Source: Mesorhizobium hawassense (GTDB lineage Bacteria; Pseudomonadota; Alphaproteobacteria; Rhizobiales; Rhizobiaceae). From it: a stretch of 64,000 bases of DNA. How positions within the stretch are numbered: position 1 is the stretch's first letter; the number at the start of each line of letters is the position of its first letter. The stretch is from contig NZ_QMBP01000003.1 in the NCBI RefSeq assembly GCF_003289945.1, positions 186,001-250,000 of the forward strand. Reading direction: 5' to 3'. The notes under the pieces were generated by a model, which had not been told where the DNA came from, searched no databases, and worked only from the letters and a program-made list of their open reading frames with translations. This document shows positions 1-64,000 of this stretch, piece after piece. The position numbers were made by a program, and so were the translations under genes.

Positions 1-43
1 CAAGCCACTCGCCATCGATCAGGTTCTTACGCAGCACGGTCAT
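1..43 (-). CDS. N-terminus of an aldehyde dehydrogenase-like protein (partial)
   Basis: Only the first 14 codons are inside the window; the gene continues leftwards. The reverse-strand peptide MTVLRKNLIDGEWL ends in the N-L-I-D-G-E-W signature common at the start of NAD(P)-dependent aldehyde dehydrogenases of the succinate- or ketoglutarate-semialdehyde type. An AAGGAAAC Shine-Dalgarno-like run sits just upstream of the ATG at 43. A pair of GntR-type palindromes (88-98 and 111-121) lies in the putative promoter, so expression is probably controlled by the same regulator as the sugar-transport operon on the right. The family assignment rests on a very short stretch. Confidence 0.5.
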   Translation of the reverse strand, partial: MTVLRKNLIDGEWL

Positions 44-87
44 CTTGTTTCCTTGAGTTTGGTCGCGGCAGCCGTCGGCCGGGTCAA

Positions 88-121
88 TTGTCAGACAAAT
101 GATATAGTCATTGTCCGACAG
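88..121. promoter_or_regulatory. Paired GntR-type operator upstream of the aldehyde dehydrogenase
   Basis: TTGTCAGACAA (88-98) is a perfect TTGTC-N-GACAA palindrome. TTGTCCGACAG (111-121) is a near copy whose centre is 23 bp away. Both fit the TNGTNNNACNA shape typical of FCD-subfamily GntR operators, although the second ends in G. They lie 45-78 bp upstream of the start at 43, where a repressor would overlap the promoter. A related site is at 7095-7105 in front of the GntR gene. Confidence 0.6.
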
Positions 122-160
122 GAGGTCTACCCGCGATCTTAAACCTAGAGCCGGCTGCCG

Positions 161-646
161 TCAGGTAGAGAACGACCAGAACAGGCAGGCAAGCGTGACC
201 GCGCCGAAGATGACGAAGAACAGGCTTCTGAGCAGGACGTTGCGGCGAAGCTCGTTCATGGTGAGATGCGCCGCGACGATCGCCGCGACGAACAAGAAAC
301 GCCAGTTGAAGAGCGCCCAAAGCACCTCATGCTGGCCGAAGGCCCATCTGGCAAGCAGCGAGCCGACAATCGTCGCGAAGAGCATGATCGTCGCCCAGAA
401 GATCGCGTCGGCGGCATGGGTCAGCACGACGCCGGCGGCGCGGATGGGCAGGATCATAATCAGCATGGCGCCGAAAAAGTAGACGGCGGCGATGGCCAGG
501 AAGGAGCCGGCATCCGCGATGCCGTCGAGACGCTTGACGCCATACGCGCCATAGGGATAGCCGTGCCTCGCCACGGCCAAGGACAGCGCCATCAGCAAGC
601 CGCCCAAAACCGTGACCAGTGCGAATGTGCCGAGAGCCTTGCTCAT
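161..646 (-). CDS. Small integral membrane protein of unknown function
   Basis: A protein of 161 aa with about four to five hydrophobic segments: residues 5-25, 45-68, 72-100, 113-128 and 140-158. It shows no recognisable catalytic motif and I do not recognise the family. It begins 68 bp after the stop of the ABC ATPase on the same strand, so it may be the last gene of the GntR/PLP-lyase/ABC operon, or it may be separately transcribed. An accessory membrane function for that sugar system is possible but unsupported by motif evidence. The start ATG at 646 is preceded by GACAGGAAACGGC, a reasonable ribosome binding site. Confidence 0.6.
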   Translation of the reverse strand: MSKALGTFALVTVLGGLLMALSLAVARHGYPYGAYGVKRLDGIADAGSFLAIAAVYFFGAMLIMILPIRAAGVVLTHAADAIFWATIMLFATIVGSLLARWAFGQHEVLWALFNWRFLFVAAIVAAHLTMNELRRNVLLRSLFFVIFGAVTLACLFWSFST

Positions 647-714
647 GCCGTTTCCTGTCGAGACGAATCAACAGGAACGATTTTAGCCTACGGTCGTCCG
701 ACCTGCATCGAGGT

Positions 715-1782
715 CTAGCCGATCCTGTTACCGCTCTTCGGATCGAACAGATGCAGCGCCGCCGGATCGGCGGCAAGGCGGATGGCGTCACCCGGCTTCA
801 CGTTGCTGCGGCCCATGACGAAGACGCAGATCTGCTGGTTGGCCAGCCTGACATAGAACTGCGTCGAGAGACCAAGCGGCTCGACCACCTCGACCTCGGC
901 TTTCAGCGACCCGTCATCGACCAACTTGATGTGCTCCGGCCGTAGTCCGATGGTCAGGTCATCTCCGTCGCTCAGCGGCAGGCCATCCGGCAGCCGCAGC
1001 TTCTGACCATCGGCGAGCACGGCGTCCACCTTGCCGCCCTTGGCGACTTTTGCCGGCAAGAAATTCATCCCCGGCGAGCCGATGAAGCCGGCAACGAAAG
1101 TGTTGGCCGGCCGATCGTAGAGCTTGAGCGGATGGCCGACCTGCTGCACATAACCGTCATGCATGACGACGATGCGGTCGGCCATGGTCATGGCCTCGAC
1201 CTGATCGTGCGTGACATAGACCGACGTCGTCTTGAGCTGCTGATGCAGCGCCTTGATCTCGGCGCGCATATGCACGCGCAGCTTGGCGTCAAGGTTCGAC
1301 AGCGGCTCGTCGAACAGGAACACCCTCGGGTCGCGTACGATGGCGCGCCCCATGGCGACGCGCTGGCGCTGGCCGCCGGAAAGCTGGCGCGGCAGACGGC
1401 CGAGGAAGTTGTCGAGGCCGAGACGCTTGGCCGCCGCACCCACCCTGCCGTCGATCGTCGTCTTCTCGGCCTTCTTCAGCATCAGGCTGAAGCCCATGTT
1501 GGAGGAGACATCCATATGCGGGTAGAGCGCGTAGGACTGGAACACCATGGCGATGTCGCGGTCCTTGGGCGCGACGTCGTTGACCAGGCGCTCGCCGATA
1601 TGGATCTGGCCACCAGTGACCTCTTCGAGGCCGGCAATCATGCGTAAGAGCGTGGACTTGCCGCAGCCGGACGGGCCGACCAGAACGACGAACTCGCCAT
1701 CGGCGATTTCGAGATCGACGCCGTGCAGGATGCGCAGCGCGCCGTAATCCTTCTCGACGTTTTGCAGCGTGACGGAAGCCAT
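715..1782 (-). CDS. Sugar ABC transporter ATP-binding protein (UgpC/MalK type)
   Basis: A 355-aa ATPase of the CUT1 carbohydrate importer family. It carries Walker A GPSGCGKST at about 36-44, a Q-loop VFQSYALYPHM near 79, the LSGGQRQR signature at about 133-140, Walker B VFLFDEP at about 153-159 and a C-terminal TOBE/MalK regulatory region from about 240. The gene lies 3 bp after the second permease, closing a binding protein-permease-permease-ATPase set. ATPases of this kind energise the paired membrane permeases and are often shared between transporters. The CUT1 system at 10776-13866 has no adjacent ATPase and could borrow this one. The substrate cannot be read from the ATPase itself. Confidence 0.95.
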   Translation of the reverse strand: MASVTLQNVEKDYGALRILHGVDLEIADGEFVVLVGPSGCGKSTLLRMIAGLEEVTGGQIHIGERLVNDVAPKDRDIAMVFQSYALYPHMDVSSNMGFSLMLKKAEKTTIDGRVGAAAKRLGLDNFLGRLPRQLSGGQRQRVAMGRAIVRDPRVFLFDEPLSNLDAKLRVHMRAEIKALHQQLKTTSVYVTHDQVEAMTMADRIVVMHDGYVQQVGHPLKLYDRPANTFVAGFIGSPGMNFLPAKVAKGGKVDAVLADGQKLRLPDGLPLSDGDDLTIGLRPEHIKLVDDGSLKAEVEVVEPLGLSTQFYVRLANQQICVFVMGRSNVKPGDAIRLAADPAALHLFDPKSGNRIG

Positions 1783-1785
1783 CTT

Positions 1786-2634
1786 TTATCCTTTGACCGC
1801 GCCGGCGGTGAGGCCGGTGACGAGATAGCGTTGCAGGAAGGCGAAGAAGACGCAGACCGGGATCAGCGCCAGGATGGAGGCGGCCATCATCTGCCCCCAG
1901 TCGACGGCGAATTTGCCGATGAAGGTGAGTAGGCCGACGGCGAAGGTCTTCTGCTCGTCGCTGGAGATCAGCATCAGCGCGAACAGCAATTCGCTCCAGG
2001 CGGCGGTGAAGACGAAGCCGAGCGTGGCGCCCATGCCGGGCAGAGTGAGCGGCACGATGACCCTGCGCATCGCTTGCGTGCGCGTGCAGCCGTCGATCAT
2101 GGCCGCCTCCTCCAGGTCCTTCGGGATGCCGTCGAAGAAGGACTGCATCAGGAAAGTGGCGAAGGCGGTGTTGAAGGCCGTGTAGATTATGATCAGCCCG
2201 ATCAGGCTATTGGTCAGGCCGAGATCGCCCATGATCCGGTAGATCGGCGGGATGACCATGACGAGCGGAAAGGTCTGGGTGAGCAGCAACAGGATCGCCA
2301 GCGTCGCCTTGCCGCGGAAGGTGAAGCGCGACATGGCGTAGCCGGCGAGCGTGGCGAGGACCGTCACCAGGGCCGCCGTCGACACCGAGACGATGACGCT
2401 GTTCAGGAAATAGCGCGGAAAGTCGGAGGCTTCGAGCACGGTGTCGAAGTTCTTCAGCGTCGTCTCCGACGGCCAGAAGGTGATGCCTTCGGAATAAAGC
2501 AGGCGCTCGGGCGTTACCGAGATCTTCAATGTCCAGAAGATCGGGAACAGCGCGAAGATCATATAGGCGGCGATTGCCGAGTAGAGCCCGATGCCGCCGA
2601 CAATGCGTGAGGAGGTGGAGCGACCGGCGATCAT
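1786..2634 (-). CDS. Sugar ABC transporter permease (MalG type)
   Basis: A 282-aa inner-membrane permease with six predicted transmembrane helices and the EAA loop (E-E-A-A-M-I-D-G-C) characteristic of binding-protein-dependent permeases. It ends with the typical AVKG tail. I chose the ATG at 2634, giving an N-terminus MIAGRSTSS, because it overlaps the stop of the upstream permease by one base (translational coupling). A longer reading of the frame would run through the upstream gene. It pairs with the MalF-type protein at 2634-3557. Confidence 0.93.
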   Translation of the reverse strand: MIAGRSTSSRIVGGIGLYSAIAAYMIFALFPIFWTLKISVTPERLLYSEGITFWPSETTLKNFDTVLEASDFPRYFLNSVIVSVSTAALVTVLATLAGYAMSRFTFRGKATLAILLLLTQTFPLVMVIPPIYRIMGDLGLTNSLIGLIIIYTAFNTAFATFLMQSFFDGIPKDLEEAAMIDGCTRTQAMRRVIVPLTLPGMGATLGFVFTAAWSELLFALMLISSDEQKTFAVGLLTFIGKFAVDWGQMMAASILALIPVCVFFAFLQRYLVTGLTAGAVKG

Positions 2635-3557
2635 CAGACGTGCCTCACCAGCGTGCGGCGGATGGCGATCAGTCCGATGGCATAGGCAATGAGCAGCACA
2701 AGGAGCAGCACCGCGACGGCCGAGGCATAACCCTTGTCGAGCGACTTGAAGGCGCTGACATAGATGTAGACCGGCACCGTGCTGGTGGAGCCCGCAGGCC
2801 CACCTTCGGTCATGACGAAGATCAGGTCGGCGAAGGTGGCGATCCAGATGGTGCGCAGCATGACGGTGATGACGATGGTCGGCGCCAGAAACGGCAGCGT
2901 CACCTTGGTGAAGCGCTGCCATGGCGAGGCGCCGTCGATGGCCGCGGCCTCATGCAGCTCGGACGGGATCGACTTCAGCGCGGCGAGCAGCGTGATGGCG
3001 AAGAAAGGGATGCCGAACCAGATGTTGGCGACGATCGGCCCCCACATGGCGGTGGCCGGATCGGAGAGCACATTGGTCGGTTCGGCCTTCAAGCCCAGCG
3101 CGAAGAGCCAGTGCGGCAGCGGTCCGATGATCGGGTTGAACAGCCAGGCCCAAGTGAGACCGGAGAGGAAGGATGGCACGGCCCAGGGCAGAAACACTAC
3201 GGCCTGCACGACCTTGCGGCCGTGGAAGGGCTTGTCGAGGAGCAGCGCCAGGCCCAGCCCAAGGAAGAACTGGAAGAACAGGCTGGCCACCGTCCACCAC
3301 AGCGTGTTGACCAGCGCCTGGCCGAGCACCTGGTCGGAGAACATCGCCTGGTATTGGGCAAGGCCGACATATTGCGACTTGAAGGCCGAGAATTTGCGAA
3401 AGGAATAGCTGATGCCGATGACCAGCGGCACCAACAGCACCAGGACCAGAAGCACGATAGCCGGCGAAAGATAGAGCCATGGCTCGATCGCGGCCTTGCT
3501 CAGCCGCCTCTTTTGCGGCCGGGCGGCGGATCGGATTTCGGACACTGCGTAGGTCAT
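2634..3557 (-). CDS. Sugar ABC transporter permease (MalF/UgpA type)
   Basis: A 307-aa permease with a cytoplasmic N-terminus, a first membrane helix near residues 28-50, and the EAA motif (H-E-A-A-A-I-D-G-A) at about 203-211. This is the larger of the two CUT1 permeases of this operon and would form a heterodimer with the product of 1786-2634. It is separated from the binding protein gene upstream by 277 bp of palindromic repeat sequence. Such an insert could lower permease expression relative to the binding protein. Confidence 0.93.
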   Translation of the reverse strand: MTYAVSEIRSAARPQKRRLSKAAIEPWLYLSPAIVLLVLVLLVPLVIGISYSFRKFSAFKSQYVGLAQYQAMFSDQVLGQALVNTLWWTVASLFFQFFLGLGLALLLDKPFHGRKVVQAVVFLPWAVPSFLSGLTWAWLFNPIIGPLPHWLFALGLKAEPTNVLSDPATAMWGPIVANIWFGIPFFAITLLAALKSIPSELHEAAAIDGASPWQRFTKVTLPFLAPTIVITVMLRTIWIATFADLIFVMTEGGPAGSTSTVPVYIYVSAFKSLDKGYASAVAVLLLVLLIAYAIGLIAIRRTLVRHV

Positions 3558-3599
3558 ACGGTGCTCGCGTTGAAAGATGGGGGCGGCGTGGCAGCAGCG

Positions 3600-3823
3600 T
3601 CCTTCTCCCCATTCACGGGGAGAAGATGCCGGTTCACCCTCCGTAGCTGCAGCGCAGCTGCTGCGGAGGAGGGCAGGCAGATGAGGGGCGGCGCTGGCTT
3701 ACGAAATGCTGGCGCTGCCCCTCATCCGGGCATTTCTGTACATGTCGTTATCCCAAAACCGCTTCGCACTTTTGGGCGACATGCATCGCGTGACACCTTC
3801 TCCCCGTGAAACGGGGAGAAGGA
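3600..3823. repeat. Composite palindromic intergenic repeat (rhizobial type)
   Basis: The gap between the binding-protein and permease genes is a mosaic of inverted repeats. CTTCTCCCC (3602-3610) pairs with GGGGAGAAG (3617-3625). ATGAGGGGC (3681-3689) pairs with GCCCCTCAT (3717-3725). CATGTCG (3741-3747) and CCCAAAA (3752-3758) pair with TTTTGGG (3770-3776) and CGACATG (3777-3783). CCTTCTCCCCGT (3796-3807) pairs with ACGGGGAGAAGG (3811-3822), a perfect 12-bp stem with a 3-base loop. It would fold strongly in the operon mRNA and may attenuate or stabilise the message. Confidence 0.8.
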
Positions 3824-3834
3824 AAAGCCTGCGC

Positions 3835-5112
3835 TTACTTCTTGTTCTTAGCCAGCCAGGCCTGCTGCTCTTTCGTCAGGAACGCCGCCCATTCGTCGGC
3901 GACCTGCTTGGCCGGCTTCTGGCCGAGCAGGACTTCCTGGAAGTTCTTGATCGCCACCTGGTCGACGAAGTTGCCGAGGTTTTCCAGATGCGTCGGCGGC
4001 GTCACCATTTCATATTTGGAGCTGTCGCTGAGCTCGGTGAACCAGCCCTTGAACTGCTCGGTCTTGAAGTGGGCGTCCTGGTCGGCGCCGTTGTGGATCG
4101 GCACGACACCGACTTCCTTGGCCCATTCCAGATTGTCCTTGGGCGAAAGCAGCGTCGCCATCAGCTTCCAGGCCTCGTCCTTGTGCTGGGAATTGGCGAA
4201 CATCGCCCAGCCGGCATAACCCAGCGTCGGATAGGATTTGCCGCTCGGGCCGACGGGCAGCGGCGCGACTGCAAAGTCGTCGGCGCTCATCTTGTCGGCG
4301 ATGCCGAGCAGCGCGTCCGGATCCTGGTTGAGCATGGCGCAGGTGCCGGAATAGAAGCCCGTCACCGTTTCGTTGAAGCCCCAGCTCACGGCATCCTTCG
4401 GCGCCAGACCGTTCTTGTACATGTCGGCCAGCATCTGCAGGCCTTTCACCGAGCCCTCGTCATTGATGGTCGAGGTGCCGTCGTCGTTGAAGTAACCACC
4501 CTTGCCGGCGGCGATGTTCATGAACATGTGCATGCCGTTGAAGGCGCCGGGGCCGCCGCGCAGGCAGTAGCCGTATTTGCCGGGAATGGCCGAGATCTTC
4601 TTGGAATCCGCGACAAACTCGTCGAGCGTCGCGGGCGGGCCGTCGAGGCCGGCCTCCTTGAACAGCTTCTTGTTCCAGAACAGCGCGTTCACATAGTAGC
4701 CGTAGGGGATCATGAACTGGGTGTTGTTGACGGTCGAGCCGAACTGCTTGGCGCGATCGCCGAGGGTCTTGGCGTCGTCCCACTTGGCCATATACGGGCC
4801 GAGATCCTCGAGCTGGGCATTGTTGGCGTAAAGGCCCATCCAGCGTTCCGGCATCTCGACGACATCGGGCGTGTCGCCGGCCTGCACCATGGTGAGGAAT
4901 TTTTCGAAGGCCTGGCCCCAGGGCAGCGAGACCACCTCCACCTTGATGCCGGGGTTGGAGCTCTCGAACTCGGCGATCTGCTTCTTCAGGAATTCGGTGC
5001 GCGGCGGGCTCGTGATGACCTCGACCAGCTTGATGGTGGTGTCGGCCAGCGCGCCGCTGGCGGAAATCGCCAGGCCGGCCACGGCGGCAAGCATGAAGGT
5101 CAGTCTTTTCAT
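3835..5112 (-). CDS. Extracellular sugar-binding protein (family 1 SBP)
   Basis: A periplasmic solute-binding protein of 425 aa for the CUT1 transporter encoded downstream. The N-terminus MKRLTFMLAAVAGLAISASG-ALA is a classic Sec signal peptide with an A-L-A cleavage site. The mature protein has the family pattern, including I-A-E-F-E-S-S-N-P-G-I-K-V near residue 50. I prefer the ATG at 5112 over an upstream ATG at 5127, because a GGGAG ribosome binding site is correctly spaced for 5112. The tail is lysine-rich. Its 26-bp distance from the PLP-enzyme gene supports one operon. The ligand is unknown. Confidence 0.92.
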   Translation of the reverse strand: MKRLTFMLAAVAGLAISASGALADTTIKLVEVITSPPRTEFLKKQIAEFESSNPGIKVEVVSLPWGQAFEKFLTMVQAGDTPDVVEMPERWMGLYANNAQLEDLGPYMAKWDDAKTLGDRAKQFGSTVNNTQFMIPYGYYVNALFWNKKLFKEAGLDGPPATLDEFVADSKKISAIPGKYGYCLRGGPGAFNGMHMFMNIAAGKGGYFNDDGTSTINDEGSVKGLQMLADMYKNGLAPKDAVSWGFNETVTGFYSGTCAMLNQDPDALLGIADKMSADDFAVAPLPVGPSGKSYPTLGYAGWAMFANSQHKDEAWKLMATLLSPKDNLEWAKEVGVVPIHNGADQDAHFKTEQFKGWFTELSDSSKYEMVTPPTHLENLGNFVDQVAIKNFQEVLLGQKPAKQVADEWAAFLTKEQQAWLAKNKK

Positions 5113-5138
5113 CTTCAGGACTCCCATTTTCGATCCAT

Positions 5139-6341
5139 TTATTTTTTTGACTTGTCGAAGGCTTGGGCGATGTCGGCCCAGAGATCCTCGACATTTTCCA
5201 ATCCGACATTGAAGCGGATGGTTCGGGGGCTGACGCCGAAGCGCGCCATCGAATTGATGCCCGGCGTCTGCTCGAGCGAGGCCTTTGCCGGCACGACCAG
5301 GCTTTCATGGCCGCCCCAGCTGACACCTATGCGGAACAGCTTCAGCGCATCGACGAAGGCCGGGATGTCGACATCCTCGGTGACCTCGAAGGAGAACAGC
5401 CCGGCATAGCCGGCAAGCGTCTTCTTGCCGGGATGGTTGGAGTAAGCGGGGTGGTTGACGCGCTCGACCTTGCCATGCGCCTTCAGCCGCTCGGCAATGG
5501 TGAGTCCGCTCTTCATGTGGTGCGGGAGTCTCAGCGGCAGCGTGCGCAGGCCGCGCAGCAGCAGCCAGCCTTCGAAGGGCGACAGCTTGCCGCCGAGCTG
5601 GGAATAGGTCTGCTCGTTGATGTGCTTGATGTGGGCGGCCGAACCCGCGACCACGCCGGCGACGGTGTCGCTGTGGCCGCTCAGATATTTCGAAGCCGAA
5701 TGCAGCACCAGGTCGACGCCATGCGTGATCGGCTTCTGGAAGACGGGACTGGCCCAGGAATTGTCGATGGTGGTGACGATGCCCTGCTCTTTCGCCAGCC
5801 GCGTCAGATGCTCGAGGTCCTGCAGCTCGAACATCATCGAGGTCGGGCTTTCGAGGTAGAGCAGCTTGGCGCCGGGAATTGCAGCGGCAACCGCGTCGGG
5901 ATCGGAGCCGTCGACATAGTCGACCTTGATGTTGAGGCGCGGGAACAGCCGCTCGAACAGCCGGTAGGCGTCGCCGTAGCAGTTGCGCACGGCTACCATG
6001 CGCTCGCCGGCGCCGACGAAGGCGAGCACCGTGGCGCTGATTGCCGCCATGCCGCTGGAAAAGCCGCGTGCAGCCTCGGCGCCTTCGAGCGCCGCCACGC
6101 GCGCCTCGAACTCCATCACCGTCGGATTGTCGCCGCGCGAGTAGATCGGCTGCTTTCTTCTGCCGGCAAAGGTGTCGGCCATGTCGGCGTAGTTGGCGAA
6201 GGTGAACAACGACGTCTGGTAAATCGGCGGCACCACAGCGCCTCCCGGGAACGGATCGTCATGCGCCAGAAGCGTCGCCGCCTCGCCGAGATAGTCGCTG
6301 GCCAGCGAAGCCGGATCGAAAGTGTTGGGCTGCTCGTTCAT
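5139..6341 (-). CDS. PLP-dependent Cys/Met metabolism enzyme (cystathionine beta/gamma-lyase type)
   Basis: A 400-aa fold-type I PLP enzyme of the Cys/Met-metabolism family. The PLP lysine is in SASKYLSGHSD at about residue 216, the G-S-S-like phosphate-binding segment is FSSGMAAISA near residue 95, and the active-site pattern Y-x-R-G-D-N-P-T near residue 70 is present. Members catalyse beta- or gamma-elimination or replacement on sulfur amino acids. Here the gene sits between a GntR regulator (4-bp overlap) and a sugar ABC transporter. This suggests a specialised substrate, perhaps a sugar- or thio-conjugated amino acid, rather than housekeeping methionine metabolism; that is inference. Confidence 0.88.
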   Translation of the reverse strand: MNEQPNTFDPASLASDYLGEAATLLAHDDPFPGGAVVPPIYQTSLFTFANYADMADTFAGRRKQPIYSRGDNPTVMEFEARVAALEGAEAARGFSSGMAAISATVLAFVGAGERMVAVRNCYGDAYRLFERLFPRLNIKVDYVDGSDPDAVAAAIPGAKLLYLESPTSMMFELQDLEHLTRLAKEQGIVTTIDNSWASPVFQKPITHGVDLVLHSASKYLSGHSDTVAGVVAGSAAHIKHINEQTYSQLGGKLSPFEGWLLLRGLRTLPLRLPHHMKSGLTIAERLKAHGKVERVNHPAYSNHPGKKTLAGYAGLFSFEVTEDVDIPAFVDALKLFRIGVSWGGHESLVVPAKASLEQTPGINSMARFGVSPRTIRFNVGLENVEDLWADIAQAFDKSKK

Positions 6342-7069
6342 CTGCGGTCCGAAAGTTTGAGGTTGGCGGCACCGCGCTTCAGATCGTCCTCGACGGTGGC
6401 GATGAGCTTCAGCGCCTCGCGCCTAGCGCCGTCGGGGTCACGCGCGGCGATGCAATTGAAGATGGTGCGGTGGTAGGGGAAGCTGGCATGACCGAAATCG
6501 CGCACGCCGAGCGGATGTTCCCAGAAGCGGTGAAACATCTCGTACATGGCGGCGATGATCTGTTCGAACAGCGGATTTCCCGAGGCGCGGAAGATCGCCT
6601 GGTGGAATTCCCAATCCTCGTCCGAGGACATGCCGGCGCGGGTCTGGAAGGCCTCTTCCATGAGGTCGAGCTTGCGCTCGATCTCGGCGAGCTCGACCTT
6701 GCCGGCACGAATGGCGCAAAGTGCCGCCGCCTCCGCCTCCAGCGCGCGACGGATCTCCAGCGTGGACATCAGGCCGGCGAAATCATTGCCGCCGGCTAAT
6801 GTCAGCGGCATGTGCAGCATGTCTGGCGAGACGGCCGCCTTGAGATAGGTACCCGAGCCCTGGCGTCGTTCGACGAGGCCGAGGCCCTCCCAGCGGGTCA
6901 GCGCCTCGCGCACCGTGTTGCGGCTGACCTTGAGGCGTTCGGCGAGAATGCGCTCGGTCGGCAGCTTTTCGCCGGGGCCCAGAGCCTCCTGCCGCACGAA
7001 CCCCGCCAACGCCTTCAGCACCGCGTCATCGCGGGCCGTCGTCTGGATGGGGGGCAGGAAATCGGTCAC
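6338..7069 (-). CDS. GntR-family transcriptional regulator (FCD/FadR subfamily)
   Basis: A 243-aa regulator with an N-terminal winged helix (residues about 15-85, including RLKVSRNTVREALTRWEGLG) and an all-helical FCD effector domain with conserved histidines and aspartate that would bind metal or a carboxylate ligand. The start is a GTG at 7069. The gene overlaps the PLP-enzyme gene by 4 bp (ATGA). A GntR-shaped palindrome lies 26 bp upstream at 7095-7105, consistent with autoregulation. Related palindromes at 88-121 suggest control of the aldehyde dehydrogenase at the far end of the cluster. Confidence 0.92.
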   Translation of the reverse strand: MTDFLPPIQTTARDDAVLKALAGFVRQEALGPGEKLPTERILAERLKVSRNTVREALTRWEGLGLVERRQGSGTYLKAAVSPDMLHMPLTLAGGNDFAGLMSTLEIRRALEAEAAALCAIRAGKVELAEIERKLDLMEEAFQTRAGMSSDEDWEFHQAIFRASGNPLFEQIIAAMYEMFHRFWEHPLGVRDFGHASFPYHRTIFNCIAARDPDGARREALKLIATVEDDLKRGAANLKLSDRR

Positions 7070-7094
7070 GCCGGCCGCGCCTAAAGTGGTTCAA

Positions 7095-7105
7095 TGGTCC
7101 AACCA
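7095..7105. promoter_or_regulatory. GntR-type operator upstream of the GntR operon
   Basis: TGGTCCAACCA has perfect TGGT/ACCA half-sites around a 3-base centre and fits the TNGTCNNACNA shape. The palindromes at 88-121 share that shape. It is positioned to repress the operon starting at 7069. Confidence 0.55.
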
Positions 7106-7190
7106 ATTTCTGCACAGGCGGAAAGATGAGTCAACAGTCGAAACGAAAGAAGTCGAGCGGCGCGATATCGGGCCGTTCGGTCCGATCCGG

Positions 7191-7898
7191 TCAGGCGCGG
7201 ATGCGTGCTGGCGGGGCCGCCGGGCGCTGTTGGCGCCAGCGAGCGAACATTTCCTCACGCACCCGCCTGGAGCCCGCGAGCCGCTCCTTCGCCTCCGCCA
7301 GCACGGCCGGCGAAGCCTCGGCGGGCGTGCCGGAGCGGAAGGGAGGCGCCGGCGCATATTCGAGCGAGAGCTGCACGATTTCCGCTTCCGCCTGGCCGAG
7401 CAGCCTTGCGACGAGCGCCAGGCCGAAATCGATCCCCGAAGTGACGCCGCCGGCGGTGATCAGCTTGCCGTCCTCGACGATCCGCGCATCGACAGGGATC
7501 GCACCGAACTCTTCAAGGAAATCATGCGCATACCAGTGCGTGGTGGCGCGCTTTCCCTTCAGCAATCCGGCCGCGCCAAGCACAAGGGCGCCGCTGCACA
7601 CGGACGTGATGTAGCGCGCCTGCGCCGCGCGCTCCCAGACGAAATCGAGAACCGCCTTGTCCTCCAGCAGCGCGTTGACGCCGCCGCCGCCCGGAATGCA
7701 CAGCACGTCGAGAGGCGGGCAGTCTTCGAAGGTCGCCGTCGGCGTAAGGGACAGGCGCGTCGACGACGTCACCTGATTGCGGTCCTTCCAGATCAGTTCC
7801 ACCTCGGCGCCCTTGACCGTTGCCATGACCTCATAAGGCCCGGTGAGGTCGAGCTGCTGGACGTTGGGGAAGACGAGAATGCCGAAACGAAGGGACAT
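7191..7898 (-). CDS. DJ-1/PfpI family protein (isonitrile hydratase-like)
   Basis: A 235-aa single-domain DJ-1/PfpI protein. The nucleophile elbow is Y-I-T-S-V-C-S-G-A at about residues 96-104, with the catalytic cysteine in V-C-S-G. An IPGGGGVNALL loop near residue 68 matches the family. I chose the ATG at 7898 because GGAG lies at good spacing and homologues begin with the strand ending in F-G-I-L-V-F-P. It resembles isonitrile hydratase and stand-alone GlxA-like domains; the reaction is not determined. It is divergent from a paralogue fused to an AraC domain, which is probably its regulator. Confidence 0.85.
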   Translation of the reverse strand: MSLRFGILVFPNVQQLDLTGPYEVMATVKGAEVELIWKDRNQVTSSTRLSLTPTATFEDCPPLDVLCIPGGGGVNALLEDKAVLDFVWERAAQARYITSVCSGALVLGAAGLLKGKRATTHWYAHDFLEEFGAIPVDARIVEDGKLITAGGVTSGIDFGLALVARLLGQAEAEIVQLSLEYAPAPPFRSGTPAEASPAVLAEAKERLAGSRRVREEMFARWRQQRPAAPPARIRA

Positions 7899-7912
7899 GG
7901 GAATCTCCGTGG

Positions 7913-7950
7913 GTTGACTGCTCGCAAGTTGACTTGGGGCAGTTGACTTG
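7913..7950. promoter_or_regulatory. Three direct GTTGACT repeats in a divergent promoter
   Basis: GTTGACT occurs at 7913-7919, 7928-7934 and 7942-7948. The last two copies extend to AGTTGACTTG, and CAAGT-TG-ACTTG (7925-7936) has symmetric half-sites. Tandem direct repeats with 14-15 bp spacing between divergent genes are typical AraC-family sites. The TTGAC core could also serve as a -35 element. Confidence 0.5.
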
Positions 7951-8013
7951 CGGCAATCTACGGCATCATGCTTTGGCACGATTGCCATTTACCCCTCGTT
8001 TCAGGCCAAACCC

Positions 8014-8961
8014 ATGCGCCGTATCGAAATCCTCGCCTATCCCGACATCCAGCTCCTCGATGTCAGCGGACCGCTTCAGGTTTTCGCGAGCGCCAACGAC
8101 TTCGGGACGCAGGCCGGCGAGCCGGCCGGCTATGAGCCCGTCGTCGTCGCCGCCTCGCCGCGCATCAGGACGTCGTCCGGTCTCGTGCTGGAGGCAGCAG
8201 CGCTGCCGGCGCAGGGACTTGAGGTCGACACAGTGATCGTGCCCGGCGGATGGGGCGTCAACGCGGCCTGCGAAGATGCCGAGCTGGTGGAGTGGATCGC
8301 CGGCCGCTCGCGCGACGCCACGCGAACGGCTTCCGTCTGCAGCGGCGCGATGCTGCTGGCGCAGGCCGGCCTGCTCGACGGCCGCCGCGCGGTTACCCAT
8401 TGGGGCCGCTGCGCGGAATTCGCCAAGCGCTTCCCGGCGGTTCGGCTCGAACCCGACCCGATCTTCATTCGCGACGGCAATGTCTGGACCTCCGCCGGTG
8501 TGACGGCGGGCATCGACCTCGCGCTGTCCTTCGTCGAGGCCGACCTTGGCCGGCGCATGGCGCTGGCCGTGGCGCGCGAACTGGTCGTGTTCCTGAAACG
8601 CCCCGGCGGCCAGGCGCAGTTCAGCCAGACCCTCAAGCTGCAGGAAGGCGATGGGCGCTTCGACCAGCTGCATGGCTGGATCCTGGACAATCTGAGCGGC
8701 GACCTGACGCTGGAGCAGTTGGCCGAGCACGCCAACATGAGCCGGCGCAGTTTCTCGCGGCGCTATCAGGAGGCAACCGGGCGGACACCCGCCCGCGCCA
8801 TCGAGGAGATCCGCATCGAAGCGGCGCGGCGGATGCTGGAGCGGGGGCAGACGGTCAGCCAGACGGCCCGGCGCTGCGGCTTCGGCTCCGAGGAAACGAT
8901 GCGGCGCGGCTTCTTACGCGTCCTCGGCACCAACCCGCGCGACTACCGCGAGCGTTTCTGA
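8014..8961 (+). CDS. GlxA-type transcriptional regulator (DJ-1 domain plus AraC HTH)
   Basis: A 315-aa two-domain regulator. The N-terminal DJ-1/PfpI domain (about 1-170) contains T-A-S-V-C-S-G-A-M at the nucleophile elbow. The C-terminal AraC/XylS domain (about 215-312) has two helix-turn-helices, including RRMLERGQTVSQTARRCGFG. I chose the ATG at 8014, matching the family start MRRIEILAYPD; a frame-extended start at 7948 would overlap the divergent promoter. It is divergent from the stand-alone DJ-1 gene, whose product acts on the type of molecule its sensor domain may bind. The GTTGACT repeats between them are candidate binding sites. Confidence 0.9.
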   Translation: MRRIEILAYPDIQLLDVSGPLQVFASANDFGTQAGEPAGYEPVVVAASPRIRTSSGLVLEAAALPAQGLEVDTVIVPGGWGVNAACEDAELVEWIAGRSRDATRTASVCSGAMLLAQAGLLDGRRAVTHWGRCAEFAKRFPAVRLEPDPIFIRDGNVWTSAGVTAGIDLALSFVEADLGRRMALAVARELVVFLKRPGGQAQFSQTLKLQEGDGRFDQLHGWILDNLSGDLTLEQLAEHANMSRRSFSRRYQEATGRTPARAIEEIRIEAARRMLERGQTVSQTARRCGFGSEETMRRGFLRVLGTNPRDYRERF

Positions 8962-9004
8962 TCGCGACCGGCTGCGCCGTGCGCCGGCCATGGCTTGATG
9001 CGTA

Positions 9005-9877
9005 TCACCCGGCGAAGCGCGGCTCCGGCACGCCGCGCACGCCGACGTCGAGCGCAAGCAGCGAGCCGGCCAGCGGCTGGCGCTCAAGGTCGGCCCCGCT
9101 GGAATCCCAGATGGCGGTGGTGACGTAGAGCGTCGCAAGATCCGGGCCGCCGAACATGCAGCTAGACGGGCGCTGCACCGGCAGTTCGACGATGCGGTCG
9201 ATCGAGCCATCCGGCGCGTAGCGCACCAGCCGCCAGCCGTCCCATTGCGCATTCCACAGATAGCCATGCTCGTCGATCGTCGAGCCGTCCGGCGTTCCCG
9301 GCTGGTCGGCGGTCGAGGCGAAGAGCCGGCGATTGGCGATGGTCCCGGCCTCGTGATCATAGTCGTAGGCGTAGATCGCGTCGTCCGGTGTGTCGGCGAA
9401 ATAGAAAATGCGGTTGTCGAGGCTCCAGACCAGCGAATTGGAGATGCAGATGCCGTCCTCCAGGCGCGTGACTTTCAAATCCGGATCGAGACGGTAGAGC
9501 GAGGCGCTGTGGTCCTTGAGGTTGTCGTCCATCGTGCCGGCCCAGAACCGGCCCTTGCGGTCGCATTTGCCGTCATTGAAACGGTTGGTGGGAATATGTG
9601 CCTCAGGCCTGGCGATCCAGTCGATCTTGCCGGTCTCCGGGTCAAAGAACGACAGCCCGCTTTCGAAGGCGCAAACCAGACCGCCCTTTTCGCGCAGTGC
9701 GAACGATCCAATGCGTTCAGGGAATTGCCATTCGCGAATAGCACCCGTGGCATGGTCGAAACGGCGCAGCCGCTTGTTCTCGATATCGACCCAATAGAGC
9801 GCCTGCTCCTCCACATCCCAGACCGGAACTTCGCCAAGCTTGTCGCGCGAGCGGAAGACCTCCGTAACGATGGTCAT
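9005..9877 (-). CDS. SMP-30/gluconolactonase/LRE family sugar lactonase
   Basis: A 290-aa six-bladed beta-propeller lactonase. The family markers visible are GEVPVWDVEEQALYWVDIE at the N-terminus, NRFNDGKCDRKGRFWAGTM near residue 100 (metal-binding Asn/Asp) and GTPDGSTIDEHGYLWNAQWD near residue 195. Relatives open aldono-1,4- or 1,5-lactones made by sugar dehydrogenases. It overlaps the aldose-epimerase-like gene by 4 bp and is the last gene of the galactose/arabinose-type operon. That places it between the SDR dehydrogenase (13892-14653) and the galactonate dehydratase (19161-20309). Galactono- or arabinonolactone is the likely substrate. Confidence 0.88.
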   Translation of the reverse strand: MTIVTEVFRSRDKLGEVPVWDVEEQALYWVDIENKRLRRFDHATGAIREWQFPERIGSFALREKGGLVCAFESGLSFFDPETGKIDWIARPEAHIPTNRFNDGKCDRKGRFWAGTMDDNLKDHSASLYRLDPDLKVTRLEDGICISNSLVWSLDNRIFYFADTPDDAIYAYDYDHEAGTIANRRLFASTADQPGTPDGSTIDEHGYLWNAQWDGWRLVRYAPDGSIDRIVELPVQRPSSCMFGGPDLATLYVTTAIWDSSGADLERQPLAGSLLALDVGVRGVPEPRFAG

Positions 9878-10773
9878 GTCGCCTCTTCCATCGCGCTGCG
9901 TGACAATGCCATGGAAATCTCGGCCCCCTGCCCCGGCGCCAGAACCGTCAGGCCACCCAGATCCGGCAGGTTATGGCCGTTGGCCGCGTGGCTCATCGGC
10001 TCGAAGCAGAAGAAATCCTCGCGATAGTTCGGATCGAATTTTCTGTCCGAAACGAAAACGAAATAGCGTGACAACGCCGGAGCGGTTTCGATGCCGAGCC
10101 GCATGCGCCGTTCGGGCCAGACAATCGAAGCGATGCCGTTCCAGTCTTCGAAGCCGTTGTTGACCCAATGGCGCGGCAGCTTGCTTGACCGGCTAAAATC
10201 CAGAATGTCGGCAATGGCGATGCGAGCGTCGGGAAGCCAGCCCGCCTTTTCCGTCCAGTAGCTCGTCGCCGGCGCCTCAAGCGTGGTTTCCGGCGTCAGC
10301 GGGAAGAAGGGGTGCCAGCCAAGCCCGAACGGCATCGGCCATTCGCCGAGATTGGTCACGCCGAGCGTTGCTCTCAGAGTTCTGTCTTCGCATTCGAAGC
10401 GTTGTGTTGCGCGGTAGCGGTACGCCTGCCCTTGGAATTCGAATGACAGCGACGCGCTGGTGTCGTCGTGGCCGTCCAACGCCCAGTCGCTCAGCCAGCC
10501 GTCGCCGTGCAGGTAGTGTTTGTCCCAAGGCGTATTCGGCGCCAGGCGATGCTCGATGCCCTCGAATTGAAACCGGTTGCCTTCGACCCGATTGCCAAAC
10601 GGCACGAGCGGGAAACATCCGGTCTTCAACGGGTCGCGGTCCGGGCCTTCGGGCGGAGGGCGAAGCAGCGGCCGCCAGCCACCGCCAAGATCGGCGTCCA
10701 CACGCCAGATGGTGCCGCCTTGCGTCGAGAGCACGCAGCGCAGGCGATCGCTGGCGATCTCGATATCGGCCAT
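9874..10773 (-). CDS. Aldose 1-epimerase family protein
   Basis: A 299-aa protein of the galactose mutarotase-like fold. Features are an early beta strand I-E-I-A-S-D-R-L-R-C-V-L with GGTIWRV, the P-L-V-P-F-G-N-R segment near residue 58, a histidine-rich KHYLHGDGW near residue 88 and GLGWHPFFP near residue 152 that carries the second catalytic-type histidine. It would interconvert alpha and beta anomers of an aldose before oxidation. I chose the ATG at 10773, just 2 bp after the permease stop. It is coupled downstream to the SMP-30 lactonase by a 4-bp overlap. Confidence 0.88.
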   Translation of the reverse strand: MADIEIASDRLRCVLSTQGGTIWRVDADLGGGWRPLLRPPPEGPDRDPLKTGCFPLVPFGNRVEGNRFQFEGIEHRLAPNTPWDKHYLHGDGWLSDWALDGHDDTSASLSFEFQGQAYRYRATQRFECEDRTLRATLGVTNLGEWPMPFGLGWHPFFPLTPETTLEAPATSYWTEKAGWLPDARIAIADILDFSRSSKLPRHWVNNGFEDWNGIASIVWPERRMRLGIETAPALSRYFVFVSDRKFDPNYREDFFCFEPMSHAANGHNLPDLGGLTVLAPGQGAEISMALSRSAMEEAT

Positions 10774-10775
10774 CG

Positions 10776-11630
10776 TCAGCCCTTGATGCCCGTCGCGGCG
10801 ATGCCGCGCACGAAGTGGCGCTGCAGCGCCAGGAAGAAGATCGCCGTCGGCAGCGTGGCAACGACGGCGGAGGCCATCAGCACGCTCTGCTTCATCGACA
10901 TGCCGGCGCCGCCGACCAGCGTCGCCAGTCCGACGGGAAGGGTGCGCGTCTCGTCGGAGTTGGTCGCGATCAGCGGCCAGAAGAAATTGTTCCAGCTGGC
11001 GACGAAGGTGAAGATCGCCACCGTGGCAAGGCCCGGCTTGGTCAGCGGCAAAAGGATGCGCCAGAAGAAGCCGAAACGGCTGCAGCCGTCCATGACGGCG
11101 GCATCCTCCAGTTCCCTCGGCACGGCCTGGAAGAACTGGGTCAGCAGGAAGACGCCGAAGGCGTTGGCCGAGGTCGGCACGGTCAGGCTGAAGATGCTGT
11201 CGACAAGGCCATAGCTGTTCAGGCCGAGGAACAACGGCACGAAGAGCAACTCGTAGGGCAAAAGGAAGGTCGCGAAGATCACGCCCATGATGACGCGGCG
11301 TCCAGGAAATTGCATGCGCGCCAGCGGATAGGCGGCCAGCGCGTCGACCGCAAGCGTCAGCACCGTAGTCAGGATGCCGACGACGGCCGAGTTGCGGAAC
11401 CAGGTCAGCATCGGGAAGCGCTGGAACAGCGCACCATAGGCTTCGAGCGTCGGGTGATCCGGGATCCAGGCCGGCGGATAGGCGTAGATCTCGCTCTCGG
11501 GCTTTATGGAAGTAACCAGCATCCACAGGATCGGCGCGCCCCAGAGCGCGGTGACCACCACCATCAGCACATAGGCGAGCGAGCGGCCGCCGAGCGATCT
11601 TCCGGCACGGTTGGAGCGCTGATCCTGCAT
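10776..11630 (-). CDS. Sugar ABC transporter permease (MalG type)
   Basis: A 284-aa six-helix permease with the EAA loop L-E-D-A-A-V-M-D-G-C-S at about residues 178-188 and the C-terminal G-I-K-G tail. The start at 11630 overlaps the stop of the upstream permease by one base. It forms a CUT1 pair with 11630-12559. No ATP-binding gene is in this run; the next gene is the epimerase. Confidence 0.92.
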   Translation of the reverse strand: MQDQRSNRAGRSLGGRSLAYVLMVVVTALWGAPILWMLVTSIKPESEIYAYPPAWIPDHPTLEAYGALFQRFPMLTWFRNSAVVGILTTVLTLAVDALAAYPLARMQFPGRRVIMGVIFATFLLPYELLFVPLFLGLNSYGLVDSIFSLTVPTSANAFGVFLLTQFFQAVPRELEDAAVMDGCSRFGFFWRILLPLTKPGLATVAIFTFVASWNNFFWPLIATNSDETRTLPVGLATLVGGAGMSMKQSVLMASAVVATLPTAIFFLALQRHFVRGIAATGIKG

Positions 11631-12559
11631 CAGATCGCCTTCATCAGCTTCATCTGGGCCAGCGAGAACACCAGTGTGATCAGGAGCAATACCACGCCTG
11701 CGGCAGCGGCCGGGCCCATCTCGAAATTCTGGAAGGCGGTGAGGTAGATGTACTGCACGATGACGAAGGTGCTCGCCTCCGGGCCGCCTTGCGTCATCAC
11801 ATAAGCCTGGCCGAAGACGCGCCAGCCATTGATGATGGTGAGCGCTGTGACCAGCGCCATGGCCGGCCGCAGCAAAGGCAACGTGATATAGACGAAGCGC
11901 TGCCACGGACCGGCGCCGTCGAGCGTGGCAGCATCGTGCAGCTCTTCCGGAATGTCCTGGAGTGCGGCCAGGAAGATGATCATGTTGGTGTTGACGGTCC
12001 ACCAGATGGTCGTGATCGCCAGTGCCGGCATCGACCAATGCGGGTCCTTGAGCCAGGCGATCGGCTCGATGCCGATGGCGGTGAGGTAGTAGTTGACGAG
12101 GCCGGTGCCCTTGTCGAACAGCCAGCCCCAAAGGATGCCGACCGTCGAGACCATGACCACGTAGGGCAGGAACACCACCGTGCGCACGAAGGCGGTTCCC
12201 TTGAGCTTCTGGTCGAGCAGCATGGCAAGCGCGAGCCCCAGAACGACCATCGGGATCGCCGTCAGGAAGACGAAATAGAAGGTGTTCTTGATGGCGGTCA
12301 GGAACAGCGGATCGGCGAATATCTGCCGGTAATTGTCGAGGCCGATGAATTCCGGCGTGCCGAGGATGTCCCAGCGCATGAAGCTGATGCCGACGGCGGC
12401 GAGTGTCGGCAACAGCATGAAGGCGATGAACAGCGCCAGGTAGGGCGACAGGAAGAGATAAGCAGCAAGCGTCATGCCGCTGCGCACCGCGCCACCCTCC
12501 TGCGCGAATGCGCGGCGGGCCCTGGAACGGCCCGCCGGTTCTGTTGCCAGCGATGTCAT
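11630..12559 (-). CDS. Sugar ABC transporter permease (MalF type)
   Basis: A 309-aa permease with a basic cytoplasmic N-terminus, helices starting near residue 30, and the EAA loop L-H-D-A-A-T-L-D-G-A at about residues 205-214. Its ATG at 12559 overlaps the stop of the binding-protein gene by one base. It is part of the second CUT1 importer, here inside an operon that begins with araFGH. Confidence 0.92.
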   Translation of the reverse strand: MTSLATEPAGRSRARRAFAQEGGAVRSGMTLAAYLFLSPYLALFIAFMLLPTLAAVGISFMRWDILGTPEFIGLDNYRQIFADPLFLTAIKNTFYFVFLTAIPMVVLGLALAMLLDQKLKGTAFVRTVVFLPYVVMVSTVGILWGWLFDKGTGLVNYYLTAIGIEPIAWLKDPHWSMPALAITTIWWTVNTNMIIFLAALQDIPEELHDAATLDGAGPWQRFVYITLPLLRPAMALVTALTIINGWRVFGQAYVMTQGGPEASTFVIVQYIYLTAFQNFEMGPAAAAGVVLLLITLVFSLAQMKLMKAI

Positions 12560-13866
12560 CAGCCCTTCTTCAGCTGCGCGTCGAGACCTTCCTTCATTGC
12601 CTTCAACGCGTCAGGCACCGGCTTGGAGCCGCTGAGCGCGGCCTGCAGATTGGTGACCAGCGGCGTCGGCTTGTCGAAGGAGAAGACAGAGAGATATTGC
12701 GGGATCAGCGGCTCGTAGACGATGTTCGGGAGGTCGTCGACGAAGGACTTGAAATATTTGTACTGCTCGGTGCCGGTGAAGGCGGCGCTTTCGCGCACCG
12801 CCTTGCTCTGCGGGATGATGCCGACGGTGGTGGCGGGCGCGGCGAAATTGTCGAAGAACCATTTCATGAAGGTGCCGTCGGCGGCGAGCTTGTCGTCGCT
12901 TTTCTGCTTCGAAACCGCCATGCAGTGCGAGTTCGCCCACACCGCCGGCTTTGCGCCGAAAACGGGAAGCTGCGCGGTCATGAAATTCATCTTCTGCGCC
13001 ATGCGCAGATTGACCTCCCAGGGGCCGATGAACTTCATCGCCACCTGCTTCGAAGCGAAGGCGTCCTCGCCCTTGTTGCCGCCGACTTCCGGGTTGGTCA
13101 CGCCATGCACGTTGATCAGGTCGACGAGGTATTGGAGCGCCTTTTGCGAGGCGTCGCTGTCGACCGCGGCAAGGCCCTTGTCGTCGAGGAAAGTGCCGCC
13201 GAACTGGTACATCAGACTGAACCAGATCCAGCGCGCCGTCGCCCAGGTGTTCGGCAATTCGAAGCCATAGCGGGTGACCTTGCCGCTGCCGTCCTTGACG
13301 GTGAGCTTCTTTGCCCATTCGAGGAATTCCTCGCCGGTCTTCGGCGGCTTCGACGGATCGAGCCCCGCCTCCTGCACCATGTCGACATTGTAGTAGAAAC
13401 CGAGCGGGTGCACGTCGAGCGGCGCGGCATAGACCTTGCCGTCGAAGGTCACGCCGGTTCGGCCGGCGTCCGGAACCTGCGACAGGTCGAGGCCGGACGA
13501 AGCGACGACATCGTCAATCGGACGGATGACTTTTCGCGTCGCGAATTCCGGCAGCTCGGTAATGTGGAAGAGCACCAGGTCCGGCGCGCGGCCGCCGGCC
13601 GAGGAGACCACCCATTTGGAAAACAGCGTATCCCAGTCATAGCCGGTCGGCTCGACCGCGACGCCCTTGCCGCCCTTGTTGAAGGTGTCGATGACGCCGT
13701 TCAGCGCCGTGGTGTTGTCGGCGCCGGTCCAGCCATGCCAGAGCGTGACCTTCTGGTCCTGTGCGAACGCGATGCGCGGCAACGAACCGGCCAGCGCGGC
13801 GCCCGCGCCAAGCGCGAGCGCCTGGCGACGTGTCAGCAGGGATTTTGCGAAGACATCATTTGCCAT
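12559..13866 (-). CDS. Extracellular sugar-binding protein with Tat signal
   Basis: A 435-aa family 1 solute-binding protein. The N-terminal segment S-L-L-T-R-R-Q-A-L-A-L-G-A-G-A-A-L-A-G is a twin-arginine signal followed by a hydrophobic stretch and an A-F-A cleavage site. This predicts export as a folded protein. The mature start K-V-T-L-W-H-G-W-T resembles glycerol-3-phosphate/sugar-binding relatives. It feeds the permeases directly downstream (1-bp overlap). Its position after araFGH and the SDR suggests a galactoside or arabinoside ligand; that is inference. Confidence 0.9.
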   Translation of the reverse strand: MANDVFAKSLLTRRQALALGAGAALAGSLPRIAFAQDQKVTLWHGWTGADNTTALNGVIDTFNKGGKGVAVEPTGYDWDTLFSKWVVSSAGGRAPDLVLFHITELPEFATRKVIRPIDDVVASSGLDLSQVPDAGRTGVTFDGKVYAAPLDVHPLGFYYNVDMVQEAGLDPSKPPKTGEEFLEWAKKLTVKDGSGKVTRYGFELPNTWATARWIWFSLMYQFGGTFLDDKGLAAVDSDASQKALQYLVDLINVHGVTNPEVGGNKGEDAFASKQVAMKFIGPWEVNLRMAQKMNFMTAQLPVFGAKPAVWANSHCMAVSKQKSDDKLAADGTFMKWFFDNFAAPATTVGIIPQSKAVRESAAFTGTEQYKYFKSFVDDLPNIVYEPLIPQYLSVFSFDKPTPLVTNLQAALSGSKPVPDALKAMKEGLDAQLKKG

Positions 13867-13891
13867 TGTTTCCTCCGATTCATGGCTTGTT

Positions 13892-14653
13892 TCAGGGGTG
13901 GTGAAGCACGCTCAGACCGCCATCCGCGACGAGGCAGGCGGCGTTGATGAAGGGGCATTCGTCGGAGACGAGAAATACCGCGGCCATGGCGATCTCTTCC
14001 GGCGTGGCGATCCGCCCGCCCGGGTGCAGCGCCAACGTCTTGGCGCGTGCAGCCTCCGGGTCTTCGAAACTGTTCCAGTAATCGATGACCTTCTGCGTGG
14101 CGACGTAGCCAGGCGCGAGCGCATTCACGCGGATATTGTTGCCGGCATATTCGATCGCCAGCGACCTGGTCAGGCCGAGCAGCGCGTGCTTGGCGACGGG
14201 ATAGGGAAAGGTGTGCGGGATGATGGTGAAAGCGTGCGTCGAGGCGATGTTGAGGATCACCCCGCCACCTTGCCCGATCATGCCAGGGAGTGCGGCCCTG
14301 GCGCAGTGCCAGGCGCCTTTCACGTTGACCTCGAGATTGCGCGTCCAGTCGTCCTCGGAGGCGTCGAGCGGCGTCGAAAAGACATTCATGCCGGCATTGT
14401 TGATGACGGCGTTGACCGGTCCGATGGCTTTCGCGGCCGCCGTCATCGCGGCGTCGATGGCCTTAGCGTCGGCGATGTCGGCCGCCGCATGCGCGACGTT
14501 GCCCAAGCGCGCGGCGCTTTCGGCGAGCAGGCCAGCGTCGCGGTCGACCAGGAACAGCTCGGCCTTCTCGCGCAGGCAGGCCTCGGCAATGGCGTAGCCG
14601 ATGCCTTGCGCGGCGCCGGTGAGGAAGATGCGTTTTCCCTGGAGCCGTGCCAT
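13892..14653 (-). CDS. SDR-family sugar dehydrogenase (GalD-like)
   Basis: A 253-aa short-chain dehydrogenase. The NAD(P)-binding TGAAQGIGYAIA motif is at about residues 12-23, followed by NNAGMNVF near 88, the catalytic Ser near 137 and the YPVAK active-site Tyr/Lys at about 152-156. The ATG at 14653 overlaps the AraH stop by one base. In rhizobia, SDRs of this type next to sugar importers act as galactose or arabinose 1-dehydrogenases yielding the aldonolactone. The lactonase at 9005-9877 and the galactonate dehydratase at 19161-20309 supply the next steps, so D-galactose or L-arabinose is the probable substrate. Confidence 0.82.
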   Translation of the reverse strand: MARLQGKRIFLTGAAQGIGYAIAEACLREKAELFLVDRDAGLLAESAARLGNVAHAAADIADAKAIDAAMTAAAKAIGPVNAVINNAGMNVFSTPLDASEDDWTRNLEVNVKGAWHCARAALPGMIGQGGGVILNIASTHAFTIIPHTFPYPVAKHALLGLTRSLAIEYAGNNIRVNALAPGYVATQKVIDYWNSFEDPEAARAKTLALHPGGRIATPEEIAMAAVFLVSDECPFINAACLVADGGLSVLHHP

Positions 14654-15603
14654 CAGCGCCGCCCTAGAGCCGAGGAGCGCAGATTGTCGAGCAGGACCGC
14701 CAGAAGCAGGATCACGCCGCGCACGATGTATTGGTAGAAGGCCGGGATGTTGAGCAGGTTCATCGCATTCTCGGCGATGCCCATGATGAGCACGCCGACG
14801 ATGACGCCCGACATCGTCGCGCGACCGCCGGCAAGCGAGACGCCGCCGAGTACGCAGGCCGAGATCACCGAGAGTTCTAGCCCGACCGCGGCGTTGGGCT
14901 GGCCGGAGGTGATGCGTGAGGCAAGCAGGATGCCGGCGATGCCGCACACCACGCCCTGCAGCGTGAAAATCCAGATGCGCGTCCTGTCGACATTGACGCC
15001 GGCGAGGCGCGAGGCTTCCGGATTGCCGCCGATGGCCAGCGTGTTCTTGCCGAAGACGGTGCTGTTGAGCACGAAGCCGAAAATGGCGAAGAGCACCGCC
15101 AGCACCCAGACCGGCGTCGGGATGCCGAGCAGTTTCGACAAAGCCAGCTGGTAGAAATCCGGGCTGTTGATGCCGACGGCGCGGCCGTCCGACGAGATCA
15201 GCGCAAAACCGCGCACGATCTGCATCGTGGCCAAGGTGGTGATCAGGGCGTTGATGCGGAACTTGGCAATGACGACGCCGTTGACCCAGCCGACGACAGC
15301 GCCACAGGCGATGGCCGCGATCAGGCCGAGCGGGATCGAGGCGGTGTAGTTGGACGCCATCACCGCGACCATGCCGGCAAAGGCGACGATCGAGCCGACC
15401 GACAGGTCGAAGTCGCGCGCCGCAAGACAGAACATCATGGTGCAGGCGACGATGCCGACGGTGACCACCGACTGCAGCAGGCCGAGCATGTTGCGGTCGG
15501 TCAGGAAGTTCGGCACGAGCAGCGACACCAGCGCGAAGGCGACGATGAAGATGACGACGAGGCCTTGTTCGCCGAGCAGGAGTTTTTTCAGCTGATCGGT
15601 CAT
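14653..15603 (-). CDS. araH: L-arabinose/galactose ABC transporter permease (AraH-like)
   Basis: A 316-aa CUT2-type permease with about eight to ten hydrophobic segments and the conserved R-D-F-D-L-S-V-G-S near residue 64. The C-terminal ring LSVISACVLGGVSLAGGR near residue 247 is also typical. It follows the AraG-like ATPase by 8 bp. CUT2 permeases homodimerise and work with one double-domain ATPase and one pentose/hexose-binding protein, all present here. The E. coli-type araFGH order supports the name; galactose may be an alternative substrate. Confidence 0.88.
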   Translation of the reverse strand: MTDQLKKLLLGEQGLVVIFIVAFALVSLLVPNFLTDRNMLGLLQSVVTVGIVACTMMFCLAARDFDLSVGSIVAFAGMVAVMASNYTASIPLGLIAAIACGAVVGWVNGVVIAKFRINALITTLATMQIVRGFALISSDGRAVGINSPDFYQLALSKLLGIPTPVWVLAVLFAIFGFVLNSTVFGKNTLAIGGNPEASRLAGVNVDRTRIWIFTLQGVVCGIAGILLASRITSGQPNAAVGLELSVISACVLGGVSLAGGRATMSGVIVGVLIMGIAENAMNLLNIPAFYQYIVRGVILLLAVLLDNLRSSALGRR

Positions 15604-15611
15604 GCAAATCC

Positions 15612-17123
15612 TCAGGAGGCGATCGCGTCGGGGGTTTTCTTGTCGGGAAGCGCCGCAGCCAGGATCGCCTTTTCAGCGAACTGGCCGCGCGTGAGCTCGG
15701 CGCTGATGCGCCCGCCGCACATGACCAGGATGCGGTCGCAGATGCCCATCACTTCCGGCAGCTCGGAGGAAACGACGACGATCGCCATGCCGCCCTCGGC
15801 AAGCTGATAGAGCAGCTCGTAGATCTCCGACTTGGCGCCGACATCGATGCCGCGCGTCGGTTCGTCGACGATCAGCACGCGTATGCCCTGCTCCGACAGC
15901 CAGCGGCCGAGGATGACCTTTTGCTGGTTGCCGCCGGACAGGTTGACGATGTCCTGCCTGCGCGACGGCGTGCGCACCTTGAGCTTCTTGATGAAGGTCT
16001 CGGCGGTCGCGATCTCGCTGGCGCGGTTCAGAACGCCGAAGCGGGTGTGATGGCGCCTGGACGAGATGTTGATATTCTCCTCGATCGAGCGGCCCTGGAT
16101 GATGCCGTCATGCTTGCGGTCCTCCGAGCAGAGCACGATGCCGGCCCGGATCGCCTCATGCGGGCTGGCGGCGGCAATTGTCTTGCCGTCGACGGCGATC
16201 GTGCCGCCCGAACGCGGGTCGGCGCCGAAGACCAGCCGCATCAGCTCCGAGCGGCCGGCGCCGATCAGGCCGAAGAAGCCGACGATCTCGCCGGCGCGAG
16301 CTTCGAAGCTCGCCGGCGTCCGCAGCCTCGCGCCGCTCAGCCCATCGACCTTGAGCCGTACCTCGCCAGTTTTTCTTGGGCGAAAACCCCAGATGTCGGA
16401 AATCTCGCGGCCGACCATTTCGGCGACGACCTGGTCGCGCGTCACATCTTTCAGCGATGTGTGATGCGCGGCGAGCTTGCCGTCGCGCAGCACCGTCAGG
16501 CTGTCGCAGAGCCGGAACACCTCGTCGAGGCGGTGCGATACATAGATGATCACCTTGCCTTCGCCGCGCAGCCGGTCGATCAGCGCGAACAGGATCTCGC
16601 TTTCGCGCGAGGACAGCGACGAGGTCGGCTCGTCGAGCGCGATGACGCGGGCGTCGAGCATCACCGCCTTGGCGATCTCGACCATCTGGCGTTCGCCGAT
16701 CGACAGCGTCTTGACCTTGCGGCGCATGTCGATGTCGATGCCGGCCGATTTCAGCTTGGCGCCGACATCGTCGAGCATGCGGCGGCGGGCGATGACGCCT
16801 CCGCTCGCCGGAAAACGGCCAAGGCTGAGATTCTCGGCGACGGTCAGCTCGGGCACCAACTGCAATTCCTGATGGATGACGATGACGCCGTTGTCGAAAG
16901 CGTTCCTGGTCGAGGCATAGGCCTGGACCTTGCCGTCGATGCTTATTTCGCCGGCATCGGCATGCTGGTCGCCGGAGAGGATCTTGATGAGGGTGGATTT
17001 GCCGGCGCCATTCTCGCCCATCAGCCCGTGCACGGCGCCCTTTTCGACGCGGAACGACACATCCGACAGGGCTTTGACGCCCGGATAGGTCTTGGTGATG
17101 TTGGAGAATTCGAGAAAGGACAC
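15612..17123 (-). CDS. araG: L-arabinose/galactose ABC transporter ATP-binding protein (AraG-like)
   Basis: A 503-aa double ATPase of the CUT2 family. The first domain has Walker A GENGAGKST at about 36-44 and the signature LSIGERQMVEIAKA near 140. The second, degenerate domain has GLIGAGRSEL near 288 and LSGGNQQKVILGRWL near 396, followed by VDEPTRGIDVG. This asymmetry between the two nucleotide-binding halves is normal in the RbsA/AraG/XylG family. It is separated from araF by a 13-bp stem-loop at 17150-17181 that probably reduces ATPase expression relative to the binding protein. Confidence 0.92.
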   Translation of the reverse strand: MSFLEFSNITKTYPGVKALSDVSFRVEKGAVHGLMGENGAGKSTLIKILSGDQHADAGEISIDGKVQAYASTRNAFDNGVIVIHQELQLVPELTVAENLSLGRFPASGGVIARRRMLDDVGAKLKSAGIDIDMRRKVKTLSIGERQMVEIAKAVMLDARVIALDEPTSSLSSRESEILFALIDRLRGEGKVIIYVSHRLDEVFRLCDSLTVLRDGKLAAHHTSLKDVTRDQVVAEMVGREISDIWGFRPRKTGEVRLKVDGLSGARLRTPASFEARAGEIVGFFGLIGAGRSELMRLVFGADPRSGGTIAVDGKTIAAASPHEAIRAGIVLCSEDRKHDGIIQGRSIEENINISSRRHHTRFGVLNRASEIATAETFIKKLKVRTPSRRQDIVNLSGGNQQKVILGRWLSEQGIRVLIVDEPTRGIDVGAKSEIYELLYQLAEGGMAIVVVSSELPEVMGICDRILVMCGGRISAELTRGQFAEKAILAAALPDKKTPDAIAS

Positions 17124-17149
17124 CGGCCTCGATCCTTCTTGAGCATGCC

Positions 17150-17181
17150 AAACGGGCGGCGGTCCGCGCCGCCGCCCGTTT
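17150..17181 (-). terminator. Intercistronic stem-loop between araF and araG
   Basis: AAACGGGCGGCGG (17150-17162) pairs perfectly with CCGCCGCCCGTTT (17169-17181) around a 6-base loop. With no long U-run after it on the minus strand, it is more likely a partial terminator or 3-prime mRNA stabiliser of the binding-protein message than a full stop. Confidence 0.7.
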
Positions 17182-17193
17182 GTACAGGGAGGA

Positions 17194-18186
17194 CTATTCG
17201 ATGCCGAGGTCCTTGCGCACCTTCTGGTAGTCGTCGCGCTTGGCCAGCGCCCCGGCGGTCAGCGTCAGCTTGGCCGGCTCCTTGTTGTTGGCGATCCAGT
17301 CATACATGTTGAGCGCCGTCTCGTAGCCGTGACGCTTGGGCGAGATGATGACCGTGCCGACGAAGCCGGTCGCGGCCGGCTTCTTGAACTCGTTGATCGC
17401 CGATTCCGCGCCGCCGATGCCGACGCCGATCATGCCGTCGGCCGGAATGCCGACGCTTTCGGAAGCGCGCACGGCGCCCAGCACCGCCTCGTCATTGAGG
17501 CCGAAGGCGATCCACTTCTTGATGTCAGCATGGGCGTTGAGCACTACGGTGGCGGCGTTGAGTGCGGCTTCGGTGTCGGTCTTGGCCTGGGGAGCGTCGA
17601 AGATGTCTCCAGCCTTGAAGCCGGCGGCCTTCAGCACCGAGATCGCGCCTTCGACACGGTCTACGGCGGTCGGCAGCTGGTCGTAGGAAACGCGGATCGC
17701 GCCAACCTCATCCATCTTCCAGCCGCGCGCCTTCATCTCGTCGAGGATGGCTTGACCGACGGCCTCGCCGATCTTGGTGGCGGAGATGCCCATATGCGGC
17801 ACGTCTTCCAGCGGCTTGCCGTCGGCGCCGACGAGGCGGTCGTCCACCGTCATCAGCTTGAGATTGTTCGCGGCGGCCTTGGCGACGATGCCCGGGCCGA
17901 GCTTCACGTCCGGCGTGCAGACGACGAACCCTTGAGCGCCTTGAGCGCCAAGATTGTCGATCGCCGACATCAGCTTCTCACCGTCCTCGGCGCCGATCTT
18001 GACGAGCGAAAAACCCTTTTCCTTGGCGGCCTGGTCGGCGAACTTCCATTCGTCCTGGAACCACGGCTCTTCCGGCTGTTTGACGATGAAGCCTATCTTG
18101 GTGTCCTGCGCATAGGCGGACGCGATGGTCGTGGCGGACAAAACGGCGAGAGCACCCGCGACGAGCGCGGTTTTCAAAAGTCGCAT
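17194..18186 (-). CDS. araF: L-arabinose-binding periplasmic protein (AraF-like)
   Basis: A 330-aa periplasmic binding protein with a signal peptide MRLLKTALVAGALAVLSATT and an A-Y-A cleavage site. The mature start K-I-G-F-I-V-K-Q-P-E-E-P-W-F-Q-D-E-W-K-F closely matches the E. coli AraF mature start, including the sugar-contacting Lys, Glu and Trp. F-V-V-C-T-P-D-V-K-L-G near residue 88 and VDDR near 114 also agree. It is the first gene of the araFGH-SDR-CUT1-epimerase-lactonase operon and is divergent from a GntR gene. AraF-type proteins bind L-arabinose, D-galactose and D-fucose, which matches the downstream galactonate dehydratase. Confidence 0.9.
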   Translation of the reverse strand: MRLLKTALVAGALAVLSATTIASAYAQDTKIGFIVKQPEEPWFQDEWKFADQAAKEKGFSLVKIGAEDGEKLMSAIDNLGAQGAQGFVVCTPDVKLGPGIVAKAAANNLKLMTVDDRLVGADGKPLEDVPHMGISATKIGEAVGQAILDEMKARGWKMDEVGAIRVSYDQLPTAVDRVEGAISVLKAAGFKAGDIFDAPQAKTDTEAALNAATVVLNAHADIKKWIAFGLNDEAVLGAVRASESVGIPADGMIGVGIGGAESAINEFKKPAATGFVGTVIISPKRHGYETALNMYDWIANNKEPAKLTLTAGALAKRDDYQKVRKDLGIE

Positions 18187-18242
18187 GATTACCTCCCAGT
18201 GAACGGCCGAGTGCAGGCTCGGGTTCGCAAGGTGTAATCAGT

Positions 18243-18277
18243 TTTATCATACTCGTCAATTGATCTGGTATGATAAA
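18243..18277. promoter_or_regulatory. Large inverted repeat in the araF / GntR divergent promoter
   Basis: TTTATCATAC (18243-18252) and GTATGATAAA (18268-18277) form a perfect 10-bp inverted repeat around a 15-bp spacer. The 8-bp palindrome TCAATTGA (18256-18263) sits at its centre. It lies in an AT-rich patch between araF and the GntR gene, so it is the best candidate for the operator controlling both directions. Confidence 0.7.
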
Positions 18278-18387
18278 TGATATAGATGGTGTGATCAGTA
18301 GTCGCTGGCGCAAATCACTCGCATCCGCTAAGGCCGGACCAAGTGCGCGCAAACCGAAGGGTTCGCTGCCTTGGAGGAGGGGCTGAG

Positions 18388-19146
18388 GTGAACGAAACAC
18401 CGAAGAAGGCTGACGAGGACAAGGAAGCGCGCGAGACCACGCGCCGTCCGCGCGTCATGCCGGATGTGACCAAGGCGATCGCCTCCGATATTTTTTCCGG
18501 CCGCTATCCGGCGGGATCGTCGCTGCCGACCGAGAACGATCTCGGCATCGAATATGGCGTCAGCCGCACCGTCATCCGCGAAGCGCTGAAGGTGCTGGCG
18601 GCCAAGGGGCTGGTGCTGTCCCGGCCACGCGTCGGCACGGTGGTGTGCGACCAGGACAACTGGAACATCATCGACCCGCAGGTGCTGGCCTGGCACGCGC
18701 CGCACGCGCTGGACGACAAGCTGTTCGACGCGATCCTCGAAACCCGCCGCGCCATCGAGCCGCTGGTGGCGGAACTCGCGGCGACGCGGGCGACGCTGCA
18801 GGAGATCGCCGACCTCGAGGTGGCCTGGCAAGGCATGGCCGGCGCCGGCGAGGACCTGACGCAGTTCTCGCGTTCCGACATCGTCTTCCACCAGATCGTC
18901 TATGGCGCGAGCCACAACCCGATCTTCCGCCAGATCGGCAAGCTGATCGACACGGCGCTTTTGTTTTCGCTGGAAGCCACGGCGACGATTTCCCCGGTCA
19001 GGCGCAGGGAAGCCGCGGCCGCGCATGGCGAGGTGGTCGAGGCGTTGCGCATGCGCGACGCGACCGCCGCGCGCAATGCCGCCAGCAAGATCCTCGATCT
19101 GGCCGCGCGCGACCTGACCAGCGCCAAGAAACTGAAAAACAACTGA
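18388..19146 (+). CDS. GntR-family regulator (FCD), probable galactonate/sugar-acid sensor
   Basis: A 252-aa regulator with a winged helix (about 25-95, including [20 protein letters not shown]) and an FCD ligand domain with the expected Arg (E-T-R-R-A-I-E-P), Asp and His residues. I chose the GTG at 18388 because GGAGGAGG lies directly upstream at ideal spacing; an earlier GTG at 18343 has no ribosome binding site. It is followed 14 bp later by D-galactonate dehydratase, as in DgoR-type arrangements, and is divergent from araFGH. A sugar-acid effector is plausible. Confidence 0.9.
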
Positions 19147-19160
19147 GACTGAACGCCCGC

Positions 19161-20309
19161 ATGAAAATCACCGCCTTGACCACCTACATCGTTCCGCCGC
19201 GCTGGCTCTTCCTCAAGATCGAGACCGATGCCGGCATCAGCGGCTGGGGCGAGCCGGTGATCGAAGGCAAGGCGCTGACGGTCGAAGCGGCGGTCAAGGA
19301 ACTGGCCGACTACCTGATCGGCAAGGATCCGCGCCTGATCGAGGATCATTGGACGGTGATGCATCGCGGCGGCTTCTACCGCGGCGGGCCGATCCTGATG
19401 AGCGCTATCGCCGGCATCGACCAGGCGCTGTGGGACATCAAGGGCAAGGCGCTCGGCGTGCCGGTGCATGAACTGCTCGGCGGCAGGCTGCGCGAGACGA
19501 TCAAGGTCTATTCCTGGATCGGCGGCGACCGGCCGGCGGAAGTGGCGGCGGGCGCCAGGGAAGTGGTGGCGCGCGGCTTCCAGGCGCTCAAGATGAACGG
19601 CACCGGGGAGCTGCAGATCGTCGACAGCCACGACAGGATCGATGCCGCGGTCGAGCGGGTCGCCATGGTGCGCGAGGCGGTCGGTCCCAATATCGGCATT
19701 GCCGTCGATTTCCATGGCCGCGTGCACCGGCCGATGGCGCGCATCCTGGTCAAGGAACTGGAGCCCTACCGGCTGATGTTCATCGAGGAGCCGGTGCTGA
19801 GCGAAAACCGCGAGGCGCTGAAGGAGATCGCGGCGCTCGGCTCGACGCCGATCGCGCTCGGCGAACGGCTCTACAGCCGCTGGGACTTCAAGTCGGTGTT
19901 CGAGGAGGCGGTCGTCGACATCATTCAACCCGACCTGTCGCATGCCGGCGGCATCACCGAATGCCGCAAGATCGCCGCGATGGCGGAAGCCTATGACGTG
20001 GCGGTGGCGCCGCACTGCCCGCTCGGCCCGATCGCGCTTGCCGCGTGCCTGCAGCTCGATGCCGTGAGCTACAACTGCTTCATCCAGGAGCAGAGCCTGG
20101 GCATCCACTACAATGCCGGCAACGACTTGCTCGACTACGCCGCCAACAAGGACGTGTTCCGCTACCAGGATGGCTATGTCGCCATTCCCGACGGTCCGGG
20201 CCTGGGCGTCGAGATCGACGAGGATTATGTGAAGGAGCGCGCCAAGGAAGGGCACCGCTGGCGCAATCCGATCTGGCGCCACAAGGACGGCTCGTTCGCC
20301 GAGTGGTAA
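19161..20309 (+). CDS. dgoD: D-galactonate dehydratase
   Basis: A 382-aa enolase-superfamily enzyme that converts D-galactonate to 2-keto-3-deoxy-D-galactonate. It closely follows E. coli DgoD: T-Y-x-V-P-P-R-W near residue 8, GWGEPVIEG near 30, [26 protein letters not shown] near 75, and a metal-binding Asp in V-D-F-H-G-R-V near 183 with His in the same segment. F-I-E-E-P-V follows, then [10 protein letters not shown], the catalytic-type His in [13 protein letters not shown] near 285, and a W-R-N-P-I-W-R-H tail. The pathway upstream (importer, SDR, lactonase) is encoded on the opposite strand. The KDGal kinase and aldolase are not in the window. The last codons are tandemly duplicated at 20297-20328. 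Confidence 0.95.
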
Positions 20310-20328
20310 GTGGACGCCGAGTGGTAAG
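20297..20328. repeat. Tandem duplication of the dgoD stop-codon region
   Basis: CGCCGAGTGGTAAG occurs at 20297-20310 and again at 20315-20328 (period 18). The second copy is in frame and repeats the terminal Ala-Glu-Trp-stop, so readthrough would add only six residues. Confidence 0.9.
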
Positions 20329-20352
20329 CCGAATTTTTCGCCAAGCGATGGT

Positions 20353-21012
20353 TTATAGGGCTACCGCCGCAGGCGTGATCGCGGCGAGACCGACTTCGGT
20401 CAGCGCGTAGATGCCGCGCTCGGCACGAGCGAACCAGCCATAGTAACTATTTTGCAGGATGCTCGCCGCGCGCGGTGAAAGGGCTTTGAGGTCACGCGGC
20501 CGCTTCGGGCCGTCGGCCATGGCGGCGGCGCAGGCCAGCGCCTCCTGCCGATAGGCGGTCATGATCGGCTTCCTGCGCGTGCTGCCGCCGATGGACGGAT
20601 CGCCCTTGCGGCGATGATGCTCCTCGACCAGGCGCGAGCGCCGCCGCGGGTCGCGGCGCGGCGGCAAGGCGACGGGACTGAGCAGCAGCTCCACCTCACC
20701 CTTCTTGCCGACACCCAACAGGCCAAAGCCGAGGCGGCGGCACAGCGCGCGAAAACGGCGGTCGTGCTCGCGGCCCTTGCCGCGCGCCGACATATAGGCG
20801 GCCAGCCAGACTTCGTCGCAGGCCGCGGCGCGGTCGACGGCCTGGAGAACCAGCTCGAGATTGAACTGGAGCTTCAGTTCGCAGATGACGACCACCGGCG
20901 GCTCGCCGGCGCGCACGCCGACCACGTCGCAGCCGCCGATCTCGCCCTTGACGGCGAAATCCATGCTCTCGAGGAACCGCTTCACCGGCTCGTAGAGGGA
21001 CGTTTCCTGCAT
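20353..21012 (-). CDS. DUF2161-type putative PD-(D/E)XK nuclease/phosphodiesterase
   Basis: A protein of about 219 aa. The region Y-E-P-V-K-R-F-L-E-S near residue 7, G-C-D-V-V-G-V near 27 and V-V-V-I-C-E-L-K-L near 40 forms the D...ExK arrangement of the PD-(D/E)XK fold. A C-terminal part (A-S-I-L-Q-N-S-Y-Y-G-W-F near 185) resembles the small winged domain found in DUF2161 proteins. I chose the ATG at 21012 by the conserved start M-Q-E-T-S-L-Y; an upstream ATG at 21057 is possible. The function is not known. It sits alone between dgoD (convergent) and sapC. Confidence 0.75.
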   Translation of the reverse strand: MQETSLYEPVKRFLESMDFAVKGEIGGCDVVGVRAGEPPVVVICELKLQFNLELVLQAVDRAAACDEVWLAAYMSARGKGREHDRRFRALCRRLGFGLLGVGKKGEVELLLSPVALPPRRDPRRRSRLVEEHHRRKGDPSIGGSTRRKPIMTAYRQEALACAAAMADGPKRPRDLKALSPRAASILQNSYYGWFARAERGIYALTEVGLAAITPAAVAL

Positions 21013-21079
21013 GGCCAAGGCATAGCCGATTCGTGGTTGGCCAGCCCATCCCAACAATCAGGGTGGTAGTTGTCTGGAG

Positions 21080-21880
21080 CTATATCCGCTTGCGCAGCGA
21101 TGCCTGATAGACCAGCGACGACCAGCTGTTGCTGGAAGCCAGATGGCAGTAGATCAACGCGAGCGCTCCGGATTTCCTGAGATCGAGGAAGGCTTCGTCG
21201 CCGAGCTTGTTGAGCGCCTGCTCGTCGATCACCTGGAAATCGGTGAGGTTCAACACCTCGCCGCCTTCCAGCGTCACCTTGCTCTGGCGCGGCGCGAACA
21301 GGCCGTGCGCGTCGATTTTCTCGACGATGGCGCGGGTGGCGTTGAAATCGTTCTGGAACTGGCTGCAGAAGGCGAGCGCCTGCTTGGTCGCTTCGGTCGG
21401 CTCGGTGCCGTTGAAGAACGGCGCCAGCTTGCCGCCATCGTCGCGGAACGGCGCCACGAGCTGGTCGACGACGCGTTCGCTGGCGCGGTCGACGCAGAGC
21501 GTCAACCGGCCGGACGCCGCCGACTCATCGGCAAGGATGAAGGGATAGCGCCGCACATAGGCCGGAATATAGTGCGGCTCGGTCCAGCGGCCGTCGGCGT
21601 CGACGAACAGGTTCTCGTTCTGGCGCACGCCGGTGATGATCACCGGCGCCTTGGCCGGGCCGATGAAGACGATCGGATAGGAGCGCATCGCGCCCGGCAT
21701 TTCCGACGCCGCTATGGGAATCGCATGCGCCGACCGGGCGAAGCCGAAATCGGCCCGCGCGATCAGACCGAGCGAGCCATGGCGTATCGGGTTGAGCGCC
21801 TCGGGCTTCAAGTAGAACAACGGCAGCCCATTGCTGGCGGCGCTTGCCGCCGACGCCATGTCGTTCCTGGCTTCAGCCAT
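21080..21880 (-). CDS. SapC family protein
   Basis: A 266-aa protein with the SapC pattern. It has A-H-A-I-P-I-A-A-S-E near residue 52, YPIVFIG near 70, Y-I-P-A-Y-V-R-R-Y-P-F near 103, and L-T-D-F-Q-V-I-D-E-Q-A-L-N-K-L near 215. The family was named from an S-layer-associated gene of Campylobacter; in Proteobacteria it often accompanies surface or uptake systems and its activity is unclear. I chose the ATG at 21880, 9 bp after GGAGG. The gene is 258 bp from the DUF6916-like gene, divergently oriented, and borders the tail-collar cluster. Confidence 0.85.
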   Translation of the reverse strand: MAEARNDMASAASAASNGLPLFYLKPEALNPIRHGSLGLIARADFGFARSAHAIPIAASEMPGAMRSYPIVFIGPAKAPVIITGVRQNENLFVDADGRWTEPHYIPAYVRRYPFILADESAASGRLTLCVDRASERVVDQLVAPFRDDGGKLAPFFNGTEPTEATKQALAFCSQFQNDFNATRAIVEKIDAHGLFAPRQSKVTLEGGEVLNLTDFQVIDEQALNKLGDEAFLDLRKSGALALIYCHLASSNSWSSLVYQASLRKRI

Positions 21881-22138
21881 GTTTCGCATCCTCCCACGGT
21901 GCTTCAAAAGCCATGAATGGCTTGGCTTACAACGGGTTTAGGCCAGCGCGGGGGCTGGCGCAACGGCTGGAGCGGCGGGCGTCCGACAGAATCTTCGAGC
22001 CGCTCCAACCTCCTTCCTAAGCGCGGGTCCGAATGGAGGGCCGCCAAGCACTTTTCCTGCCCCGGTCCGCGCGCTATGGACAAGGTGGTGCCGGGCAACG
22101 AAATTGGCGGCTGAAGCAAGCGATCGAGGGTGGGCGAG

Positions 22139-22414
22139 ATGATTTCGGTTACGGATTTCGATCGGGCTGTCGGCCAGACCTTCATCGTCGAGACCAATGG
22201 CAAGATGGTCGCGCTGGAATTGAGCGCGGTGAAACACATCGCCAACAGCCCGCGCGAGGATGGCGGCTTCTCCTTGCTGTTCAAGGGACCGCGCGAAATG
22301 CTTTTGCCGCAGGCGACCTATCGCTTTGTCGGCAGCGAGCTTGCGCATGACATATTCATCGTGCCTGTGTCGCAGGATGCGACGAGCTATAGCTATGAGG
22401 CCGTCTTCAACTGA
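22139..22414 (+). CDS. Small DUF6916-like protein
   Basis: A 91-aa protein beginning M-I-S-V-T-D-F. It has a beta-rich pattern, with an F-I-V-E-T-N-G strand near residue 17, L-E-L-S-A-V-K-H near 27 and a C-terminal DATSYSYEAVFN. Proteins of this size and ending are found beside tail-collar (microcystin-dependent-protein) genes and are grouped as DUF6916; no activity is known. The start is the ATG at 22139 with GAGG upstream; an in-frame GTG at 22130 is less likely. Its 3-prime end overlaps the convergent GNAT gene by 22 bp. Confidence 0.7.
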   Translation: MISVTDFDRAVGQTFIVETNGKMVALELSAVKHIANSPREDGGFSLLFKGPREMLLPQATYRFVGSELAHDIFIVPVSQDATSYSYEAVFN

Positions 22415-22941
22415 GGGCCTTCGCCGCCCTTGCCGGACGACGCAGCCGGGCGCGCCATCAGATCGTAGACGCCCTTGTCCTCGGCGATCTCGAAGCCGAG
22501 CCGCAGATAGAGCCGTCGCGCCGGATTGTTCTTCTCGACATGGATCGACACCGCCTTGCCGACGGCAGCGGCTTCGTCGATCAGGTCGTTGAGCAACGCG
22601 GTGCCGAAGCCCTTGCCGCAATGCTCGGGCCAAAAGGCGATGTCGATGATCCGGTGTTGGCTCGGCCAGCGCTCGATATAGAGACGCCCGATCCGCTCGG
22701 CGGCATGCTCGACGACGCACCAGTCGGCTTCCGGATAGTGGCGCCGGTAATGCGCGCGCTGCGCCTGGAACTGCATATCGAGGAATTGCGCCTTGGCTTC
22801 CGGCGGCCAGGGCACGTCGGCCAACTCGGCGGCGCGCGTGGAGGCATAGAGCGCGCCCAGGAACGGCACGTCCGAATCCGCCTCGGGCCGCAGCGCAAGC
22901 CCGAGAGCTACTGCCCGGGTATAATATTTGCCGGCTATCAT
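22393..22941 (-). CDS. GNAT-family N-acetyltransferase
   Basis: A 182-aa acyl-CoA-dependent acetyltransferase. The pyrophosphate-binding loop H-C-G-K-G-F-G-T-A near residue 110 matches the R/Q-x-x-G-x-G/A motif. The N-terminal strand A-L-G-L-A-L-R-P and the late N-P-A-R-R-L-Y-L-R-L-G-F-E near 142 are typical. It starts 17 bp after the propeller gene, so it is probably the last gene of the tail-collar operon. The same neighbour is common near such clusters, suggesting modification of a cluster product; that is inference. Confidence 0.85.
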   Translation of the reverse strand: MIAGKYYTRAVALGLALRPEADSDVPFLGALYASTRAAELADVPWPPEAKAQFLDMQFQAQRAHYRRHYPEADWCVVEHAAERIGRLYIERWPSQHRIIDIAFWPEHCGKGFGTALLNDLIDEAAAVGKAVSIHVEKNNPARRLYLRLGFEIAEDKGVYDLMARPAASSGKGGEGPQLKTAS

Positions 22942-22957
22942 TCCGACGTCGACGCCA

Positions 22958-24196
22958 TCAAACTGGCGGCGTCAGGTCGCGCACCACGACGATCTGCTTG
23001 AGGTTTCTCGAGGTCAGCTCCGTCCAGCTCCACTCCCATTCGGAGCTGTCCATGGCCATCTGATTGATCGTCCACAGACTGTTCGAACCATCGTTGGTGA
23101 TCATCATCGAGAACAAGGCAAGGCGACCGTCGGCATTGTAGTCGAGCGACAACCTCGTGTTGGCGCCGGACGAATTGAAGTCACGCCAACCCGACCAGTT
23201 CTGGGTGGCGGCGTCATACTGGGCGTTGAAGGAATGGACGTGCTGCTGATCAGACGCCGCCAGCATGATGTCGCCATCGCCCTGTATGCCGGCGCAGAGC
23301 GTGTATTTGGGGACACGGCTGTAGCCGGGTGTCGCCCAGACGGTCCAGGTGTCGGAGCCGGCAGGCTGCTGCTTGGTGTGCAGGACCTGGCCCGGCTGCG
23401 TCATGGCAAAGAGATTGGTGGCGCCGAGCGGACCGACGACCGGCGCCATCTCGGTGATCTTGTTGCCGTTGTCGATCTGCACCCATTGCGTCCAGTCGGA
23501 GGGCTTGAGCGCCTGCGCGATGGCCTGCTGGCAGCGATAGAGCTGCAGGTTGGAATTGATGCCGAACAGCGCAATGCGGCCGTCGGCCTGGCGCAGCGCG
23601 GTAATCGCCACCAGCCCGCCGGAGATCTGCTGCCAGGCGCTCCAAGGCTGGGCCGGCGGCCTGAGTTCGTCGACGGTGACGACGATCGGCGTGGTGGTGC
23701 CGGGCGGCGTGATGGTCTTTTGCACCTGAACGATCACGTCCGGATTCTGGTACATCCACCAGATGCGGCCCTGGTTGTCGGTAAGAAAGATTTCGATGCG
23801 ACCGTCGACATCGCGCGCCATCGACAGCTTCTGGTAGCTGGTGGCGCCGGGCGGCGCGCCGACATTGACCGGCGCGAGCCATTTCTCGGCCGGTCCCGCC
23901 TGGTTCGGATCCTCGGCGATGAAAGACAGGTTGACGGTTCCCGCCTGCTGACCCACGACCGCGACGCGACCGTCCTTGGTGATGCCCGCCGTCATGATGA
24001 CCCAGGCGCCGGGGGCGATGGGCGACCATGCCGACGGCCATGGCCCATTCGGCGAGGTCTGCGCCTTCTGGATCAGGCGCCCGGCGTCGGCATCGATACC
24101 GACGACCATCAGCCGCGACAGTTCGAAGAAGGATGCGCCCGGCACGTGCCCGGTTGGCGCGGCCTGGGAGGGTAAGTGAGCGTCTTGGTCAGCCAT
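22958..24196 (-). CDS. PLL-like beta-propeller (lectin-like) protein
   Basis: A 412-aa protein without a signal peptide, made of repeated blades. Each blade carries a D-G-R-[IVL]-x-[VIL]-F type core: KDGRVAVVG near residue 74, VDGRIEIFLTDNQGRIWW near 131, ADGRIALFGINSNLQLY near 210 and ADGRLALFSMM near 370. W-S-A-W-Q-Q-I-S-G and W-T-Q-W-V-Q-I-D motifs lie between them. This is the pattern of the Photorhabdus lectin (PLL)-like propellers that bind fucosylated or methylated sugars. It lies 29 bp after three tandem tail-collar genes and is followed by a GNAT. A carbohydrate-binding role alongside the collar proteins is inference. Confidence 0.72.
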   Translation of the reverse strand: MADQDAHLPSQAAPTGHVPGASFFELSRLMVVGIDADAGRLIQKAQTSPNGPWPSAWSPIAPGAWVIMTAGITKDGRVAVVGQQAGTVNLSFIAEDPNQAGPAEKWLAPVNVGAPPGATSYQKLSMARDVDGRIEIFLTDNQGRIWWMYQNPDVIVQVQKTITPPGTTTPIVVTVDELRPPAQPWSAWQQISGGLVAITALRQADGRIALFGINSNLQLYRCQQAIAQALKPSDWTQWVQIDNGNKITEMAPVVGPLGATNLFAMTQPGQVLHTKQQPAGSDTWTVWATPGYSRVPKYTLCAGIQGDGDIMLAASDQQHVHSFNAQYDAATQNWSGWRDFNSSGANTRLSLDYNADGRLALFSMMITNDGSNSLWTINQMAMDSSEWEWSWTELTSRNLKQIVVVRDLTPPV

Positions 24197-24225
24197 GGTG
24201 TCAGCCCTGCCCTATTGGCTCGAAA

Positions 24226-24747
24226 TCAGGTTCTCGGTGGGAAAACGCCTTGCAGCGCAATGCAGAAATTGCAGGTGAGAAAAGGCTGCAGATTGTTGTG
24301 CGGCTGGTCGCCACCGGCAGGGGCGACCGCCTGGTCGCTCATGTTGGTGAGGTTGACCGTTGCCGAATAAGCCTGGCCCGGGCTGGTGCGCGCCAGCGAG
24401 CGCGCGGAACTTGGGGTCGCCAGATTCGCCGGATTGATGTTGCCCGTCATGCCGTGCGAATGCATCGGGATTTCGGATTCAAGAAGCGTCACCGTCTCGG
24501 AACCACCGGTTTCGCCAAGGTCGTGCAGCGAAAGGCCTGGTCCTTGTCCAGGGTGCATCGGCGCCCGGCCCTGCAGGTCGGGCAGTGCGAAGTTCGACTT
24601 GCCGTTGCCGCCATAGGTGGTGCCCAGCAGCGAAAACAACGCCGTGTTCTGTGACAGCGGCAGAAGCTGGCCATCGCACAGAGCCCACCCCTTGGGCGCG
24701 AAGTTGAACGGGAAGATGCGGATTTCGGCGACGAACGGATCGGCCAT
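24226..24747 (-). CDS. Tail-collar domain protein C (microcystin-dependent-protein type)
   Basis: A 173-aa tail-collar protein. The N-terminal signature runs P-F-V-A-E-I-R-I-F then FAPKGWALCDGQLLPL. G-T-T-Y-G-G-N-G follows near residue 43, with LPDLQGRAPMH near 55. The C-terminal half is shorter, ending QPHNNLQPFLTCNFCIALQG then V-F-P. There is no Sec signal. I chose the ATG at 24747, 10 bp after the preceding gene. It is the third of three tandem paralogues that share both ends but differ in the middle, where a receptor-binding loop sits in phage short tail fibres. Confidence 0.9.
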   Translation of the reverse strand: MADPFVAEIRIFPFNFAPKGWALCDGQLLPLSQNTALFSLLGTTYGGNGKSNFALPDLQGRAPMHPGQGPGLSLHDLGETGGSETVTLLESEIPMHSHGMTGNINPANLATPSSARSLARTSPGQAYSATVNLTNMSDQAVAPAGGDQPHNNLQPFLTCNFCIALQGVFPPRT

Positions 24748-24757
24748 GACGGTCCTC

Positions 24758-25261
24758 TCAGGTCTGCGACGGGAAGATGCCGAACAGCGAGATGATGAAA
24801 TTGACGCAGAGATACGGCTGGAAATTCGTATGCGGCTGACTGCCGCCGGTCGACGAGCAAGACTGCAGGGACATCGCCGAACCCGCCGGGGACTCGCGAT
24901 AGATCTGCGTGGCGCCGACCTGGCCGACGACGCTGCCGGCGGGGCTGTTGCCCAGGGCATTGTTCAAAGAAGCCAGGAACGGGTGCGAATGCGCCGGGAT
25001 CTGCGACACAGTCAATGTGACGTCTTCCACGCCGCCGGTTTCGGCAAGGACAAAGCTATTGCCTTGGTGCATCGGCAGCCGACCCCTCAGATCGGGCAAT
25101 GCGAACGTGCTTTCGCCGTCGCCGCCATAGGTTGTGCCTATCAGCTGGAACAGTGTCTCGTTTTCGGAGATCGGCAGGAGCTGTCCCTCGCAGAACATCC
25201 AGCCGGCCGGCGCGAAATTGCCGGCAAATATGCGAACTTCGCCAACATAAGGTTGTGCCAT
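24758..25261 (-). CDS. Tail-collar domain protein B (microcystin-dependent-protein type)
   Basis: A 167-aa paralogue: Y-V-G-E-V-R-I-F-A-G-N-F-A-P-A-G-W, then M-F-C-E-G-Q-L-L-P, I-G-T-T-Y-G-G-D-G, LPDLRGRLPMHQG, and a variable middle with the pair C-S-S. The end is G-G-S-Q-P-H-T-N-F-Q-P-Y-L-C-V-N-F. It differs from its neighbours by I-I-S-L-F-G in place of I-A-L-Q-G. The ATG at 25261 is 11 bp from the stop of collar protein A. The function outside phages is not established; proteins of this type were named after microcystin-responsive genes. Confidence 0.9.
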   Translation of the reverse strand: MAQPYVGEVRIFAGNFAPAGWMFCEGQLLPISENETLFQLIGTTYGGDGESTFALPDLRGRLPMHQGNSFVLAETGGVEDVTLTVSQIPAHSHPFLASLNNALGNSPAGSVVGQVGATQIYRESPAGSAMSLQSCSSTGGSQPHTNFQPYLCVNFIISLFGIFPSQT

Positions 25262-25272
25262 GGTCGCGTTCC

Positions 25273-25770
25273 TCAGGTCTGCGACGGGAAGATGCCCTGC
25301 AGGGCGATGCAGAAGCTCAAGGTCAGATACGGCTGCATGTTGAGATGCGCCTGGCTGCCACCGACATTGGCCAGCGTCCCCGGATCGAGGCTCACCAGAT
25401 TGGCAGCCGAAGTGTAGACGTTGGCGACGGTGGCCAGCAGATTGTTGGTCGGCGCAGGCTGATCGGCGTTGGCGGTGGCTCCTCGCGCCGAGTGCGTATG
25501 CGTCGGCAACTCCGCAATCGACAACGTGTGACCCTGTTCGCCACCGCGCTCGCCCAGCGTATGACCCCCGCCGACATGGATCGGGATCCGCCCGCGATAG
25601 TCGGGCAGGCCGAAATTCACCCGGCCGTCGCCGCCGAAGGTCGTACCGAGCAGAGAGAACAGCGCCTGGTTCTGATTGATCGGCAGGAGCTGGCCATCGC
25701 AAAGCGCCCAGCCTTTGGGCGCGAACACAAAAGACATGATTCTGATTTCGGAAAGAAATGGTTCCGACAT
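25273..25770 (-). CDS. Tail-collar domain protein A (microcystin-dependent-protein type)
   Basis: A 165-aa protein and the first gene of the five-gene run. It has P-F-L-S-E-I-R-I-M-S-F-V-F, FAPKGWALCDGQLLPI, L-G-T-T-F-G-G-D-G, L-P-D-Y-R-G-R-I-P-I-H-V-G-G-G-H, and an end in L-N-M-Q-P-Y-L-T-L-S-F-C. AGGAGGGG lies 7 bp upstream of the ATG at 25770, a near-ideal ribosome binding site. All three collar proteins lack the rest of a phage tail nearby. A promoter candidate lies at 25794-25823. Confidence 0.9.
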   Translation of the reverse strand: MSEPFLSEIRIMSFVFAPKGWALCDGQLLPINQNQALFSLLGTTFGGDGRVNFGLPDYRGRIPIHVGGGHTLGERGGEQGHTLSIAELPTHTHSARGATANADQPAPTNNLLATVANVYTSAANLVSLDPGTLANVGGSQAHLNMQPYLTLSFCIALQGIFPSQT

Positions 25771-25793
25771 CGTCCCCTCCTCGCTGTAGATTT

Positions 25794-25823
25794 ATATTAG
25801 CTCAGCGATGTTCGATTACGCAA
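25794..25823 (-). promoter_or_regulatory. Candidate promoter of the tail-collar operon
   Basis: Read on the minus strand, TTGCGT (25818-25823) and TAATAT (25794-25799) are separated by 18 bp and lie just upstream of the first collar gene. The surrounding 25771-25922 gap is AT-rich compared with its flanks. Confidence 0.35.
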
Positions 25824-25922
25824 CGTCAATACTGCGTGAAAGCTGAAAATTTTTTAACTTCACTTTTACTAAAGTTGCGCCCTGTAGCACATGCCACTTT
25901 CAAGACGCACTCTGGACAAGAC

Positions 25923-28900
25923 TTACGGCGTCACCAAGGGCGGAAGCGTCGGCAGCGTGTTGACGAATGTGATCGTGCCACTTCCGCCCGTCGTATCCAC
26001 CGTCGACACGCCGGTGTTGTCATCCAAGATGACGCCCAGTGCGGTGCTCTGGGCCGAGCCATTTCTCGACAGGTTCAGATGCGTGCTGGCACCGAAATTG
26101 CTCAACTCGACATCGGTCGCGTAGTTGGCGGCATGTGTCAGGGTATTCTTGCTGCCCGAACCGCCGGTGCCCGAGCCGATAACGACATTTGTCGTGCTGG
26201 TGTCGGTGGCAGTGGCGCCATTGTCGACCATCAGCGCGGCAAACGGGCTCACGCTCGTCGGCGAGGTCACGCTGTTGCCGTAGATCGTGGCGTTCATCGT
26301 GGCGCTGCCGTCGTTGTTCTGCAGGTGGATGCCGACATTTCCGACCCCGGTGATGGTGTTGTTCTGGATCAGGGTCGTCAGCGTCCCGGTTCCCGCCGCG
26401 CGGACGAAAATGCCGTCGGAGTTGGAGTTCGTCTTCGACGGGCCGATCTGGTTGCTGGCGATCGTGCCGGCCATGGTGCCGTTATCCTGGCCTTTGGCGA
26501 CAAAGATGCCGACCGTGTCAAAGGCGTTGGCGCCACCGTCGGTGAGGATATTGTGCGAAATATCGAAGGTCGTCGTCGCGGCGGAGACAAGGCCACCGGA
26601 GCCGCTGCGGATATCAACCGCGGTGCCGCCGCCGGGAACGATCGCCTGGCCGTTGTGGAAGGTGTTGCTGCGCACCACGGCGTCCATGGTGGCATTGTTG
26701 TTGGCGGCGAACGCGATGAAGTCGGCGCGTGTGCCGGCGAAGGTGCTGTTGGTCAGCGTGTAGTTGGCGGTCGCGCTGTTGTAGACCTGTCCGCGAACGT
26801 TGTCGTTTCCGGTCGAGCCCACCAGACCGAAAGCGATGTTATCCATCGTCAGCCGGGTCAACGTGCCGCTGGTGTTGTAGAGATCGATATTCTCGTCGAA
26901 GCCGCCGGAGATGCTGGAGTTGGTGATCGAGGAGGTGCCGAGCAGATTGTCGAAGCGGATCGAGCCCTCTTCGCGATCGCCGGCATTGTTGGAACCGTTG
27001 ACGCCGTTGATGGTCGTGCCGGACATCGCGAAATTGGTGACGGTGTTGCCGTAGACGGCGAAGTTCGAGAAGTCGTTGAGCTGCATGTTTGTGAACGATG
27101 CGCCAGACGTATTCTTGAGGAAGATGCCGGTGCCGACGCTTCCGCTCGCGGTCTGGCCGCCCGCGTCCGTGCCGGTCAGGATATCGGCGCCGGTCTTGCT
27201 CGAAATCGTTCCGCCCGAGCCTGCCGCGCCGGTGCCCGTTACCGTCAGCCCGCCAAGGGCACCTGTGGTGTCGAGCACGATGCCTGCGGCAGTGCCGCCG
27301 CTCGACGAGATGCTCTGGAATTTCAAGCCCGAGGCGCCGATGTTGGTGCTGACGACATTGAGCGCGGTCGCCTGGCCCGAATTGATCGTGCTGCCGCTAG
27401 CGGTGGCGCTGACCGTGCCGCCGCCAGTGGCATTGAAGCCTATGCTGTTGCTGGCCGAGGTGTTGATGGTCAGCGCGCCGGTGAAGTTGAGCGTCGAGCC
27501 GCTGTTGGCGTTGAGGAAGATGCCGTCGCTCGACCCAGTCGAGGAAACCGCGCCGTTTAGGGTGACCGTGCCGCCGGTGCGATTCTGGATATCGATCGTG
27601 CGGCCGTCGCTGGTCTTGGTGACCGAGCCGCCATAGGTGACGGACACCGTACCGCCCGAGCCGAGGAAAGCCGCGCCGGTGGCACCGGTCAGCGAGCCGC
27701 TGCCGAGATTGACAGTGCCCACGCCGGTGACGCCGCTGACCACGACGTTGTTGGTGCCGCCGGTCGATGTCGTGGAGGTGAAGTTGATGCCCGTCGTGGT
27801 GGCGACGCCGTTGAGGTTGACGGCCTGCGCGTTGGTGGAGCTGACCGTGCCGGTGGTCACGTTGATCGTGCCGCCGTTCGTGGCGCTGAAGCCGGTCGTG
27901 CCGTTGGTGGCGATGTCGATGTTGGAGAAGCCAATGACCGACGACTGGCCGTTGTTGTTGATCGACACGGCAGTGGCGGTCAACGGCGTGGTGGTGCCGA
28001 TGTCGACCGTGCCGGTGAATGAGACATTGCTCGCAGCCGTCGCGCCGGAGATGACGATGCCGCTTACGGCGCCGTTCGCCGTCACGGCGCCGGCATAGGT
28101 GAAGCTGCCGCCACTGCGGCTGGTGATGCTTGCCGCCGTGCCCGAGCCCCCAACAGCAATGGAGCTGGCGCTGTCGAAGTTGATCGCCGCATTACCGCCG
28201 GTGACCGTAATGCCACTGCCGCCCGATATGTCGACATTGGTGCCGTTGATCGTGCCGCCCGGACCCGAGGCGCCGCCAAAAGCGATGCCGGTGCCGGTCG
28301 ACGCGGCGGTGATGTCGAGGTTGGTGAGGGTCGTCGTGCCGGTGGTGTTGCGCAGGTCGAAGGCAATGCCGGTGGCGCCGGTGCTGGTGACGTTGGTGAT
28401 GGTGGAGTTAAGCGCGTTGAGGATGACATCGGTGGCATTGCCGGAGAACGCCACATTGTCGATCGTGGTGTTGGTCGACGGGGTGATCTCGACGCCAGCG
28501 GTGGTGAAGTTGCGGATCGTCATATGGCTGATCGTGGTGCCGGACGCACCCGAGCCATTGTCCTTGATGCCGCGCGCACCGCCGTCGAGGATGAAGCCGT
28601 CGATGATGTTTCCGCTGGCGCCGAGCGTGATGGCATTGTTGCCGGCGCTGGTGGTCAGCGTCGCGGCGCCGTTCGGCGTCTGGTCGGCGATCGAGATGCT
28701 GTTGCTGGCGAGATGGATGGTCGACGGCACCGTCATCGCCAGGTTGATGTTGCCGTTGCCGAAGCCGCGCACCTGCTCATTGGCCGCGAGGTTCAGCGTG
28801 TTGTCGGCATTGGTGCCGGCGGCAGTGATGGTGCCGCCATCGTTGACGAGGACCAGGATGTCGGTTGCGACCGCCGCGGCTTCCGCCGTGGCCAGCGTCG

Positions 28901-31900
28901 CCAGATTGTTCTGGTCACGGCCGGAGCCGTCGCCCGTGGCGCCGGCGCCGACGAAGTAGATCTTGCCTATGCCGAAGCCGAGGCCGGGGCTGGCCGCGAA
29001 ATTGACGTCCTGGAAATTGTAGCTGCCCAGCGTCGGCGCGCTGGAGGTGTCGATGCCGACATTGGCGCTGATGGTCGAAAGCTGATCGGTCGTCGACTCG
29101 CCGTCGCCATAGGTGAAGTTGAGGTTGGTCGTCGAATTGAGGAAGACGCCGGTGTTGACGCCGGCGATGCTGGAGCTGGCGCCGCCCGCATTGGCGTCGC
29201 CGAGGCGCACGGTCTGGCCGCCGGTGGCGCCGCGCAGGTCGACGCCGATCGAGGTGCCGGCTGCGGCCGCATTGGTGACGTCGAAATCATCGGCCGTCAC
29301 GGCCGCGTTGATCGTCGCGCCGTTGAGATCGAAGGCAACGGCAGCGCTGTTGTTCAGGCCGATGTCGAGATCGTCGAACGACAGCGCGGCACCCAGCGTG
29401 CCGGACACATCCACGCCGCGCGAGGTGATGCCCTGCAGGTTGACCGTGCCGAGCGCGACCGTGCCGCCGCCCGACGAAGCGACATTGGCGAGCGCAATGC
29501 CCGTGGCTGCTCCGTTCGCCGTCACGGTGCTGAAATTGAGGCCGGTACTTCCGACAGTCACGCCGCTGAGGTTCAGCGCGGTTCCGGTCGTGGTATTGAT
29601 CGTGTTGGTGTTGCCGGCAACGTTGACCGTGCCGCCACCCGTGGCATTGAAGCCGGCGCCGGAGGTGGTGCTGATGCCCAGGCCGCCGGCAAAATTGACG
29701 GTACCGTTGGTGTTGCCGGTCAGGCTCACGGCATCGTTGGTGCCGGAGTTGATCTGCTTGCTCCCGCCCGAGAAGGTGACGGAAGCGGCAGTGCCGTTGT
29801 TGATGTTGGCAACGACGATCTGGCCGCCATTGGTCGGCGAGCCGTCGGTCAGATCGCCCGAAAGCGTGACCGAGCCGCCGGTCAGTTCCTGGATCGAGAC
29901 AGCCGCGCCGCCGCCGCTGGATAAGATATTGCCGGCATAGGAGATCGTCGCATTGCCGCCGCTCTGGTCGGTGGCCGAGCCGACGTCGAAGGCGGCGCCC
30001 GTGCCGGTGTTGGTCAGCGTGCCGGTGCCGAGATCGAGCGAGCCCGCCACGTTCTGCAGGTTGATGCCGTTGGCCGTGCCCGAGAAACTGGCGTTGACCG
30101 AGGTGAAGCCGCCGTTGAGAGTGGCCGAGGTGATGTCGACGGCTGTTCCGTTCGAGGTGCTGACGCTGCGCGTGCCGGCGCCCGTCACATTGACGGTGGT
30201 GGCGGGCGGTGCGCCGCTGCTGGAGACGCGGAAGCCGGTGCCCGTGGATGTGGTGATGCCCAGCGTGCCGTCGAAGGTGACGGTGGTGGTGCTGGCGGCG
30301 TTCTCGATGTTCACGCCACGGCCGGCCGAGGCCGAATTGTCGATCGTGGTGTTGCCGAAGGTGTAGGTGCCGCTCGAATTGAGAACCTCGATGCCGGCGC
30401 CGCCCGAAGCGGTGACGTTGACGGCGTCGAGATCGACATTGCCGCCGCCAGCGCCGCTGATCAGCACGCCCTGGCCGGTGGCGCCGGTCGAGGTCACACT
30501 GTCGAAATGGACGCCGCCGGCGCCGATCGCGCCCTGCAGCGACAGCGCCGTCTGGCCGGTCGCGTTGATCGTGGTCGAGCCGGCATCGGCGACCGTAAGC
30601 ACGTTCAGGCCCGAGAAATCGAGGCCGGTATCGGCCGAGGTGGTGATGTCGAGGCCGCCGTTGAAATTGACGGCGCCGGCGGCGGTGCCGCCCGAGATCG
30701 ACACGCCATTGCCGCCGGTGATCGTCACCTGGTCGGTGAAGGTCACCGCGCCGCCGGTGCGGTTGGCGATGTTGATGCCGCCGCCGATCAGCGTGCCGGG
30801 CGTTACACCGTTCGGCAGGATGCCGCGCGAGACCTGGATGGTGCCGGAGCCGCCGTTCACGTCGAGCAGCGTGCCGGCAACGTTGATGTCGTTGTTGATG
30901 ACCGACAGATTGCCGGTCAATCCCGCGACCTTGATGGCGGTCTGGCCGGCCGCCACGTTGCTGATCGTGACGCCTTCGATGGTGATGCCGCCGGCATTGC
31001 TGAAACCGGGGGCGCTCTGGTCGATCAGGAAAGCGGAGCCGCTGGCGCCGCTGAAATCGAAGGCCGTATGGCGCACCGCGTTGTCGCCGAGCAGGTGCAT
31101 GAAGTCACCGGTGCCGGTGACCACGGTCTCGTCGCCGGTGATGTTGCCGCCGGTGGCGCCGAGGCTGCCATGGACGTTCACCGGCTGGATGGTGCCGATC
31201 GAGACGACATTGCCATTGCCGAAGCCGGTGATCGTCTGACCCGAATCGAGCGTGAAGGCGCTGGAGCCGAGATCGATCGGACCGACGAAGGCGAAGTTCT
31301 GGGCGCCGGTGAGCGCGTCGGCGGCGGCAAGCGAAATGGTGCTGACGCCCATGCTGAGGTTGCCGGTCGTGCCGGCGTTGATAAAGCCGCCCGACTGCGA
31401 AACCAGCGTGACCGCGCCCGGCGCCGAGGCCAGGTTGGCGCTGCCGGTGAAGAACACGTCGTCGAAGTCGTAATCGCCGAGCGTCGGATCGAGGCCGACC
31501 GTGTCGACGGTGTAGCCGTTCGTCGCCGCGGAGATCGAGGATTCCAGCCCGTCGGTCGAATCGCCGTCGCCGAAGGTGAAGGTGGCGTCGGCCGAGGTGG
31601 CGGTGGTTTGGCCGGACGACAGATCGACGCCGATGCCGACATTGGCGATCGAGGACCCTTGGAAGAAGGTGATGACCTTGTTGCCGGTCGTCGAGGACAG
31701 ATCGATGCCGCGCGAGGTGAGGTCGCCGAGGCCGGTGATGGTGGCGGCAAGGCTGAAATCGGCGGTAGTGGACGAGCCGCTGAAATCGATGCCGGTCTGG
31801 TTGGCGCCGATATTGCTGACGGTCGTGGCGCCGAACACGACGTTGGCATTGGTGCCGCTGAAATCGATGCCGGCCGTGTTGGCGGCCGAGCCCATCGTCA

Positions 31901-34900
31901 CCGTGGTGCCGCCCGAGAAGGTCACCTGGCCGGCATTGTTGGCGATCTCGATGCCGTTGCCGCCGGCGCCCGAGACTGTGACGCTGGCGAAGCCGGCACC
32001 GGCGCCGCTTGCCACGTTCGAGACCGAGAGGCCGTTGCCGGTCGCATTGGTGATCGACAGCAGCGCCAAGTCGTTGAATGTCGCGTTGCCGGCAAGCCCG
32101 CCGATCACCGCGCCGCCGCCGCCGGTGGCGGTCAGTGTCTTGCCGGCGGCGAAGGTGATCGCCCCGCCCGTCGGCGCCGTCGTCGTGCCGATGGCGAAGA
32201 GATTGCCGGTGCCGGTAGAGGTGACATTGCCCGTGAACGCGACGGAACCGCCGGTGGTGCCGTCGATCTTGATGGCCGTGCCCGGCGCGCTTGCCGAGCT
32301 GGAAATGTCGGCCGAAACGGTGATCGCCGCGCTGCCGCCGGACACCACGACGCCGTTGCCGGCGCCGGAATTGGTGATGGTGCCACCGATCGAGATCGTG
32401 CCGGTGTTGTTGGTCAGATTGACGTCGTCGCCGGCAATGCCGGTCGTGACCAGATTGTTGACGCTGACAGTCGCGCCGCTGCCCTGCACCGCGAAGCCGG
32501 GGACCGTGCCGCCGGCCGTCGCGATCGTCGTCGTGTCGTTGAAGGTGTAGGTGCCGCTGGCGACATTGGTGAGGCGGATGGCGTCGGTGCTGGCGCGACT
32601 GATATCGACGGCGCCGAAGGTGACGTTGCCGCCGCTGGTGTTCGAAATGACGATGCCGCTGACGTCGGTGGCGCCTGAGCCGTCCACGTTGACGCTGTCG
32701 AAAGTGACACCGCTGGCGCCGATGGTGAGGCCGGTTGCGCCGCCGAGCTGGATACCTCTCTCGGTCGCCCCACTGCCGGTCTTGATCGTGTTGGTGCCGG
32801 TCACGTTCAGCGTGCCGCCATCGACGGCGCTGAAGGCGAAGCTGCCATCGGTGGTCAGGTCGAGTCCGCCGGTGAAGTTGATCCTGCCGCCTGCGTTACT
32901 GCCCAGATCGATGGCATTGGCCGAACCGTTGACGTTGGCGGTGATCTTGCCGCCAAAGGTGGCGGATCCACCGGTCATACCGCTGATCTGGACCGCGCCC
33001 GCGGTGCCCGTCTTGTTGATGGTGCCGTTGTAGGTGAGATTCGGCGTCGACGCGGAGATAATGAAGGCATTGCCAACCGCACCGGCGATGGAACTTTGAT
33101 CGTCGAAGCTCAACGTGCCGGTCGTGCCGCCGGCGATGTTGACGCCGGTGGTGGTCCCGGTGATGTCGAAATTGTCGAAGGTTGCGGTGCCACTGTAGTT
33201 GGCCGCCGCGAGCGCCGTGCCGCCAATACCGCCGATCGTGATATTGGTGAAAGTGTTGGTGGCGCTCGAATTGTTCAGCACGATGCCCGTCTGAGCGGAC
33301 TGGACGGTCAGATTCGTGACGCCGGTGGCGCCCGAGGCGCCGGTCAGGTCGAGGGCAGTGGTGGCACCGGTGACGGTAACGCCGTCGACCGTCAGGCCGT
33401 TGATTCCCGACCCGTTGATCGCCGCACCGGCGCCGGCGTTGCTGACGCTGAGGTTCTGGACGAGGTTGCCGTTGGCGAGGTCGATGGCGCTGCCAGCCGA
33501 ATTGTTGAGCGTCGCGCCGCCATTGCCGAACGGATCGGCCTGGGTGCCGCCGGTGACGACATTGGCGCCGGTGACGTTGGCCGGCGGCGCGCCGAGATCG
33601 ACCGTCGCGCCATTGGCGAAGGAAACGAGCGACTGGCCGGCGGCAAGGGTGAAACCGTCGGCATCGGTGTTGATGTTTCCAGCGCCGTTGTTGACGAGGA
33701 CGAAAACCGTGTTGGCGGCGGTGGTCAGGTCGTCAGCGGCCGCCGCGTTGATGAGATCGCCCACGTCCGCGCCACTGCCGGTGCCGGTGTCGGCAGCGCC
33801 GACGAAGACGATGTTGGCGGCATCGAACAGCTGCGGGCCGACAAGCGCCGTGCCGTTGAAGGCATAGGTGCCGCTGCCGGCCATCAGGCCGCGCATGTCG
33901 AGCGAGGCGACCGTGCCGGTGATCGAGGCGCCGCCGGCGGCGCCGAAAGAGAGGGTGGTGTTGGCGGTGGCGCCACCCGCGCCGTGCGTGCCCATCTGCA
34001 CGCCGGTGCCGGCCGAGATGACGCCGCTGCCGATGGTGACCGAGCCGCCGGCGGTGCCGGAGAGATCGATGCCGGTCGAGGTGCCGGCGCCGCTGATGTC
34101 GAGCGTCGTTGCGGTAAAGGTCGAGGAACTGCCGGACAGGTCGAGGCCGGTCTTGCCGGTCGGCAGGTTCGTGATGTCGATATTGCCGAGGCCGATGGTG
34201 CCGTTTACGCCAAAGATGTCGATGGCGTTCTGGCCGGGTTGGTCGATCGCGACATCGCCGAAGGTGACGGTGCCGGAATTGGTGTCGAGGATAATGCCGG
34301 AACCTGTTGGCGCGGTGACGGTCACCTTGCCGCCGAACCCGACCGTGGCCGAGCTGTTCTGGATGACGATACCATTTGGAACGTTGGAGATCGTCGTCGT
34401 GCCAGTGATTTCAAAGCCGCCGGTGACGTTCGAGAGAGCTATGCCGGTGCCGCCGGCAGTATGGCTGAGGCTGCTCAGCGTGACGTCCAGCCCGATCTGC
34501 GAGGCACTGAACCCCTGGCCGGAATTGCCGGAAATCGTCCCGCCGGTCGTCGTCAGCCTGCCGGCGCCGGTCGAGGTTGCATCGACGCCGCTGCCGGTAT
34601 TGTTCTGCGAATTGAGCGTCTGGAAATTGTAGGTTCCATCGCCATTGATCGACAGGCCATCAGCACCGTTGCCGCTCAGTGTCGTGGTGCCGTTGAAATT
34701 GTAGGTGCCGCCGCCCTGCACGGACAGGCCGGCGCCGGAATTGCCGCTCGAGGTCAGATTGGTGGCACTGACGCCGTTGGTGCCGTCGAACAGCACGCCG
34801 GCAAGGCTGGCGCCGCTGACCGACATGCCGGTCAGCGTGACGCCGGTGACGCCGCTGCCATGGACTCCGTTGGCGCTGCCGCCCGAAATGTTGAAATCGA

Positions 34901-37631
34901 GCAGCGAGGTGTTGTTGGCCAGCGTGACGGCGTCGCCGGCGCCGGTGTTGGTCAGCGTCGCGGCGCCGTTCGCATCCGAGACGACCTGGTCGTGCTGGAC
35001 ATTGTCGCCGGTGACGTTGATCGGCACCCCGCCGAGCGAGAAGGTGCGGCGATTGCCGAACGAGGCCAGCGTCTGGCCGGCGCTCAGCGTGAAGCCGCCG
35101 GCGGTATCGATCGGCGTGTTGCTGGCGTCGTTGACCAGCACGAAGATCGCCGTACCGTCGGTATTGGCGTCGGCCGTCGCGATCGAGGCAAGATCGAGCA
35201 GCGAGGATCCGTCGCCCGTTCCCGTTGCGGCAGCACCGACGAAGATTACGTTCTGCGTGTCGAAAAGCTGCGGCCCGCTGAAGGTCGTCGAACCGAACGC
35301 ATAAGTGCCGAGCGTCTGGTTGAGGCCGCGCGCGTCGAGCGACGCGGTGATGCCGGCGATCGACCCGCCGCCGAAGGTGAAGCTGGCATTGGCCGAATCA
35401 GCCGGCGTGCCGGCAATGCCGAGACGCACGCCGGTGTCGACATTGGCGATCGTGCCGCCATTGGTGATGATGATGACCGCGCCAGCGGCGCTCGGCGAGG
35501 TGAGGTCTATGCCGATCGAGCCGGCCGCACCCGTGCCGGTGACGTTGAGCGACTGGGCGGTGAAGTTGGTCTGGCTGCCGGAGAAGGCGAGGCCGGTGCC
35601 GGCACCGAGCCCGGAAATGACGATGTTGCCGGCGACCACGGCGGCGTTGACGCCGGTGAACGACAGGCCGTCGGCGCCGGGATTGGCGATGGTGATGTCG
35701 CCGAAACGGATCGATGCCGGGGAATTGCTGATCGCGATCGCCGCGCCGGTCGTGTTCGAGATGGTGGTCGCGCCGTTGACGGTGAAGCTGCCCGACACCT
35801 GGTCGAGAATGACGCCCGACACGCCGCCGTTCTGCGTGATGGCATCGAGCACCACATGGGCGGTGATCGGGTCGATGAAGACGGCGGTGCCGCCGTTGCC
35901 GGAAATGGTGCCGCCGGTGGTGGTGAAACTGCCGCCGCTCGACGTGCCCTGCACCGTTATGCCGCGGTCGGTGTTGTTCTGGGCATTGACGGCGGCGAAG
36001 GTGTAGGTGCCCTGCCCGGTGACATCGAGGCCGTCATCGGCATTGCCGTTGAGCGTCGTCGTGCCGGTGAAATTGTAGGTGCCGTTGTCTTCGATGTGCA
36101 GGCCGTCGAGGCCGTTGCCGGTCGCGGTGAAGTTGGAGGCGCTGACGCTGGTCGAATTGCCGGCGAAGTCGGCGCCGTTGCCGCCGGCGCCGGTGACGGT
36201 GACGTCGGTCAGCTTCGTGCCGACGGCGTTGTTGCCGAAGATGCCGTCGCCGCCGCCGGTGATGGTGATGCCGCTCAGCGTGTCGTTGCTGGCCAAGGTG
36301 ATGACCGGGTTGGCGGCGTTGGTGCCCTGGATCGTGCCGTTGCTGCCGCCGAAATCGTAGGTGCCGATGCTGCCGTCGGCGAGCCTGGCCTGGACGCCGC
36401 CGCCACCGCCGATGACGGTCTGACCCGCTGCCAGATTGACGCCACCGGTGGTGATGTTGCCGCTGCCGCCGAGCGCGACGACAAAGCCATTGGCACCGGC
36501 ATGGCTGACGGCATCGTCCAGCGTCGTCGGATCGCCTATCGTGCCGAGGCCGAGGGAATTGCCGCCGTCGGCGAAGAAGAAATTGCCGAAGGCCGCATTG
36601 GTGGCGGCGTTGATGGCCACGCGCGTCGTCGTGCCGGTGACCTTGTCCTGGCTTTCCAGCCTGACGCCGATATCGCCGCGCACGCGCTCGTTGAGCCGTT
36701 TGCGCAGGCCCGGACTGACCGTGGAGACAGGGTCCGACGCATCGTCGGCGGAAGCTCCCGTGCCGGGTACGTTGAACGGCACCGTCAGCCGGACGCTGCC
36801 GGCGAACTGGGTGTCGTCGCGATTGTCGTTGCGCACCTCGCCGGTGAAGGTCAGCGACGTGCCTTTGCCGATGACGTCGCCGAAGGTGTACTCGATCCCC
36901 GCCTTGACGCCGGTGGTCGCGCGGTCGTCGCCGTCCGGATCGGCGAAGTGGTAGGCGCCTACATCGAAGCGCAGCGACTGGTTTTCCGGCAGGTCGATCG
37001 GCGCCTGGACTCCGACCTCGCCCTCGATGCCCCAGGCGGCATAGGTGCGGTGGTCGATCGTCGAAATCTCTTCGAGCAACTGGTTGCCGACCAGCGACAG
37101 CGTCGAATCGATGCCGTTCGAGCGACGGTCCTTGCTGATCGGCAGGTAGACATTGACATGCGCGTCGTATTTCGAGGTGATCGCCTCGAGGCCGAGCGTC
37201 GTGGCGACGAACTGGTGGCTGTCGTCGTTCTGGATGTTGAGGTAGGCGTAGCCGCCGATCATCAGATCCGGATTGACGATGCGGCGCACACCCAAGCCGA
37301 CATCCTGGCCGAAGCCGCTGTCGAAATCATATTTGGAGCGCACATCCAGGAACAGGACGGATTCGAGATTCTGCTTGACCGGCAGGAAGCCTTCGAGCGC
37401 CGAAAAGCCGCTGTTGGAGTTGGCGCCGATGATGGCGCGGACCTGGGGCTGCCACAGGCCGGCATCCTCGGCATGCGCGGCCAAGCCCGACAAGGCGAGC
37501 GCGACAGTGGTCAGCGCGGATGTGCGCAGCAACATGCCGGAGCGGCGGGATGCGGCCAATGCTCCGCCCCGCCGCATTTGGCGCTCAGCGGTCTTCCCCC
37601 GACGTTCAGTCAGCCCTGTGCGCGAGCGCAT
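25923..37631 (-). CDS. Giant inverse autotransporter/adhesin with beta-helix passenger
   Basis: A single uninterrupted 3,902-aa protein. A long signal region with a hydrophobic stretch (LLRTSALTTVALALSGLAAHA, roughly residues 34-53 in part) precedes a barrel at about 55-330 with the intimin/invasin-type inverse autotransporter pattern: W-Q-P-Q-V-R-A-I-I-G-A-N, VLFLDVRSKYDFDSG, VGLGVRRIVNPDLMIGGYAYL and VNVYLPISKD. From about residue 350 to the end it is Gly/Ala/Ser/Thr/Asn-rich with D-x-T-x-x-G-x-x-F rungs typical of right-handed beta-helices, ending LPTLPPLVTP. Five super-modules open with a V-G-A-x-x-T-G-D-G-S-like motif. Type Ve proteins normally export Ig-like domains, so a beta-helix passenger is unusual. 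The exact start is uncertain: Met at 37631, 37577 or 37535. Confidence 0.85.
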   Translation of the reverse strand: MRSRTGLTERRGKTAERQMRRGGALAASRRSGMLLRTSALTTVALALSGLAAHAEDAGLWQPQVRAIIGANSNSGFSALEGFLPVKQNLESVLFLDVRSKYDFDSGFGQDVGLGVRRIVNPDLMIGGYAYLNIQNDDSHQFVATTLGLEAITSKYDAHVNVYLPISKDRRSNGIDSTLSLVGNQLLEEISTIDHRTYAAWGIEGEVGVQAPIDLPENQSLRFDVGAYHFADPDGDDRATTGVKAGIEYTFGDVIGKGTSLTFTGEVRNDNRDDTQFAGSVRLTVPFNVPGTGASADDASDPVSTVSPGLRKRLNERVRGDIGVRLESQDKVTGTTTRVAINAATNAAFGNFFFADGGNSLGLGTIGDPTTLDDAVSHAGANGFVVALGGSGNITTGGVNLAAGQTVIGGGGGVQARLADGSIGTYDFGGSNGTIQGTNAANPVITLASNDTLSGITITGGGDGIFGNNAVGTKLTDVTVTGAGGNGADFAGNSTSVSASNFTATGNGLDGLHIEDNGTYNFTGTTTLNGNADDGLDVTGQGTYTFAAVNAQNNTDRGITVQGTSSGGSFTTTGGTISGNGGTAVFIDPITAHVVLDAITQNGGVSGVILDQVSGSFTVNGATTISNTTGAAIAISNSPASIRFGDITIANPGADGLSFTGVNAAVVAGNIVISGLGAGTGLAFSGSQTNFTAQSLNVTGTGAAGSIGIDLTSPSAAGAVIIITNGGTIANVDTGVRLGIAGTPADSANASFTFGGGSIAGITASLDARGLNQTLGTYAFGSTTFSGPQLFDTQNVIFVGAAATGTGDGSSLLDLASIATADANTDGTAIFVLVNDASNTPIDTAGGFTLSAGQTLASFGNRRTFSLGGVPINVTGDNVQHDQVVSDANGAATLTNTGAGDAVTLANNTSLLDFNISGGSANGVHGSGVTGVTLTGMSVSGASLAGVLFDGTNGVSATNLTSSGNSGAGLSVQGGGTYNFNGTTTLSGNGADGLSINGDGTYNFQTLNSQNNTGSGVDATSTGAGRLTTTGGTISGNSGQGFSASQIGLDVTLSSLSHTAGGTGIALSNVTGGFEITGTTTISNVPNGIVIQNSSATVGFGGKVTVTAPTGSGIILDTNSGTVTFGDVAIDQPGQNAIDIFGVNGTIGLGNIDITNLPTGKTGLDLSGSSSTFTATTLDISGAGTSTGIDLSGTAGGSVTIGSGVISAGTGVQMGTHGAGGATANTTLSFGAAGGASITGTVASLDMRGLMAGSGTYAFNGTALVGPQLFDAANIVFVGAADTGTGSGADVGDLINAAAADDLTTAANTVFVLVNNGAGNINTDADGFTLAAGQSLVSFANGATVDLGAPPANVTGANVVTGGTQADPFGNGGATLNNSAGSAIDLANGNLVQNLSVSNAGAGAAINGSGINGLTVDGVTVTGATTALDLTGASGATGVTNLTVQSAQTGIVLNNSSATNTFTNITIGGIGGTALAAANYSGTATFDNFDITGTTTGVNIAGGTTGTLSFDDQSSIAGAVGNAFIISASTPNLTYNGTINKTGTAGAVQISGMTGGSATFGGKITANVNGSANAIDLGSNAGGRINFTGGLDLTTDGSFAFSAVDGGTLNVTGTNTIKTGSGATERGIQLGGATGLTIGASGVTFDSVNVDGSGATDVSGIVISNTSGGNVTFGAVDISRASTDAIRLTNVASGTYTFNDTTTIATAGGTVPGFAVQGSGATVSVNNLVTTGIAGDDVNLTNNTGTISIGGTITNSGAGNGVVVSGGSAAITVSADISSSASAPGTAIKIDGTTGGSVAFTGNVTSTGTGNLFAIGTTTAPTGGAITFAAGKTLTATGGGGAVIGGLAGNATFNDLALLSITNATGNGLSVSNVASGAGAGFASVTVSGAGGNGIEIANNAGQVTFSGGTTVTMGSAANTAGIDFSGTNANVVFGATTVSNIGANQTGIDFSGSSTTADFSLAATITGLGDLTSRGIDLSSTTGNKVITFFQGSSIANVGIGVDLSSGQTTATSADATFTFGDGDSTDGLESSISAATNGYTVDTVGLDPTLGDYDFDDVFFTGSANLASAPGAVTLVSQSGGFINAGTTGNLSMGVSTISLAAADALTGAQNFAFVGPIDLGSSAFTLDSGQTITGFGNGNVVSIGTIQPVNVHGSLGATGGNITGDETVVTGTGDFMHLLGDNAVRHTAFDFSGASGSAFLIDQSAPGFSNAGGITIEGVTISNVAAGQTAIKVAGLTGNLSVINNDINVAGTLLDVNGGSGTIQVSRGILPNGVTPGTLIGGGINIANRTGGAVTFTDQVTITGGNGVSISGGTAAGAVNFNGGLDITTSADTGLDFSGLNVLTVADAGSTTINATGQTALSLQGAIGAGGVHFDSVTSTGATGQGVLISGAGGGNVDLDAVNVTASGGAGIEVLNSSGTYTFGNTTIDNSASAGRGVNIENAASTTTVTFDGTLGITTSTGTGFRVSSSGAPPATTVNVTGAGTRSVSTSNGTAVDITSATLNGGFTSVNASFSGTANGINLQNVAGSLDLGTGTLTNTGTGAAFDVGSATDQSGGNATISYAGNILSSGGGAAVSIQELTGGSVTLSGDLTDGSPTNGGQIVVANINNGTAASVTFSGGSKQINSGTNDAVSLTGNTNGTVNFAGGLGISTTSGAGFNATGGGTVNVAGNTNTINTTTGTALNLSGVTVGSTGLNFSTVTANGAATGIALANVASSGGGTVALGTVNLQGITSRGVDVSGTLGAALSFDDLDIGLNNSAAVAFDLNGATINAAVTADDFDVTNAAAAGTSIGVDLRGATGGQTVRLGDANAGGASSSIAGVNTGVFLNSTTNLNFTYGDGESTTDQLSTISANVGIDTSSAPTLGSYNFQDVNFAASPGLGFGIGKIYFVGAGATGDGSGRDQNNLATLATAEAAAVATDILVLVNDGGTITAAGTNADNTLNLAANEQVRGFGNGNINLAMTVPSTIHLASNSISIADQTPNGAATLTTSAGNNAITLGASGNIIDGFILDGGARGIKDNGSGASGTTISHMTIRNFTTAGVEITPSTNTTIDNVAFSGNATDVILNALNSTITNVTSTGATGIAFDLRNTTGTTTLTNLDITAASTGTGIAFGGASGPGGTINGTNVDISGGSGITVTGGNAAINFDSASSIAVGGSGTAASITSRSGGSFTYAGAVTANGAVSGIVISGATAASNVSFTGTVDIGTTTPLTATAVSINNNGQSSVIGFSNIDIATNGTTGFSATNGGTINVTTGTVSSTNAQAVNLNGVATTTGINFTSTTSTGGTNNVVVSGVTGVGTVNLGSGSLTGATGAAFLGSGGTVSVTYGGSVTKTSDGRTIDIQNRTGGTVTLNGAVSSTGSSDGIFLNANSGSTLNFTGALTINTSASNSIGFNATGGGTVSATASGSTINSGQATALNVVSTNIGASGLKFQSISSSGGTAAGIVLDTTGALGGLTVTGTGAAGSGGTISSKTGADILTGTDAGGQTASGSVGTGIFLKNTSGASFTNMQLNDFSNFAVYGNTVTNFAMSGTTINGVNGSNNAGDREEGSIRFDNLLGTSSITNSSISGGFDENIDLYNTSGTLTRLTMDNIAFGLVGSTGNDNVRGQVYNSATANYTLTNSTFAGTRADFIAFAANNNATMDAVVRSNTFHNGQAIVPGGGTAVDIRSGSGGLVSAATTTFDISHNILTDGGANAFDTVGIFVAKGQDNGTMAGTIASNQIGPSKTNSNSDGIFVRAAGTGTLTTLIQNNTITGVGNVGIHLQNNDGSATMNATIYGNSVTSPTSVSPFAALMVDNGATATDTSTTNVVIGSGTGGSGSKNTLTHAANYATDVELSNFGASTHLNLSRNGSAQSTALGVILDDNTGVSTVDTTGGSGTITFVNTLPTLPPLVTP
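28915..36600. repeat. Five super-module repeats inside the giant adhesin gene
   Basis: Blocks opening with FVGA-type motifs (residues G-x-G-x-L then V-L-V-N-D, A-G-Q-x-x-x-x-F-G-N-G and T-L-x-x-x-x-x-N-A-I) start near 36,590, 35,260, 33,825, 31,430 and 28,965 on the minus strand. The steps are about 1.3, 1.4, 2.4 and 2.5 kb. Four copies are preceded by an F-T-F-G-D-G / T-L-G-x-Y-x-F segment. The blocks have diverged, so they are old duplications rather than recent identical copies. Confidence 0.7.
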
Positions 37632-37848
37632 CTACCCGTCCCGGCTGCCGCCATGCTCTTCCACTGGGATAGCGGATACTAATGTGTTGCATGGTATTGC
37701 ACGGCAATTAGCGGTTGCGATACGGTATTAACACGGAATTTAGAGTCATGTTGCAGTAGAGCAACACCAACTTTGCCTCAACGACTCGAACTCCATTGAG
37801 CCGGCTATAGATGGCGAAATTGAAATGTGACGATCGGAGTATATATTA
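37632..37848. promoter_or_regulatory. Divergent promoter region, giant adhesin / IalB-like gene
   Basis: A 217-bp AT-rich gap. It holds the inverted repeat GTTGC-AGTAGA-GCAAC (37750-37765) and an imperfect 28-bp direct repeat. The two copies of the repeat start with GTTGC at 37686 and 37714 and continue GGTATTnnCACGG. The TATATATTA run at 37840-37848 precedes the IalB-like start. These are candidate regulator sites for both genes. Confidence 0.45.
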
Positions 37849-38385
37849 GTGCGGCTTAATGTATCTGAGCGGTCGGGATGCGTGGCCCTTGGCCTCGGCG
37901 CGCTTTTGTTGCTGACGGGCGTTGCCATGGCGGAGGATGCCACGCCAGCAGAGACGAAGCCCGCGGACGTCAATCCATGGGCCGTCAACTGTTCATCCGG
38001 ATCGACCGGCACGGAACTGCAATGCCAGGTTTCGCAGAACCTTACCGAAGCCAAGACCGGCCAGCGGGTGCTCACCGTCACGGTGCGGCGCCAGCAGGGC
38101 GCCCAAGGCTTTGCTATGTTGCTTGCCTTGCCGCATGGACTGTTCCTGCCTTCGGGCGCCTCTTACCAGATCGACAGCGGCAAGAAGGCTACGGTCGCCA
38201 TCCAGACCAGCGACCAGAACGGCGCCTATGCCGCGGTGCCGCTATCAGCGGAGCTGATCAAGGCGATGCGGTCCGGAACCGCGCTGAACGTCGGCATGGA
38301 ATCGGTGACGCGCAAACCGGTGACCATTCCGGTTTCGCTGAAGGGTTTCGGCGCGGCGATCGACAAGGTCCAGGCGACCAAGTAA
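37849..38385 (+). CDS. Invasion-associated locus B (IalB) family protein
   Basis: A 178-aa exported protein with signal peptide V-A-L-G-L-G-A-L-L-L-L-T-G-V-A-M-A (residues about 12-28). The IalB pattern is W-A-V-N-C near residue 45, C-Q-V-S-Q near 59, then RQQGAQGFAMLLALPHGLFLPSG, split here as RRQQGAQGF and LPHGLFLPSG near 85-103. A strand-rich end with F-G-A-A-I-D-K-V follows. In Bartonella the family is linked to erythrocyte invasion; in rhizobia its role is unknown. The start is GTG at 37849 with GGAG upstream. It shares a promoter region with the giant adhesin, hinting at co-regulated surface functions. Confidence 0.85.
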   Translation: MRLNVSERSGCVALGLGALLLLTGVAMAEDATPAETKPADVNPWAVNCSSGSTGTELQCQVSQNLTEAKTGQRVLTVTVRRQQGAQGFAMLLALPHGLFLPSGASYQIDSGKKATVAIQTSDQNGAYAAVPLSAELIKAMRSGTALNVGMESVTRKPVTIPVSLKGFGAAIDKVQATK

Positions 38386-38495
38386 CGCGACGCCTCGGCA
38401 AGCAACCCTCAAGTCGAGGACCAGGCGCTGGGCGTGACGCCGCAAGGCAGCGGACATGGCGCTTCAGCGTTTCTCCGCGCCATCGTTTCGACTTA

Positions 38496-39773
38496 TCAGC
38501 CGCGGTGCAAGTAATCCTCGATCGACTTCGCCTTCATCTCGATCGAGAAGCCAGGCGCGGCCGGCGGCATGTAGGCCGCGTCGCTTATTGCGCAGGGCTC
38601 GAGGAAGTGCTCGTGCAGGTGGTCGACATACTCGATGACGCGGCCGTCCTTCGTGCCCGACACCGCGACATAGTCGATCATCGACAGATGCTGGACATAT
38701 TCGCACAGGCCGACGCCACCGGCATGTGGCCAGACCGGCAGGCCGAACTTGGCGGCGATCAGCAGCACCGCCAGCACCTCGTTCAACCCGCCCATGCGGC
38801 AGGAATCGATCTGCACGACATCGATCGCGCCGCCGGCGATGAACTGCTTGAACATGATGCGGTTCTGGCACATCTCCCCGGTCGCCACCTTGATCGGCGC
38901 CACCGCCTTGCGGATTTTGGCATGGCCGGCAACGTCGTCCGGGCTGGTCGGCTCTTCGATGAAGAAGGGCTTGGCGAAGGCCAGGCCCTTGAGCCAGTCG
39001 ATCGCCTGGTCGACCTCCCAGACCTGGTTGGCGTCGATCATCAGGTAACGGTCCGGGCCAATCACCTCGCGAGCGATCCGCAAGCGGCGGATGTCGTCGG
39101 CGCGGTCGCGGCCAACCTTCAGCTTGATGTGATTGAAGCCATCGTCGACCGCTTCCTGGCAGAGGCGCCTGAGCTTGTCATCGGGATAGCCGAGCCAGCC
39201 AGCGGAGGTGGTGTAGCATGCATAGCCGTCGCGCTCGAGCGTGGCGATACGTTCGGCCTTGCCGGCCTCGGTCTTCTTCAGGATCGCCAGCGCTTCGGCC
39301 GGGGTGATCGCATCGGTGAGGTAGCGGAAGTCGACGATGCGCACGATCTCTTCCGGGCTCATTTCGGCGACCAGGCGCCAGACCGGTTTGCCGGCTTCCT
39401 TGGCCCACAGGTCCCAGACCGCGTTGACCACCGCGCCGACCGCGAGATGCATGGCGCCCTTGTCCGGACCGATCCAGCGCAGCTGGCTGTCGCCGGTCAC
39501 ATGATGCCAGAAGCGGCCGGGATCCTGCTTGACCCAGTCGAGATCGAGCCCGACGACGAGGTGGCGCAGCGCTTCGATCGCCGCGCAGCAGATCTCGTTG
39601 CCGCGACCGATGGTGAAAGTGAGGCCGTGGCCTTTCAGCGACGGGGCCTCGGTGTCGAGGATGACATAGGCGGCCGAATAATCCGGGTCCGGATTCATCG
39701 CGTCCGAGCCGTCGAGGCTTTGCGAGGTCGGGAAACGCAGATCGAAGGTTCTGAGGTCCGTGCTTTTTGTCAT
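38496..39773 (-). CDS. L-fuconate dehydratase
   Basis: A 425-aa enolase-superfamily enzyme. It starts T-D-L-R-T-F-D-L-R-F-P-T-S and continues DGSDAMNPDPDYSAAYVILD. The segment F-N-H-I-K-L-K-V-G near residue 215 carries the K-x-K catalytic lysine pair. Metal ligands are in MIDANQ and F-I-E-E-P-T, and a late WPHAGGVGLCEYVQHL carries the catalytic His. These features closely match the L-fuconate dehydratase family, which makes 2-keto-3-deoxy-L-fuconate. It is the last gene of the fucose-type operon. Confidence 0.92.
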   Translation of the reverse strand: MTKSTDLRTFDLRFPTSQSLDGSDAMNPDPDYSAAYVILDTEAPSLKGHGLTFTIGRGNEICCAAIEALRHLVVGLDLDWVKQDPGRFWHHVTGDSQLRWIGPDKGAMHLAVGAVVNAVWDLWAKEAGKPVWRLVAEMSPEEIVRIVDFRYLTDAITPAEALAILKKTEAGKAERIATLERDGYACYTTSAGWLGYPDDKLRRLCQEAVDDGFNHIKLKVGRDRADDIRRLRIAREVIGPDRYLMIDANQVWEVDQAIDWLKGLAFAKPFFIEEPTSPDDVAGHAKIRKAVAPIKVATGEMCQNRIMFKQFIAGGAIDVVQIDSCRMGGLNEVLAVLLIAAKFGLPVWPHAGGVGLCEYVQHLSMIDYVAVSGTKDGRVIEYVDHLHEHFLEPCAISDAAYMPPAAPGFSIEMKAKSIEDYLHRG

Positions 39774-39826
39774 TGCTGTCTCTTGGCTGACCTGCCTTTT
39801 AACTCATGCTGGTGGCCGAAACCGCC

Positions 39827-40558
39827 TCAGATCGACCAGCCGCCGTCGATATTATAGGTCTGTCCCGTCGTATAAGTCGCGCCGGCGAGATAGACGGCGA
39901 GATCGGCGATCTCATCCGGCGTGCCGATCCTGCCCATCGGCTGGCGGGCGATGAAGGCCGCGCGGGCAGTCTCGTAATCACCTTGAGCCTGCATGCGGCC
40001 CTGAAGCGAGGGGCTTTCGACGGTACCTGGGCAGATGGCGTTGCAGCGAATGCCCTTGGCGACATAGTCGGCGGCGATCGATTTGGTCAAACCGATGACG
40101 GCCGCCTTGGTGACGCCATAAGCGAAGCGGTTCGGCACGCCCTTCGGCGCGCCGGCGACCGAGGACATGTTGATGATCGAACCGTCGCCGCGCTCCAGCA
40201 TGCCGGGCAGCACAGCGCGGATGGTGCGGATCATGGCACGCACATTGAGATTGAAGGCGAAATCGAGATCCTCGTCCTTCATCTCCAGGATCGAGCCTGC
40301 ATGGACGAAGCCGGCGCAGTTGAACAGCACGTCGACGCGGCCGATCTCGGCGAAGGCGGCCTTCACCGCATCGTCGTTGAGCACATCGAGTTTTCGCGTC
40401 GTGACGGCTGGCGTCTTGCCAAGTTCGGCCAGGGCCGCCTCGTTGATGTCGGTGGCGTGGACGATGGCGCCCGCCTTGGCGAAGGCCAAAGCGCTTGCCC
40501 GTCCGATGCCTTGCGCCGCGGCCGTGACGACCATGACCTTGCCTGTGATATCCGCCAT
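39827..40558 (-). CDS. SDR: probable 2-keto-3-deoxy-L-fuconate dehydrogenase
   Basis: A 243-aa short-chain dehydrogenase. It has V-T-A-A-A-Q-G-I-G-R near residue 11, NCAGFVHAG near 84, the catalytic S-S-V-A-G near 134 and YGVTK at about 147-151. It ends T-Y-N-I-D-G-G-W-S-I. The sequence resembles the family of dehydrogenases that oxidise 2-keto-3-deoxy-L-fuconate (and the mammalian DHRS6 relatives). Sitting beside L-fuconate dehydratase makes this the next step, giving 2,4-diketo-3-deoxy-L-fuconate. The hydrolase for that product is not visible in the window. Confidence 0.82.
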   Translation of the reverse strand: MADITGKVMVVTAAAQGIGRASALAFAKAGAIVHATDINEAALAELGKTPAVTTRKLDVLNDDAVKAAFAEIGRVDVLFNCAGFVHAGSILEMKDEDLDFAFNLNVRAMIRTIRAVLPGMLERGDGSIINMSSVAGAPKGVPNRFAYGVTKAAVIGLTKSIAADYVAKGIRCNAICPGTVESPSLQGRMQAQGDYETARAAFIARQPMGRIGTPDEIADLAVYLAGATYTTGQTYNIDGGWSI

Positions 40559-40577
40559 GTTCCTTGTCTCCGTTCTT

Positions 40578-41024
40578 TCAGCCGGGCCGCCGCTCGACGA
40601 CGTAGATGTGATCCGCCGCCAGCACGACTTCGTCGCGCTGGTTCAAAACCTCGACGCGTTCGATGACGCGCCCTGAAGCGGGCCGCTTAGGGTCATCCTC
40701 CTTGGCGGCGATGGTGGTCCGCGTGCGGATCGTGTCGCCGATGAAGACCGGCTTGATGAAGCGCAGCCGGTCGTAGCCATAGGAGAAGGCGACGGGGTTG
40801 ATGACGCTCGCCGTCAGCCCGACGCCGACGGAGAAGACCAGCGTGCCATGCGCGATGCGCTGGCCGAAGGGCGTCGTCTTCATGAACTCGGCGTCCATGT
40901 GATGCGGGAAGAAATCGCCAGTGTGGCCGGCATGGACGACGAAGTCGGTCTCGGTGATGGTGCGGCCGGTGGTCAGGCGCGAGGAGCCGATCTCATAGTC
41001 CTCGAAATAGGTGGTCTGTTCCAT
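40578..41024 (-). CDS. MaoC-family dehydratase (hot-dog fold)
   Basis: A 148-aa hot-dog protein. The MaoC pattern T-I-T-E-T-D-F-V near residue 22, then D-F-F-P-H-H-M-D near 37 with the active-site His and Asp region, and A-H-G-T-L-V-F-S near 58, is visible, followed by the [15 protein letters not shown] motif. Such proteins hydrate or dehydrate CoA thioesters. No CoA step is known in oxidative L-fucose degradation, so its role here is unclear. It is a diverged paralogue of the MaoC protein at 52025-52576, sharing the [13 protein letters not shown] stretch. Confidence 0.85.
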
Positions 41025-41032
41025 GTCCTGCC

Positions 41033-42106
41033 TTACGGCTTTGCGGCCAGCGGCGTTGCCGGCGCGGCACTCGATTTATAGGCGGCCTCGACCAGCGCCA
41101 TGGTGTTCCAGGCATCCTCGACCGAGCTGACCAGCTCGGCGTCTTCGCCGGAGGCGAAGCGCTGGACATTGGCCATGCGGCCGACAAAGGCATCGGGGAA
41201 CCATTCGCCGGCGAGCGGGACCGTGACCCACTTCGACCCGCCCTTGGGATGGATTTCCAGGATGTCCGGCTCGCCGCGCGGATAATCGAGATTGAGGCCG
41301 AGCTTGACGTAAGCCGCGCCCTCGGTGCCGCAGATGCGGAACTCGCAGGCCTGATAGCGTCGGCCGAATTTGTGGTCGTGGTTGATCGAAAGCCCGCAGC
41401 GCACCGTGTCGCCATAATCGAGGATGGCACTGGTGCGGGTCTGCGCGACCTTGTGGTTGGGGTGGCCGAGCGTCTTGGCGTGCACGCCGAGCGGATTGCC
41501 TAGAAGCTGGCGGATCAGGTCGAGATAGTGGATTGAATGCATGGCGATCTCGACGCGCGGCGCCTTGAGCAGGAACTCCCAGAGCTGCCACGGCGTGTCG
41601 AGCGCGAGCAAGGCATCGAAATCGACGACCTCGCCCAGCCAGCCCTTGGCGATGGCGTCCTTCAGCGCCAGCATCATCGGCGCGAAGCGCAGCTGGAAAT
41701 TGACGGCGGCCTTGAGATTCTTGGCGCGGCAGATCTCGAGGATCTCGGTTGCCTCGCCGAGATAGTTGCCCATCGGCTTCTGGATCAGCGCCACCGCGCC
41801 GTCCGGCAGCGCCTTCAGCACCTCAGCGTGCCGGCCTGGCGGCGTGGCTAAATCGAAGATCGCGTCCTTCACGGCCGCTGCCTCCTCGACCGAACGGAAC
41901 GCCGTGACGCCCCATTTTTCAGCCAAAGCCTGCGCCTTCGCCTGATCCGGATCGTAGAGGCCGGCAATCGGGAAGCCGCCTTTGCGGTAGGCGGGAAAAT
42001 GCGCGTCGCCGACGATCGAGCCGGCGCCGAAGGTGACGATCGGGCGCGGCTTCGAAGGCTTCGGCCAGGACTGCGACAGCGATGCCGGATCGAAGGCATC
42101 AGTCAT
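41033..42106 (-). CDS. Gfo/Idh/MocA-family oxidoreductase
   Basis: A 357-aa oxidoreductase with a Rossmann N-terminus: [11 protein letters not shown] near residue 26 and [10 protein letters not shown] near 108, where the E-K-P/Q-K-P motif carries the catalytic lysine. The C-terminal alpha/beta domain is typical of the family. Members oxidise sugars or inositols at C1 or other positions. A pathway L-fucose dehydrogenase is otherwise missing from the cluster, so this is a candidate for that first step; this is inference. It overlaps the mutarotase gene by 8 bp. Confidence 0.82.
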
Positions 42107-42431
42107 GATGGAAGACCTCGTCCATCGTCGCCCACCACTCGCCTTCCTTGCGGGTCTTCAGCGGCTCCTGGCAGGGCATGCAGACCGCCCACCATTCCTG
42201 CGTCTTCGGGTCGGCGGCCATTCGGGCCATGTCTGCGGCATAATCGGTGCCGTGATACTCGAAATAGGAGAACAGGAGGTTTTCCGGCCGCTTCAGATAG
42301 ATCGAGTAGTTCTTTATGTTGCAGGTCGAGATCATGCTGAGAACGTCCGGCCAGACGGCGGCGTGGAGGCGGACATATTCCTCGACCTTCTCGGGCTTCA
42401 GCCCGAGCACCATGCCCATGCGCTGCATCAT
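42099..42431 (-). CDS. L-rhamnose/L-fucose mutarotase-like protein (RhaM family)
   Basis: A 110-aa ferredoxin-like-fold protein: G-M-V-L-G-L-K-P-E-K-V-E-E-Y near residue 6, L-H-A-A-V-W-P-D-V near 23 with the catalytic His, NYSIYLKRP near 40, and a late E-W-W-A-T-M. The family interconverts anomers of 6-deoxy sugars such as L-rhamnose and L-fucose. In this operon L-fucose is the likely substrate. Two adjacent ATGs (42431 and 42428) are possible starts, with GGAGGCGG just upstream. Confidence 0.88.
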   Translation of the reverse strand: MMQRMGMVLGLKPEKVEEYVRLHAAVWPDVLSMISTCNIKNYSIYLKRPENLLFSYFEYHGTDYAADMARMAADPKTQEWWAVCMPCQEPLKTRKEGEWWATMDEVFHHD

Positions 42432-42438
42432 CCGCCTC

Positions 42439-43551
42439 CTATTTCACGATCGCCGTGGTGAACTCGGCGATGCTTCTTGCCTTGACTGCGTCCCAGTCCC
42501 AGTCGATGCCGATGCCCGGCTCGCTCGGCGCCAGCGCATGACCATTCTCGATGCGCATCTTCCCGCCCGTCAACTCATCGAGCTGCGGGATGTATTCAAC
42601 ATATTTGCCGTTCTGGATAGCGCAGGTGAGGCTGACATGCAGTTCCATGAGGAAATGCGGGCAGACCGGCATGTCGAAGGCCTCGGCGGCATGGGCGACT
42701 TTCAGCCAGGGCGTGATGCCGCCGATGCGGCCGACATCGACCTGGACGATGCTGCAGCCGCCTTTCTGCATGTACTCGCGAAAGTGCCTGATCGAATAGA
42801 GCGACTCGCCGACCGCGATCGGCGTCGCCGTCGAATTCGACAGCCGCACGTGGCCGTCGATGTCGTCGGCCGGCAGCGGCTCCTCGATCCAGGCGAGATC
42901 GAGCTCGCGCAGCCGCTCGGCGCGGCGGATCGCCTCGTCGACCGAAAAGCCCTGGTTGCAGTCGGTCATGATCTCGTAGCCGTCGCCGACCGCCTTGCGC
43001 ACCGCAGACAGCCGCGAAAAATCCTCGGAGCCGTGCGGCTTGCCGATCTTGACCTTGGAACCGGTGAACCCCTTCGCCTTCGCCGCCAGCGCATCATCGA
43101 CCAGCGCCTCTGTCTCGATATGCAGCCAGCCGCCCTCAGTGGTGTAGAGCGGGCAGCGGTCCTTGGCGCCGCCGGCGAGCTTCCAGAGCGGCAGGTTCTG
43201 CTTTCTTGCGCGCAGATCCCAAAGTGCCGTGTCGATGGCGGCGAGCGCGATCGCGGTGATGGCGCCGATGGTGGTGGCATGGGTGGCGAATTCGAGATCG
43301 TGCCAGATCGCCTCGATCTGGTCGGCGTCGCGGCCGATCAGGCGCGGCGCGAGATGGTCGGCCAGAAGCCGCATCACCGACGAGCCGCCGGTGCCGATCG
43401 TGTAGCTGTAGCCGGTGCCAGACGCGCCGTCGGAATCGGTAATGGTGACGATCGGCGTTTCCTGGCTGACGAAGCTCTGGATTGCGTCCGTGCGTTTCAC
43501 CTTCGGCACGAGGTCGACCATGCGCAGTTCGATCTTCTCGATTTTCGCCAT
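42439..43551 (-). CDS. Enolase-superfamily (mandelate racemase group) sugar-acid dehydratase
   Basis: A 370-aa enzyme distinct from the L-fuconate dehydratase in the same operon. A capping domain is followed by the barrel with F-T-G-S-K-V-K-I-G-K near residue 165 (the K-x-K motif), metal ligands in T-D-C-N-Q near 196 and W-I-E-E-P-L near 222, and G-E-S-L-Y. The catalytic-side His is in C-P-H-F-L near 301. Members act on sugar acids such as talarate, galactarate or lyxonate. The substrate is not known; an extra dehydratase suggests that the operon handles more than L-fucose. Confidence 0.82.
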   Translation of the reverse strand: MAKIEKIELRMVDLVPKVKRTDAIQSFVSQETPIVTITDSDGASGTGYSYTIGTGGSSVMRLLADHLAPRLIGRDADQIEAIWHDLEFATHATTIGAITAIALAAIDTALWDLRARKQNLPLWKLAGGAKDRCPLYTTEGGWLHIETEALVDDALAAKAKGFTGSKVKIGKPHGSEDFSRLSAVRKAVGDGYEIMTDCNQGFSVDEAIRRAERLRELDLAWIEEPLPADDIDGHVRLSNSTATPIAVGESLYSIRHFREYMQKGGCSIVQVDVGRIGGITPWLKVAHAAEAFDMPVCPHFLMELHVSLTCAIQNGKYVEYIPQLDELTGGKMRIENGHALAPSEPGIGIDWDWDAVKARSIAEFTTAIVK

Positions 43552-43552
43552 G

Positions 43553-44650
43553 TCAGTCCCTCAGCGATTTGCCGGTCTCGGCGGAGAACAGATGCGCGCG
43601 GCTCAAGTCGAAGCTCATGCCGATCCTGTCGCCGGCCTTAAGCGGCTTCGGGTTGAGCATGCGCGACACCCAGTCGGTGCCGTTGAACTCGGCGAAAACC
43701 AGCGTCTCGTTGCCGAGCGGCTCGGTGATGCTGACCGGCAGCTCGACGCGGTGGACTTCGGTTTCGCCGCCTGAACTCAGGCCGTGGCCGGCGGGGTAAA
43801 AATCGTCCGGGCGGATGCCGAACACGACCTTGTCGCCGGCCGATGTCTTCGACTTGAACTGGGCGGGCAGCGGCAGGCTGTCGCCGCCGCTGAACATTAG
43901 CCTGCCATCGCTTACCGTCGCCTCGTGCAGGTTCATCGGCGGCGAGCCGATGAAGCCGGCGACGAAGCGGGTCGCCGGCCGGCTGAACACCTCGTCCGGC
44001 GTGCCGACCTGCTCGATATGGCCTGCGCGCATGATGACGATGCGGTCGGCCAGCGTCATCGCCTCGACCTGGTCGTGGGTGACGTAGATGACCGTCGACT
44101 TCACCTTGGCGTGCAGCTTCTTGATCTCGGTGCGCATCTGCGTGCGCAGCTTGGCGTCGAGGTTGGAGAGCGGCTCGTCGAACAGGAAGACATCGGGATC
44201 GCGCACGATGGCGCGGCCCATGGCGACGCGCTGGCGCTGGCCGCCGGAAAGCTGGGAGGGGCGGCGATCAAGCAGCTCATCGAGACCGAGGATAGCGGAG
44301 GCCTCGGCGACGCGCCTGTCCATGTCGTCCTTGGCGGCGCCCGCGATCTTGAGCGAGAAGCCGAGATTCTCGCGCACCGTCATATGCGGGTAGAGCGCGT
44401 AGGACTGGAACACCATCGATATGTTGCGCGAGCGCGGCGGCAGGTCGTTGACCACGCGGCCGCCGATGTCGATGTTGCCGCCGCTGATATCCTCGAGACC
44501 GGCGATCATGCGCAACGTGGTCGACTTGCCGCAGCCCGACGGACCGACCAACGCGATGAATTCGCGGTCGGCGATGTCGAGATCGATGCCGTGCACGATC
44601 CCGATATTGCCGTAGCGCTTGGTGAGCTTTTTCAGCGAAACCGTTGCCAT
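43553..44650 (-). CDS. Sugar ABC transporter ATP-binding protein (UgpC/MalK type)
   Basis: A 365-aa CUT1 ATPase with Walker A GPSGCGKST at about 36-44, Q-loop F-Q-S-Y-A-L-Y-P-H-M near 80, signature LSGGQRQR at about 133-140, Walker B V-F-L-F-D-E-P near 153 and a TOBE-type tail. It follows the MalG-type permease by 4 bp and precedes the enolase-superfamily gene by 1 bp. It is clearly paralogous to the ATPase at 715-1782. This one energises the fucose-type transporter encoded upstream. Confidence 0.95.
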   Translation of the reverse strand: MATVSLKKLTKRYGNIGIVHGIDLDIADREFIALVGPSGCGKSTTLRMIAGLEDISGGNIDIGGRVVNDLPPRSRNISMVFQSYALYPHMTVRENLGFSLKIAGAAKDDMDRRVAEASAILGLDELLDRRPSQLSGGQRQRVAMGRAIVRDPDVFLFDEPLSNLDAKLRTQMRTEIKKLHAKVKSTVIYVTHDQVEAMTLADRIVIMRAGHIEQVGTPDEVFSRPATRFVAGFIGSPPMNLHEATVSDGRLMFSGGDSLPLPAQFKSKTSAGDKVVFGIRPDDFYPAGHGLSSGGETEVHRVELPVSITEPLGNETLVFAEFNGTDWVSRMLNPKPLKAGDRIGMSFDLSRAHLFSAETGKSLRD

Positions 44651-44654
44651 GAAG

Positions 44655-45530
44655 TCAACCTTTCACCGCGCCGGAGGTCAGGCCGCCGACGAGGTGTTTC
44701 TGGACGATGTAGGTGAGGGTCAGCGCCGGGATGATCATCACCACCGCCAGCGCGCACATGCCGCGCCAGTCGATGGTGAACTCGGCCGTGTAGTCGAGCA
44801 GCCCGACGGGCAACGTCTTGGAATTGACGGAACGGGTCAGCTGCGAGGCCAGCGCGAACTCGTTCCAGCAGGTGAGGAAGGCGAAGATCGCGGCCGAGGC
44901 GATGCCGGGCCGCGCCAGCGGGAACTCGACCTGCCAGAACGCCTGCCAGCGGGTGCAGCCGTCGATCTGGGCTGCCTCGGCGAGGTCCTTCGGCACCTGG
45001 CGGAAGAAGCCGTCGATCAACCAGATGGTGAAGGGGATGTTCAATGCGACATAGGCGAGGATCATGCCGAAATGCGTGTCGATGATGCCGAGGCGCGCAT
45101 AGACGAAGAACAGCGGCAGCGACATGGCGATGCCGGGCACGGTGCGCGTCAGCATCAGGCCGAGGAACATGCCGGACTTGCCGCGAAACCGGTAGCGCGC
45201 GAAGGCATAGCCGCCGGCCATGCCGATGGCGACCGCGATCACTGTCGAAGTGACCGAGATGATCAGCGAGTTGCGGAAATAGTCGAGCACGGGGATGCCG
45301 CCTTTGCCGATGCCGCTGAACATCGCGATATAGGCATCGAAGGAGAGCTGCTGCGGGACCCACACCGGCGGCTTGGCCATGATCTCGACCGTGGGCCTCA
45401 GCGACGACAGCACGATCCAGATGCCCGGCAGGCAGATCAAGAGCATTGCGAGGAACAGGCCGACTCGGTGCGCGACGGTCAGCGCGCGGCGGGTGAGGCG
45501 GGCGGAGGCGTTCTCGTCCATCGTCACCAC
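44655..45530 (-). CDS. Sugar ABC transporter permease (MalG type), fucose-type operon
   Basis: A 291-aa six-helix permease with the EAA motif L-A-E-A-A-Q-I-D-G-C at about 185-194 and a C-terminal G-A-V-K-G. It overlaps the preceding permease by 7 bp, indicating coupling, and lies 4 bp from the ATPase. Together with 45524-46420 and the binding protein at 46541-47857 it completes a dedicated importer. Confidence 0.92.
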   Translation of the reverse strand: MVTMDENASARLTRRALTVAHRVGLFLAMLLICLPGIWIVLSSLRPTVEIMAKPPVWVPQQLSFDAYIAMFSGIGKGGIPVLDYFRNSLIISVTSTVIAVAIGMAGGYAFARYRFRGKSGMFLGLMLTRTVPGIAMSLPLFFVYARLGIIDTHFGMILAYVALNIPFTIWLIDGFFRQVPKDLAEAAQIDGCTRWQAFWQVEFPLARPGIASAAIFAFLTCWNEFALASQLTRSVNSKTLPVGLLDYTAEFTIDWRGMCALAVVMIIPALTLTYIVQKHLVGGLTSGAVKG

Positions 45531-46420
45531 TCCGCGCCGATCTGCGCGCGCGCCGCGGCGAGCTTGTTGTAGAAATAGACGGTGAAGGCGATCGACAGCA
45601 GGATCGAGAAATAGGCCATGGCGTTGGCGAGACCCATGCGGGCGTCGCTATAGGCGGTGCGCCCGACCAGCGTCCATAAGAGCTCGGTGCGGCCAGCGGG
45701 GCCGCCGTCGGTCATGATCTTGACGATGTCATAGGCGCGCGCCACGTCGAGCGAACGGATCGTCATGGCGATATAGGCAAAGGGCATGACGAACGGCCAG
45801 GTCACATAACGGAAGGTCTGCCAGGGCGTGCAGCCATCGACGCGCGCCGCCTCGATCGGCTCCTTCGGCATGGCGAGCAGGCCGGCCAGGATCAGGATGG
45901 CGAAGATCGAGGTCGACGACCAGACTTCGGCGATGGTGATGGCGGTGAAGGCGAGATGGCTTTCGATCAGCCAAGGAATGGCGTCCTGCGTAATGCCGAA
46001 CGACTGCAGCGCGTTGTTCACCAGGCCGATATTGTCATTGAACATGAACTTGAACTGGAAGCCGACCAGGATCGGCGAGAACATCATCGGGAACATCATC
46101 AGCGTGCGCAGGATGCGCTGGCCGCGCGTCGCCTTCTCAACCAGCATCGCCAGGCCGAGGCCGAGCAGCATTTCGAGATTGAGCGCGACGGTGAGCAGAA
46201 GCACTGTTCTACCGAAGGCATACCAGAAGTCCGGATTGCTCAGGATAGAGACGTAGTTTCTGAAGCCGATCAGCACGAAGAAGGTCTCGGGCCGGGTCAG
46301 CCGAAACGGCGTGAAACTTGAATAGAGCGACAAAAGCAGCGGCACGAGCACCACCGCCGCCAGCACGACGAAGGCCGGCAGCAGAAGAAGAATCGGCGCG
46401 GATGGCTTGAAGCCCTTCAT
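45524..46420 (-). CDS. Sugar ABC transporter permease (MalF type), fucose-type operon
   Basis: A 298-aa permease beginning MKGFKPSAPILLLLPAF, with a second helix region near residue 80 and the EAA motif I-E-A-A-R-V-D-G-C at about 196-204. I chose the ATG at 46420 because AGGA lies upstream; a further in-frame ATG at 46477 would put poorly conserved residues ahead of the first helix. It is separated from the binding-protein gene by 120 bp that contain a strong stem-loop. Confidence 0.9.
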   Translation of the reverse strand: MKGFKPSAPILLLLPAFVVLAAVVLVPLLLSLYSSFTPFRLTRPETFFVLIGFRNYVSILSNPDFWYAFGRTVLLLTVALNLEMLLGLGLAMLVEKATRGQRILRTLMMFPMMFSPILVGFQFKFMFNDNIGLVNNALQSFGITQDAIPWLIESHLAFTAITIAEVWSSTSIFAILILAGLLAMPKEPIEAARVDGCTPWQTFRYVTWPFVMPFAYIAMTIRSLDVARAYDIVKIMTDGGPAGRTELLWTLVGRTAYSDARMGLANAMAYFSILLSIAFTVYFYNKLAAARAQIGAEW

Positions 46421-46496
46421 CGGGATCCTGTTGGCGAAGTGAACTGATCCAACCGCGGCCGAAACCGAGGATGGCATATTTCGCGAGGCTACGCGG

Positions 46497-46523
46497 CCGC
46501 CTCCCCGGTTTGCGGGGAGGCGG
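46497..46523 (-). terminator. Intercistronic stem-loop after the fucose-type binding protein gene
   Basis: CCGCCTCCCCG (46497-46507) pairs perfectly with CGGGGAGGCGG (46513-46523) around the 5-base loop GTTTG. It lies between the binding-protein stop and the first permease. There is no U-tract, so it is probably a message stabiliser or partial attenuator, like the hairpin between araF and araG. Confidence 0.7.
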
Positions 46524-46540
46524 TTGCGGGGCGCGGCTGC

Positions 46541-47857
46541 CTAGAGCTTGCCAGCGTCCTGGAGGATCTGCGTTGCCTTGGCGGCGGCGTCGTCGAGCGC
46601 CTGCTTCGACGTCTTGTCGCCGAGGATGGCGGCCTGCAGCTCCGGATAGACGGCGTTGGAAATCTCGATCCATTCCGGGGTCTGCGGCACCGGGAAGGCA
46701 TTCTTGGCGGCTTCCTGGAAGGCCTGCAGCACTTCGGTCTTGTACGGATCGGATTTCGCCTGCTCGATGTCCCATTCCCACACCTTGGTGCGGGTGGGCA
46801 GCGGGCCGGCAGCGGCTTCCAGCTTCTGGCTGTCCTCGTTGGTCAGCCACCAGACCAGCGAGGCGGCGGCCTCCTTGTTGGCGCAGTTCTCGGTGACCGA
46901 GAAGCCATGCGCGCCGGACCAGCCCGAGCGCTTGCCGGACGAACCCTTGGGCTGAACCTTGACGCCGACATTGCCGGCGACCTTGGACGACTTCGGATCG
47001 TTGAAAAAGCCGGCCCAGCCCGGCCAGTCAAGGTTGATCGCCACGGTGCCGGAAGCAAAGCCCTGGCCGAGATCGTCCCACAGATAGTTGGTGGTGCCGG
47101 CCGGCACGGCCTTGGCCTTGTAAAGGTTGACGAACCAGTCGAGCGCCTTGACGCCGGCCTCGGAATTGAAGGCGGGCTTGCCATCCTTGTCGAGATACTC
47201 ACCGCCGTCGGCGATCACCATCTCGTAGAAGCGGCCGTTGATCGCCTCTTCCTTGCCGGCATATTGGGTGCCGTAGAAATCGGGCGGGCTGGCGAAGAAT
47301 TCGGCCTGCTGCGCCATCTCGTCGAACGTATCCGGCGGCGCGAGTTCCTCGCCGTATTTATCCTTGTAGGCCTTCTTCTTGGCTTCGTCCTGGTAGAGGC
47401 TCTTCTGATAATAGAGAGCGGAGACGTCGAACTGCGCGCGCGGCAGCATCACCAACTTGCCGTCCAGCGTGCCGGCGGCAACGTTGGACGGGACGAAGGC
47501 GTCGATCTCCTCCTTCGGCAGCAGCTTGGCGAGGTCGGTGTAGATGCCCGGATATTGCGGCGCGAACGAGGTGTGGTTGGAGCCGACGCACCAGGTGATC
47601 GAGTTGGAGGCGATGTCCGACTTGATCTCCTTGTCGAGATCGAAATGGTTCTTCTTCGACAGGATGTTGACCTTGGCGCCGGTCAATTTCTCCCACTCGG
47701 GAATGCGCTCGTAGAGCTTCTCATATTGCTGGCCGCCGATCAGCTTGGCGTCGATCGTCACGCCCGGAAATTTGCCGGGCAGATCGGCTGAAAACGCCGT
47801 GCCACCCAGCAGCAGCCCGGCCAGGCCGGCGGATATGCCTAGAAGCAGTCTCGTCAT
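46541..47857 (-). CDS. Extracellular sugar-binding protein, fucose-type operon
   Basis: A 438-aa family 1 binding protein. Signal peptide M-T-R-L-L-L-G-I-S-A-G-L-A-G-L-L-L-G-G-T with a F-S-A cleavage region, then a mature part with V-T-I-D-A-K-L-I-G-G near residue 35. Family features such as N-L-D-W-P-G-W-A-G-F-F near 275 and W-S-G-A-H-G-F-S-V-T near 318 are visible. It is the first gene of the ten-gene fucose-type operon and is divergent from an IclR regulator. The ligand is expected to be L-fucose or a related 6-deoxy sugar or sugar acid; this is from context only. Confidence 0.92.
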   Translation of the reverse strand: MTRLLLGISAGLAGLLLGGTAFSADLPGKFPGVTIDAKLIGGQQYEKLYERIPEWEKLTGAKVNILSKKNHFDLDKEIKSDIASNSITWCVGSNHTSFAPQYPGIYTDLAKLLPKEEIDAFVPSNVAAGTLDGKLVMLPRAQFDVSALYYQKSLYQDEAKKKAYKDKYGEELAPPDTFDEMAQQAEFFASPPDFYGTQYAGKEEAINGRFYEMVIADGGEYLDKDGKPAFNSEAGVKALDWFVNLYKAKAVPAGTTNYLWDDLGQGFASGTVAINLDWPGWAGFFNDPKSSKVAGNVGVKVQPKGSSGKRSGWSGAHGFSVTENCANKEAAASLVWWLTNEDSQKLEAAAGPLPTRTKVWEWDIEQAKSDPYKTEVLQAFQEAAKNAFPVPQTPEWIEISNAVYPELQAAILGDKTSKQALDDAAAKATQILQDAGKL

Positions 47858-47916
47858 GTTCTCCTCCCATGAGCCTGCGGCGACGGCCCGCAGGATGCGG
47901 AACCGCGCCGATCAGG

Positions 47917-47999
47917 TTTCATTCATATGCAAATAGCATTTTCATTCCCGGGTCAAGCCGATTATGCTTCCCGCCGAATGAAGTTCATGCATATATGCA
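47917..47999. promoter_or_regulatory. Divergent promoter with IclR-type candidate operators
   Basis: TTTCATTC occurs at 47917-47924 and 47940-47947 (23 bp apart) and in inverted form as GAATGAAG at 47976-47983. TGCATATATGCA (47988-47999) is a perfect 12-bp palindrome. They lie between the binding-protein gene (starting at 47857) and the IclR gene (starting at 48024), where an IclR regulator would act on both. Confidence 0.5.
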
Positions 48000-48023
48000 G
48001 GTCGAAATTCACTGGAGGGATCG

Positions 48024-48812
48024 GTGGCAGAGGAAGAAGACGGAGATCGCTACCGCGCGCCCGCGCTCGACAAGGGCCTGGACATCCTCGAGCTGCTGTC
48101 GAGCGTGGATGGCGGGCTGACGCAGGCGGAGATCGCCAAGCGGCTCGACCGCAGCCCGAACGAATTCTACCGCATGCTCGACCGCCTGGTGCGGCGCGGC
48201 TATGTCACCAAGATCGACGGCGACCGCTATTCGCTGACGCTCAAGCTGTTCGGGCTCGCGCAACTGCACGCGCCGGTGCGCCGGCTGGTGTCCTACGCAA
48301 CGCCGATCATGCGCGAACTGGCCGAAACCTCATGGCAGGCCAATCAATTGGTGGTGTTCGACCGCGGCGCCGCCGTGGTTATCGCGCAGCAGGAAGCGCC
48401 GCGCTACTGGGGTATCTCGATCCGCGTCGGCTCGCATATCAGCCTGTTCGACACCGGCTCCGGCCATGTGCTGCTCGCCTTCCGCTCGCCGGAAGAGCGC
48501 AAGATGATGATCGCCGAGCACCTGCAGAGCACCGAACAGCTCAACCTGACACCGGAGTTCTTCGCCCGCCTCGACCAGGTGCGCGACCGCGGCTACGAGA
48601 TGATGGCGTCGTTGCAGACGGCCGGCGTCTACAATCTCTCGACGCCGGTGCTCGGACCCGACGGCAGAGCCATCGCGGCGCTGACCATTCCCTATATCAC
48701 CCTCGTCAACGCGCCCACGGCGCCGGATATCACGCTGACGATTCGGCATCTTCAGGACGCCGCGGCGAGGCTATCGCAGCTCGCCGGGTCCGATGTGCCG
48801 CAATCATCCTAA
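48024..48812 (+). CDS. IclR-family transcriptional regulator
   Basis: A 262-aa IclR regulator. The N-terminal winged helix spans about residues 16-75: A-L-D-K-G-L-D-I-L-E-L-L, then E-I-A-K-R-L-D-R-S-P-N-E, and a recognition region. The C-terminal effector domain (about 90-250) has F-D-T-G-S-G-H-V-L-L-A-F near 153 and D-R-G-Y-E-M-M near 190, where IclR proteins bind small ligands. The start is GTG at 48024 with GGAGGG eight bases upstream. It is divergent from the fucose-type operon and 64 bp from the fuconolactonase, so it probably controls both. Confidence 0.92.
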   Translation: MAEEEDGDRYRAPALDKGLDILELLSSVDGGLTQAEIAKRLDRSPNEFYRMLDRLVRRGYVTKIDGDRYSLTLKLFGLAQLHAPVRRLVSYATPIMRELAETSWQANQLVVFDRGAAVVIAQQEAPRYWGISIRVGSHISLFDTGSGHVLLAFRSPEERKMMIAEHLQSTEQLNLTPEFFARLDQVRDRGYEMMASLQTAGVYNLSTPVLGPDGRAIAALTIPYITLVNAPTAPDITLTIRHLQDAAARLSQLAGSDVPQSS

Positions 48813-48876
48813 TTTCTTATTTGAATAATGGATTTTTAGGCGGGATATTGTCCGGCACAATGGAGGAGGCGCCGCC

Positions 48877-49716
48877 ATGATCATCGACACGCATCTGCAT
48901 CTCATCGACCAGAGCGCGCTTCGCTATCCATGGCTGGTCGGCGTGCCGGCATTGAACCGAGATTTCTCCTACGAGGAATATGCCGCCGATGCGCGGCGCT
49001 CAGGCATCGAAGGCGTGTTGCATATGGAGGTCGACGTAGACCCCGCCGACATCGCCGCCGAGACCGCTTATGTGAAATCGCTCGCCGGCCGGGCGGGCAG
49101 CCTGCTTCGAGGCGCGATCGCGTCCTGCCGTCCCGAGGAGGCCGGCTTCGAAACCTATCTTGAGACGGTCAAGGCAGAGCCGTTCGTCAAGGGTTTTCGC
49201 CGCGTGCTGCATGTGGTGCCCGATGATGTCTCGGAAGGTGCGCTGTTTCGCCAGAACATCAAGCGGCTGGCCGGCACCGGCCTGACCTTCGACCTGGTCG
49301 TGCTGCCGCATCAGATCCCGAAGGCGGTGGCGCTCGCCGATCTGGCGCCCGACGTCCAGTTCGTCCTCGACCATTGCGGCGTGCCCGACATCAAGGGCAA
49401 CGCCGAGCATCCGTGGCGCGAACATATGGAGGCAATCGCCAAGCGGCCGAACGTCACGGCCAAGATCTCCGGCGTCGTCGCCTATGCCGATCCGGCGACA
49501 TGGACGGTCGATACGCTTCGACCCTATGTCGAGCATACGATCAGAAGCTTCGGCTGGGACCGGGTGATCTGGGGCAGCGACTGGCCGGTCTGCACGCTGG
49601 GCGGCGGGCTGACGACCTGGATTGCCGCCACGCACGCGCTGTTGGCCGGAACAAGCGAGTCGGAGCGAGCGCGCCTGCTGTCCGGCAATGCTCGCCGCCT
49701 GTGGCGGCTCAATTAG
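48877..49716 (+). CDS. Amidohydrolase: probable L-fucono-1,5-lactonase
   Basis: A 279-aa metal-dependent hydrolase of the COG3618 type. The N-terminal M-I-I-D-T-H-L-H-L has the H-x-H metal pair, and V-K-G-F-R-R-V-L-H near residue 105, F-V-L-D-H-C-G-V-P near 166, K-I-S-G-V near 195 and W-G-S-D-W-P-V near 230 supply the remaining conserved elements. These are the markers of the L-fuconolactonase/L-rhamnono-lactonase family. It completes the lactone step between a fucose dehydrogenase and L-fuconate dehydratase. The ATG at 48877 has GGAGG upstream. The stop overlaps the convergent binding-protein-like gene by 4 bp. Confidence 0.85.
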   Translation: MIIDTHLHLIDQSALRYPWLVGVPALNRDFSYEEYAADARRSGIEGVLHMEVDVDPADIAAETAYVKSLAGRAGSLLRGAIASCRPEEAGFETYLETVKAEPFVKGFRRVLHVVPDDVSEGALFRQNIKRLAGTGLTFDLVVLPHQIPKAVALADLAPDVQFVLDHCGVPDIKGNAEHPWREHMEAIAKRPNVTAKISGVVAYADPATWTVDTLRPYVEHTIRSFGWDRVIWGSDWPVCTLGGGLTTWIAATHALLAGTSESERARLLSGNARRLWRLN

Positions 49717-50864
49717 CCGACGGCGGCCGGCGCGAAACTCTCTCTGAAGAGGCGGTTGATGTCGGCGACGACACGCCTGGCGTCCTGCCTGCCGGCAAGA
49801 CCTTCATTGACCCGGTCGGACGCCTGCTCCTGGAAGGCCATGTAGCCGTTGTGGCGCGGGCGGACCCAGGCGCCTTTAAGCGTCGCCCTGGTCGCGCGAT
49901 AGAAATCGCCGGTCGCGGCGTTGACGGCATCATCCTCCCAGGCCGCGGCATGGCCGGGCTGGCCGCCGGCGGCGGCGTAAGGCCCGCGCTGCACGTCACC
50001 GCTGGCGATCCAGTAGGCGAAGTCGATCGCCGCGTCGCGCGCGGCGGAAAAAGCCGAGACGGCAATGCCGGTACCGCCGAGCGCCGAGCCGACCGGGCCG
50101 TCGCCGCCGGCGACAGGCATGTCGGCAAAAGCGAGACGGTGCGGCCGGAAACCCGCCACGGCATAAGGAACATAGCCGTAGACCAGCGGCGTGCAGGCAA
50201 TACGCGATCCGGACTCCGCCATCCTTTCGAACACCGCGATCGGGTCCATCGTCAGGCACGCGGGATCGACGAGCGACGCGATCTCACGCAGCATTTCGAA
50301 AGCGGTTTCGCCGGTCTCGCCATAGACCAGGTCGGCCGAACCGTCGACCGTGCATGGCCGGCCGAGCTCGGCGGCCAACGTGTAGAAGCACATCAGCGAA
50401 TGCGGCGGCCTGAGCGGCAAGAGCACGCGGCCCTGCTCGGCAAGCGCCAGCACTTCGGTCCAGATTTTCGGCGCGCCCTCGATCAGATCGGGTCGCCAAG
50501 CCTGCACCTGAGTGGCGGCATCGATCGGGAAACCCCACTGCCGGCCCTGCCAGGTGTAGCTCGGATAGGATTGGCCGACGCTTGCCCTGGCCAGCGCTTC
50601 GCGCTCCGCCTCGCGCCCAGGCACATCGAGCGGCACCAAGCATTTCTCGGCGGTGATCTGGCCGACATGCGGATGGTCGATGACGATCAGATCGTAAGCG
50701 CGGGCGAGTTCTTCGACAGGAAAGGACTCGAAATCCTGCAGCGAGCGCTTTTCCCATTCGACCGAGACGCCGGTCTTTTCCTGCCACAGAGCCGAGCACG
50801 CCACCATCGGGTCGTAGCCGCGCGGGTGGTTCCAGGTCATGCCTTTCAACGAAACACCGCTCAC
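49713..50864 (-). CDS. Solute-binding-protein homologue without a signal peptide
   Basis: A 383-aa protein of the extracellular family 1 binding-protein fold. It has F-P-I-D-A-A-T-Q-V-Q-A-W near residue 101, W-T-E-V-L-A-L-A near 128, a central S-R-I-A-C-T-P-L-V-Y-G-Y and a late F-A-Y-W-I-A-S-G-D-V-Q. Yet the start GTG at 50864 (V-S-G-V-S-L-K-G-M-T-W-N) leads straight into the fold with no hydrophobic export signal. The GTG overlaps the CoA-transferase stop by 4 bp, so the start is well fixed. It may act in the cytoplasm, perhaps presenting an acid or sugar to the CoA-transferase; that is inference. Confidence 0.82.
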   Translation of the reverse strand: MSGVSLKGMTWNHPRGYDPMVACSALWQEKTGVSVEWEKRSLQDFESFPVEELARAYDLIVIDHPHVGQITAEKCLVPLDVPGREAEREALARASVGQSYPSYTWQGRQWGFPIDAATQVQAWRPDLIEGAPKIWTEVLALAEQGRVLLPLRPPHSLMCFYTLAAELGRPCTVDGSADLVYGETGETAFEMLREIASLVDPACLTMDPIAVFERMAESGSRIACTPLVYGYVPYAVAGFRPHRLAFADMPVAGGDGPVGSALGGTGIAVSAFSAARDAAIDFAYWIASGDVQRGPYAAAGGQPGHAAAWEDDAVNAATGDFYRATRATLKGAWVRPRHNGYMAFQEQASDRVNEGLAGRQDARRVVADINRLFRESFAPAAVG

Positions 50865-52021
50865 AGGCCGAACTCCGCGCGGATTTTTTCGCTGTGCTCG
50901 CCGATGCGCGGCGCCGCGCGCTCCACCCTGGTGCGCGCGCCGTCGACGCGCAGCGGCGAGCGTGTGGTGAGGATCGCGACATTGTCCTCGCGAGTCACGG
51001 TCTGCAGCATGTCGAGCGTCTTGAAGCCGTCGCTTTGCATCAGTTCCGGCCAGGTCAGCACCTTGGCGCACCAGACATCGGCGGGCTCGAGGACGGCCAG
51101 CCATTCGTCGATGGTCTTCTCGGCGATGCGCCCGGCGATGATCGCCTTGATCTCGTCGCGGGCGGTGAACCAGGTCGCCGGCTTGTCGCGGAATGGATCG
51201 AGCGCGGGCAGTTCCAGGAGATCGCCAATTTTCGGGATCGGCGTCATGGCGATCGCCAGATAGCCGTCCTTGGCCGGATAGACGCCATAAGGCGCCGACA
51301 GATAGGCATGCGCGCTGCGGAAGGACGAGCGTTTCGGCTGACGGCGGCCGTCATTGAGATGCGTGGTCAGCACCTCGAACTGGAAGTCGACCAGCGACTC
51401 GAGCAGGCTGGTTTCGACATGGCCGCCCTCACCGGTGATGCCGCGCCGCACGAGCTTGGCGAGGATGCCTTGCGCGCTGGCAGCGCCCGCCAGCATGTCG
51501 GCGATCGCCAGGCCGAACGGCACCGGCCCCTGCTCCTCGTCGCCGTTCAGCCACATCACGCCGGAGCGCGCCTGCGCCAACAGGTCCTGCCCGGGGCGTT
51601 TCACCCAGGGGCCGTCCTCGCCATAGCCGCTGATCGAGGCATAGACGAGCCGGGAATTGAGCGTCCTGACATGCTCATAGTCGAGGCCGAGGCGTTCGAT
51701 GACCCCCGGTCGAAAATTCTGGATGAGAACATCCGCCTTGGCGATCAGCCCGCGCAGCGTGGCGAGATCGGCCCCGTTCTTGAGGTCGACGGCAAGGCTC
51801 TCCTTGCCGCGGTTGATGGCGTGGAAAATGGTGGAGTCGCCGCCGATCTCGGTGTCGCTGAGATAGAGCCGGCGCGACAGGTCGCCGCCGTCGGGCCGTT
51901 CGATCTTGATGACGCGCGCGCCGAGGTCGAGCAGGCGCAGCGAACAGTAAGGGCCCGACAGGAACTGGCTCATGTCGATGACGACGAGGCCGGTCAGCGG
52001 AAGTTCTTTTTCAGCGGCCAC
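50861..52021 (-). CDS. Class III CoA-transferase (CaiB/BaiF family)
   Basis: A 386-aa protein with the family hallmarks V-V-I-D-M-S-Q-F-L-S-G-P-Y near residue 14, G-A-R-V-I-K-I-E-R-P near 34 and a catalytic aspartate in P-F-G-L-A-I-A-D-M-L-A-G at about 175. G-Q-D-L-L-A-Q-A-R-S-G precedes it. Such enzymes swap CoA between carboxylic acids. It is 3 bp after the MaoC gene and coupled by overlap to the binding-protein-like gene. The acid substrate is unknown; a hydroxy- or sugar-derived acid that the MaoC protein then hydrates or dehydrates would fit. Confidence 0.9.
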   Translation of the reverse strand: MAAEKELPLTGLVVIDMSQFLSGPYCSLRLLDLGARVIKIERPDGGDLSRRLYLSDTEIGGDSTIFHAINRGKESLAVDLKNGADLATLRGLIAKADVLIQNFRPGVIERLGLDYEHVRTLNSRLVYASISGYGEDGPWVKRPGQDLLAQARSGVMWLNGDEEQGPVPFGLAIADMLAGAASAQGILAKLVRRGITGEGGHVETSLLESLVDFQFEVLTTHLNDGRRQPKRSSFRSAHAYLSAPYGVYPAKDGYLAIAMTPIPKIGDLLELPALDPFRDKPATWFTARDEIKAIIAGRIAEKTIDEWLAVLEPADVWCAKVLTWPELMQSDGFKTLDMLQTVTREDNVAILTTRSPLRVDGARTRVERAAPRIGEHSEKIRAEFGL

Positions 52022-52024
52022 GGT

Positions 52025-52576
52025 TCACTTCTCTGTCTTGCCGACGAAATCGGCCGGGTTCTTGTATTTCACCGTCTGCAGATGCTCGCAGTAGAGCACC
52101 AGCTCTCCTTCACCCTTGAAGACTTCATAGCTGGCGCGGATCAGGCCCATTTCCTTGTAGCGCGGTTTTTTGTCGAGGTTGGAGCGGATCGAATAGATGG
52201 TGTCGCCGATGAAGACCGGCTTGATGAAGCGCAGTCTGTCATAGCCATAGGAAAAGGCGTTGACGCAGTTGGTGGCGACGAGGCCGAGCCCAGCTGAAAA
52301 GACGAAGGCGCCGGCCACCAGCCGCCGGCCGAAAATGCCCTCCTTCTCGGCGAACATCTGGTCCTGCACGTAAGGGTGGATATCCAGCACAAGCGCATTG
52401 AACATATGGCTTTCGCCCTCGGCGATGGTGCGGCGGAGCGAGCGGATTTTGTGGCCGGGCTGCCAGTCCTCGTAGAACCAGTTTTCCGAATTCCAGACCG
52501 GTATGTCGGCATGCGCCTCGGGCATGTCGGCCGGATGCGTCGAGGCGACGCCGACGGTCGGCGAGAACGCGGTCAT
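52025..52576 (-). CDS. MaoC-family dehydratase (second copy)
   Basis: A 183-aa hot-dog protein with an N-terminal extension ([11 protein letters not shown] near residue 27) before the MaoC core. That core has T-I-A-E-G-E-S-H near 50, L-V-L-D-I-H-P-Y-V near 62 with the His in place, and [10 protein letters not shown] near 113. It is paralogous to the MaoC protein of the fucose-type operon. It overlaps a 24-codon upstream reading frame by 4 bp (ATGA), suggesting coupled translation. It would supply a hydratase or dehydratase for a CoA ester made by the downstream transferase. Confidence 0.87.
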
Positions 52577-52647
52577 GCGGCGCTCCGGGAGGTTGCGGCG
52601 CGGCCTGCACGGCGGGTCCGGGCACGATGCCGGATGGCGAGACGCAT
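52573..52647 (-). CDS. Candidate 24-codon arginine-rich leader peptide
   Basis: An ATG at 52647 follows GGGAGG with 10-base spacing. It encodes [16 protein letters not shown] and eight more residues, with eight arginines in total. Its stop overlaps the MaoC start (ATGA, 52573-52576). The strong ribosome binding site and the coupling suggest that it is translated, perhaps as a leader controlling MaoC expression. No homologue is recognised and it could be a by-product of GC-rich sequence. Confidence 0.4.
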
Positions 52648-52676
52648 AATCGCTTTTCCTCCCGTCGATTTTCTTT

Positions 52677-52695
52677 TGTGAATAATATTTTCACA
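52677..52695. promoter_or_regulatory. Inverted repeat upstream of the MaoC/CoA-transferase operon
   Basis: TGTGAA (52677-52682) and TTCACA (52690-52695) are a perfect 6-bp inverted repeat around a 7-bp AT spacer. They lie in the divergent gap between the MaoC operon and the lactonase remnant, at a likely operator position. Confidence 0.5.
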
Positions 52696-52781
52696 TATGG
52701 GAGATTCTTGCAAGCGACGGTTGGCGAAATTTTTGGAAAGCCGGCACAGGGGCAGCAGCGCCGGCGTGGGAGGAACCATCG

Positions 52782-52940
52782 ATGCGAAGCATCTGTCTGG
52801 TTTTCGCCGGCAGCCTCAATCGCGAGGCGCCCTATTTCCAGGGCGCGCGCGGCGTCCGGCTCGGTGTCTACGCCTTCGACCAGGCGACGCTTGCCGTGCA
52901 GAAGCTGTGCGTGCGGATCACGCGCGACCCGCTTCCTTAG
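52782..52940 (+). pseudogene. Truncated N-terminus of a lactonase-type beta-propeller protein
   Basis: A 52-codon reading frame with a strong GGGAGG ribosome binding site. It encodes M-R-S-I-C-L-V-F-A-G-S-L-N-R-E-A-P-Y-F-Q followed by G-A-R-G-V-R-L-G-V-Y-A-F and ends after I-T-R-D-P-L-P. The start resembles the first blade of bacterial lactonase (Pgl-type propeller) proteins, which are normally about 350 aa. Nothing after 52940 continues the fold in any frame I can see, so it appears to be a decayed gene. It is divergent from the MaoC operon and may once have belonged to the same regulon. Confidence 0.55.
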
Positions 52941-52953
52941 TAGCCGATTTTGA

Positions 52954-53454
52954 TCACTGGCTAACCCGGACGAACGCGCCGGTGTAGGTCTGCCCGGCAA
53001 GCGCATAGGTAACGCTGAGCGTTCCTGGCGACGGCATCGTGGCTGTGATGTCCGCGCCGTTCGGCAGGCGGCCGAGCTTCAATGTGTTTCCAGCGATCCG
53101 CCCTGAGCCGTCGGCGACGCCCGGCTTGTTGTCGGCCAGATCGCCCCATGCGTAGCTGACCGTCACCTGCCCGCCCTGGGACACCGTCAGCACGGCCAGT
53201 TTGCCATCATACATGCCGTTGAGCTGACCTGCCCATATACCGGAGAACGCGGCGTATTTCGCCGGAACGCCCTTGGCCGGGGGGACCACGGCAACGGTCT
53301 GGTCCAGGGCCGCGGAATTCGACGGAACTGGCGCGGGAGCCGCAACGGCAGTCGGAGCGGGCTGCGGTTCAGCAACAGGTTGCGGATAAGCAACAGGTTG
53401 TGTGTCTGGAGTGGATTGGCAGGCGACCAGGGCAAATGCCGAAAATCCAAGCAT
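52954..53454 (-). CDS. Small putative lipoprotein with beta-rich C-terminal domain
   Basis: A protein of about 166 aa. The start M-L-G-F-S-A-F-A-L-V-A-C is a short lipoprotein signal whose lipobox L-V-A-C places the acylated Cys at residue 12. A Pro/Ala-rich linker with repeats of V-A-[YE]-P-Q-P follows, then a beta-rich domain (F-S-G-I-W-A-G-Q-L-N-G near 82; V-T-V-S-Y-A-W-G-D near 107) that resembles small outer-membrane beta domains. A longer frame upstream overlaps the tRNA, so the ATG at 53454 is preferred. The function is unknown. It begins 16 bp from the tRNA-Ala 3-prime end. Confidence 0.65.
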   Translation of the reverse strand: MLGFSAFALVACQSTPDTQPVAYPQPVAEPQPAPTAVAAPAPVPSNSAALDQTVAVVPPAKGVPAKYAAFSGIWAGQLNGMYDGKLAVLTVSQGGQVTVSYAWGDLADNKPGVADGSGRIAGNTLKLGRLPNGADITATMPSPGTLSVTYALAGQTYTGAFVRVSQ

Positions 53455-53469
53455 TGCCAGGAGACTGTT

Positions 53470-53545
<76 letters not shown>

Positions 53546-53708
53546 ACTCCCGGCAGTCAGCCGGCGCCGTTTCCGGCGAAGAGATCCGGCGCGGTCGGGA
53601 CCGCGCCGTCGTTTAGTGCTGGCGGCTTCTAGCGCCGCCTTCGGACAAGATCAAGCCTTCAAAAGCCGCTTTTTCGTCACAGGCCAAAATGGCCGGCAAA
53701 CGATCCGA

Positions 53709-54107
53709 TCAGACCTCGTCCTCGTCGTCGCCGACGCCGATCATGTCGGAGACGTCGTCGTCCTCTTCTTCTTCGTCGGCAAGGAAAGTATCGTCCTCGT
53801 CATCGCCGAGATCGACGTCTTCATCCTCGTCGTCGCCGAGATCGGGAAGAGCGTCGCCGCCGCCCTTGGCCTCGTCATCGGCTTCCTCGAGCGAGACGAC
53901 TTCGGCGCCTTCTTCTTCGTCGCCGTCCACTTCCTTGTCGGCGACTTCCTCTTCTTCCTCGATGGCGGAAATCTTGCCTTCGTCGAAATAGGAGCGCGGA
54001 TAGCTCTTGCCCGTATAGGGCGAGACGATCGGGTCTTTGTTCAGGTCGTAGAATTTCCGCCCCGTCTCGGGGTCGACACGCTTTGTGCCAAGTTCAGCTT
54101 TCGCCAC
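53709..54107 (-). CDS. TIGR02300-type acidic protein
   Basis: A 132-aa protein with the conserved start V-A-K-A-E-L-G-T-K-R and the family marker R-K-F-Y-D-L-N-K-D-P near residue 21. The rest is a low-complexity Glu/Asp tail (about 50 acidic residues) with blocks such as D-L-G-D-D-E-D-E-D. I chose the GTG at 54107 because GAGG lies six bases upstream. The family occurs across alphaproteobacteria beside aroA; its function is unknown. It is divergent from aroA. Confidence 0.9.
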   Translation of the reverse strand: MAKAELGTKRVDPETGRKFYDLNKDPIVSPYTGKSYPRSYFDEGKISAIEEEEEVADKEVDGDEEEGAEVVSLEEADDEAKGGGDALPDLGDDEDEDVDLGDDEDDTFLADEEEEDDDVSDMIGVGDDEDEV

Positions 54108-54220
54108 AGCAAGCCTCGTCAAAAAAAGAATGGTCCCCTTAGCCGCAGTTTACGGCGCTGTCAAAGCCAAAAGACATGCGCGCAAAACCCGCTTTTCAAA
54201 GGCTTGCGCCAAGGGGATGA

Positions 54221-55654
<1,434 letters not shown>

Positions 55655-55695
55655 CGGGCGATGGGTTGGGGTCAAACTGAAATGCCGGCGGGACA

Positions 55696-55855
55696 GCGCC
55701 CCCCTCTGTCCTGCCGGACATCTCCCCCACAAGGGGGGAGATCAGCCCTTGTCGCGGCTTTCGCCAATCGCCCACGTTGCAGAATTGAGCGAGGCGCCAA
55801 TACTGCCAATCTCCCCCCAAGTGGGGGAGATGTCCGGCAGGACAGAGGGGGGCGC
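55696..55855. repeat. 35-bp perfect inverted repeat pair between aroA and cmk
   Basis: Arms 55696-55730 and 55821-55855 are perfect 35-bp inverted copies (core CTGTCCTGCCGGACATCTCC) separated by 90 bp. An inner near-palindrome of AAGGGGGGAGAT type (55731-55742 and 55809-55820) extends the pairing. It fills the 257-bp gap and would form a long hairpin in an aroA-cmk transcript. It looks like a rhizobial-type intergenic palindromic element rather than a gene. Confidence 0.8.
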
Positions 55856-55911
55856 GAAGGATCACGGCACTCGTCTTGTTCCTTGCGCCCTCTATTCATG
55901 GCGAGCAGCCA

Positions 55912-56562
<651 letters not shown>

Positions 56563-56616
56563 TTACGGGTTTTCGATTGCCGTCGGCGGCGAAAATACCC
56601 ATATCGGGCAAGAACC

Positions 56617-56695
56617 AGCCTGCCAGCATTCTTATGCGCCGGACTTGCCGCCTGAACAGCGGCCAAGGGCTTTCAGCCCGGAACGCCGGCAGGCT
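56617..56695 (+). promoter_or_regulatory. Structured 5-prime leader of rpsA
   Basis: AGCCTGCC (56617-56624) can pair with GGCAGGCT (56688-56695), enclosing the hairpin GGGCT-TTC-AGCCC (56667-56679). The region lies between cmk and the rpsA start. Ribosomal protein S1 controls its own translation in other bacteria, so this leader is a candidate control element. Confidence 0.4.
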
Positions 56696-56757
56696 CAACG
56701 CAACGCTAACCCACGGCGCCCGCCCCGCTCGAAATGCGAGGCATTCCAGGAGAAACA

Positions 56758-58455
56758 ATGTCAGTAGCTAATCCGTCTCGCGACGATTTCGCGAGCATGC
56801 TCGAAGAATCATTCACCGCCGGCCATTCCGGCGAGGGCCAGGTTGTCCGGGGCACGATCACCGCGATCGAAAAGGACATGGCCATCATCGACGTCGGCCT
56901 CAAGGTCGAAGGCCGCGTGCCGCTGAAGGAATTCGGCGCCAAGGGCAAGGAATCCTCCCTCAAGGTCGGCGACACCGTCGAAGTCTATGTCGAGCGCATC
57001 GAGAACGCGCTTGGCGAGGCCATGCTGTCGCGCGAGAAGGCTCGCCGCGAAGAGAGCTGGGTCCGTCTCGAAGAGAAGTTCACCAAGGGTGAGCGCGTCG
57101 AAGGCGTCATCTTCAACCAGGTCAAGGGCGGCTTCACCGTCGACCTCGACGGCGCCGTGGCGTTCCTGCCGCGCAGCCAGGTCGACATCCGCCCGATCCG
57201 CGACGTCACCCCGCTGATGCACAACCCGCAGCCCTTCGAGATCCTCAAGATGGATCGCCGCCGCGGCAACATCGTGGTGTCGCGCCGCACCGTGCTCGAG
57301 GAAAGCCGCGCCGAACAGCGTTCGGAAATCGTGCAGAACCTCGAGGAAGGCCAGGTGGTCGAAGGCGTGGTCAAGAACATCACCGATTACGGTGCGTTCG
57401 TCGACCTCGGCGGCATCGACGGCCTGCTGCACGTCACCGACATGGCTTGGCGCCGCGTCAACCATCCGACCGAGATCCTCAACATCGGCCAGACGGTCAA
57501 GGTGCAGATCATCCGCATCAACCAGGAAACCCACCGCATCTCGCTCGGCATGAAGCAGCTCGAGTCGGATCCGTGGTCGGATATCGGCACCAAGTTCCCG
57601 ATCGGCAAAAAGATCAAGGGCACCGTCACCAACATCACCGACTACGGCGCGTTCGTCGAGCTGGAGCCGGGCATCGAAGGCCTAATCCACGTTTCGGAAA
57701 TGTCGTGGACGAAGAAGAACGTGCACCCCGGCAAGATCCTGTCGACGACGCAGGAAGTCGACGTCGTGGTGCTCGAGGTCGATCCGGCCAAGCGCCGCAT
57801 CTCGCTCGGCCTCAAGCAGACGCTGGAGAATCCGTGGCAGGCTTTTGCCTCGAGCCATCCGGTCGGCAGCCAGGTCGAGGGCGAGGTCAAGAACAAGACC
57901 GAGTTCGGCCTGTTCATCGGCCTGGAAGGCGACGTGGACGGCATGGTGCACCTCTCCGACCTCGACTGGACCCGTCCGGGCGAGCAGGTCATCGAAGAGT
58001 ACAATCGCGGCGACATGGTCAAGGCGCAGGTGCTCGACGTCGACATCGAGAAGGAGCGCATCTCGCTCGGCATCAAGCAACTGGCCCGTGACACGGTCGG
58101 TGAAGCGGCCAACAGCGGCGAGCTGCGCAAGAACGCCGTCGTCACCTGCGAGGTCATCGGCGTGAAGGATGGCGGTCTGGACGTGCGGCTGGTCGACAGC
58201 GGCATCGAGACCTTCATCAAGCGTTCCGACCTCTCGCGCGACCGCGACGAGCAGCGGCCCGAGCGCTTCACCGTCGGCCAGAAGGTCGATGCGCGCGTCA
58301 TCGCCTTCGACAAGAAGACCCGCAAGCTGCAGGTCTCGATCAAGGCGCTGGAAATCGCCGAGGAGAAGGAAGCGGTCGCCCAGTACGGCTCGACCGACTC
58401 CGGCGCCTCGCTGGGCGACATCCTGGGCGCGGCGCTGAAGAAGCAGGGCAGCTAA
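56758..58455 (+). CDS. rpsA: 30S ribosomal protein S1
   Basis: A 565-aa protein with six S1 (OB-fold) domains at about residues 30-96, 112-178, 198-266, 283-353, 370-440 and 457-527. Recognisable blocks are E-K-D-M-A-I-I-D-V-G, V-K-N-I-T-D-Y-G-A-F-V-D near 204, V-T-N-I-T-D-Y-G-A-F-V-E near 290 and G-L-I-H-V-S-E-M-S-W near 311. It binds mRNA and helps initiation. The ATG at 56758 follows AGGAGAAAC. A strong terminator follows at 58486-58517. Confidence 0.97.
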   Translation: MSVANPSRDDFASMLEESFTAGHSGEGQVVRGTITAIEKDMAIIDVGLKVEGRVPLKEFGAKGKESSLKVGDTVEVYVERIENALGEAMLSREKARREESWVRLEEKFTKGERVEGVIFNQVKGGFTVDLDGAVAFLPRSQVDIRPIRDVTPLMHNPQPFEILKMDRRRGNIVVSRRTVLEESRAEQRSEIVQNLEEGQVVEGVVKNITDYGAFVDLGGIDGLLHVTDMAWRRVNHPTEILNIGQTVKVQIIRINQETHRISLGMKQLESDPWSDIGTKFPIGKKIKGTVTNITDYGAFVELEPGIEGLIHVSEMSWTKKNVHPGKILSTTQEVDVVVLEVDPAKRRISLGLKQTLENPWQAFASSHPVGSQVEGEVKNKTEFGLFIGLEGDVDGMVHLSDLDWTRPGEQVIEEYNRGDMVKAQVLDVDIEKERISLGIKQLARDTVGEAANSGELRKNAVVTCEVIGVKDGGLDVRLVDSGIETFIKRSDLSRDRDEQRPERFTVGQKVDARVIAFDKKTRKLQVSIKALEIAEEKEAVAQYGSTDSGASLGDILGAALKKQGS

Positions 58456-58485
58456 GCCAAGCCTCTTCAACGGACGAACAGCAAA

Positions 58486-58517
58486 AAAACCCGCCGGAGC
58501 GATCCGGCGGGGTTTTT
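58486..58517 (+). terminator. Rho-independent terminator after rpsA
   Basis: CCCGCCGGA (58490-58498) pairs with TCCGGCGGG (58503-58511) around a GCGA tetraloop, flanked by an A-run before and T-run after (TTTTT from 58513). A strong intrinsic terminator 30 bp after the rpsA stop. Confidence 0.93.
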
Positions 58518-58533
58518 CTCTTGTCGGGATATC

Positions 58534-58580
58534 AGAGCAATTCCAGGAAAAGTGTCAGCGGTTTTCCGTCCGGAATTGCG
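58534..58580. repeat. Rhizobial-type palindromic repeat, left copy
   Basis: A 47-bp imperfect palindrome: the GCAATTCC...GGAATTGC ends enclose GGAAAA...TTTTCC. An inverted near-copy is at 61111-61158. Together they flank the SDR gene and the decarboxylase gene. The central AAAACCGCT/CACTTTT theme is shared with the element at 3741-3783. Confidence 0.85.
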
Positions 58581-58599
58581 TATAACAAAGAGATAGAGT

Positions 58600-59307
58600 T
58601 CAGGCGCGGCCGTAGAGCGGGACCAGCGTGCCGCTCATCGCCTGGTTGGCGGGTGAGGCGAGATAGGCGATCGCTTCGGCCGCAGCCTCGAGGCTGACCC
58701 ATTTGGCGAAATCGGCGTCGGGCATGTCGGCGCGGTTGGCGGGCGTGTCGAGCGTCGAGGGCGCAACGGCGTTGACCAGGATGCCTTTGCCTTTCAGCTC
58801 TTCGGCCATCGCCACCGTCATGGCCGCGACCGCCGCCTTGCTCGCGGCATAGGCGACCATCCCGGAGCCGCGCCTGGGTTCGAGGCCGGCGCGCGCGGTG
58901 ACATTGACGATGCGGCCGGCCGTGTTGGAGGCCAGCATCGAGCGCACCGCGGCGCGGCTGCACAGGAACGCCGTGCGGGCGTTGGTGTCCATCATTTCGG
59001 CGAAGGAGGCGGACTCGATCTTTTCGACCGGCGCCATGGTGAAGCCGCCGGCAAGGTGGATCGAGGCCCAGAGCTCGGGTAGCTGATGGTAGAAGGCCTC
59101 GACCTTGGCCGAATCCGACAGGTCGACATTATGCGCCAGATGCACGCTGGCGTGGGCTGCAAAAGGAAAATGCGGCGGCGCCGCCGCGTGGGCGTTCGGC
59201 ACGTGGCAGATCGCGCCCTGTTCAAGCAACCTGCCGACAACCGCGCCGCCGAGCGCCCCAGTGCCGCCCGTCACCACGATATGCCTGCCATTCAGCGTTT
59301 CCGTCAT
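58600..59307 (-). CDS. SDR-family oxidoreductase
   Basis: A 235-aa short-chain dehydrogenase. It has V-T-G-G-T-G-A-L-G-G near residue 12 for nucleotide binding, H-L-A-G-G-F near 84 in place of the usual N-A-G, N-V-T-A-R-A near 134, the YAASK motif at about 151-155 and A-P-S-T-L-D-T-P near 183. I chose the ATG at 59307 because AGGAG lies upstream; the earlier frame start at 59394 runs through AT-rich promoter-like sequence. The substrate is unknown. It lies between the two inverted palindromic repeats. Confidence 0.82.
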   Translation of the reverse strand: MTETLNGRHIVVTGGTGALGGAVVGRLLEQGAICHVPNAHAAAPPHFPFAAHASVHLAHNVDLSDSAKVEAFYHQLPELWASIHLAGGFTMAPVEKIESASFAEMMDTNARTAFLCSRAAVRSMLASNTAGRIVNVTARAGLEPRRGSGMVAYAASKAAVAAMTVAMAEELKGKGILVNAVAPSTLDTPANRADMPDADFAKWVSLEAAAEAIAYLASPANQAMSGTLVPLYGRA

Positions 59308-59507
59308 ACTTTGACCGCTCCTGTCATATTTTTTATGATTATATCTTGGGTTATGCCGCCCCAGCCTCGAACGTCGCCCCTTTCGCGCTGTCACTCAATT
59401 GAAATATCGACATGGCTGGCGCAGCGTCTTTGCATGCGTCGGAGCATGGCGGGCGATGCCAGTTGCTGGTGCGCCGATATGGACCAAGCAACGGTCGCGC
59501 CAGTCTT

Positions 59508-61088
59508 TCAGTCGACGGTGATTTCGATGACGCGCGGCTTGCCGGCCGCCCGCGCGCGCTTCAGCGCCTCGGTGAGGCCGCCGACCCCGGCCAGCCGCTC
59601 GGCCTCGATGCCATAAGCGTCGGCGAGCTTGCAGAAATCCGGCGGCGCCGGCGATACGCCGACCGGCTCGACGCCCACATCGAGCATCGAGGTCTCGATC
59701 TCGCGATAGCCGCGATTGTTCCAGACGACGAAAATGACCGGCGTTTCGGCATCGAGCGCGGCGCCGATCTCCGGCAAAGTGAACTGGAAGCCGCCGTCGC
59801 CGGTGAGGCACACCACCGGCGCTTGCGGAACGGCAAGCGCCGCGCCGATCGCCGCCGGCGGACCGTAGCCCAGCGCGCCGAAACCGGTCGCGGCGTTGAA
59901 CCAGCCGCCGGGACGGTCGTGGTCGTAATAGAGGTTGGCGGCATAGATGGGCTGTGTCGAATCGCCGACGATGATGGCGCCCGGCAGCGTGTCGCGGATC
60001 AGTTCCACGGCGCGCAACTGCGCCAGATATTCCGGCCTCAATTCGGCCAGCGCCGCTTCTCGCCCCGCTGCCGCGCGGCCTTCGCCGTCTTTCGCGGCGA
60101 CGTGGTCCTGCCCAAGCGCGGCAAGCAAAGCCTCGATCCCTTCGGCGCAATCCGCCTGGATGCCGACCGTCACCGGACGGCGTGCGATCTGGTCGGCGCC
60201 GATGTCGATGCGGATCAGGTTCTTCGGCAGCACGAAGCCGCCGTCGCCATAGCCGTCATAGTCGGTGGGGCCGAATTCGGTGCCGGCCGCGATCACCAGA
60301 TCGGCGTCCGCCATCAGCGCGCGCACCGCCTTGAGGCTGGGGCTGGCCGGCACGCAAAGCGGATGGCCATGCAACAGGCCACGCGCATTGGCGGTTTCGA
60401 CCACGGGCGCGCCAAGCGTCTCGGCCAGGCGCCGCAGCGCCGCGTCGGCCTTTTTGGCGCCGCCGCCTGACAGGATCAGCGGCCGACGGGCGGCCTTGCA
60501 GAGCCGCGCCGCCTCGGCAGTCGCCGCCGCGTCCGGCGCGGGCGGCGCGACATTGCTCAGCGCCGCCGCGATGCCGTCGGCCGGTTTGACCATGACGTCG
60601 GTGGGAATTTCGATATGGACCGGGCCCGGCCGCGCCGACGAAAACAACGCGAAGGCGCGGGCGAGCGCGCCCGGCAATTGATGGGCTTCAGTGACGCGCT
60701 CGGAAGACAGCGCCACCTTTTCCATCATGCCGCGCTGGTCGGGCAGCTCATGCAGGAAGCCGAGCCCCTTGCCGAGCGTATCGGTGGCGTTGACGCCGGA
60801 GATGACCAGCATCGGTACCGAATCGGCGCGCGCCTGACCCATGGCGGTGATGGTGTTGGTGAGCCCCGGCCCGGTGATGACGAAGGCGACGCCCGGCCGG
60901 CCGCCGGCACGCGCATAGCCGTCGGCCATGAAGCCGGCGCCCTGCTCGTGGCGCGGCGTGACATGGCGGATCTTCGAACGCGCCAGGCCGCGATAGAGCT
61001 CGACCGTGTGCACGCCCGGAATACCGAAGACGGTGTCGACGCCATGCGCTTCGAGCAAGGTGATCAGCGCTTCGCCGATGGTTGTCAT
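59508..61088 (-). CDS. aruI: TPP-dependent decarboxylase (AruI-like, 5-guanidino-2-oxopentanoate decarboxylase)
   Basis: A 526-aa acetolactate-synthase-fold enzyme. V-F-G-I-P-G-V-H-T-V-E-L near residue 23 and T-P-R-H-E-Q-G-A-G-F near 45, with the catalytic Glu, match AruI of Pseudomonas. G-D-G-G-F-Q-F near 431 then W-N-N-R-G-Y gives the TPP/metal motif. AruI decarboxylates 2-keto-arginine in the arginine transaminase route. A TetR regulator and a DDAH/arginine-deiminase-fold protein follow upstream on the same strand, and an amino-acid ABC transporter is nearby. That supports the arginine assignment, but generic acetolactate synthase activity cannot be excluded. The ATG at 61088 has AGGAG upstream. 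Confidence 0.8.
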   Translation of the reverse strand: MTTIGEALITLLEAHGVDTVFGIPGVHTVELYRGLARSKIRHVTPRHEQGAGFMADGYARAGGRPGVAFVITGPGLTNTITAMGQARADSVPMLVISGVNATDTLGKGLGFLHELPDQRGMMEKVALSSERVTEAHQLPGALARAFALFSSARPGPVHIEIPTDVMVKPADGIAAALSNVAPPAPDAAATAEAARLCKAARRPLILSGGGAKKADAALRRLAETLGAPVVETANARGLLHGHPLCVPASPSLKAVRALMADADLVIAAGTEFGPTDYDGYGDGGFVLPKNLIRIDIGADQIARRPVTVGIQADCAEGIEALLAALGQDHVAAKDGEGRAAAGREAALAELRPEYLAQLRAVELIRDTLPGAIIVGDSTQPIYAANLYYDHDRPGGWFNAATGFGALGYGPPAAIGAALAVPQAPVVCLTGDGGFQFTLPEIGAALDAETPVIFVVWNNRGYREIETSMLDVGVEPVGVSPAPPDFCKLADAYGIEAERLAGVGGLTEALKRARAAGKPRVIEITVD

Positions 61089-61110
61089 TGGTTTTCTCCT
61101 ATTTGTTTTT

Positions 61111-61158
61111 CGCAATTCCGGACGGAAAACCGCTTGTCACTTTTCCTGGAATTACTCT
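61111..61158. repeat. Rhizobial-type palindromic repeat, right copy
   Basis: A 48-bp element that is the inverted near-copy of 58534-58580 (CGCAATTCCGGACGGAAAAC at the start, CTGGAATTACTCT at the end). A few substitutions and one indel separate the copies. It overlaps the 3-prime end of the TetR-family gene (stop at 61152). Confidence 0.85.
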
Positions 61159-61781
61159 AGCGGCCCAAGGCCGAGTTCGGCCTCGACGGCCTTGATGCCA
61201 ATCGCCGCCAATTCGCCTTGCGAAAACATCTCGCCGGCCAGGCAGCCTTCGATCCAGAGCCCGTCGATGATCGCGTTGATCGCGATGGCGTGGCGGCGCA
61301 GCTCAGCCGCGTCCGGCTTGCGCCGTTCGGCGGCGAGCACTTCGGCCACGACCGCTTCCACCTCGTTGCGAAAGCCAAGGTAGCCTTCGCGGTGGGCGCG
61401 GGCGAGCGTCGGATCCGCGCCGGCGCGGCCAAGAAAGGTTGCCCAGAGCGAGAATACCCGCTGATCGATGATCGGCGCGTTGAGATTGGCGGTGACGAAA
61501 GCCGCAAGCCGCTGGCGCGGCGAGGCATCGTCCATGACCAAAGCCGCTTTAGCTTGCTCGGTCATGCGGCCCATAAGTGCCGCATAGGCCTCCTGCAGCA
61601 GGTCTTCCTTGCCGGGGAAATAGTGCCGGATCAGCCCGGCGGTGACGCCGGCGCGCAAGGCGATGGTGCGCACGGTGGCGCCCCGCAGGCCATGTTCGGC
61701 CACGCTGTCCAGGGTCGCATCGATCAGGTCCTGCCGCCGCCGCTCCTCGCCCTCGCGGCGGAACTTGCGGCGCGCATTCAT
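61152..61781 (-). CDS. TetR-family regulator (BetI-like)
   Basis: A 209-aa regulator with an N-terminal helix-turn-helix (R-R-Q-D-L-I-D-A-T near residue 16; A-L-R-A-G-V-T-A-G-L-I-R-H-Y-F near 41-55). The C-terminal domain has A-D-G-L-W/I-D-G-L-W-I-E-G-C-L-A-G-E near 175-190, typical of the BetI-type family. I chose the ATG at 61781, which overlaps the upstream gene stop by 4 bp (ATGA). It probably controls the hydrolase, decarboxylase and perhaps the divergent transporter. The ligand may be an arginine-derived metabolite. Confidence 0.88.
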   Translation of the reverse strand: MNARRKFRREGEERRRQDLIDATLDSVAEHGLRGATVRTIALRAGVTAGLIRHYFPGKEDLLQEAYAALMGRMTEQAKAALVMDDASPRQRLAAFVTANLNAPIIDQRVFSLWATFLGRAGADPTLARAHREGYLGFRNEVEAVVAEVLAAERRKPDAAELRRHAIAINAIIDGLWIEGCLAGEMFSQGELAAIGIKAVEAELGLGPLE

Positions 61782-62650
61782 TGGCGCAGGATCGGCCGCG
61801 TCAGGCATGTCGGCCCGCCTTCACAGGCGATGCAGAGCGCATCCGCCTCGAATATCTCGACCGTGCAGCCGGCGGCTTCCATCGCGGCCTTGGTCTTGGG
61901 GAAGCCGGCAACGGCAATCACCTTGTGCGGACTGGTCGGCAGCACGTTCAGGCTGAGGCCGTTGGAAGCGGCGAACTCTCCGGCGTCGCCTTCGACCAGT
62001 CGGATGCCGCGCGCCTTCAGCATCTGATAGAACGCGGCCGGCAACAGCGGTGAATAGACCAGAGCGAGGTCGTCGGCGAGCGGGCTGATCACCGACATCA
62101 GATGCAGGCACGCCTCTTCGCCCTGCCACAGCGGCAGATCGAAGCCGTAGACGGAAATGCCCAGCGGCGTCAGCAGGTTGGCAACCTGCTGGATGCCTTC
62201 CTGGTTGGAGCGGACGCCGCGCCCGATCGCCAGCGTGCGGGCGTCCACCCACACGCAATCGCCGCCCTCGACCTGGCCGGGAGCCTCGACGCGGCCGAGG
62301 ATCGGGATGCCCAGTCTTTTATAGGTTTCCTCGTGCAACGAGGGCTCCTTGGCGCGCAATGGCTTGCCCATGGACAGGATCAGCGCGCCGCGGTCGGTCA
62401 TCAGCGACGGGTCGTGCGTGAACACCGAATCTGAAAGGCCGTCGGCCTTGTCCTCGATCCATTCGATTTCGGCGCCGGAAGCCGCCACCAGCTCGGCAAG
62501 GAGCGCATGCTGCGAGGCCGCTTTCGCCGGGTTGAAGCCCGGGCCGTAGTGCCAGGCAGCCCTGTCGGCATCGCGCATGGCGTTGGCCGCCGACCGCATC
62601 AGCACGCGCCGCAGCGGCGCCGCCATGGACTGTGATCCGAAAGCGCTCAT
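61778..62650 (-). CDS. Dimethylarginine dimethylaminohydrolase/arginine-deiminase-fold protein
   Basis: A 290-aa amidinotransferase/deiminase-superfamily enzyme. The five-fold-propeller features visible are V-F-T-H-D-P-S-L near residue 77, E-G-G-D-C-V-W at about 128-134, G-R-G-V-R-S-N-Q-E-G near 143, C-L-H-L-M-S-V near 180 with the catalytic His, and the nucleophile Cys in G-G-P-T-C-L-T-R-P near 280. The combination fits DDAH-type hydrolases that release citrulline from arginine or methylarginines. The neighbours (AruI-like enzyme, TetR, amino-acid transporter) suggest arginine or methylated arginine as substrate. Confidence 0.85.
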   Translation of the reverse strand: MSAFGSQSMAAPLRRVLMRSAANAMRDADRAAWHYGPGFNPAKAASQHALLAELVAASGAEIEWIEDKADGLSDSVFTHDPSLMTDRGALILSMGKPLRAKEPSLHEETYKRLGIPILGRVEAPGQVEGGDCVWVDARTLAIGRGVRSNQEGIQQVANLLTPLGISVYGFDLPLWQGEEACLHLMSVISPLADDLALVYSPLLPAAFYQMLKARGIRLVEGDAGEFAASNGLSLNVLPTSPHKVIAVAGFPKTKAAMEAAGCTVEIFEADALCIACEGGPTCLTRPILRQ

Positions 62651-62705
62651 CGATGCCCTTTTAAGCTGAAAAAAATCGAAAAATTTTCATGAGCGGCTAT
62701 TTATA

Positions 62706-62730
62706 CACTTGCACAACAACGCCGCAAGTG
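62706..62730. promoter_or_regulatory. Inverted repeat in the hydrolase / ABC transporter divergent promoter
   Basis: CACTTGC (62706-62712) and GCAAGTG (62724-62730) form a 7-bp inverted repeat with an 11-bp spacer inside an AT-rich 211-bp gap. It sits 56 bp upstream of the hydrolase start and 132 bp upstream of the transporter start. It is a candidate operator for the TetR regulator or a separate factor. Confidence 0.5.
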
Positions 62731-62861
62731 CCGTAATGTGCGGGATTGACGGGCTCGCGCTGTTGGGTCCATGCTGAAGTCTGGAGCGGGCAGTGCAGCG
62801 TAATGTTGATTAGCCGGATAGACGTTCGACGACCTGCCGTCGGCCAAATAGAGGTCACCCG

Positions 62862-63677
62862 GTGAGCGCGGTGGACGCTGCCGCAGTCCGATCAGGCGAG
62901 GCGCAAAACAGCGCCGCCGAAGCCATCCACGTCGAAAACCTGCACAAGAAGTTCGGTCAGCTGCACGTGCTGAAAGGCGTTTCGCTGTCGGCGCGCGACG
63001 GCGAGGTGGTCGCCATCATCGGCGGTTCCGGTTCCGGCAAATCGACGCTGTTGCGCTGCATCAACTGCCTGGAAAACCCGACCAGCGGCATCATCCGGGT
63101 CAATGGCGAGGAGATCAAGCTCAAGGCCGACAGCCACGGCCACACGGTTCCGGCCGATCGCCGGCAGATCGAGCGCATCCGTTCCCGGCTCGGCATGGTG
63201 TTCCAGAATTTCAACCTCTGGAGTCACATGACCTTGATCGAGAACGTCATCGAGGTTCCGGTGCATGTGCTGGGCGTCAAGCGCGACGAGGCGATCGCGC
63301 AAGCCGAGAAGCTGCTCGCCCGCGTGGGGCTGGCGGAGAAGCGCGACGTCTATCCGGCATTTCTGTCCGGCGGGCAGCAGCAGCGCGCCGCGATCGCCCG
63401 CGCGCTGGCGATCAATCCGCGCGTCATGCTGTTCGACGAGCCGACGTCCGCGCTCGATCCCGAGCTGGTCGGCGAGGTGCTGAAAGTGATCGGCGACCTG
63501 GCGCGCGAGGGGCGCACCATGGTGCTGGTGACGCATGAAATGAAGTTCGCCCGTGAGGTCGCGACGCATGTCGTCTACCTCTACAACGGGCTGGTCGAGG
63601 AGGAAGGTCCGCCGGAACAGCTGTTCGGCGCGCCCAAATCCGAAAGGCTCAAACAATTCCTCCGCAATGTCGGCTAG
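62862..63677 (+). CDS. Polar amino-acid ABC transporter ATP-binding protein
   Basis: A 271-aa ATPase of the HisP/GlnQ/ArtP family. Walker A G-G-S-G-S-G-K-S-T is at about 54-62. F-Q-N-F-N-L-W-S-H-M-T near 112 is the Q-loop, F-L-S-G-G-Q-Q-Q-R near 167 the signature and M-L-F-D-E-P-T-S-A-L-D-P near 189 the Walker B. The longer-than-usual insert after Walker A (K-L-K-A-D-S-H-G-H) is characteristic of the histidine/arginine/octopine transporter ATPases. The GTG at 62862 follows GAGG. It is followed 56 bp later by a family 3 binding protein. A basic amino acid such as arginine is the likely cargo from context. Confidence 0.93.
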   Translation: MSAVDAAAVRSGEAQNSAAEAIHVENLHKKFGQLHVLKGVSLSARDGEVVAIIGGSGSGKSTLLRCINCLENPTSGIIRVNGEEIKLKADSHGHTVPADRRQIERIRSRLGMVFQNFNLWSHMTLIENVIEVPVHVLGVKRDEAIAQAEKLLARVGLAEKRDVYPAFLSGGQQQRAAIARALAINPRVMLFDEPTSALDPELVGEVLKVIGDLAREGRTMVLVTHEMKFAREVATHVVYLYNGLVEEEGPPEQLFGAPKSERLKQFLRNVG

Positions 63678-63733
63678 GAGCCGGCATCAAGCGGGGCGAA
63701 AACCGGGAACAACAACAAACTGGGAGTCCTGAC

Positions 63734-64000
63734 ATGAAGACTGTTCTCAAGACATTCGCGGCGGCGCTGCTACTCGGCGTCGCGGCGATGGGCGGCGTGG
63801 CAAAGGCCGAGCAGGTCAAGATCGGCGTCGCCGCCGAGCCATACCCGCCCTTCACCTCGCCCGATGCCAGCGGCAAATGGGTAGGCTGGGAGATCGAATT
63901 CGTCGACGCGGTCTGCGCCGAGGAGAAGCTCGATTGCGTGATCACCCCCGTCGCCTGGGACGGCATCATTCCGGCGCTGACGACGAAGAAGATCGACGCC
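63734..64000 (+). CDS. Amino-acid-binding periplasmic protein (family 3 SBP), partial
   Basis: The first 89 codons of a binding protein that runs off the window end. Signal peptide M-K-T-V-L-K-T-F-A-A-A-L-L-L-G-V with A-K-A cleavage near residue 25, then mature V-K-I-G-V-A-A-E-P-Y-P-P-F-T-S, the classic family 3 start, with G-W-E-I-E-F-V-D-A-V-C near 52 and W-D-G-I-I-P-A-L near 75. The ATG at 63734 follows GGGAG. It pairs with the ATPase at 62862-63677; the membrane permeases presumably lie beyond the window. Confidence 0.92.
   Translation, partial: MKTVLKTFAAALLLGVAAMGGVAKAEQVKIGVAAEPYPPFTSPDASGKWVGWEIEFVDAVCAEEKLDCVITPVAWDGIIPALTTKKIDA

Follow-up and report, generated by a model that had tools for sequence, protein, structure and literature searches.

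A candidate uptake and catabolism locus for arginine and Nω-substituted arginines in Mesorhizobium hawassense

Does a gene cluster at the end of a 64,000-nucleotide stretch of the Mesorhizobium hawassense genome (the window) form a dedicated system for taking up and degrading arginine and its substituted derivatives? The locus combines an importer with a DDAH-fold hydrolase and a decarboxylase, under a TetR switch with one putative operator, and is directly testable as a unit; through it one could find out whether methylated arginines serve soil bacteria as a nitrogen source. One proposal places the supply of arginine to nitrogen-fixing bacteroids at the centre of symbiosis (PMC7268258). Titles and abstracts in our literature search contained no study of such genes from Mesorhizobium and, apart from PMC7268258, nothing on point; the word Mesorhizobium does not appear in that paper.

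We read the locus, with middling confidence, as a unit that is induced to take up L-arginine and Nω-substituted arginines and to degrade them for nitrogen; the substituted forms would most likely be methylarginines set free from methylated proteins. Computation shows the gene content, its conservation, the joint occurrence of regulator and operator and the composition of the hydrolase pocket, and from these we infer the substrates and the direction of regulation. The ABC transporter would import the basic amino acid, and the DDAH-fold hydrolase would release the substituted amine of the guanidino group to give citrulline (or the matching ureido acid). Citrulline would then enter ordinary arginine metabolism. 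The AruI-like enzyme would act on the 2-oxo acid derived from arginine, ornithine or both, decarboxylating it to an aldehyde leading towards GABA.

Layout, extent and transporter

Gene calls and domain searches bear out the proposal of an earlier note that decarboxylase, TetR regulator and DDAH-fold hydrolase form one unit, divergent from an ABC transporter. On the reverse strand, a guanidino-group modifying (DDAH/ADI-fold) hydrolase of an H65/M164 subclass (61778..62650; Pfam ADI, 7e-15) is followed by a TetR-family regulator with a BetI-type C-terminal domain (61152..61808; Pfam TetR_N and TetR_C_6) and by an AruI-like thiamine-diphosphate 2-oxo acid decarboxylase (59508..61088). An alternative ATG of the regulator at 61781 overlaps the hydrolase stop; the decarboxylase starts at an ATG with AGGAG upstream, and TTG at 61115 is an alternative. 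The forward strand carries a polar amino-acid ABC transporter ATPase (HisP-like; 62862..63677; NF007908 358 bits, cut-off 466) and the N-terminal part of an amino-acid binding protein (SBP; 63734..64000), whose gene passes the window end (whole: contig 13:249734-250531). The note had set the unit at 59508-64000; the genes are there, but the boundaries did not hold and the unit is longer on both sides. Past the window end the transporter operon continues with the SBP, two permeases and an Ldh2-like dehydrogenase (contig 13:249734-253294). On the other side lies an SDR-family dehydrogenase (58600..59307, reverse strand; Pfam adh_short 5e-32), possibly the last gene of the decarboxylase side, whose membership is less sure because of a gap of about 200 bp.

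We assessed conservation in named loci, the best 80 of 241 hydrolase relatives, which are mostly from Mesorhizobium. The decarboxylase stays adjacent to the hydrolase in 79 of these 80, the ATPase is found in 79, and the TetR gene in 56. The SDR gene is found in 70 of the 80, but in only 5 of 39 decarboxylase-plus-transporter loci of a wider set.

The unit does have its own amino-acid transporter, as had been claimed; it is of LAO/HisJ type and shares a regulatory region with the decarboxylase side. Among the SBP models listed, the highest score was against TIGR01096 (lysine/arginine/ornithine; 232.7 bits, below the cut-off of 256.35), and the top solved matches are LAO-binding protein (E 3e-48). 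Alignments show equivalents of LAO R77 and D161, which we take to hold the alpha-carboxylate and alpha-amine; D11, which serves the side chain of the ligand, is not kept. Both permeases are of HEQRo type (TIGR01726, 49.4 and 42.3 bits, above the cut-off of 42.2).

The TetR regulator and its proposed operator

Between the divergent operons we found the CACTTGC/GCAAGTG repeat reported earlier, as CACTTGC-N11-GCAAGTG at 62706-62730. It occurs in 56/56 named loci with the TetR gene and 0/23 without it (among the best 80 of 241), and a looser form is present in 23 of 27 TetR-positive and none of 12 TetR-negative loci of the wider set. The paired repeat appears once in the 7.33-Mb genome and has no one-mismatch copy; two-mismatch places number 12, versus 9 for a control pattern, and within the window the single arms show no enrichment (4 observed, 8.1 expected). 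An independent-pair test of TetR against operator gave three of four pairs in agreement, one showing no difference and none opposed (p 0.25), the lack of significance being due to the small number of pairs. Judged by its co-occurrence with the TetR gene and its single genomic copy, the repeat very probably serves as operator of the TetR protein. Reading of the sequence suggests a possible −10 element TATAAA of the hydrolase operon (62700..62705, reverse strand) abutting the operator and a possible −35 element TTGCGG at 62722-62727; TATAAA or TATAAT stands at the corresponding place in many TetR-positive loci. A generic promoter scan gave no site above threshold at the hydrolase operon start.

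The regulator, a candidate ligand-responsive one, lies under both BetI cut-offs (113.0 versus 118 and 111.5 versus 201.3 bits). Bound to the palindrome until a ligand appears, it would repress the hydrolase operon and perhaps also the transporter operon on the other side. A literature search for DdaR with asymmetric dimethylarginine found no paper.

Decarboxylase and source of the 2-oxo acid

The decarboxylase scores 771-772 bits against NF005712 (5-guanidino-2-oxopentanoate decarboxylase), above the curated cut-off of 500, and 283 bits against the acetolactate synthase model TIGR00118, below its cut-off of 538. The AruI-like identity put forward earlier is thus upheld by curated score. Acetolactate synthases have identical Pfam domains, and the enzyme might be a biosynthetic or catabolic member of that family in an accidental neighbourhood; we reject this on the curated scores, and seven homologues elsewhere in the genome, all scoring lower in the profile search, together with linkage in 79 of the best 80 of 241 loci, also make it extremely improbable.

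In Sinorhizobium meliloti, an AruI-like decarboxylase, IlvB1 (SMc02263), lies downstream of the arginine transaminase AspC (SMc02262) (PMC7268258), and the product of SMc02259 is the binding protein of an amino-acid ABC system (PMC2848018). This agrees with loci L233 and L244, where the order is transporter-TetR-transaminase-decarboxylase, a match drawn from locus-tag order only. The window's cluster differs in having no transaminase and in placing the DDAH-fold hydrolase first in the operon, and its Ldh2-like gene sits where L233 and L244 carry an M20 amidohydrolase. The AruH-AruI arginine transaminase pathway of Pseudomonas aeruginosa, regulated by the two-component AruRS, shares the decarboxylase subfamily (NF005712, by subfamily model and not by direct sequence comparison), whereas the window's cluster has no AruH partner and a TetR regulator instead of a two-component system. 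The cluster looks like a distinct version of the known rhizobial arginine pathway rather than a wholly new one. Nor, contrary to the earlier note, is a combination of routes unusual in itself, since intermediates of the arginase, deiminase and transaminase routes were all labelled in Bradyrhizobium bacteroids (PMC7268258).

No arginine:pyruvate transaminase was found beside the decarboxylase, either in L001 or in the examined stretches of the best 80 of 241 loci, and the best homologue in the genome, 36% identical, is located away from the cluster. In this transaminase-free cluster we can only infer the source of the 2-oxo acid. In the sister clusters that have a partner transaminase, its closest model is GntC, a gamma-hydroxyarginine cyclodehydratase (240-308 bits, below the cut-off of 415).

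The missing upstream transaminase counts against our main reading, as does the substrate preference of IlvB1: the paper that names AruH and AruI relates IlvB1 to AruI and reports a sevenfold preference for the ornithine-derived 5-amino-2-oxopentanoate (PMC7268258). Such a preference suits an alternative, in our view rather unlikely, in which the hydrolase works on arginine as a deiminase or dihydrolase, leading to citrulline/ornithine, the decarboxylase mainly converts 5-amino-2-oxopentanoate to 4-aminobutanal, and 2-ketoarginine and methylarginines are not physiological substrates. 5-Amino-2-oxopentanoate cyclises to a pyrroline analogue, and the closest solved relative of the Ldh2-like protein, delta1-piperideine-2-carboxylate reductase, speaks for the same alternative. 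Against it, the two histidines described as invariant in the L-sulfolactate dehydrogenase-like (Ldh2) family, His44 and His116 of AllD (PMC3527362), are both absent, which makes a reductase role doubtful: among 88 aligned rows (some genomes represented twice, and one row a 26% outlier possibly misaligned here), the first column holds Val or Met in 87 and the second Thr in 86, with no His in either.

Transaminase and Ldh2-like gene occur together in 0 of the 39 decarboxylase-plus-transporter loci (Fisher 5e-6). We do not take this mutual exclusion as proof, because each changes only about three times on the tree and no independent pair supports it. A fuller version of our main reading, which we regard as tentative and doubtful, is a dedicated arginine/Nω-modified-arginine system with two new enzymes: a third guanidino hydrolase subclass (His65/Met164) would do DDAH-like work, and the Ldh2-like dehydrogenase, having lost both catalytic histidines of its family, would supply or use the 2-oxo acid in place of the transaminase of sister clusters.

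The hydrolase pocket and its relatives

The closest solved sequences of the hydrolase are DDAH, but its scores are far below every DDAH cut-off (78.5 versus 340, 63.8 versus 450 and 27.7 versus 300 bits) and that of the arginine deiminase (ADI) model (40.3 versus 489). An alignment of the window's hydrolase with 26 linked members has D60, D66, R85, E114, R132, H162 and C249 in 27/27, including the DDAH Glu-His-Cys catalytic residues and the amino-acid-binding Asp60, Arg85 and Arg132; the pocket residues retained are those that hold an amino acid by its alpha-carboxylate and alpha-amine. In the same 27, P. aeruginosa DDAH Glu65 is replaced by His and Lys164 by Met. The genome's own full ADI, encoded elsewhere (PF02274 398 bits, at C24), has Arg at position 65 and Asp at position 164, two residues after the catalytic His. 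In deiminases the Asp here stabilises the guanidino moiety, and the DDAH Lys leaves room for the dimethylamino group (PMC11659421). Fold and catalytic residues are common to arcA ADI and the window's protein of about 290 aa, which has no Asp after the catalytic His and Asp60 in place of Asn. Judged by its sequence, the hydrolase is neither a canonical DDAH nor an ADI; its substrate could be a different guanidino amino acid. We know of no activity for any member of its subclass.

An AlphaFold model (pLDDT 78.8) has the alpha/beta propeller fold of the guanidino-group modifying superfamily and matches ADI, NnhA, DDAH and amidinotransferases at Z 22-26, values too close for the fold to tell a deiminase from a DDAH, an amidinotransferase or a dihydrolase. 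The matches include ArgZ/AgrE dihydrolases, in favour of the ornithine-based alternative; a literature search on ArgZ residue Asn71 gave nothing usable. That alternative is weakened by Met at position 164, by the ADI already present elsewhere and by the DDAH-like character of the subfamily that replaces the hydrolase in sister clusters.

Among the 39 decarboxylase-plus-transporter loci, the companion hydrolase is of the window's type in 26 and P. aeruginosa-DDAH-like in 4, absent in 9, and of both types in none. The decarboxylase is thus linked with two DDAH-fold subfamilies, the second having the P. aeruginosa pocket (E65 and K164 in 5/5; E114 replaced by Asp in one) and following either the decarboxylase (L197, L199, L200, L261) or, in L229, the transporter, placements that form separate groups of the decarboxylase tree. 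At locus L126, a 43% hydrolase relative adjoins an arginase (276 bits, cut-off 228), an ornithine aminotransferase (529, cut-off 378) and an amino-acid ABC transporter, by gene content an arginine context without the 2-ketoarginine step, seen in one genome only; a search of two genomes in the order of G184 added no further arginase-linked hydrolase. Both the DDAH-like stand-in and L126 count for our main reading. The 9 loci without hydrolase, the low DDAH scores, His65 with no counterpart in DDAH or ADI, and hydrolases away from the decarboxylase count against it. The arginine/methylarginine catabolism proposed earlier therefore stands in part: transporter, decarboxylase subfamily and catalytic and amino-acid-binding residues favour it, and the DDAH cut-offs, the two pocket positions and the missing transaminase do not. 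P. aeruginosa ddaR-ddaH with its basic amino acid antiporter (L267) likewise sets a DDAH-fold hydrolase (catalytic Cys, His, Glu) beside an amino-acid transporter gene; the window's cluster differs in His65/Met164, the added ABC importer and decarboxylase, and the regulator.

The His65/Met164 pocket, unlike both P. aeruginosa DDAH and the genome's ADI, would also suit a unit serving a different natural amino acid with a guanidino or amidino group, encountered in soil or legumes (such as canavanine, homoarginine or hydroxyarginine), as would the nearness of the sister-cluster transaminase to GntC, though below cut-off. Many Mesorhizobium are legume symbionts, and the named carriers are mostly of this genus. 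We consider this quite unlikely; in some sister clusters the hydrolase is instead a DDAH whose pocket is that of P. aeruginosa, and related clusters extend to further families within the class and order (L197, L199, L207).

A guanidinobutyrase-like ureohydrolase is nearby in 0/32 decarboxylase loci with a DDAH-fold hydrolase (counted at ≥35% identity) and 8/36 without (68 loci; Fisher p 0.006), as would be expected if the hydrolase acted late, as a guanidinobutyrase stand-in, on 4-guanidinobutyrate or its aldehyde from the decarboxylase; L249, which has the ureohydrolase, has a 27% hydrolase relative below that threshold. The contrast follows phylogeny, since most ureohydrolase loci belong to other groups on the decarboxylase tree, and the retained alpha-amino and alpha-carboxyl binding residues weaken late action. 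With no 4-guanidinobutyrate-type intermediate in the L126 context, and ureohydrolases of 44-45% identity elsewhere in the genome, we hold it very unlikely.

Hydrolases of 36-57% identity also occur without a nearby decarboxylase; one example has a DMSP-lyase-like protein and a Pot-type transporter as neighbours. On the decarboxylase tree, hydrolase state changes at least 9 times, gains and losses counted together.

A proposed arginine-type unit with a divergent transporter

The locus, on contig 13 of a 7.33-Mb Mesorhizobium-type genome, is a variant, itself new, of a known rhizobial arginine transamination unit. Its reverse-strand genes are, in transcription order, a DDAH/ADI-fold hydrolase (61778–62650), a TetR regulator overlapping it (61152–61808), an AruI-like decarboxylase (59508–61088) and, about 200 bp further on, an SDR (58600–59307). 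The divergent forward-strand operon comprises an ABC ATPase (62862–63677), a binding protein 3' of it (from 63734) and, past the window and up to contig 13:253294, two permeases and an Ldh2-like dehydrogenase (contig 13:252293–253294, or L001:8294–9295 in own-locus coordinates). The earlier note had placed a candidate arginine/methylarginine unit opposite its own transporter, and this layout was borne out and extended by the SDR, the permeases and the Ldh2-like gene. We propose that the transporter would take up arginine-like amino acids, that the hydrolase would convert Nω-substituted arginines to citrulline and the decarboxylase would lead the 2-oxo acid of arginine or of ornithine towards GABA, and that TetR would repress the unit.

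We found 241 hydrolase relatives and kept the best 80, 78–98% identical, as named loci; the closest among these are from Mesorhizobium (97–98%). The decarboxylase is present in 79 of the 80 (exception L080), and so is the ATPase (exception L078). The Ldh2-like gene is present in 74, and a contig end truncates five of the other six loci; 70 loci have the SDR and 56 have TetR. These counts come from non-independent samples, as the loci were picked by their hydrolase and are nearly all Mesorhizobium. For a wider comparison, we examined 81 loci (L001 and L187–L266), hand-picked at roughly one for each genus in the family (44 of 92 places, own included) with further places from a phylum search and hydrolase matches, some sharing a genus or genome. 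A decarboxylase at ≥38% identity was found in 68, and 39 of these also had a transporter ATPase at ≥65%. Changes were counted on a quick tree carrying a long-branch warning, with 25 of its 65 inner branches weakly supported.

Hydrolase and decarboxylase

The nearest solved structures to the hydrolase are DDAHs (E 2e-14 with the single sequence and 2e-17 with a profile, vs 4e-4 and 2e-5 for ADI), and against the curated DDAH and ADI models it fell below all cut-offs. Its AlphaFold model (pLDDT 78.8, weak at 274–281 beside the catalytic Cys282) adopts the fold of the superfamily, with Z scores of 22–26 against ADI, NnhA, DDAH, amidinotransferase and ArgZ that do not separate the classes. We mapped the residues of the window protein and 26 linked members (≥60% identity) onto the P. 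aeruginosa DDAH; the roles given to these positions follow in part PMC11659421. D60, D66, R85, E114, R132, H162 and C249 are retained in all 27 proteins; position 65 is His in all 27 (Glu in DDAH, Arg in the genome's own arginine deiminase) and position 164 is Met in all 27 (Lys and Asp, respectively). Because the DDAH catalytic and binding residues are retained, the substrate is probably an α-amino acid, and the lack of the Asp found in deiminases points more to an Nω-substituted guanidine than to plain arginine. The genome encodes a second, distant guanidino-hydrolase homologue (C18:55346–56050) that has Asp after the catalytic His and is without Asp60.

The decarboxylase scores 771 bits (cut-off 500) with NF005712, the model for 5-guanidino-2-oxopentanoate decarboxylase, vs 283 bits (cut-off 538) with the acetolactate synthase model; the genome has seven further NF005712 matches, all below 290 bits. 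According to PMC7268258, S. meliloti AspC was assayed as an arginine:pyruvate transaminase, its partner IlvB1, tied to AruI by its authors, favoured 5-amino-2-oxopentanoate sevenfold, and Bradyrhizobium bacteroids contain intermediates of the arginase, deiminase and transaminase routes together. The earlier reading as arginine and methylarginine catabolism is partly supported. The window's cluster contains no transaminase that would supply the 2-oxo acid, and the top homologue in the genome is 36% identical.

The proposed TetR operator

The proposed TetR operator, CACTTGC-N11-GCAAGTG (62706–62730), lies between the divergent operons, is directly adjoined by a TATAAA box upstream of the hydrolase, and is single-copy in the genome, with no one-mismatch copies; a generic promoter scan of the repeat and TATAAA region found no site. 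Among the named loci the exact repeat occurs in 56 of 56 with TetR vs 0 of 23 without it (L078, where no ATPase gene was found, left out), a match to which kinship contributes, since the two sets are two hydrolase sequence groups. In the 39 wider loci, at least 15 of the 17 positions of GCACTTG-N13-CAAGYGTATA are matched in 23 of 27 with TetR and 0 of 12 without, the pattern having been chosen after the Mesorhizobium sites, and the threshold after the scores, were known. The top TetR-less score was 14 (L256) and the top shuffled score 13 (50 single-base shuffles per region). The four TetR loci below threshold (L197, L199, L207 and L261) retain the right half, CAAGYGTATAA, which belongs to a shorter palindrome, ATTATNC-N4-GNATAA, clear in all four; judged from these motifs, the true operator may be centred on it. 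TetR and operator each change seven times on the tree, and of four independent pairs three agree and none is opposed, which is not significant. Predicted TetR repression acting at this one site is well supported.

Sister clusters and hydrolase turnover

Among the 39 loci, 21 have a transaminase, 12 the Ldh2-like gene, 6 neither and none both; as each gene changes only about three times on the tree, the exclusion may be one event. The Ldh2-like protein is without the two histidines described as invariant in the Ldh2 family in PMC3527362: of 88 aligned rows, 87 have Val or Met in place of the first and 86 have Thr in place of the second, while 87 carry His at the Arg48 position. In transaminase clusters the place of the Ldh2-like gene is occupied by an M20 amidohydrolase, found in 12 of the 21 (e.g., L207, L217, L227, L228, L233 and L244) vs 0 of 18 loci without transaminase, which may free arginine from N-acyl conjugates. 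The cluster transaminase is closest, under the cut-off, to the model of GntC, a gamma-hydroxyarginine cyclodehydratase (L137:10559–11785, L138:10550–11773, L218:8738–9931 and L223:5008–6285).

The hydrolase is of the window type in 26 of the 39 loci, P. aeruginosa DDAH-like in 4 and absent in 9, with both types in none; on the tree its state changes at least nine times, a count that does not separate gains from losses. A fifth DDAH-like case, L200, is outside the 39, below the ATPase filter. The replacing DDAH-like gene lies 3' of the decarboxylase in L197, L199, L200 and L261, and at the 3' end of the transporter operon in L229. Two named plasmids, of Shinella (L137) and Rhizobium sp. AB2/73 (L138), carry the transporter, hydrolase, TetR and a class I/II aminotransferase, and no decarboxylase was found in the stretches examined. 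Hydrolases of 36–57% identity also occur in settings outside this cluster. In one genome of its class, a 43% relative adjoins an arginase, an ornithine aminotransferase and an amino-acid ABC transporter (L126:3693–10361). Relatives of about 41–42% in L127 and L128 lie beside a DMSP-lyase-like protein, in L127 also near a Pot-type ABC ATPase and a formate–tetrahydrofolate ligase.
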